Position numbers and translations under genes: made by a program. The notes beneath the pieces are model-generated. The model ran no database searches, was not told the DNA's origin, and was given only the letters and a program-made list of their open reading frames with translations. A stretch of DNA of 25,585 bases from Pseudomonadota bacterium (GTDB taxonomy: Bacteria > Pseudomonadota > Gammaproteobacteria > Burkholderiales > Gallionellaceae). The stretch spans positions 1-25,585 of the forward strand of contig JAJZSA010000034.1 in assembly GCA_021822115.1 (NCBI GenBank), given 5' to 3'. Shown here piece by piece: positions 1 to 25,585 of this stretch. How positions within the stretch are numbered: position 1 is the first letter of the stretch; the number at the start of each line of letters is the position of its first letter.

Positions 1-968
1 CCCTTCTGCGCGGCGTCCAGTTCATTGAAGGTGAGGTCGAGGCCGATCAGCTTGCCGGCGAACACTTCCTGCAACAGCGGCGAGGCCATGCCGATGATGC
101 CGATGCCGGCGGTCACGTTCAGGCACAGCACGCTCCACACCAGCCAGAACTGCGGCGTCTTCCAGGCCACGTCCAGATGCACGTTGCGGTCGGTGACCAT
201 GCTCTTCTTCTTGGTCTCCTGCGGCGGTGTCCAGCCGGCGGGCTTCCAGTTATCGGCCGGGATGCGGTAACCCAGTGCGCCCGCCATCATGAACACGAAA
301 TAGATCAGCGCCATCACCACGAAGGTCTCCCACACGCCGACGGAAACAGGCGTGGCGAAATACTTCATCAGCATGTCGGCCAGCGGGGCGCCGATCATCG
401 CGCCGCCGCCGAAGCCCATGATGGCCATGCCGGTGGCCATGCCGCGCCGGTCGGGGAACCATTTCATCAGCGTGGACACGGGCGAGATGTAGCCCAGGCC
501 GAGACCGATGCCGCCGATCACGCCCGAGCCCAGCCACAGCATCCAGATCTGGTGCAGGTGGATGCCCAGCGCCGAGATCAGCAGGCCGCCGCTCCAGCAG
601 ATGGCAGCCACCACGCCGGCGCGGCGCGGGCCCACGCGTTCCAGCCAGCCGCCCCAGATGGCGGCCGAGATGCCGAGGAATACGAAGAACAGCGTGTACA
701 TCCAGCCCAGCATGGAGATCTTCCAGTCGCAGGTGGTGGCGAACAGTTGCGCGAAGAAGCCCATGTCTGCGCCGCAGGCGATGGATTCGCTGATGCCCAC
801 CGCCTTGGACAATGGCAGCCAGAACACCGAGAAGCCATAGGCCATGCCGATGCACAGGTGGATGGCCAGCGCGGCGGGCGGTACCAGCCAGCGGTTGAAG
901 CCCGGGCGGGCGATGATGCGGGCGCGGTCGAGGAAACCGGGCGCCTGTGCGGCTTGCGCATGTTGCAT
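1..968 (-). CDS. MFS transporter, oxalate/formate antiporter (OFA) type, partial (C-terminus beyond left edge)
   Basis: Inner-membrane major facilitator that probably exchanges or imports a small organic anion. Reading down from 968 the frame stays open to base 1, giving about 322 residues of a protein usually near 430-550 residues. Visible features: a first membrane span around residues 33-53 (LAIHLCIGMAYGFSVFWLPL), several further hydrophobic spans, the loop WGGWLERVGPRRAG, the stretch WFPDRRGMATGMAIMGFGGG typical of the OFA subfamily, and a later segment beginning NVTAGIGIIGMASPLLQEVF that also fits OFA members. The ATG at 968 follows AAGGAG with about 9 bases spacing. The family is well supported. 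The substrate is not: OFA-family proteins include oxalate/formate exchangers and many uncharacterised monocarboxylate carriers. No oxalate-degrading enzyme is visible next to it. Confidence 0.88.
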   Translation of the reverse strand, partial: MQHAQAAQAPGFLDRARIIARPGFNRWLVPPAALAIHLCIGMAYGFSVFWLPLSKAVGISESIACGADMGFFAQLFATTCDWKISMLGWMYTLFFVFLGISAAIWGGWLERVGPRRAGVVAAICWSGGLLISALGIHLHQIWMLWLGSGVIGGIGLGLGYISPVSTLMKWFPDRRGMATGMAIMGFGGGAMIGAPLADMLMKYFATPVSVGVWETFVVMALIYFVFMMAGALGYRIPADNWKPAGWTPPQETKKKSMVTDRNVHLDVAWKTPQFWLVWSVLCLNVTAGIGIIGMASPLLQEVFAGKLIGLDLTFNELDAAQK

Positions 969-1022
969 GGGAGACACTCCTTGTCGATGGTGAAGCGGGC
1001 CGGCAGCGGGCAGCGGAAAGAT

Positions 1023-1043
1023 CGCGCCCCCGGCGAGGGCGCG
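1023..1043. repeat. Inverted repeat in the leader of the MFS gene
   Basis: Perfect 7-base arms CGCGCCC and GGGCGCG are separated by CCGGCGA. The repeat lies just downstream of the predicted -10 of the MFS gene, so it would overlap the transcription start. It could be a repressor site or an mRNA hairpin. Its high GC content makes chance occurrence possible. Confidence 0.35.
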
Positions 1044-1044
1044 C

Positions 1045-1074
1045 ATTATCTTGCCAACCGGATGCCCAGGGCAA
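1045..1074 (-). promoter_or_regulatory. Predicted sigma70-like promoter of the MFS gene
   Basis: On the minus strand TTGCCC (1074-1069) and GATAAT (1050-1045) are separated by 18 bases. The -10 matches the consensus at 5 of 6 positions and the -35 at 4 of 6. Transcription would start near 1038, about 70 bases before the ATG at 968. Prediction from sequence only. Confidence 0.4.
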
Positions 1075-1172
1075 ACGTTAGCCCCCTATACGCCTACGCC
1101 AATCGGGGGATTGCCGGCATGGCGGGGGGCGATGTTCTAATAACGACCGGGGAAAATGGATAAGGGGGAGCG

Positions 1173-1793
1173 ATGCACAGCAAACAACATTGGGAAAGTG
1201 TGTACCACAGCAAGGCGACCGACACGGTGAGCTGGTTCCAGCCGCATGCCGAGTTGTCGCTGGATCTGATCCGCAACACCGGGGTCGGCAAACAGGCGGG
1301 CATCATCGATGTGGGCGGCGGCGCTTCCACACTGGTGGACGACCTGCTGGCCGATGGCTATGTCGATCTCACCGTGCTCGACCTGTCGCGCGCCGCGTTG
1401 GCGACGGCCCGGCGCCGGCTGGGTGCTCAGGAGAGCATGGTGCGCTGGATCGAAGCGGACATCACCGAAGTGGAGCTGCCGCGCAAACGTTACGACGTGT
1501 GGCACGACCGCGCGGTGTTCCATTTCCTCACCACGCCGGAAGCGCGCGAGGCTTATGTGCAGACCGTGTTCCAGGCGGTGAAGCCGGGCGGCCACGTGAT
1601 CGTCGCCACCTTCGCCGAAGACGGCCCCGAACAGTGCAGCGGCTTGCCGGTGATGCGTTACCGCCCGGATGAATTGCATGACGAGTTCGGCGAAGCGTTC
1701 ACCTTGCTCAAGCATCAGAAGGAAGCGCACCACACGCCGGCCGGCAAGGTGCAGCAGTTCGTCTATTGCTATTGCCGACGCGCGGAGAGCTGA
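1173..1793 (+). CDS. Class I SAM-dependent methyltransferase
   Basis: Cytoplasmic methyltransferase of 206 residues using S-adenosylmethionine; acceptor substrate unknown. The Rossmann-type SAM site is clear: motif I IIDVGGGAS (residues 44-52), the acidic residue ending beta-2 at D70 (TVLDLS), D96 in the EADI segment, and the post-motif KPGG (137-140). The N-terminal HWESVYHSKATDTVSWFQPH pattern is common in small class I methyltransferases that act on small molecules or on protein side chains. No transmembrane segment is seen. The ATG at 1173 follows AAGGGGGAG. It is divergent from the MFS gene and convergent with the next methyltransferase, only 10 bases apart, so the two do not share an operon. 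Family call firm, function open. Confidence 0.88.
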   Translation: MHSKQHWESVYHSKATDTVSWFQPHAELSLDLIRNTGVGKQAGIIDVGGGASTLVDDLLADGYVDLTVLDLSRAALATARRRLGAQESMVRWIEADITEVELPRKRYDVWHDRAVFHFLTTPEAREAYVQTVFQAVKPGGHVIVATFAEDGPEQCSGLPVMRYRPDELHDEFGEAFTLLKHQKEAHHTPAGKVQQFVYCYCRRAES

Positions 1794-1803
1794 GCGCGGC
1801 GGC

Positions 1804-2430
1804 TCACTTCTGCAACACGATGCGCCGGAACCAGCCGCCGGCCAGTGCGCCTTCGTCGCACACCACGCGCAGTTCCGGCGCGGCGCTGAGCACTTCCTCG
1901 AACACCACGTCCATGCGCGTCGCCAGCCGGCGCGACAGCGGGTTGAGCAGGCGGCGCAACGGCGCGCGCTGACCCGGTTGCAGGAACTTGTCGAACAGCA
2001 GGATGGTGCCGCCGGGTTTGAGCACGCGCGCCGCCTCGCTCAGCACGCGCTGCGGTTCCGGCACCACGGCCACGATCAGGTGCAGCACCACATGGTCGAA
2101 CTGCGCATCGGCGAACGGCAGCGCCATGCTGTCGCCCAGCACGAAATCCACTTCCACCACAGTCTTGCGCGCTTGCGCACGCGCCAGCATCGGCGGACTG
2201 AAATCCAGTGCCGTATAACGATGACGTGGGGGCAGGAGCGGCAGATCGAGGCCGGTGCCGGCGCCGCTGATGAGCACGCGTTTCTCGCCGTTGCTGGGCA
2301 AGGCAGCCAGCGAGTCGCGGCGCGCAAGGCGCATGGGGCGTTCGATGACGTAATCGTAGAGCGGTGCGATGAGGCGATAGCTCAAGCGCAGCAGAGGGTT
2401 CTGGCGGTGGGGCGTGTGCGGGGTGGTCAT
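1804..2430 (-). CDS. Class I SAM-dependent methyltransferase (UbiE/phospholipid methyltransferase-like)
   Basis: A 208-residue methyltransferase. Motif I is VLISGAGTGLDLP (residues 52-64), followed by TALDFSPPML with the ribose-binding acidic residue D76, then GDSMALPFAD (99-108), the FDHVV segment (111-115) and RVLKPGGTILLFDKF (135-149). The N-terminal YRLIAPLYDYVIERPMR segment resembles UbiE and PmtA-like enzymes that methylate quinone precursors or phosphatidylethanolamine. Because ubiA and ubiC are in the same window a quinone role is tempting, but this gene is not in their operon and true UbiE proteins are longer (about 245 residues). It ends 10 bases from the convergent neighbour and lies downstream of the orphan gene at 2481-2990 with a hairpin between them. 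Confidence 0.85.
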   Translation of the reverse strand: MTTPHTPHRQNPLLRLSYRLIAPLYDYVIERPMRLARRDSLAALPSNGEKRVLISGAGTGLDLPLLPPRHRYTALDFSPPMLARAQARKTVVEVDFVLGDSMALPFADAQFDHVVLHLIVAVVPEPQRVLSEAARVLKPGGTILLFDKFLQPGQRAPLRRLLNPLSRRLATRMDVVFEEVLSAAPELRVVCDEGALAGGWFRRIVLQK

Positions 2431-2450
2431 GGGTGGCGCCCCCGTTGCGC

Positions 2451-2469
2451 GGGCATCCGCTGGATGCCC
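2451..2469. terminator. Perfect stem-loop, possible terminator without a U-tract
   Basis: GGGCATCC, loop GCT, GGATGCCC: a perfect 8-base stem. It lies 12 bases beyond the stop of the orphan gene at 2481 and 21 bases before the ATG at 2430 of the methyltransferase. No T-run follows on the minus strand, so it is not a classic intrinsic terminator. It may be an attenuating or mRNA 3'-end-stabilising hairpin. Confidence 0.45.
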
Positions 2470-2480
2470 GGCGGTCAGGT

Positions 2481-2990
2481 TCAGGCGACGGCGATGGCCG
2501 CGCTCTGGTTGCTATCGTTGCTGCTGTTGAGTTCCTGGTTCTTCTGGTACTGCGCCTGCATCAGCGCGGCCTGGGCGCTTTGACTGCTGGCACTGGCTTG
2601 CGGCGTCTGGCCGAACTGGGTCAGCGTGTCGGCGGGCGAACTGCCGTTCTGTGCGGCATCGGTGTTCAGCGTGCCTTGTTCCTGCGTGATGGCATCCTGT
2701 GCGTTCCTCACCGCGTCGCGTGCGGCCTGTTCGGTGTCGCTGCTGCCGGCTTGCGGCACTGCCTGCTGGAACTGGGTGAGCAGGCCGGAGGCGTTATAGG
2801 TGAGCGCGGAGCTGGCGGCGTTGCGGTCGTTGCTGGTCAGCGTGGCGATGACCGAGCTTTGCGCATTGGCGGCCTGTTCCTGGGGGTTCTGCTTCTGCTG
2901 CGCGGCGGCCGCCGCGTTGGCGTCGCTGGGCTGTACGCTTTGCGAATAGCTGTTCAGGCTGTTGGCGGAAAGACCGGGGATGGTGGCCAT
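2481..2990 (-). CDS. Hypothetical Ala/Gln/Ser/Asn-rich low-complexity protein
   Basis: I do not recognise this 169-residue protein. It is very rich in Ala, Gln, Ser and Asn, has no cysteine, no tryptophan, no obvious signal peptide and no transmembrane segment. Helix-forming stretches such as NAAAAAQQKQNPQEQAANAQ (residues 25-44) alternate with Ser/Asn-rich linkers. It is likely extended or partly disordered; the composition recalls flagellar-filament or surface-associated proteins, but that is only compositional similarity. The gene is probably real: the ATG at 2990 follows AAGGAG, there is a good promoter just upstream (3024-3052), and a stem-loop lies behind it. It would be a single-gene transcript starting next to the end of oxyR. 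Confidence 0.65.
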   Translation of the reverse strand: MATIPGLSANSLNSYSQSVQPSDANAAAAAQQKQNPQEQAANAQSSVIATLTSNDRNAASSALTYNASGLLTQFQQAVPQAGSSDTEQAARDAVRNAQDAITQEQGTLNTDAAQNGSSPADTLTQFGQTPQASASSQSAQAALMQAQYQKNQELNSSNDSNQSAAIAVA

Positions 2991-3023
2991 GGTGCGCTCC
3001 TTGCGATTGCGGGTATGGGCGGC

Positions 3024-3052
3024 ATTCTACGACGCCGTCCGGCGCGCGCCAA
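3024..3052 (-). promoter_or_regulatory. Predicted sigma70-like promoter of the low-complexity protein gene
   Basis: On the minus strand TTGGCG (3052-3047) and TAGAAT (3029-3024) are spaced by exactly 17 bases. The start point would be near 3017, giving a leader of about 27 bases before the ATG at 2990. It begins 7 bases after the oxyR stop, so the gene is probably transcribed separately from oxyR. Confidence 0.55.
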
Positions 3053-3059
3053 CCACGAC

Positions 3060-3959
3060 TTATAGCGTGTGGATGCCGGGGATTTTTGCCTGCCGCACCG
3101 CCTCGGCCAGCACTTCGATGGCTTGCGGCCGGGCAAAGCTCTTGCGCCAGGCCAGCGCGATGCGGCGCGAGGGGGCGGGCTGGGTGAACGGCACCACGCT
3201 GAGCAGCTTGCTGCGATAGCGCGCGCTGTTGGCCGAAGCCGGCAGCACCGTGATGCCGAGACCGGAAGCCACCATGTTGCGCAGGGTCTCCAGCGAAGTG
3301 CCATGCTGGATGTCGTTGCGCTTGCGGCTGTCCGGGCAGGCCTCGGCCACCTGGTTGCTGTAGCAATGGCCGGAATCCAGCAGCAGCACTTTCTCCTGCG
3401 CCAGCTCGCCGGGCTTCAGGCTGCGTCGTTTGGCCAGTCGGTGTTCGACGTTCAGCACCACCTGGAACGGTTCGTCGTACAGCGGGCGGGTGAGCAGGTT
3501 GCCGTCGCCGAAGGGTAGCGCGATGACGATGGCATCCAGCTTGCCGTTGCGCAGCAGCGTGTCCAGGTTGGCGGTGATGTTCTCTTCCACTTCCAGCGCC
3601 ATGTCGGGCGCGAGCTTCTTCAGTGCCGGGATGAGGTCGGGCAACAGGTAAGGGCCGACGCTGTGGATCACTCCGAGACGCAGCGGCGCCGCCAACTGGT
3701 CGCTGCCTTCGGCGGCGATGGCGTGGATGCGTGCCGCTTCTTCCAGCACGCGCTGCGCCTGTTCCACGATGGCGGTGCCGACCGGCGTGGCGCTCACCTC
3801 GGTCTTGCTGCGTTCGAAGATCTGCACGCCCAGCTCGTCTTCCAGCTTCTGGATGGCCAGCGACAGCGCCGGCTGGCTGATGAAACAGCGCTCGGCGGCA
3901 CGCCGGAAATTGCGTTCCTGGGCGACGGCGACGATGAAACGCAGTTCGTTGAGGGTCAT
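3060..3959 (-). CDS. oxyR: LysR-family hydrogen peroxide sensor and transcription regulator OxyR
   Basis: 299 residues, close to the 305 of the E. coli protein. An N-terminal winged helix-turn-helix occupies residues 1-60 (AERCFISQPALSLAIQKLED) and a LysR substrate/effector domain follows. The decisive evidence is the redox pair: LLLDSGHC places a cysteine at 199 and EACPD places one at 208, the same positions as the peroxidatic and resolving cysteines of E. coli OxyR, followed by the OxyR-typical TSLETLRNMVASGLGITVLP. Oxidation forms the C199-C208 disulfide and switches DNA binding. It is divergent from the rubrerythrin-rubredoxin-reductase-dps block, which fits control of that block. A perfect inverted repeat (3972-3994) sits just before its ribosome site AAGGAGG, suggesting autoregulation. 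Confidence 0.95.
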   Translation of the reverse strand: MTLNELRFIVAVAQERNFRRAAERCFISQPALSLAIQKLEDELGVQIFERSKTEVSATPVGTAIVEQAQRVLEEAARIHAIAAEGSDQLAAPLRLGVIHSVGPYLLPDLIPALKKLAPDMALEVEENITANLDTLLRNGKLDAIVIALPFGDGNLLTRPLYDEPFQVVLNVEHRLAKRRSLKPGELAQEKVLLLDSGHCYSNQVAEACPDSRKRNDIQHGTSLETLRNMVASGLGITVLPASANSARYRSKLLSVVPFTQPAPSRRIALAWRKSFARPQAIEVLAEAVRQAKIPGIHTL

Positions 3960-3971
3960 GGCTGCCTCCTT

Positions 3972-3994
3972 GGTGATTTGGATACTAAATCACC
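3972..3994. promoter_or_regulatory. Inverted repeat abutting the oxyR ribosome site; candidate OxyR operator
   Basis: GGTGATTT, 7-base spacer GGATACT, AAATCACC: perfect 8-base arms. The inner part has the geometry ATTT-N7-AAAT, the same spacing as the ATAG-N7-CTAT unit described for E. coli OxyR, though with different bases. It overlaps the first base or two of the oxyR Shine-Dalgarno sequence, so it could act on DNA (autorepression) or as an mRNA hairpin. Confidence 0.5.
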
Positions 3995-4006
3995 ATTGCC
4001 AGAACA

Positions 4007-4021
4007 ATCAATTGGATTGAT
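4007..4021. promoter_or_regulatory. LysR-type box (ATC-N9-GAT) between oxyR and rubrerythrin
   Basis: ATCAAT, TGG, ATTGAT: perfect 6-base arms making the ATC-N9-GAT pattern typical of LysR-family regulatory sites. Its start is 31 bases, about three helical turns, from the equivalent position of the ATTT-N7-AAAT unit in 3972-3994, so a tetrameric regulator could bind both on one DNA face. Most likely an OxyR site, by position. Confidence 0.5.
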
Positions 4022-4088
4022 GTCGTGCGCATCACTAGATTGGCAACCGTGGCTCAACGGCCACCGTCAACCAACCAAGGAGAGAATC

Positions 4089-4562
4089 ATGTCACGACCC
4101 GAGATCAAGACCCGTGCCAATCTGGAAGCTGCGCTGGCCGGTGAATCCATGGCGCATACCAAATATCGCTACTTCGCCGCGATCGCCCGCGCCGAAGGCA
4201 ACGAGGAAGTGGCGCGCGTGTTCGAGGAGACCGCCGCGCAGGAAGTGCAGCATGCCTTGGGTCATCTCGACCTGCTGTATCCGAAGAACGAGATGAGCAC
4301 CGCACGTTGCTTGCAGATGGCGATCGACGGCGAGACCTACGAATACACCGAGATGTATCCGGGCTTCCTCAACACCGCGCAGCAGGAAGGGCAGGCCGCC
4401 GCAGTGGCTGAGATCAGCGAACAGATCGCCGAATCGCAGGAGCACGCTGCGCTGTTCAAGGCCACGCTGGAGAAAGCGGCCAAGCGTTTCGCCGCCCTGG
4501 CCAAAGTGGAAGAACGTCATGCCAACCAGTACCGCGCCGCTTTGGCCAAGGTCACGGTTTAA
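4089..4562 (+). CDS. Rubrerythrin, diiron domain only (no rubredoxin tail)
   Basis: Cytoplasmic diiron peroxidase that reduces hydrogen peroxide with electrons from rubredoxin. The 157 residues hold the four-helix ferritin-like fold with expected iron ligands: E19 (AGESMAH), E52 and H55 (QEVQHA), the E82-E85-E88 segment (GETYEYTEMYP) and E115/E118-H119 (AESQEHA). The C-terminal rubredoxin domain with two CxxC pairs found in classical rubrerythrin (about 190 residues) is absent, and a separate rubredoxin starts 23 bases downstream, so the two halves are encoded as separate proteins. The ATG at 4089 follows AAGGAGAG. It is first in a same-strand block with rubredoxin, rubredoxin reductase and dps, and divergent from oxyR, which probably induces it under peroxide. 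Confidence 0.93.
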   Translation: MSRPEIKTRANLEAALAGESMAHTKYRYFAAIARAEGNEEVARVFEETAAQEVQHALGHLDLLYPKNEMSTARCLQMAIDGETYEYTEMYPGFLNTAQQEGQAAAVAEISEQIAESQEHAALFKATLEKAAKRFAALAKVEERHANQYRAALAKVTV

Positions 4563-4585
4563 CCGGATAGTCGAAGGAGAACATC

Positions 4586-4750
4586 ATGAAAGTATGGCAA
4601 TGCGTAGTGTGTGGTTTCATCTATGACGAAGCGGCGGGATTGCCCGCCGAGGGCATCGCTCCCGGCACGCGCTGGGTCGATATCCCGGAAGACTGGGCGT
4701 GTCCGGACTGTGGCGTGGCCAAGGCCGATTTCGAGATGGTCGAGGTCTGA
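4586..4750 (+). CDS. Rubredoxin
   Basis: A 54-residue electron carrier with one iron bound by four cysteines. Both knuckles are complete: CVVCG (C6, C9) and CPDCG (C39, C42), with the family's FIYDEAAG segment after the first and PEDWACPDC around the second. The ATG at 4586 follows AAGGAGA. It lies 23 bases after rubrerythrin and 15 bases before the flavoprotein, clearly one operon. It should accept electrons from the downstream reductase and pass them to the rubrerythrin diiron site, replacing the missing fused domain. Confidence 0.95.
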
Positions 4751-4765
4751 GCGGAGGACATAGTC

Positions 4766-5923
4766 ATGGCACCCATCGTCGTCATCGGCAGCGGCCTGGC
4801 CGCCTACAGCGTGATCCGCGAATTGCGCAAGCTGGAGCGCGACCTCCCGCTGACCCTGGTGACGCGCGACAGCGGGGACTATTACTCCAAGCCCATGCTG
4901 TCCAACGCGCTGGCGCAAGGCAAGGATGCCGCCGGTCTGGTATCGACTCAGGCGGCGGAGATGGCCGCGCAATGGAACTTTACCTTGCACAACCGCTGCC
5001 AGGTGGACGCCATCGATACGGTGGGCAAGCGGGTGTCGACTTCGCAGGGTGAACTGGCTTACAGCCGATTGGTGCTGGCGCTTGGTGCCGATCCGATACG
5101 CCTTCCGTTGCAGGGCGCTGCGGCGGATGCGGTGATGGCGGTCAACGATATCGACGACTATGCCCGGCTGCATCAGGCGATGCGCGACGTGCGGCACATC
5201 ACCATCCTGGGCGGTGGGTTGATCGGGTGCGAGTTCGCCAACGATTGGGCTGCGGCTGGATACGGCGTCAGCGTCATCGATCCCGGCACTTATCCGCTCG
5301 CTAGCCTGATGCCGGAGCGCGCCGGCAGGCAATTGCTCGCGCCGCTGGCGCAGCTCGGGGTGGATTGGCGTTTCGGTCGTGCGGTCAGCCAGGTCGAGCA
5401 TGCGCCCGAAGGTTATCGGCTGACGCTGACCGATGGTGAGCATCTGCACACCGGACTGGTGTTGTCCGCTGTCGGCCTGCGGCCGCGCACCGCGCTGGCA
5501 CAGGCTGCCGGGCTGGCGGTGGGGCGCGGCATCCAGGTGGATGCGGCCTGGCGCAGCAGCGTAGCGGACATCCATGCACTGGGCGATTGCGCGGAGCTCG
5601 ACGGCCGGGTGCTGCCCTTTGTGCAGCCGATCCTGCATGCTGCGCGTGCCTTGGCGCAGACCTTGTGCGGCCGCGAGACGCGGGTGGATTTGCCGGCCAT
5701 GCCGGTGGTGGTGAAGACCCCGGCACACCCGGTGGCGATCCTGCCGGTCGCACGCGAAGCGCGCGGGGTATGGCGCCAGCTGGAGGATGGCGGCGGCGTG
5801 AAGATGGGATTCTTCGATGCCGAGGATGTGTTGCGCGGATTCGCACTGACCGGACGGCATGCCAGCGCGCGTGTGGAAATGATGCGGTATGTCGGACAGC
5901 GACTGCCAGCCGCGGTAACATGA
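4766..5923 (+). CDS. FAD-dependent rubredoxin:NAD(P)H reductase
   Basis: 385-residue cytoplasmic flavoprotein that passes electrons from NAD(P)H to rubredoxin. The FAD-binding dinucleotide fold is at the N-terminus (VVIGSGLAAY, residues 5-14), the NAD(P)H fold in the middle (ILGGGLIGCEFA, 147-158), and the FAD-ribityl motif IHALGDCAE at 269-277. The SKPMLSNAL segment (41-49) is typical of rubredoxin reductases of the AlkT/RubB type and related NADH:rubredoxin reductases. No redox CxxC is seen, as expected for this group. GGAGG precedes the ATG at 4766. Position directly behind rubredoxin and rubrerythrin supports the substrate. Nicotinamide preference cannot be read from the sequence with confidence. 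Confidence 0.92.
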   Translation: MAPIVVIGSGLAAYSVIRELRKLERDLPLTLVTRDSGDYYSKPMLSNALAQGKDAAGLVSTQAAEMAAQWNFTLHNRCQVDAIDTVGKRVSTSQGELAYSRLVLALGADPIRLPLQGAAADAVMAVNDIDDYARLHQAMRDVRHITILGGGLIGCEFANDWAAAGYGVSVIDPGTYPLASLMPERAGRQLLAPLAQLGVDWRFGRAVSQVEHAPEGYRLTLTDGEHLHTGLVLSAVGLRPRTALAQAAGLAVGRGIQVDAAWRSSVADIHALGDCAELDGRVLPFVQPILHAARALAQTLCGRETRVDLPAMPVVVKTPAHPVAILPVAREARGVWRQLEDGGGVKMGFFDAEDVLRGFALTGRHASARVEMMRYVGQRLPAAVT

Positions 5924-5959
5924 AAGCCCGGTACCTGCTATCGCAACATGGTTTACCAC

Positions 5960-5972
5960 TTCATTCAATGAA
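5960..5972. repeat. Short palindrome before dps
   Basis: TTCATT-C-AATGAA, perfect 6-base arms, sits in the 61-base gap before dps and overlaps the start of its AAAGGAG ribosome site. It could be a regulator site or a translation-modulating hairpin. It is short enough to be chance. Confidence 0.3.
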
Positions 5973-5984
5973 AGGAGAACGATC

Positions 5985-6467
5985 ATGAGCAAGACATCCG
6001 ACATCAATATCGGCATCAGCGACAAGGACCGCAAGAAGATCGCCGAAGGCCTGTCGCGCATGCTGGCCGACACCTACACCCTTTATCTCAAGACGCACAA
6101 CTTCCACTGGAACGTCACCGGCCCCATGTTCCAGACGCTGCACCTGATGTTCATGACGCAATACACCGAGATCTGGAACGCCGTGGACCTGGTGGCGGAA
6201 CGCATCCGTGCATTGGGCCATCCGGCGCCGGGCAGCTATCAGGAGTTCGCCGCGTTGACCCGCATCAAGGACAGCACGGGCACCCTCCCGGCCAAGGAGA
6301 TGATCAAGCAGCTGGTGGAAGGGCAGGAGACCGTGGTGCGCACCGCACGCGAAGTGCTGCCCATCGCCGAGAAGGCGGGCGATCAGCCGACCGTCGACCT
6401 GCTCTCCGCCCGCATGGAAGTGCATGAAAAAAACGCGTGGATGCTGAGAAGTCTGTTGGAGGAATAA
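5985..6467 (+). CDS. dps: Dps-family ferritin-like DNA-protection protein
   Basis: 160 residues, normal for Dps, a dodecameric shell that oxidises Fe(II) with hydrogen peroxide, stores the iron and protects DNA from Fenton chemistry. The intersubunit ferroxidase ligands are present in canonical spacing: H38/H41 in KTHNFHWNVTG, H53, then D68 and E72 in NAVDLVAERI. The N-terminus MSKTSDINIGISDKDRKKIA is short but contains several lysines, so DNA binding is plausible. AAAGGAG precedes the ATG at 5985. It follows the rubredoxin reductase by 61 bases, so it is either the last gene of the peroxide operon or has its own promoter. Co-location with OxyR matches OxyR control of dps in enterobacteria. 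Confidence 0.94.
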   Translation: MSKTSDINIGISDKDRKKIAEGLSRMLADTYTLYLKTHNFHWNVTGPMFQTLHLMFMTQYTEIWNAVDLVAERIRALGHPAPGSYQEFAALTRIKDSTGTLPAKEMIKQLVEGQETVVRTAREVLPIAEKAGDQPTVDLLSARMEVHEKNAWMLRSLLEE

Positions 6468-6504
6468 GCGGATTCGAGAGCACTGCCGTGCCTACGCGTT
6501 TTTT
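6428..6504. repeat. Long-range inverted repeat spanning the dps 3' end; possible terminator
   Basis: AAAAAACGCGT (6428-6438, inside the last codons of dps) is the exact reverse complement of ACGCGTTTTTT (6494-6504) downstream. The second arm ends in six Ts and is preceded by a small GCAC-TGCC-GTGC hairpin (6480-6490). The T-run could serve termination of dps, and the long-range pairing could compete with it. Weak evidence. Confidence 0.35.
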
Positions 6505-6515
6505 CGGTGAAGACT

Positions 6516-6540
6516 CATGCGGCGGTCTCATCGCCGCGTG
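6516..6540. terminator. Stem-loop downstream of dps
   Basis: CATGCGGCG, loop GTCTCAT, CGCCGCGTG: nine pairs with one G-T. It lies about 50 bases after the dps stop and beyond the T-run at 6499-6504. No T-tract follows on either strand, so it would be an mRNA end hairpin rather than a standard intrinsic terminator. Confidence 0.35.
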
Positions 6541-6574
6541 ATGTCGCAATCCAAAGGACGCCGTTGCACACCTC

Positions 6575-6594
6575 GGCACTGGCGTTCCAGTGCC
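6575..6594. terminator. Perfect stem-loop between dps and the PepSY gene
   Basis: GGCACTGG, loop CGTT, CCAGTGCC: a perfect 8-base stem located 14 bases beyond the stop of the minus-strand PepSY gene and also downstream of dps, so it could serve both convergent transcripts. No T-tract follows in either direction. Confidence 0.45.
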
Positions 6595-6608
6595 ACACGC
6601 TGCCGCAG

Positions 6609-6890
6609 TCAGGCGACCCCGCGTTTATCCAGTACTTTGCCGGTATAGGCGTCGATCAACACCTGGTGTGTGGTCTCGCCGCGCCGGATGTGCACCTGAT
6701 AACAGGCTGCGGCGGCCACGGCTGGGGTGGCGGTCGTTGTACCGGCGGGCGCGCTCTTCAGCGGGCTCACTGTGATGACGGTACGGCTGAAGGCATCCTC
6801 TTCGCGTTCGCGGTCTTCCTGGGCGAAAGCCACGGTGGCGGTCAGGGCGATCACCCCGGCGGCGGTGGGTAGTATCTTGGCTAGCTTCAT
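6609..6890 (-). CDS. Small secreted PepSY-domain protein
   Basis: 93 residues. The N-terminus is a signal peptide: lysines at 2 and 5, a hydrophobic core of roughly residues 7-21, and an AFA-Q cleavage site near residue 23, so the mature part of about 70 residues is periplasmic. The C-terminal half reads YQVHIRRGETTHQVLIDAYT followed by GKVL, the beta-strand signature of a single PepSY domain (a module thought to inhibit proteases or bind ligands in the envelope). An acidic/basic stretch (EDREREEDA) follows the cleavage site. The ATG at 6890 follows AAAGGGA. It is convergent with dps and 84 bases downstream of the DUF599 gene. Exact role unknown; such small PepSY proteins often accompany metal or envelope-stress genes. 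Confidence 0.8.
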   Translation of the reverse strand: MKLAKILPTAAGVIALTATVAFAQEDREREEDAFSRTVITVSPLKSAPAGTTTATPAVAAAACYQVHIRRGETTHQVLIDAYTGKVLDKRGVA

Positions 6891-6974
6891 GGCATCCCTT
6901 TCCTGGTTACTGGCTCGTGTGCCGGCGCGCGTGGCGCCTGTCGCAGGTCATGGATGCGCGGGGCGCGAAATAGT

Positions 6975-7688
6975 TCAGTCGATGTCGTCGCTATCGTTGC
7001 TCGACTCCGGAGGTACCTTGGGTGCGCGGTCGTGTTTGTACAGCAGCGGCACCAGGCCCAGCGAGGCGAGCAGCATCAGGCCGGGGCCGAACAGCCAGAA
7101 CACCAGCGGCACACAGTAATAGTAGGTGCGCATGCCGATGCTGTAGTACTTACCGGCGGAGTTGAGGTGGGCGGCTACGTGGTTGGCGGTGAGCGAACGG
7201 TGGTTCAGGCTGAGCGGCACGTTGATCAGGAAGCCGACGTGGTTGTAGATGCGGATCGCCATCGAGAAGCTGAAGAACGCCACGAACAGGTTGATGAGCA
7301 GCAGCAGCAGCTTGAACAGCCACAGGTCGGGATGGTTGGAGCCGGAGGTGTTCAGCACCTGCCAGGCGCCGCCCTGGTGCTGCCCGCTCAGTGTGAGCAC
7401 GCCCATGATGAACAGCACGGCGGTGGAGGCGAGCAGGGTGGCGGCCATGGTCGAATTGCGCAGGGTCTGCACCGAGATCACGTCCGGCTTGCCCAGTTCC
7501 ATCAGCGTCTTCACCCACAAGCGGCGCGCGGTACGGTTCACCGCTTGTACCGTGTAGTGCGGGTCCTTGCGCACCTTGTGGCGCAGGTAGATGTGGTACA
7601 GCGTGAGTATCGCCACCGAGGCCAGGAAGCACAGGATGTCGCTCTGGAAAGTGTGATACCAGATGATGTATGTGTCGAGATTGAACAT
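6975..7688 (-). CDS. DUF599-family integral membrane protein
   Basis: 237 residues with about four membrane spans, roughly at residues 14-33, 80-102, 122-148 and 183-212. The family signature is visible: the basic cytoplasmic segment with RRLWVKTL, then SVQTLRNSTMAATLLASTAV leading into the second span, and later FFSFSMAIRIYNHVGFLIN. DUF599 proteins are widespread in proteobacteria and have no established function. The C-terminus is hydrophilic and acidic (SSNDSDDID). The ATG at 7688 follows GGAG. It lies 86 bases downstream of ubiA on the same strand, so read-through from ubiA is possible but not shown. Confidence 0.85.
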   Translation of the reverse strand: MFNLDTYIIWYHTFQSDILCFLASVAILTLYHIYLRHKVRKDPHYTVQAVNRTARRLWVKTLMELGKPDVISVQTLRNSTMAATLLASTAVLFIMGVLTLSGQHQGGAWQVLNTSGSNHPDLWLFKLLLLLINLFVAFFSFSMAIRIYNHVGFLINVPLSLNHRSLTANHVAAHLNSAGKYYSIGMRTYYYCVPLVFWLFGPGLMLLASLGLVPLLYKHDRAPKVPPESSNDSDDID

Positions 7689-7774
7689 GGCTACTCCGAT
7701 CTGGCGTGATTGTAGGGGCGATCTGGTGAAGGCACCGTGAGCAAAGTGTGCGGGGCGGGTGAATGCGGCATGCT

Positions 7775-8638
7775 TCAGCGCGGCAGATAATCGCCTGCCA
7801 GCCCGGCGAACACGGCCGCGCCGAACCAGTTGTTGTGCAGGAAGGCGGCGAAGCAGCGCTCGCGCTGGCGGTCCTTGATCAGCGTGTAGTGGTGCAGCGC
7901 CACGCCGGCTGCCGCCAACAGTCCCAGATAGAACACGGCTCCCAGGCCCGCCATCACCCCGGCCAGCATCAGCAACCCGAGCGTGGCGGCGTAGCAGGCC
8001 ATCACGGCGGCCACGTCGAAACGACCGAAGAACAGCGCCGAGGAATGGATGCCCAGGTGGATGTCGTCGTCACGGTCCACCATGGCGTATTCGGTGTCAT
8101 AGGCGATGGCCCAGCACACGTTGGCGGCGAGCAGCACCCAGGCCACCGGCGGCACATGGCCCAGCTGCGCGGCAAAGGCCATGGGGATGCCGAAACCGAA
8201 GGCGATGCCGAGATAGGCCTGCGGGATGGCGAAGAAACGTTTGGTGAACGGGTAGCTGGCGGCCAGGAAGGCGGCCGGGAAGGCCAGCACCCAGGTCAGC
8301 GGATGCAGCGGCACGATCAGCGCGAAGGCGAGCAGCGCCAGCACCACGGCCAGCCACACCGTCTCGCGTTCGCTCACCTTGCCGCTGGTGAGCGGGCGTT
8401 CCCTGGTGCGCTGCACATGCTTGTCGATATGACGGTCGGCATAATCGTTGATGGCGCAGCCGGCGGAGCGCATCAGCACGGTGCCCAGCGTGAAGATGAC
8501 GACGATGGACCAGGCCGGTTGGCCGTCGCCCGCGATCCACACCCCCCATAAGGTAGGCCATAGCAACAGCAGGATGCCGATGGGGCGGTGCAGGCGGGTG
8601 AGCTGGATGTAGAGCTGTAAACGTTCGCGGATCATCAT
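7775..8638 (-). CDS. ubiA: 4-hydroxybenzoate polyprenyltransferase UbiA
   Basis: Inner-membrane prenyltransferase that attaches the polyprenyl tail to 4-hydroxybenzoate, the second committed step of ubiquinone synthesis after UbiC. The protein is strongly hydrophobic (eight or nine spans) with both catalytic aspartate motifs: NDYADRHID near residues 64-72 and [12 protein letters not shown] in the cytosolic loop after the fifth span, plus the RERPLTSGK segment and the N-terminal [18 protein letters not shown] signature. I chose the ATG at 8638 ([10 protein letters not shown]) because UbiA proteins usually begin shortly before the RxxRPIG segment; 8635, or the ATG at 8668 that adds ten residues, are alternatives and no start has a strong ribosome site. 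ubiC, often its direct neighbour, lies 12 kb away at 20828, beyond the signalling operon. Confidence 0.94.
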
Positions 8639-8677
8639 GGGCGCGATTCTACCTGTCGCGCGCATCATGCGCAGGGG

Positions 8678-8749
8678 TCACCTGAGCCACTGCGCGGCAT
8701 AACGGCTCTGTGCCTCGATCGGCGGCATGTGGCGCTGTAGCCTGTTCAT
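8678..8749 (-). other. Doubtful 23-codon ORF or gene remnant between the chemoreceptor and ubiA
   Basis: An ATG at 8749 opens a 23-residue frame, MNRLQRHMPPIEAQSRYAAQ then WLR and TGA at 8678. GGGAAAG is present but too close to the ATG for a normal ribosome site. The residue pattern looks protein-like, so it may be the trimmed end of a gene lost when the region was rearranged, or a small leader ORF before ubiA. I recognise no family and the length allows chance. Confidence 0.2.
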
Positions 8750-8789
8750 CTTTCCCGCATGGCGTCCGGTGCCACTCCCCGTACCGCGT

Positions 8790-10841
8790 TCAGATACGGA
8801 AATGGCGTACCGAGCCTTGCAGTTCGTGTGCGAATTCCTGCAGCTTGTGCGCAGTGCGGTCCACGCTCTCCACCGCCACGCGATTGGCCTCGGTCATCAG
8901 TGCCACCTTCTCCACGTTGCTGGCGATCTCGTGCCCGGTCTGGGTCTGTTCCTGCAACGAGGTCAGGATGTCGTTGATGCCGTGCAGCACCTTGTCTGCC
9001 CCTTCGTTGATGCCCACGATGGCGCGCCCAGCCTGCGCGGCATGCGCCGCCCCTTGTTCCATCTGCTGCATCGCCGTCTGCATCTGTGCCACGGCGTGCC
9101 GCGTGGTGCCGCTGATGCCGGTGATCACTTGCTGGATCTCCTGCGTCGCATTGGCGGTCTTCTCCGCCAGCTTGTGCACCTCGTCCGCCACCACCGAGAA
9201 ACCGCGCCCCTGTTCGCCGGCACGCGCCGCCTCGATCGCCGCATTGAGCGCCAGCAGATTGGTCTGCGCGGCGATCTCGTTGATCATGCCGACGATCTGC
9301 TGCACCTGCTGCGTGCGTTCACCCAGCTCGGCGATGGTGCCGGCCACCTGCTTGATGGCGTCGTTGGTCTCGCTGATGGTGCGCGCGGCTTTCTCCACCA
9401 CTTCGCGCCCCTCGTCGGACAGGTGCTTGGACTGGTCGGAGATGTCCTTCACCTGCTGCGCATTGGTGGTGATCTGATCCACGCTCACGCTCATCTGCTC
9501 CACGGCGGCGGCCATGTTGCTGGCGGAATCGGACTGCGCACTGGACGACTCGGTGAGCTTGGCCACCGCCTGGGTCAGGCGCTGCGAGCGCTCGTCGACA
9601 TGGCGTGCCGCGCCGGTGATCTGGTCGATCACCGAGCCCATCATCACCTTGGTCGATTGCACCGAGCACAGGATCTTGCCCATCTCGTCGCGGCCGCGGA
9701 TGTCGGCATGGTTGCTCATGTCGCTGTTGCCGTTGACCAGACGTTCCAGGTGGCCGGTGATCTGCTGCACCGGACGGTTGACGAAGCGGCGCACGATCCA
9801 GCGGATGAAGAAGAACAGGAACACCTGGGCGAAGATCTGGCCGGCGATGAGCTTGGCGATGAACAGCTTGAAGTCGCGGTAATCCGCGCTCAGGTCGATG
9901 GTGATGTCGGCCGCCCCCAGTACCTCGCCCTCGGCCACCTGGTGGCAGCCCAGACAGTCGGTGCCGCGATGGTTGCTGCTGCCGAGGAAGGGGATCACCG
10001 CATGGAACACCGGTTTGCCGTTGGCATGCTCGAGCGCCATATAAGGTTCGCGCGCTGCCAGTGCCTGACGCTGGATGTCGTTCTGCACCTGCTCTTCCGG
10101 CAGGCCGGGGCCGTACAACGCCGTCACTTTTTCCGCGCGCAGCATGTGCAGCGACAGGATGCCTTCGCCCTCGGCCAGTTTCTGGCGCAACAGCTTGCGG
10201 TTCTCCGGATCGCTGATCTGGCCGGTGACCATCAGCAGGTTGGCGCTGTCCAGCATCTCGTTGGCGATGGCTTCCACGCTATGCCGCGCGTTGTGGTGCA
10301 GTTGCTCGTTCAGGTTCACGGCGGTGGTCAGCGCCGACAGGATGAGGAACACGAACAGCATCGGCTGGATCAGCCATTGCAGCTTGACGCCCAGCGACAG
10401 GTCGTTGAAACGGCGGCGCCAGCCGGCTTGCCGCGGCGACTGGCGCGTGCGGTACAGCGCCTCCGCCGCGGCCACTTCCTGGCGCGTGGGTTTCTTGCGC
10501 AGCGAGATGTAGCCGAGGATGTTGCCGCCCTCGCTGATGGGCGAGACCGACGCCTTGACCCAGTAATGGTCGCCGTTCTTGGCGCGGTTCTTCACGATGC
10601 CGGTCCACGGATAGCCGGCCTGCACCGTCTTCCACAGATCGGCGAACGCCCATTCCGGCATGTCCGGATGACGCACGATGTTATGGTTGCTGCCCAGCAG
10701 TTCCGCGCGCTCGAAACCGCTGATCTGCACGAAGCAATCATTGGCATAGGTGATGATGCCCTTGGGGTCCGTCTTGGTGATGAAGACGCACTCTTCCGGG
10801 AATCCGATCTCGCGCTGGGTGACTGGCTGGTTGTTCTTCAC
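8790..10841 (-). CDS. Methyl-accepting chemotaxis protein with Aer-type PAS domain and periplasmic CxxCH haem-motif sensor domain
   Basis: 683-residue chemoreceptor. Order: cytoplasmic Aer-like PAS at about 10-118, with [10 protein letters not shown] (54-63), D68, W70, W79 and [15 protein letters not shown], residues that bind FAD in E. coli Aer and at the same positions; TM1 about 155-177; periplasmic region about 178-326 containing TDCLGCHQ, a c-type haem attachment motif CxxCH at 296-300; TM2 about 327-351; HAMP; and the methyl-accepting signalling hairpin with [20 protein letters not shown] (523-542) and [12 protein letters not shown]. It should pass oxygen or redox signals to CheA/CheW. 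The start is GTG at 10841 in a GTGA overlap with the upstream kinase, behind GGAGAGGG. It is the last gene of the nine-gene operon. No C-terminal CheR-docking pentapeptide is seen. Confidence 0.92.
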
Positions 10842-13324
10842 GCTTCCCTCTCCTGATTATCGTTCTGTTGATTATTGTTCTGTATGCGCGGCAGCCACAG
10901 GGTGACCTGGGTGCCGCTGCCGGGCGTGCTGACGATGTCGATGCTGCCCCCGTGCAGCATGACGATCTCGCGCGTCAGGCACATGCCGAGGCCGGTGCCC
11001 GGCGTGCTGCCGGATTTGTCGCCGCGCCAGAAGCGCTCGAACACGCGTTCCAGTTCCGCCGGCGACATGCCGATGCCGTGGTCGCTGACGCGGATGCCGA
11101 TGCGCCCCCCTTGCGCATCCTCGATCATCTCGATGACGACCTCGCCGGCCGCGGAATATTTGTAGGCATTGTCGATCACGTTCAACAAGGCCTGCTGCAT
11201 CTTGCCCGGGTCCACATGGACCATCATGTGCGGCATCAGGGCAAAACGCGGCGGCGTGCGCCCGGCCACCGGCGCATGCAGGCCCAGCGTCGCCTGCACC
11301 AGTTCTGCACAATCCAGCGTGGCCGGATGCAGCAGGCCCTTGCCACGTGCATCGATGCGGCTGAGATCGACCAGGTCGTTGATGATGCGCACCAGCCACT
11401 TCGCCTGGCCGTGGATGACCTGCAACGCCTCTTCGCGCATCGCGCCTTCCAGGCGGCCTTGTAGCAGCAGTTCGGCGTAACCCAGCACGCTGGTCAGCGG
11501 TGTGCGCAATTCGTGCGCGGCGAGGGCGAGGAACTCGCTCTTCATGCGCACTAGCTCCTCTTCGCGCGTGATGTCGCGCATGTAGATCACGCTGCCCGCA
11601 TAGCGCTCGCCGTCGCCCTCCGCCAGATGGATGGCGCGCGTGGCGCACAGCAACTGACGCACCTCCGGCTGGCGCAGTTCCAGACGCAGCACTTCGCCAT
11701 CGCCGGGCACTGTGCGTGCATCGCCGTCGGCCAGCAGGCGCTTCCACAGCTTGTCCTTGTGCATGCCCAGCCAGGTGTCCGCCGTGCTGCCGGTCCAGGC
11801 GAGGAAAGCGGGATTGACCAGCACGATGCGCGCGTCGGCATCGGTGGCGATGAAGGCATCCGGGCTGAGGTCGAACACCGATTGCAGGCGTTGTTTCTGG
11901 CTGGACAGTTCGGTTTCGGCGCGGTCGCGCTGCTGCCAGGCGCTGTCCAGCTGCTCCGCCATGTGCGCGATGCCGCGCGCGGTGCGGTCCAGCTCGGTCA
12001 CCGGCAGCGTTTGCAACTGCGGCCGATAGCGACCGTTGCCGATGTCGGCCACCATGTCGTCGATGCGTTGCAGCGGTTCGGACAGGAAGCGGCTCATGGC
12101 GCGCGCGCGGCGATACAGCAGCAGGAAGAACACCACATAGAACAGCACCATGCCCAGCACCATCAGCAGCGCGATGCGATTCAGGCGAGCGGCCAGGGTC
12201 TGCGCCGGCAGGTAGATGTTGCGCTCCGGCGCCACCACCACCAGCTTCCAGCCGGTCTCCGGGATGGTGGCCCAGGCCACCAGGCTGTCTTGCGACAGAT
12301 GCACATGCTCCAGACCGCTGGCCTGGGCGCGGATGTGCTGCGGCAGGTCGCCGTAACCGGTGCGCTTGAACAGGTTGGCGCTGTCGGCGCGGAAGGTGTC
12401 CTGCTGGATGGCGGCGGCATATTCGTGGCGGGTGGTGCTCTCCTTGCCCCAGTCGGCATCGCCCGCCTGCGGCATGGCGATGATGGCGCCCTCGCGGCTG
12501 AGCAGCATGCCGTAACCGGCCCACGGGATGCTCAGGTTGAGCACGTCCGACACCAGCGCGTTCACCGTGATGTCGGAGCCGATCACCCCTTCCAGCAGAT
12601 CGCCGCGATACACCGGTGCGATGCACGAAGCCATCCAGCCCTGTCCGGCCGGGTCGACATAGACGTCGGTCCACACCACGTTGCGCTGCGGGTTGTGCGC
12701 CAGATCCGCCTCGTAATAGAAATTGAACGCGGGGATGTCCATGTGCGGCGCGTACTGCGTGACGACATCGAAGTAGGGGTAGATGCGGTTGAGCGAATCG
12801 TGGGTGTTGTAATAGACCTGCACGATCAGCGGGAACGCCTGCTGGATGCCCTTGAAGGCGGGATCGAGGCCGGCCGAGCGCATGGCCTTGGCGCGTTCCG
12901 CTGCGCCGATGGGGCGATAGCCGCTGTAGAACAGCGCGCTGCCGCCGTTGTCGCGCGTGGTGTAGTACGCGCCGTCCTTGGAGTAGGCGTAGCGCTCCGG
13001 GTCGTCGCGCATGGCGCTGTCGCCCTGCACCATCACCCGATGTGTCTCGCGGCGCAGGAACTCGGTGGCCTGGGTGATGCCTTTCAGTTGCTGGTTGATG
13101 CCGCGCGCTTCGCGGCTGGCGAGCTGCGCCAGTTCGTGTTCGGCCTGTTCGCGCACCGCTTCGATGTTGGCCTGGGTGGAGATGGCGTTGCTGGCGAAAT
13201 AGATCACGATCAGTCCCACCTCGACCAGCAACAGCGGGATCAGCGAGGTGCGGAAATAGGCGCGCCAGATCCAGCGGATGAGCGGGATGCCATGCGTGGG
13301 GGGCAGGCGTTGTGCGGTGGTCAT
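10838..13324 (-). CDS. Membrane sensor histidine kinase (Cache-like, HAMP, PAS, HisKA, HATPase)
   Basis: 828 residues. TM1 at about 26-47, a large periplasmic Cache-type sensor at about 48-380 (segments [20 protein letters not shown] and [20 protein letters not shown], then VIGSDI, are typical of double-Cache domains), TM2 at about 383-404, HAMP at about 405-460, one PAS domain at about 475-585 ([20 protein letters not shown]), the dimerisation/phosphoacceptor helix with H604 in [12 protein letters not shown], and an HATPase with N719 ([10 protein letters not shown]), DHGIGM (748-753) and GTGLGM (776-781). All catalytic boxes are intact. It has no receiver of its own, so it probably phosphorylates the lone receivers in the same operon. 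GGAGG precedes the ATG at 13324, which directly abuts the stop of the HD-GYP gene; its own stop overlaps the chemoreceptor start. Confidence 0.93.
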
Positions 13325-14086
13325 CTAGCGCGCCTCCATCAGTTGCGGCGCCGGCACCGGCGAGGTGCGCAAGCCGTCCATGAATTCGTCCATGGCCAGG
13401 TTGAGGGCACGCACCACCTTGGGGTCGTAGCGCGTGCCGTAATGCAGGAACACCTCGTTGAAGGCTTCCTGGGCGTTCAATCTGGGATGGCCGTGCAGCC
13501 CGTGCAGCAGGTCGTCGAAGTAATCGGCCACCGCCACGATGCGCGCTTCCAGCGGGATGTTCTCGCCGAGCAGGCCATTGGGATAACCGCTGCCGTCGAA
13601 ATGTTCGTGATGCGAACGCGCGATCATGGCCGCGATGGACAGGATGTGGTCGTCGGCGGTGAGGATGGCGGCGCCCAGTTCGGTGTGCCGCTGGAACGTA
13701 CGCGTATCGCTGCCGTCGCTATAACTGTCGCTCGACAACGCCAGCATGCCGATGTCGTGCAGCGGCGCCGCCAGTTCCAGCATGGAGCAATAGGAGCGAT
13801 CGATCTCCATGCGGTGCGCCAGCAGGGCCGCCAGGCGCGCCACGCGCAGGCCATGCTGGTGACTCGCCGGGTCGCGCAGTTGCAGCAGCACCGTCATGTG
13901 GCGGATCACCGCCAGCGAGGTGATGCCGAGTTGGCCTTCCTTGTTCATCCTGAGCAGCGACAGGTAGTTCGCATGCAGCTTGGCCAGGTCCTGCGCCATG
14001 CGCAGGTTCTGCTGCTGGCTGCGATGCAGGCGCATGGACTGGCGTTGCAGGTACATCGTGCGGAACAGGCGTTTGATGCGCTTCAT
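13325..14086 (-). CDS. HD-GYP domain protein, probable c-di-GMP phosphodiesterase with HDIGM variant
   Basis: 253 residues. An N-terminal basic/helical segment (1-50) leads into an HD-GYP domain at about 55-245. Visible metal and substrate motifs: H78 (SHQHGLRVARLA), HD at 110-111 in PLHDIGM, H134 (QRHTELGAAIL), HHE at 159-161, DGSGYP at 164-169, and IPLEARIVAVADYFDDLL (177-194). The usual HDIGK lysine is methionine here; the HD ligand pair itself and the GYP signature are intact, so activity is plausible but should be tested. There is no receiver or other sensor domain, so it must be controlled by partners, likely the HAMP protein upstream with which it shares an ATGA overlap. Product would be pGpG or GMP from c-di-GMP. 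Confidence 0.9.
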   Translation of the reverse strand: MKRIKRLFRTMYLQRQSMRLHRSQQQNLRMAQDLAKLHANYLSLLRMNKEGQLGITSLAVIRHMTVLLQLRDPASHQHGLRVARLAALLAHRMEIDRSYCSMLELAAPLHDIGMLALSSDSYSDGSDTRTFQRHTELGAAILTADDHILSIAAMIARSHHEHFDGSGYPNGLLGENIPLEARIVAVADYFDDLLHGLHGHPRLNAQEAFNEVFLHYGTRYDPKVVRALNLAMDEFMDGLRTSPVPAPQLMEAR

Positions 14087-15264
14087 CGTGCGGCCCTGAG
14101 CGCCATCTCCTTGGCGGAGGTGGTCATTTCCTTGGTCAGTTTTTCCAGTTCGTTGGCCAGTGTCATGCGGTCGCGCACCATGTCGTCGAAGCCGTCCAGC
14201 AGGCGGCTCATGTCGTCGCGCAGCGATTTCCAGCTATTGGAGATGTCGGCGATCAGCAGCAGATGGTGGCGCAGCTCGACCATCTGTTCCGGTGTCGCCT
14301 GGTCGCCGCTGCGCAGCGCATTGACGATCTGCAACGCTTCGGACAGCGCCTGCTGCATCTGGCTCTTGCCCTCGCGCATCTCGCGCAGGTCCTCGAAGAT
14401 GTCCTTGCTGATCGCGGTCTCTTCGATCACGCCCTTGCGCACCTGGGACGAGATGTCGGCGGCGATCCTGGTCAGGCCGAGCAGCATGTGGGCGTTGTCG
14501 GCGATCAGGGCATGCGAGGCGGTCAGGTCCTTGACCATCTGGCGCATCAGTTCGCGCAGCTCCAGCAGTTCGTCGAGGTGCACCTCGCATTCCGACAAGG
14601 TCTCGGCCGGTACCTCGCCGCGTCCGATGCGTTGTGCGATGCGCCCCATGTCGCGCAGCGGCCTGACCAGCAGATGGAACACCAGCCACAGCATGAGCGC
14701 CACCAGGATGGCCAGGCTGCTGCTCAACCAGTTGAGCTGTTGTTCGTGGCGCGCCAGATCGAGTGCGGCATCGTGGTTCACCTGATGCTGGCGGCGCGCC
14801 TGTTCGCCGCCCAGGGTGTCGAGCAGGATGAAGGCTTCTTCCACATGGCGGCGATAGGCGTTCACCGCGGTGCGTGAAGGCGGTGTCTGGCGCAGGTTCG
14901 CCAGCTGGGCCATCAAGGCATCCAGCTGCCGGTAGGCGCGATGCTCCTCACGCAGTTCGGCATCCAGCTGAAGCTGGTATTCCTGCCACAGGTCGAGGAT
15001 GCGGCCGTTCAGGGGTGCCAGCGCGTCATAGGCCTCCGGGTCGTGGGTGAGGCTGGACAGTTCGTGCAAGGCACCCTTGAGGTCGGCGGCGAGCGTGTTC
15101 TGCACAGCCTGGCGTGCATTGTCGGCGACGATGCGTTGCGACAGCGAAGTCAGCGCATGGCGGGTGAACATCGCACCCAGCACCGCAGTGGCGCAGATCA
15201 CCAGACCGGACAGCAGCATCAGGTTGCGTACGCGCAGCAGGCGGGCGGGGAGCAGGCGGATCAT
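14083..15264 (-). CDS. HAMP-domain membrane protein with long cytoplasmic coiled coil, no catalytic domain
   Basis: 393 residues. TM1 at about 15-33, a mostly helical, charged periplasmic domain of about 145 residues (34-178), TM2 at about 180-200, HAMP at about 199-250 (VRPLRDMGRIAQRIGRGEVP), then a helical, heptad-like cytoplasmic part to the end (EELREM..., TLANELEKLTKEMTTSAKEM). It looks like the input half of a chemoreceptor or kinase, but the chemoreceptor tip signature and kinase boxes are absent. Overlaps of 4 bases on both sides (EAL gene upstream, HD-GYP gene downstream) suggest the three proteins act as one unit, with this one bringing a periplasmic signal to the phosphodiesterases. 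I know no named family for the full architecture. Confidence 0.8.
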   Translation of the reverse strand: MIRLLPARLLRVRNLMLLSGLVICATAVLGAMFTRHALTSLSQRIVADNARQAVQNTLAADLKGALHELSSLTHDPEAYDALAPLNGRILDLWQEYQLQLDAELREEHRAYRQLDALMAQLANLRQTPPSRTAVNAYRRHVEEAFILLDTLGGEQARRQHQVNHDAALDLARHEQQLNWLSSSLAILVALMLWLVFHLLVRPLRDMGRIAQRIGRGEVPAETLSECEVHLDELLELRELMRQMVKDLTASHALIADNAHMLLGLTRIAADISSQVRKGVIEETAISKDIFEDLREMREGKSQMQQALSEALQIVNALRSGDQATPEQMVELRHHLLLIADISNSWKSLRDDMSRLLDGFDDMVRDRMTLANELEKLTKEMTTSAKEMALRAAR

Positions 15265-16460
15265 GATCGTTGCAGGCTGAAATGGCGCGACACTTCGCGC
15301 GACGGGTTGCTGCCGGCATAGGCGAGGAAGGCGCCGGCATCCACCGGGCGGCTGAAGAAGTAGCCCTGCGCCTCGTCGCAGCCGCTACGTGCCAGCGCCA
15401 GCGCCTGACGCTTGTTCTCCACGCCTTCGGCCAGTGCGCGCATGCCCAGGCTGTGTGCCATGCGCACCGTGTTGCGCACGATCAGATGGTCGACCGGATT
15501 GTCCAGCATGTCGCGCACGAAGGACTGGTCCACCTTGATCTCGCTGGCGGGGATCACCGATACCTGGTGCAGCGAGGAATAGCCGGTGCCGTAGTCGTCG
15601 ATGGCGATCTCGATGCCGAAGCGGTACAGCTCGAGAATGGTCTCCAGCAGCATGTCCAGGTTCTGCACCATGGCGCTCTCGGTGAGTTCGATGGACAGGC
15701 ATTCGGGATCGAGATGCGCGGCATCGATCATCGCCAGCACGTTGGCGGCGACGCCGGGCAGACTGAAGGTGCTGGCGGAGAAGTTGACCGCCACCTTGAA
15801 GTCGTAGCCCAGTCGCCGCCATTCCCAGGTCTGGCGCAGTGCATCCTCCAGCACCAGCCAGGTCATGTCGGGCATCAGCTGGAACTCTTCGATCAGCGGG
15901 ATGAAAGTGTCCGGCGTGATCAGGCCGTGTTCCGGATGCTGCCAGCGCACCAGCGCCTCGGCGCCGATGATGTGCCCGGCCTTGAGGGCGATCTTGGGCT
16001 GGAAGTAGGTGGTGAACTCGTGTTGCCTGATCGCCTTGCGCAACATCTCGCCGGTGATCTCCAGTGGATTGTCTGCGCGGTGATGGCCGACCGGATGCAG
16101 CTGGCGATGGGCCAGCGCCTGGATGTCGCCGAAGAACACCGGCACGTTGAGTTTGACCGCTTGGCGGATGCCCTTGGCGCGGGCATACTGGAAAAAGGCT
16201 TCCTGCACCCGTTTGCCGGTGGCGTCCTTGTTCATCAGCAGGCCGAGCACCGGCAGCGGTTCCATCTGCGCGATCTGCTTGATGGTCTCGATCGGTGCGA
16301 CGCCGTGCGCCAGCGCGTCCATGATGATCAGGTCGTAGGCTTCTTCGATCGCCATGCCTTCGCGGTGGCGCACCACCGGGCAGTCGCCCAGGCGCTCGCC
16401 GTATTCCAGCAGGTCGTTGTACAGGGCGTCGTCGCCCCCGATGAGCAGGATCCCTTTCAT
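15261..16460 (-). CDS. EAL-domain c-di-GMP phosphodiesterase with receiver-like N-terminus
   Basis: 399 residues. Residues 1-120 look like a degenerate receiver (GILLIGGDDALYNDLLEYGE, then DLIIMDAL with D48 where the phospho-aspartate would be). Residues about 135-390 form an EAL domain with the catalytic set: EAL at 168-170, N226 (NFSAS), E258 (IELTES), DDYGTGYSS with D288-D289, K309 and D311 (IKVDQSF), AEGVE with E345, and AQGYFFSRP. It should hydrolyse c-di-GMP to pGpG. I chose the ATG at 16460, behind AAGGAGA and in an ATGA overlap with the upstream gene; the open frame extends to 16850 but that part overlaps the upstream gene and has no protein-like character. It also overlaps the HAMP protein gene by 4 bases. 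Confidence 0.92.
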   Translation of the reverse strand: MKGILLIGGDDALYNDLLEYGERLGDCPVVRHREGMAIEEAYDLIIMDALAHGVAPIETIKQIAQMEPLPVLGLLMNKDATGKRVQEAFFQYARAKGIRQAVKLNVPVFFGDIQALAHRQLHPVGHHRADNPLEITGEMLRKAIRQHEFTTYFQPKIALKAGHIIGAEALVRWQHPEHGLITPDTFIPLIEEFQLMPDMTWLVLEDALRQTWEWRRLGYDFKVAVNFSASTFSLPGVAANVLAMIDAAHLDPECLSIELTESAMVQNLDMLLETILELYRFGIEIAIDDYGTGYSSLHQVSVIPASEIKVDQSFVRDMLDNPVDHLIVRNTVRMAHSLGMRALAEGVENKRQALALARSGCDEAQGYFFSRPVDAGAFLAYAGSNPSREVSRHFSLQRS

Positions 16461-17083
16461 CGCTTGTCTCCTTCTCTTTCGGCGATCAATTGCAACAGCA
16501 CATCCACCAGTTCGCGATCGAACAGGCGGCCACTCTCGTGGCGCAGCAGTTCGGCCAGCTCGCCATGGGCCAGCGGTGCCACTTCCTGGTCCGGATACAG
16601 CGCCTCGGTGAGCGAGGCGGCATATTCGGCCAGCGCGAAGATGCGCGAGGCCAGCGGCAGGTCGCTGCCGGAGGCGCCGGGCGTGGCGCCGGGGCCGCAG
16701 AACAGCGCGATCTCCATGGCCATCTGTTGCACCGCTTCGGAAGCCGCATGTCTGTCGCTGCGATGTGCGGTGAGCGCCGTGCGTACCGCCTCGGCCAGCG
16801 TGGTGTGGTATTCCGTCGATTGGCCGAGACGCTCGGCGATCTGCTGGCACAGGCCGGAGACGGCGGCGATGTAGGCCAGCGAATAGCGGCGCGGCTTGGG
16901 AGGCTCCGGCAGCGGCCGCGCGGCGCGGAAGCGAGCCGGTGCATCGTCGGCCGCCAGCAAGGCGCGGAAGTCCTCGGCGTAGCGGTCCAGCTGCTGTTGC
17001 AGGCTGGCCTTCTCGCTCTTGAGCAGGTCGATGTAGGCGAGCAGGAACGGGCGCCCGCTGTGGTCGCGATGGGTGTCGGGCAT
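16457..17083 (-). CDS. Degenerate HD-GYP-like protein lacking HD and GYP motifs
   Basis: 208 residues, soluble. Residues 15-45 are helical (LKSEKASLQQQLDRYAEDFR), followed by a Pro-rich linker (RPLPEPPKPRR). From about 65 to 205 the layout follows an HD-GYP domain, clearest at the end: DLPLASRIFALAEYAASLTE (141-160) matches the IPLEARIFAVADVFDALT strip of active enzymes, and ESGRLFDRELVDVLLQLI (183-200) matches the usual final helix pair. The HD pair, HHE and DGSGYP are all missing, so it cannot be a metal-dependent phosphodiesterase; a c-di-GMP- or protein-binding adaptor is possible. ATG at 17083 follows AGGAG and overlaps the receiver stop as TGATG. The homology is my reading and not certain. 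Confidence 0.75.
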   Translation of the reverse strand: MPDTHRDHSGRPFLLAYIDLLKSEKASLQQQLDRYAEDFRALLAADDAPARFRAARPLPEPPKPRRYSLAYIAAVSGLCQQIAERLGQSTEYHTTLAEAVRTALTAHRSDRHAASEAVQQMAMEIALFCGPGATPGASGSDLPLASRIFALAEYAASLTEALYPDQEVAPLAHGELAELLRHESGRLFDRELVDVLLQLIAEREGDKR

Positions 17084-17499
17084 CACGCGCTCCTGTGTTC
17101 CAGATGGCCGGGACGGGTCTCGATCAGTTCGATCAGTTCGATGGGCGAGAACGGCTTCACCACATAGGCATCGGCGCCGGCGGCCAGCCCAGCGGCGCGG
17201 TCCGCCTGTTGGCCGAGTGCAGTGAGCAGCACGATGTAGGCGTGCTTCAGCGCCGGGTCCCGCTTGATGCGGTGGCACACTTCCAGCCCGTTCAGTTCGC
17301 CCGGCATCATGATGTCGAGCAGGATCACGTCCGGACGGATCTCCTGCGCCAGCTGCAAGGCTTCGCTGCCGTTGCTGGCGAAGTATTGCTTGTACAGGCC
17401 GTAGCCCAGGGTCACCGACAGCAGTTTGCGCAGGTTGCCCTCGTCATCGACGATCAACAGGTTCTCGTGGGTGGTGGGGGTCGTATCCATTTCAAGCAT
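17083..17499 (-). CDS. Single-domain response regulator (receiver only)
   Basis: 138 residues making one receiver domain: acidic pocket D18-D19 (LLIVDDE), phosphoacceptor D62 (VILLDIMMPG), T93 (VLLTALG) and K115 (YVVKPFSP). No output domain, so it works as a phosphate shuttle or by protein contact, in the manner of CheY or DivK, most likely with the kinases encoded on both sides and with the c-di-GMP proteins downstream. The ATG at 17499 lies inside the end of the CHASE kinase gene (8-base overlap) with AAAGG only two bases away; an ATG at 17490 has better spacing from the same AAAGG, so the first three residues are uncertain. Its stop overlaps the next start. Confidence 0.92.
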   Translation of the reverse strand: MLEMDTTPTTHENLLIVDDEGNLRKLLSVTLGYGLYKQYFASNGSEALQLAQEIRPDVILLDIMMPGELNGLEVCHRIKRDPALKHAYIVLLTALGQQADRAAGLAAGADAYVVKPFSPIELIELIETRPGHLEHRSA

Positions 17500-20017
17500 C
17501 GCCTTTCTGGTCTGACGGGTCTATGGGGAAACGCAAAGTGATCGAAGTGCCCGCGCCCGGCCGGCTATCGAGCGACACGCTGCCGCCGTGGATCTGCATG
17601 ATCTCCTTCACCAGCGACAGGCCGAGGCCGGTGCCGGGGATGGCGCCCGAGGTGTCGGCGCGGAAGAAGCGGTCGAACGCCTTGAGCTGGTGTTCCTTGC
17701 TCATGCCGATGCCGTGGTCGGTGACGCTCACCGCCAGCATGGCGCCGGCTTCGCCGTGCTCCAGCATCTGGCGGATCTCGATGGCGCCGCCGTGCGGCGA
17801 GTATTTCCAGGCGTTGCTCAGTACATTGACGAACACCTGCTTGATCTTGTCTTCGTCGATACGCACATCGGGCATGCCTTCCTCGCCGGCGATGAAACGC
17901 ACCGGGTGTGTATCCTGCGGCAGGTTGAGTTCCTGCAAGGCCTTGCGCATCACTTTGGCGGTCTGGTGTCGCTCGAAGCGGAAGTCGCGCCCGGCGCGCG
18001 CTTCGATGCGCGTGAGGTCGAGCAGTTCGTTCACCATGCGGATCAGGCCGCGCGTCTGCTCGTAGACGATCTGCAGGTATTCCTTGCGGTCCTCTTCCGC
18101 CAGCGGACGGGTGAGCATCAGTTCCACGAAGCCGTAGATGCTGGACATCGGCGCGCGCAGCTCGTGCGCGGCGGTGGCCAGGAAGTCGCTCTTCATCTCG
18201 TCGATCTCCACCTCGCGCGTGATGTCGCGGAAGAAGATCACCGTGTGCAATTCGGCCGAATCCAGTTGCCGCGATTCCCAGCGGATCACCCGCTTGGGGT
18301 CGCGCAGGCGGAAGCTGCCTTCCTGCGACTGGTTGTCCAGGGCATGGCGCAGGGCGCGCGTGTCCTTCATGTCGAGCAGGTTGCCCAGCGCCTGGATGAA
18401 AGTGTCGATGGTCAGCTTGCCATCCGGCTTGCGCTCCAGCGCGAACAGGTCGAGCAGGCGGTCGTTGCAGAAGGTGATCTGCTGCGACAGCGACAGCGCC
18501 AGCACGCCTTCCGGACTGTTGGCGAAGATGCGGCGCAGGTTGTCTTCGCTGGCGCTGAGCGCGAGCTGGGCCAGCTTGCGCTCGGTGACGTCGGCGATGC
18601 TGCCGATCATGCGCAACGGCGTGCCGTCCGCGCCGCGTTTCACCAGTTCGCCGCGGTCCAGCACCCAGATCACGTCGCCGTTCTCCTTGCGCATGCGGTG
18701 CTCGCTGACATAGGGCAGGCCGCGTCCCAGATGGTCGGCCAGACGCTGTTTGACCTGCGCACGGTCGTCTTCATGCAGGTGGCTGGCGAACAGTTCGAAG
18801 TCGCTCTCCAGCGTGGGCGGGGTGATGCCCAGCAGTTCGCTCCATTTGGCGTTGTGCATCACCTTGCCGTTGGCGATGTCCCAGTCCCACAGGCCTTCGC
18901 CGGTGGCCGACAGGGCGAAGCCGAGGCGCTCCTCGCTGGCGGCGAGGCTGGCGCTTTTCTCTTGCAGCTCTTCGGTCAGCGTGTCGGCGATGCGGCGTGC
19001 GTTCTGCTGTGTGTTCTGCATGGAGCGGATGAGCGAGTACAGCAGCAGCGTGAGCAACAGGCCGATCAGGGTGGTGGCGGTGCCGTTCTGGCGTGCATGC
19101 GCATGCATGTCCTGTGCGGATTGATCGAAGTCCAGCGTCCAGGTGCTGCCGTTGAACAGCACGCTGCGCGAGATGTGCACCGGGTCGGGCAGGCTGGCGC
19201 CGGGCAGGCTGTCGTACAACAGTGCCTGCGCATCGCTGAGCGCACCGTCATACACGCGCATGCGCACCGTGTCCGCCGGGAAATTGCCGGTGGAGAACAC
19301 GGTGCCTTGCAGCATGTCCTTCATGCGGAACGGGCTGTAGACCCAGCCTTGCAGGGCGGCTTGCCGTTGCGCCAGGGTGTCGATGGGAGTGCCCTTGCGA
19401 TAGACCGGGACGTACATCAGGGTGCCGGCCTGGATGTCCTCGCTGGTCTCCTGCACCAGATGCACCTTGCCGGACAGGGCCGGGGTGTTGTCGTTCATGG
19501 CGCGCGTCATGGCCTGGCGGCGCACCTGTTCGGAATACATGTCGTAACCGAAGGCGCGCAGGTTGCGCCCGCTGAACGGTTCGAGGAAGACGATGGCACT
19601 GTACAGCTCGCGCTTGCCGGGCGGCCATACCGCATAGTGCGGGAAGCCCTCGCGGCGTGTTCCCGCTTCATGGGTAGGCAGCTCTTGCGGCGTCAGCTTG
19701 CGCGCGAAACCGAAGCCGAGGATGCCCTTGAAGTGTTCGTCCAGACGCAGGCGTTCGGCATAGCGTCGCCAATCCTCGCGCGTCACGTTTTCCGAGGCGT
19801 CGAACAGTGCGGCGCCGCCGAGCAGCACTTGTTTGTGCGCTTCCAGACGGCCTTCGGCCTTGAGCACGATCTCGTCGCAATAGCCGGCGAACTCGCGCTC
19901 GGCCTGCTTCAGCCGGTTGTCGTAGACCAGGTAGCCGGCCAGCAGGCTGAGTCCGGTGCCGCCCAGCAGGGTGAGCAGTGCGGTCGAGCGCGGCAGGTTG
20001 TTGCCGGAACGCGGCAT
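17492..20017 (-). CDS. Membrane sensor histidine kinase (CHASE, PAS-PAS, HisKA, HATPase)
   Basis: 841 residues. TM1 at about 12-32; an extracytoplasmic CHASE domain at about 60-300 with its typical GILGFGFARKL (98-108), FPHYAVWPP (125-133), FLEPFSGRNLRAFGYDMYSE (144-163) and MYVPVYRKG; TM2 at about 312-331; two PAS domains at about 360-480 (GLWDWDIANGKV, ending DVTERK) and 490-600 (ending FFRDITRE); phosphoacceptor H618 in TAAHELRAPMSS; then an HATPase with NVLSNAWKYSP, DHGIGM and GTGLGL. All boxes are intact. CHASE domains bind small adenine-like, peptide or other ligands; the ligand here is unknown. The ATG at 20017 follows GAGGAG and starts 2 bases after the HTH-receiver gene; the frame stays open further upstream but only as an overlap with that gene. 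Confidence 0.93.
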   Translation of the reverse strand: MPRSGNNLPRSTALLTLLGGTGLSLLAGYLVYDNRLKQAEREFAGYCDEIVLKAEGRLEAHKQVLLGGAALFDASENVTREDWRRYAERLRLDEHFKGILGFGFARKLTPQELPTHEAGTRREGFPHYAVWPPGKRELYSAIVFLEPFSGRNLRAFGYDMYSEQVRRQAMTRAMNDNTPALSGKVHLVQETSEDIQAGTLMYVPVYRKGTPIDTLAQRQAALQGWVYSPFRMKDMLQGTVFSTGNFPADTVRMRVYDGALSDAQALLYDSLPGASLPDPVHISRSVLFNGSTWTLDFDQSAQDMHAHARQNGTATTLIGLLLTLLLYSLIRSMQNTQQNARRIADTLTEELQEKSASLAASEERLGFALSATGEGLWDWDIANGKVMHNAKWSELLGITPPTLESDFELFASHLHEDDRAQVKQRLADHLGRGLPYVSEHRMRKENGDVIWVLDRGELVKRGADGTPLRMIGSIADVTERKLAQLALSASEDNLRRIFANSPEGVLALSLSQQITFCNDRLLDLFALERKPDGKLTIDTFIQALGNLLDMKDTRALRHALDNQSQEGSFRLRDPKRVIRWESRQLDSAELHTVIFFRDITREVEIDEMKSDFLATAAHELRAPMSSIYGFVELMLTRPLAEEDRKEYLQIVYEQTRGLIRMVNELLDLTRIEARAGRDFRFERHQTAKVMRKALQELNLPQDTHPVRFIAGEEGMPDVRIDEDKIKQVFVNVLSNAWKYSPHGGAIEIRQMLEHGEAGAMLAVSVTDHGIGMSKEHQLKAFDRFFRADTSGAIPGTGLGLSLVKEIMQIHGGSVSLDSRPGAGTSITLRFPIDPSDQKGDA

Positions 20018-20019
20018 GT

Positions 20020-20634
20020 TCAATGCTCCTCGCCGCCCAGTTGCATGAGGTCGTCGGCGATCATCTGCACCCGTGCCTGGATCAGACCGAACGGTACCGG
20101 CTTCATGAACACCGACACCCCCTCCGGTATGCCACCCAGTTCGGCCAGGCGTGTGGCGTCCATGCCGGTCACCACGATGATCTCGCTGTCGTCGCAGGCA
20201 TGCTCCTCGCGCAGTTTGCGCAGCATCATGATGCCGTCCATGCCGGGCATGTCGATGTCGGTGATGAGGATGTCGGGGGCGTGCGCGCCGATGGCGACCA
20301 GTGCCGCGAACCCGTCGTGCACGATCTTCAGGTCGATGGGCAGCCCCCAGCTCTTGAAGGTGGCCTGGTACAGCTTGCACAGGGCGAGGTTGTCTTCCAC
20401 CACCAGGATGCTGAGCGCGGCGGGCCGTGCCGGCACCGCTACTGCGCGGGGCTGGCTGGGCAGGTGTTGCCGGTCGAGCATGGCCTGCACCGATTCCTTG
20501 AGTACCCGGCGATGGCCGCCCGGCGTCTTCCAGGCGCGCAGGCTGCCGTTCTCCACCCACAGCTGGATGGTGCGCAGGGATACGCCCAATAGTTTGGCGG
20601 CGTCCTGGGTGGTGCAGACCTCTTGTTCTGGCAT
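20020..20634 (-). CDS. Response regulator with N-terminal MerR/excisionase-type HTH and C-terminal receiver
   Basis: 204 residues with inverted order compared with ordinary response regulators. Residues 7-52 are an excisionase/MerR-like winged HTH (TTQDAAKLLGVSLRTIQLWV followed by TPGGHRRV), the type that reads short AT-rich operators. Residues 74-200 are a receiver with E80-D81, phosphoacceptor D126 (ILITDIDMPGMDG), T156 (VVTGMD) and K178 (FMKPVP). It is the first gene of the nine-gene operon and the only member with a DNA-binding domain, so it is the likely autoregulator acting on the repeats at 20696-20747. The ATG at 20634 has only a weak GAGAG upstream; the leader from the predicted start point is about 50 bases. 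Confidence 0.92.
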   Translation of the reverse strand: MPEQEVCTTQDAAKLLGVSLRTIQLWVENGSLRAWKTPGGHRRVLKESVQAMLDRQHLPSQPRAVAVPARPAALSILVVEDNLALCKLYQATFKSWGLPIDLKIVHDGFAALVAIGAHAPDILITDIDMPGMDGIMMLRKLREEHACDDSEIIVVTGMDATRLAELGGIPEGVSVFMKPVPFGLIQARVQMIADDLMQLGGEEH

Positions 20635-20691
20635 GGTGGCGGCTCTCGTTCCGTGTGGTGCTGAAAGGTCGTCGGGTGGCGACGGATGTGC

Positions 20692-20719
20692 ATTATTATC
20701 AAATTTATCAAATTGTCAA
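20692..20719 (-). promoter_or_regulatory. Strong predicted sigma70 promoter of the nine-gene signalling operon
   Basis: On the minus strand a perfect -35 TTGACA (20719-20714), a 16-base spacer and AATAAT (20697-20692, 5 of 6 matches). Transcription would start near 20685, about 50 bases before the ATG at 20634. It lies in an AT-rich patch that stands out sharply from the GC-rich surroundings. Confidence 0.65.
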
Positions 20720-20729
20720 TTTTTGATAA
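20696..20729. repeat. TTATCAAATT direct and inverted repeats inside the operon promoter
   Basis: TTATCAAATT occurs twice in tandem (20696-20705 and 20705-20714, 9-base period), a degenerate copy TTGTCAATT follows at 20713-20721, and an inverted TTTGATAA lies at 20722-20729. The copies cover the spacer, the -35 and the edge of the -10, where a bound regulator would block or realign RNA polymerase. Candidate operator for the HTH-receiver protein. Confidence 0.55.
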
Positions 20730-20731
20730 TC

Positions 20732-20747
20732 ATCATTAATTAATGAT
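20732..20747. promoter_or_regulatory. 16-base perfect palindrome upstream of the operon promoter
   Basis: ATCATTAATTAATGAT is a perfect palindrome with no spacer, centred about 55 bases upstream of the predicted start point, a usual place for an activator dimer. Its AT-only core and lack of T-tract argue against a terminator role. Confidence 0.55.
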
Positions 20748-20767
20748 TTATTGATGGATATGCGAAG

Positions 20768-20790
20768 CGCTGCGCACGGGCGGCGCAGCG
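20768..20790. terminator. Perfect GC-rich stem-loop behind ubiC
   Basis: CGCTGCGC, spacer ACGGGCG, GCGCAGCG: a perfect 8-base stem, 38 bases beyond the ubiC stop on the minus strand. It is a candidate transcription end for recG-ubiC that would insulate the signalling operon. No T-tract follows, so a classic intrinsic terminator is not certain. Confidence 0.45.
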
Positions 20791-20796
20791 GAAATG

Positions 20797-20814
20797 CGAA
20801 ATCTGATAATTTCG
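20797..20814. repeat. Small inverted repeat between the ubiC stop and the GC-rich hairpin
   Basis: CGAAAT, loop CTGATA, ATTTCG: perfect 6-base arms, 13 bases after the ubiC stop. It may form a tandem hairpin pair with 20768-20790. Confidence 0.3.
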
Positions 20815-20827
20815 AAAGCGGCTGGAT

Positions 20828-21370
20828 TCAGCGCGTCAGCGGCTGGATGGCGGGCAGGAACACTTCGGTAACCAGCAGCGGTGCACCGTGCAAGGTGAAC
20901 AGGGAGCGGCGTGCCCATAGCAGTTCGGGGACGGCGTGCAGCTCGGCGATGCGCCGGTGCAGCGGGTGATGTTCGCGCAGCGCCTTGAAATGCAAAGGCT
21001 GGCGCGTGACTTGCGGGTGCGAGAACAGCATCGCGCCCAAGGGGGTGTTGCCGAGTCCGGCCAGGGCTGCCCATTCCCCTTGCAGGTGTTGCGGGGCGCA
21101 GGCGGAGTGGGCGAACACTACCGGTACGCCGTCGGCCAGCAGGAACACTTCGCGCGAGAAGGCCAGTTGTTGCGGGCGCACGCCGAGCAGGGCGGCTTCG
21201 TCGTGGGCGATGGCGGCCAGACCGCTGCGTACCGGGTCTACCGCGAAATCATGGCAGTGCTGCTGGATGCGCTGGGTGAGCGAGCCGTGGTCGTGCAGCC
21301 AGGGGTGCAGTTCGGGCGGACAGCCGATGGTGGCGGCGCTCCAGAAAGTGTCAGGTGTGCAGGTAGTCAT
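20828..21370 (-). CDS. ubiC: Chorismate--pyruvate lyase UbiC
   Basis: 180 residues. It converts chorismate to 4-hydroxybenzoate and pyruvate, the entry step of ubiquinone synthesis, in the cytoplasm. The family pattern is clear: PWLHDHGSLTQRI (23-35), REVFLL with R73 (equivalent to product-binding R76 of E. coli), PLGAMLFSHP with the LG at 111-112, SLFTLHGAPLLVTEVFLP with E169 near the end (equivalent to E155 of E. coli). The start overlaps the last 20 bases of recG, so the two are translationally coupled. UbiA, the next enzyme, is usually encoded directly after ubiC; here the 12-kb signalling operon comes first, followed by ubiA on the same strand. Confidence 0.93.
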   Translation of the reverse strand: MTTCTPDTFWSAATIGCPPELHPWLHDHGSLTQRIQQHCHDFAVDPVRSGLAAIAHDEAALLGVRPQQLAFSREVFLLADGVPVVFAHSACAPQHLQGEWAALAGLGNTPLGAMLFSHPQVTRQPLHFKALREHHPLHRRIAELHAVPELLWARRSLFTLHGAPLLVTEVFLPAIQPLTR

Positions 21371-23381
21371 GTCGGTTCGCCATCCAGCGTAGCAGGTGCG
21401 CCTGTGCCGCGTCAGGGAAACTTTGCAGCAGGCGTTCGGCCAGCTCGCGTGCGGCGTCCAGCAGGTCGGCGTCCTCTGCCAGATCGGCGAAGCGCAGCAT
21501 GGGCACGCCGCTCTGGCGTGCGCCCAGCAGCTCGCCGGGGCCGCGCAGTTTGAGGTCGTGTTGCGCGATGGCGAAACCGTCGGTGTGCTCGAAGATCACG
21601 CGCAGGCGTTCGCGCGCCAGCTCGGACAGCGGCTGCGCGTAGAGCAGCACGCACAGGCTCTCCGCCGCGCCACGGCCGACGCGGCCGCGCAACTGGTGCA
21701 ACTGCGCCAGCCCCATGCGTTCGGCATGGTCGATCACCATCATGCTGGCATTGGGCACGTCCACGCCGACCTCGATCACCGTGGTGGCTACCAGCAGGTG
21801 CAGTTCGCCCGCCTTGAACGCGGCCATGGTGGCGGCCTTCTCGTCGTTGGCCAGCTTGCCGTGCACCAGCCCCACGCGCAGGTCGGGGAAGATTTGCGTC
21901 AGCGTGGCGTGCGTCTCCAGCGCGGTCTGCAATTGCAACGCTTCCGATTCGTCGATCAGCGGGCACACCCAATAGGCCTGGCGCCCGCCGAGGCAGGCGT
22001 GGCGCACGCGTTCGAACACTTCCTCGCGCCGCGCATCGCTCACCAGTTTGGTGACCACCGGCGTGCGGCCGGGCGGCAGCTGGTCGATCACCGATACGTC
22101 GAGGTCGGCGTAATAGCTCATCGCCAGCGTGCGCGGGATGGGGGTGGCGCTCATCATCAATTGATGCGGTTCGCTGCCCTTGTTGCGCAAGGCCAGACGT
22201 TGCTGCACGCCGAACTTGTGCTGCTCGTCCACGATGACCAGGCCGAGGCGGGCGAACTCGACTTCCTTCTGGAACAGCGCATGGGTGCCGACGGCAAGTG
22301 GGGTGTCGCCGGCGGCGATGCGAGTGGCGGCTTCGCTCTTGGCTTTCTTCTTCAGGCTGCCGGACAGCCAGACCGGGGTGATACCCAGCGGCGTCAGCCA
22401 TTCGTGCAGCTTGAGGTAATGCTGTTCGGCGAGGATCTCGGTCGGCGCCATGAAGGCGACCTGATGATCTGCTGCGATGGCCTGCAAGGCGGCCAGCGCA
22501 GCGACGATGGTCTTGCCGCTGCCCACGTCGCCTTGTAGCAGTCGTTGCATGGGGTGCGCTTGTTGCAGGTCGTGGCCGATCTCGGCCAGTACCTTCTGTT
22601 GCGCGGCGGTGAGCTGGAACGGCAGGCGCGCCAGCAGTTGTGGCGCCAGCTGCGCATCCGGCGGCAGCGGCGGTGCGTTGCGCGAGCGGCGCTTGCGGTA
22701 ATGCGTGCGCATGGACAGTTGCTGCGCCAGCAGCTCGTCGAACTTGATGCGACGGAAATAAGGCTGCAGGTGGCGGGTCAGCGCTTGCTCATCCAGCCCC
22801 GGCGGCGGGTTGTGCAGGTGTTGCACGCTGCTGGCGAAATCGGGCAGCTGCAAGCTGCGCAACAGGTCCGGCGGCAAGGTGTCAGCCAGTTCCAGTTCGG
22901 CCAGTGCCGACTGGATGTGCTTGTGCAAGGTGGCTTGCGGCAGCCCGGCGGTGGTGGGATAGATCGGCGTGAGCGCCTGCTTCAGCGGGGTGTCTTCGCC
23001 GCCGCTGCGGCACTTGGGGTGCACCATCTCCAGGCCGAAGAAGCCGCCGCGCACTTCGCCCAGCGCGCGGATGGTCTTGCCGACGGCGAGCTGTTTCTGC
23101 TGGCTGGGATAGAAGTTGAGGAAACGCAGGGTGAGTGTGCCGCTGGCGTCCTGCAACTGGCACACCAGCGAACGGCGCGGGCGGTACATCACTTCGGCGT
23201 GCATGATCTCGCCTTGCACCTGTGCCGTCTCGCCCGGCAGCAGGTCGGCGATGGGGGTGAGCCGGGTCTCGTCCTCGTAGCGCAGCGGCAGGTGCAGCAC
23301 CAGGTCGAAGCGCTGGTGGATGCCCAGCTTGGCGAGTTTGGCTGCCGTGGCGGCAGGGGATTTGGCCGGTGCGCGCACCAT
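21351..23381 (-). CDS. recG: ATP-dependent DNA helicase RecG
   Basis: 676 residues (E. coli 693). It remodels stalled replication forks and Holliday junctions. The N-terminal wedge/OB-fold part (about 40-150) is followed by two RecA-like helicase lobes: Q-motif region FQLTAAQ, Walker A GDVGSGKT (about 285-292), APTEILAEQH, DEQH box (IVDEQHKFGVQQR), SATPIPRTLAMS, then in lobe 2 LLVATTVIEVGVDVPNA and motif VI QLRGRVGRG, ending with the RecG-typical LKLRGPGELLGARQSG. I placed the start at the ATG at 23381; a GTG one codon earlier (23384) is possible. It lies 22 bases after the kinase gene and overlaps ubiC by 20 bases, so these are probably co-transcribed. Confidence 0.96.
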   Translation of the reverse strand: MVRAPAKSPAATAAKLAKLGIHQRFDLVLHLPLRYEDETRLTPIADLLPGETAQVQGEIMHAEVMYRPRRSLVCQLQDASGTLTLRFLNFYPSQQKQLAVGKTIRALGEVRGGFFGLEMVHPKCRSGGEDTPLKQALTPIYPTTAGLPQATLHKHIQSALAELELADTLPPDLLRSLQLPDFASSVQHLHNPPPGLDEQALTRHLQPYFRRIKFDELLAQQLSMRTHYRKRRSRNAPPLPPDAQLAPQLLARLPFQLTAAQQKVLAEIGHDLQQAHPMQRLLQGDVGSGKTIVAALAALQAIAADHQVAFMAPTEILAEQHYLKLHEWLTPLGITPVWLSGSLKKKAKSEAATRIAAGDTPLAVGTHALFQKEVEFARLGLVIVDEQHKFGVQQRLALRNKGSEPHQLMMSATPIPRTLAMSYYADLDVSVIDQLPPGRTPVVTKLVSDARREEVFERVRHACLGGRQAYWVCPLIDESEALQLQTALETHATLTQIFPDLRVGLVHGKLANDEKAATMAAFKAGELHLLVATTVIEVGVDVPNASMMVIDHAERMGLAQLHQLRGRVGRGAAESLCVLLYAQPLSELARERLRVIFEHTDGFAIAQHDLKLRGPGELLGARQSGVPMLRFADLAEDADLLDAARELAERLLQSFPDAAQAHLLRWMANRHDYLHT

Positions 23382-23403
23382 CACTTCGCTGCCCGCTGTT
23401 GCT

Positions 23404-24684
23404 TCAACTGACCAGCTTGGCGACGCGCATGTCGGCCATGCGCAGCCGGTCTGCCATCACGCGCAGGAAAGCCTGGTTGAAATGCAGCTGGCAGTGGTCG
23501 GACAGGCCGGCCAGCAGGCGCGGCGCGATCTTCATCACGGTGACTTCGGTACCGGCGGTGACCGTGGCCGAGCGCGGCACCACGCGGCCGCTGATGTAAG
23601 ACATCTCGCCGAAACAGTCGTCGCGGCTGATCAGGTTGAGCAGGTAGCCGTTCTTGGTGATGTTCACCGTGCCGGCGATCATCACGTAGAAGTCGTCGCC
23701 CATCTCGTCCTCGCGCATGATCACGCTCTGCGCCGGCAGTTTCTGCCAGTCGCCGATGCGCAGGATCTCCCACAGCTCGGTATCAGAGAAGTCGCCGAAC
23801 AGTTTCATGCCGCGCAGGGTGGTGAACTTCTCGGTCTGGTTGTTGGCGTTGTCGCTGCTCTGGTAGCTGCCCAGCAGCGACAGGTCGTTGCCGAAGTCGC
23901 GCCAGTTCTGGTAGCGCTGTGCCTTGTCCTTGTGCATGGCGCGTTCCACGATGCGCACCAGTTCGCGCGGCAGGTCCGGGCGGTAGGTGGTGATCGGCGT
24001 GGGCGGCATGTTGAGGATCTGGTGGCACAGGCTGGCCAGGTTCTGCGCCTTGTACGGCGCGTGGCCGGTGAGCAGGCGGTACATCACCACGCCCAGCGAA
24101 TAGATGTCGGTCTGGTGAGTGAGCGGCTCTGCGCTCAACTGCTCCGGCGACATATAGCTGGGCGAGCCCAGGTTGCTGACCTGGGTCTGTTCCAGATCGA
24201 GCAACAGTGCGGCGCCCATGTCGGAGATCTTGATGTCGCCTTCCTCGGTCAGCATCATGTTGGCCGGCTTGATGTCGCGGTGGATGACGCCGTTGAATTG
24301 CGCGTAGTTCAGCGCGCGGCAGCACTTGAACATGTATTCCACCACGCGTTCCAGCGGCAGCAGGTGGTCCGGTTCGACGTGTTTCTCCAGCGTGCCGCCG
24401 CTGACGTATTCCATCACGATGTAGCTCTCGTCGTCGCCGATCAGTGCGTCGTAGATGGCCACGATATGCGGGTGCGACAGGCGGCCGGCGAGCGAGGCCT
24501 CGTTATCCAGCTGGCGCCGGAACACCTTGCCCATGCGCGCGTCGTTGAGGATCTCCTGCTTGAGCACCTTGATCGCCACTTCGCGTTCGGCGAAGTGGTC
24601 GTAGCCGTGGTAGACGGTACTGGTGGTGCCCTGACCGAGCACGCCCTTGATCAGGTATTTGCCGATCGCCTTGGGTGTCGCCAC
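23404..24684 (-). CDS. Ser/Thr protein kinase fused to a C-terminal cyclic-nucleotide-binding domain
   Basis: 426 residues, no transmembrane segment. Residues 8-275 are a Hanks-type kinase: glycine loop LGQGTTSTVY (16-25), VAIK with K39, E62, HRDIKPANMM (135-144) with catalytic D137, SDMGAA with D155 (DMG in place of DFG), SPSYMSPEQ (APE variant), and TDIYSLGVVMYRLLTG. Residues about 300-415 are a CAP-like cyclic-nucleotide or CRP-type domain: LFGDFSDTELWEIL, the phosphate-binding cassette [20 protein letters not shown]. The fusion suggests a cytosolic kinase gated by a cyclic nucleotide or by another ligand of this fold. The start is GTG at 24684, 18 bases after the ridA stop; only a weak ribosome site is present. 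The neighbouring gene beyond ridA carries a closely similar domain. Confidence 0.92.
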   Translation of the reverse strand: MATPKAIGKYLIKGVLGQGTTSTVYHGYDHFAEREVAIKVLKQEILNDARMGKVFRRQLDNEASLAGRLSHPHIVAIYDALIGDDESYIVMEYVSGGTLEKHVEPDHLLPLERVVEYMFKCCRALNYAQFNGVIHRDIKPANMMLTEEGDIKISDMGAALLLDLEQTQVSNLGSPSYMSPEQLSAEPLTHQTDIYSLGVVMYRLLTGHAPYKAQNLASLCHQILNMPPTPITTYRPDLPRELVRIVERAMHKDKAQRYQNWRDFGNDLSLLGSYQSSDNANNQTEKFTTLRGMKLFGDFSDTELWEILRIGDWQKLPAQSVIMREDEMGDDFYVMIAGTVNITKNGYLLNLISRDDCFGEMSYISGRVVPRSATVTAGTEVTVMKIAPRLLAGLSDHCQLHFNQAFLRVMADRLRMADMRVAKLVS

Positions 24685-24702
24685 TGTGTCTGGATCCCGC
24701 GC

Positions 24703-25089
24703 TCAGTCGCTGATGACCATCACGCCGTCGGCTTCCACCAGGGCGCCGCGCGGCAGTTCCGCCACGCCCACTGCGGCGCGTGCCGGATAGGGCTGCGGGA
24801 AGTAGCCGGCCATGATCTCGTTGACCTTGGCGAAGTGGCCGAGGTCGGTCAGGAAGATATTGAGTTTGACCACGTCGCTCAGGCTGCCGCCGGCAGCCTG
24901 GGTGACGGCGCGCAGGTTCTGGAACACGCGATGCACCTGCGCTTCGATGCCGTCCACCATCTGCATGGTGGTCGGGTCGAGGCCGATCTGGCCGGACAGG
25001 TAGACGGTGTCGTCCACGCGCACGGCTTGCGAGTAGGTGCCGATGGCGGCGGGGGCGTCCGGGGTCTGGATGATGGTCTTCTGTGCCAT
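24703..25089 (-). CDS. ridA: RidA-family enamine/imine deaminase
   Basis: 128 residues, typical for the family. Trimeric cytosolic enzyme that hydrolyses reactive 2-aminoacrylate and related imines released by pyridoxal-phosphate enzymes. Key segments: GTYSQAVRV with Y19, LSGQIGLDP, the hallmark R104 in [16 protein letters not shown], and E119 in LVEAD near the C-terminus. The ATG at 25089 follows a strong AGGAGG; the open frame extends further upstream but only as an overlap with the next gene. It is sandwiched between two genes for cyclic-nucleotide-binding domain proteins, 18 bases from the kinase and 35 bases from the partial gene, so all three may be one transcript. Family members beyond RidA have diverse roles, so the symbol is by best resemblance. 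Confidence 0.9.
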
Positions 25090-25124
25090 GTGGTGTTTCC
25101 TCCTGTGCGAAAAAGGCGCGGATT

Positions 25125-25585
25125 CTAACCGAGCCGGGATATGCGTTCGTCCGCCATGCGCAGGCGCTCCGCCAATACATAGAGGAATGCCTGGTTGAAA
25201 TGGTTCTGGCAACTGTCCGACAGTTGGGCGATCTGCAAGGGGTCCAGCTTCATCACCGCGATCTCGGTGTTGGCGGTGACGGTGGCGGAGCGCGGCATCT
25301 GCTTGCCGCGGATGTAGGCCATCTCGCCGCAGCAGTCGCCGTTGCGCAGCGCCAGCAGCAGGCGCGCGCCGCGCGTGACGCTGACGCTGCCGTCGATGAT
25401 GAAGTAGATGGCGTCGCTCATCTCGTTCTCGCGCATCAGCACGGTCTTCTCCGGCTGCTTGTGCCATTCGGCGATGCGCAGCACCTCCCACAGTTCGAGG
25501 TCGCTGAAGTCGTCGAAGAAGGTCATCTTGCGCAGGATGCCGAACTTCTGGTTCTCGGCCACTTCCAGTCCGCTCTTCTCGAAAT
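25125..25585 (-). CDS. Cyclic-nucleotide-binding domain protein, partial (N-terminus beyond right edge), paralogue of the kinase C-terminus
   Basis: The frame is open to the right edge (last residues read are [15 protein letters not shown]), giving about 153 residues. They form a CAP-like domain: [20 protein letters not shown], the cassette [20 protein letters not shown], and a C-terminal helix [20 protein letters not shown]. This lines up along its whole length with residues about 290-426 of the kinase at 23404-24684 ([54 protein letters not shown]), including the GEM and PRSA cassette residues. A GTG at 25562 could be a start for a stand-alone domain, but the in-frame coding-like sequence beyond it suggests a longer protein, plausibly a second kinase. 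Confidence 0.85.

Follow-up and report, generated by a model that had tools for sequence, protein, structure and literature searches.

Nine signalling genes lie side by side between ubiC and ubiA in this genome, and the question they raise is whether they work as one circuit or as several pathways gathered behind a common promoter. Our best reading, which we hold tentatively and a little short of an even chance, is that of an autoregulated operon under an HTH-receiver (HTH-REC) regulator that would lower c-di-GMP and supply a redox-type chemoreceptor. The finding is real, and it is more structured than a reading of the sequence alone could show. In the window, by which we mean the whole stretch of 25,585 nucleotides analysed, the nine genes run on the minus strand from position 20634 to 8790, each abutting or overlapping the next, and the junctions from gene 1 to gene 9 measure +2, -8, -1, -4, -4, -4, 0 and -4 bases. 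Checks of open reading frames, order, strand, coordinates and junctions agreed with the first-pass annotation, which had described such a tightly packed operon with one promoter at its front. These eight tight junctions and the one promoter argue for the best reading. The start of gene 2 (CHASE kinase) was placed at ATG 20017 and not at that of a longer GTG ORF at 20560, and those of gene 4 (degenerate HD-GYP) and gene 5 (EAL) at ATG 17083 and ATG 16460, respectively; the Pfam run used the longer ORFs for these three genes.

The block is flanked upstream by ubiC (20828..21370, minus strand) and downstream by ubiA (7775..8668, minus strand), which are 12,159 bases apart in the window. Among 80 loci fetched, 49 had both genes mapped at E 1e-10 and were counted (one gene was unmapped in the other 31); the gap was at most 300 bases in 40 of the 49, 301-1000 bases in four and longer in five, the largest being 2,977 bases. 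Since ubiC and ubiA mostly lie within 300 bp of each other elsewhere, the nine-gene block is an insertion relative to kin. Its GC and GC3 are close to those of the flanks, and a recent import, as judged by composition, was dropped as an explanation because GC3 equals that of the flanks. Neither tRNAs nor RNA families at gathering scores were found in the window. The RecG encoded in the window shares 83% identity with that of the MAG contig L001, and the next-closest matches come from MAGs named Sideroxydans, Gallionella, Nitrotoga and Nitrosomonadales; the host bacterium is a relative of iron oxidisers.

Gene 1 (20020..20634, minus strand) encodes a 204-aa regulator with an HTH of the HTH_17/MerR type and a receiver whose residues are intact. 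Among the best 60 of 189 matches in a PDB search, it is matched in its receiver part, and it scores 37.7 bits with the BldC model, below the cut-off of 77, which counts against the best reading. Gene 2 (17492..20017, minus strand) is a CHASE-PAS-PAS histidine kinase of 841 aa with the H box HELRA, which exceeds the Pfam cut-offs for CHASE (218.5 bits), HisKA (61.6 bits) and HATPase (91.9 bits); the search with this kinase matched structure 6k62, which we take to be PcrK. Gene 3 (17083..17499, minus strand) is a single-domain receiver of 138 aa, also with intact receiver residues. The second kinase, gene 8 (10838..13324, minus strand), is a Cache-PAS protein of 828 aa with the H box HELRT, and Pfam assigns it Cache, PAS, HisKA and HATPase families, Cache at 35.5 bits being below its cut-off of 45. 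Catalytic boxes are present in both kinases, and the two complete kinases and two intact receivers named by the first-pass annotation are all in place.

Two phosphodiesterase folds were likewise found with their catalytic motifs intact, the checks being made against the established motif sets of receiver, EAL and HD-GYP domains. Gene 5 (15261..16460, minus strand), of 399 aa, carries an EAL domain (227 bits) with the motifs EALVR, VNFS, ELTES, DDYGTGYSS, IKVD, AEGVE and QGY, preceded by a degenerate receiver-like part that lacks the receiver motifs and has no pocket. Gene 7 (13325..14086, minus strand), of 253 aa, is an HD-GYP protein without a receiver (Pfam HD_5) in which HD and HHExxDGxGYP are preserved. 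From these motifs, both enzymes should destroy c-di-GMP. Gene 4 (16457..17083, minus strand) encodes a protein of 208 aa that has no Pfam match and has lost the HD, HHE and GYP motifs. Its predicted model (pLDDT 76) matches HD-GYP structures, the best Foldseek matches being 4mcw, 4r8z and DvhD at a TM of about 0.5, with one match at E <0.001 (9.1e-4); the degenerate motifs and the fold match together uphold its earlier label as a pseudo-HD-GYP protein. Genes 3 and 4 are separate genes with a 1-base overlap. No GGDEF family was listed by Pfam (E 0.001) for any of the nine genes, in line with the reported absence of a cyclase.

The last gene of the block, gene 9 (8790..10841, minus strand), encodes a chemoreceptor of 683 aa with the order Aer-like PAS, TM-like segment, periplasmic part with CLGCH, TM-like segment, HAMP-like part and MCP signalling domain. 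Pfam lists PAS, HAMP and MCPsignal, HAMP at 23.0 bits falling below its cut-off of 25. Among solved structures the N-terminal PAS is closest to Aer (8dik, 1.6e-40), and Aer-type PAS domains bind FAD. The CxxCH motif (CLGCH at residue 296, predicted to be periplasmic) reads CLSCH in the genome G021 and CLQCH in G083. The two features occur separately in Aer and in haem c chemoreceptors, whereas gene 9 joins an Aer-like PAS with CxxCH; it thus appears to be a redox-type chemoreceptor with a haem c motif that would bind both flavin and haem. The first-pass annotation had called the whole circuit a redox one; support for this comes from gene 9, through its PAS domain and CxxCH motif, and from no other gene of the block.

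Gene 6 (14083..15264, minus strand) encodes a membrane helical protein of 393 aa from a rare family, with two TM-like segments, a HAMP-like linker and long cytoplasmic helices, all predicted. It has no Pfam match, and a fold search with its model (pTM 0.42) gave nothing at E <0.001; weak EnvZ/MtrB-like similarity and the predicted helices faintly suggest the label HAMP. A search of 5.8 billion sequences, limited to shared words, found 10 proteins including gene 6 itself, and seven for gene 4. No relative of gene 6 was found in 158 genomes of the family (E 1e-10) or, with at most four candidates scored per genome, in 399 genomes of the order (E 1e-8). A pattern scan of genome contigs gave 304 fitting stretches and one of viral contigs 119, none of them a relative, and plasmids held no relative either, all these searches running without a positive-control genome; a weak match in G002 (E 5e-5, over part of the length) was not considered a relative of note. 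Gene 8 is common (766 matches, of which the best 120 were listed); it had no match in the 158 family genomes at E 1e-120 with at most six candidates scored per genome. Six matches with 40-46% identity in the 399 order genomes (at most two candidates scored per genome) were not accepted as orthologues; one of them adjoins a REC-EAL gene.

Some of these proteins seem to keep company elsewhere. The matches P0003 and P0010 of gene 6, P0015 and P0017 of gene 4, and P0023 and P0020 of gene 8 share longest-contig sizes of 15,906 and 469,479, and the gene-4 match P0012 shares a size of 16,046 with the gene-8 match P0018. Since chance agreement of such sizes is very unlikely, genes 4, 6 and 8 seem to lie together on two metagenome contigs, and genes 4 and 8 on a third, as judged by equal contig sizes alone; this comparison covered genes 4, 6 and 8.

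The rest of the block was followed through gene 1, which has 22 matches in 16 of the 158 family genomes (E 1e-20; surrounding stretches were fetched and mapped for 20 of the 22) and 23 matches in 21 of 369 genomes of the class (E 1e-18). In a tree of 41 HTH-REC rows the window pairs with G021 (99/98) within a clade of seven (100/99) that comprises the window, G021, G083, G025, G023 and two rows from G073; several branches of the tree are long, including that of one G073 row within this clade, and S. oneidensis HnoC is not among its rows. The existence of this clade favours the best reading. Gene orders around the homologues show partial versions of the block. G083 and G025 have an HTH-REC gene (54% identity), a kinase resembling the cytoplasmic part of gene 2 (44-46%) without CHASE, and a REC gene (61-62%). 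G088 has HTH-REC, a kinase of the Cache-like class, a CHASE kinase (39%) and REC (43%), while in G073 the order is HTH-REC (39%), REC (52%), degenerate HD-GYP (31%) and REC. A search for the degenerate HD-GYP protein gave 19 matches in 17 of 158 genomes, near full length only in G073, itself a member of the profile, and in G016, where REC and degenerate HD-GYP genes are adjoined by HTH-REC on the opposite strand; the other 17 matches cover only the last part, as an ordinary HD-GYP would, and were set aside. In G021 an HTH-REC gene (75%) is followed about 300 bases on by an orthologue of gene 9 (65%). Many other HTH-REC loci carry different kinase, receiver, GGDEF or PAS genes.

The nine-gene set is thus a mosaic: relatives have parts of it separately, as smaller modules. 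Co-conservation, which the first-pass annotation had proposed as a check, therefore came out for part of the nine only: genes 4, 6 and 8 seem to be together elsewhere, and relatives hold subsets. The same record can be read as co-transcription of separate pathways, in which genes gathered by insertion share a promoter while each serves other partners in the cell. We consider this somewhat unlikely. It is favoured by the subsets that occur apart, by H boxes of a general type, by the many signalling genes of this kind in the fetched relatives, and by G083 and G025, where a different kinase takes the place of the CHASE kinase. The apparent company of genes 4, 6 and 8 on two distant contigs argues against it, as does an element common to the HTH-REC promoters and to the promoter of the G083 chemoreceptor with a haem motif. 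As to the best reading, the contigs and partial gene orders support it, and against it stand a co-conservation that extends to part of the nine, as judged by equal contig sizes, and kinases without CHASE beside HTH-REC in G083 and G025.

This element lies within the promoter of the block, a sigma-70-like site (TTGACA-16-AATAAT, 20692..20719, minus strand) that precedes gene 1 and matches in 11 of 12 positions. Two promoter-like sites were found in the region against 1.8 expected from shuffles, so the promoter draws its weight from place and conservation. Within it, ATTTGATAA occurs twice in direct orientation; these exact 9-bp repeats (20696..20713, minus strand) form a putative operator of the pattern TGATAA-N3-TGATAA, and an inverted copy sets 20722-20733 against 20692-20703. 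The best 30-mer shared by the promoters of the window and G021 is identical in 27 of 30 positions, compared with a maximum of 21 in 200 shuffled pairs. Allowing up to one mismatch, the repeat pair occurs once in the window and in none of 100 shuffles. The upstream regions of the window and 19 family loci contain 22 TGATAA/TTATCA half-sites, against 3.9 +/- 2.0; at least one is present in 13 of the 20 regions and none in seven. The exact pair occurs in three of the 20 (window, G021 and G073), and only seven have some repeat pair that reaches 0.01 or less against shuffles. At class level, half-sites are present in seven of 18 upstream regions and absent from 11, in distant loci that were counted without shuffles.

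A scan of five relatives whose HTH-REC proteins fall in the clade of gene 1 gave seven exact sites and none for the reversed pattern. Four of the seven precede HTH-REC or chemoreceptor genes, in support of the best reading. Those before HTH-REC genes in G021 and G073 were known ahead of the search; two are new. The G083 site lies 64 bp before a chemoreceptor with a CxxCH part of the gene-9 type, and the G023 site, which is covered by a mechanical 91-aa ORF on the opposite strand, lies 398 bp ahead of the gene for a 642-aa chemoreceptor that has an Aer-like PAS but lacks CxxCH. Against the best reading, three of the seven sites fall within other genes, G025 has no exact site, and half-sites are missing from the seven family and 11 distant class-level regions noted above. 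With a narrower pattern, picked once the first result was known, the 158 genomes yielded 10 sites, and the reversed control yielded one; four of the 10 are those of G021, G073, G083 and G023, and the six in other genomes, with up to 1.5 kb viewed on each side, have no HTH-REC or chemoreceptor gene downstream, which also weighs against the best reading. Judging from the sequence, the element may tie the regulator gene 1 to the chemoreceptor, and its recurrence as short repeats in relatives hints that gene 1 controls its own genes as well as the chemoreceptor. It is the most useful new part of the finding. One could go further and see in the block mainly a taxis operon, with gene 1 in control of the chemoreceptor and the phosphodiesterases doing no more than tuning motility. 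The pairing of HTH-REC with a receptor in G021 and the element before receptors in G083 and, at a greater distance, in G023 fit this idea; in G073 and G016, however, REC and degenerate HD-GYP genes accompany HTH-REC and the surrounding genes shown include no chemoreceptor signalling domain, and we regard it as improbable.

The first-pass annotation knew no named system of this composition, and the titles and abstracts of the open-licence literature gave no description of the nine-gene operon. A precedent for its logic does exist, since HTH-REC, kinase, degenerate HD-GYP and EAL genes recall the Hno network of Shewanella oneidensis, made up of H-NOX, HnoK, HnoS, HnoC, HnoD and HnoB. HnoD is a receiver fused to a degenerate HD-GYP domain. 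As described in the Hno papers (PMC6335343, PMC8738867, PMC9938897), the network comprises HnoB, HnoD and two converging kinases (PMC6335343), HnoD inhibits the EAL enzyme HnoB, the MerR-type repressor HnoC represses its own network by binding palindromes (PMC9938897), and phosphorylation relieves this repression (PMC8738867); the domain of HnoD is given as a degenerate HD-GYP in one review and as an inactive DGC domain in another. Both systems have a MerR-type response regulator (gene 1 with HTH_17/MerR and REC in the window), a degenerate HD-GYP, an EAL phosphodiesterase and two kinases. The window differs in that CHASE and Cache kinases replace H-NOX sensing, no HNOB family being listed among the nine (Pfam, E 0.001), and in that it adds an HD-GYP enzyme, a HAMP-like protein and a chemoreceptor. 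In addition, genes 3 and 4 are not fused and the receiver of gene 5 is degenerate by its motifs, where HnoB has a functional one. The three best class matches of gene 1 (46-53% identity) precede a protein some 180 aa long, which Pfam assigned to HNOB in the two cases tested, and a hybrid kinase; these H-NOX-linked HTH-REC proteins form a separate supported clade, which also counts against the best reading. A weak class match (33%) belongs to a cluster that also contains genes for a PhnD-like protein, for a kinase and for a member of the NosR family, the last at 461 bits against a cut-off of 400. The block thus appears to resemble the Hno network in logic, yet it falls outside that network by these features.

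The PcrR phosphodiesterase acts on c-di-GMP. In Xanthomonas the CHASE kinase PcrK controls this response regulator (PMC7072313); a CHASE kinase is common to both systems, and the available text of that source names no HTH-REC or degenerate HD-GYP, whereas the window has both. NosP/NosK/NosR, described as leading from a kinase to a degenerate HD-GYP response regulator (PMC12570481), differs in that no FIST sensor is found among the nine, and genes 7 and 4 score 126.6 and 26.3 bits with the NosR family (NF053512, cut-off 400 bits). That the block is a nitric oxide (Hno/Nos) system is hardly probable at all: homologues of gene 1 do lie beside H-NOX-type and NosR-family genes, and a degenerate HD-GYP and an EAL protein are present, but the nine genes have no H-NOX or FIST family, two of them score far below the NosR cut-off and the regulator belongs to another clade. 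BldC, a MerR-like HTH protein, is reported to bind 9-bp direct repeats (PMC5859096); such repeats are common to both, while the HTH of gene 1 is weakly similar to BldC and gene 1 adds a receiver. The precedents of BldC and HnoC, as far as the sources describe them (PMC5859096, PMC9938897, PMC8738867, PMC6335343; the mechanism and likenesses draw on PMC8846402 and PMC8250860 too), support the best reading, although HnoC is described as binding palindromes and the element seen most clearly in the window is a direct repeat.

For the best reading, that of an autoregulated operon, the following mechanism may be proposed. Unphosphorylated gene 1 protein, as a MerR/BldC-type regulator, would sit on the 9-bp TGATAA repeats in its own promoter and repress it. 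Phosphotransfer from gene 2 to gene 1 would then derepress the operon, a direction of control taken from HnoC. Gene 2 may also phosphorylate gene 3, which would act through gene 4, the two making up a split HnoD whose contacts with the EAL phosphodiesterase of gene 5 would restrain or release it. A second, membrane-fed branch, consisting of gene 6 as a HAMP-type transducer, the HD-GYP enzyme of gene 7 and the Cache kinase of gene 8, might lower c-di-GMP as well; what genes 6-8 do in the block is where this reading is weakest. With gene 9 under the same operator, redox taxis and the lowering of c-di-GMP would be switched on together. The single pathway with fixed stoichiometry that the first-pass annotation suggested from the tight coupling stays an inference, and the single pathway is unproven.

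A broader claim is that the block represents a transferable decision unit in one operon, composed of an HnoC-like regulator, a BldC-type 9-bp operator, a split HnoD, a chemoreceptor with Aer-PAS and haem c motif on the same operator, and two membrane kinases of different specificity, the CHASE kinase being without a phosphatase-type threonine. We think this possible, if on the whole doubtful. If it is true, the logic of HnoC, HnoD and HnoB, known from nitric oxide sensing, would be a general cassette for other sensors and one that can be wired to a chemoreceptor. Genes 3 and 4 would then show a degenerate HD-GYP domain naturally separated from its receiver, and the TGATAA element would be a short DNA signature that predicts target genes.

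The H box of the CHASE histidine kinase encoded by gene 2 (window 18149-18166, minus strand) reads HELRA, with the alanine codon at 18152-18154; nine of the ten related kinases compared carry HELRT, the remaining one being without a recognised H box. HELRT is also found in 100 of the best 120 homologues (of 766) of the Cache kinase encoded by gene 8, and the other 20 are without a recognised box. A passage in PMC12570481 links phosphatase activity to an H-E-x-x-T/N motif.

Long open frames run opposite the operon on the plus strand at 8727-10856 (709 aa), 11627-14785 (1052 aa) and 17588-20743 (1051 aa). Such frames are commonplace at the G+C content of the window, and we did not count these as genes. 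Outside the operon, the translation of 23404-24684 resembles a Ser/Thr kinase whose C-terminal part looks like a cyclic-nucleotide-binding domain, and 25125-25562 would encode a small protein apparently similar to it; recG and a RidA-like gene lie close by.

In the relative G073, a 182-aa protein (L109:10879-11427) encoded downstream of genes for a receiver, a degenerate HD-GYP protein and another receiver had no match in Pfam. Small genes lie close to AATGATAATCCTGATAA in three stretches (L208, L210, L212), and in two of these they resemble a gene for a HigA-type antitoxin.

In L166, L167 and L168, the HTH-receiver regulator gene is followed by genes for a protein of ~180 aa, a hybrid kinase and a protein of ~430 aa. 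For each of these proteins two examples were tested: both of ~180 aa matched HNOB in Pfam, and both of ~430 aa were of the MOP-type flippase kind. These gene sets possibly couple polysaccharide export to NO sensing.
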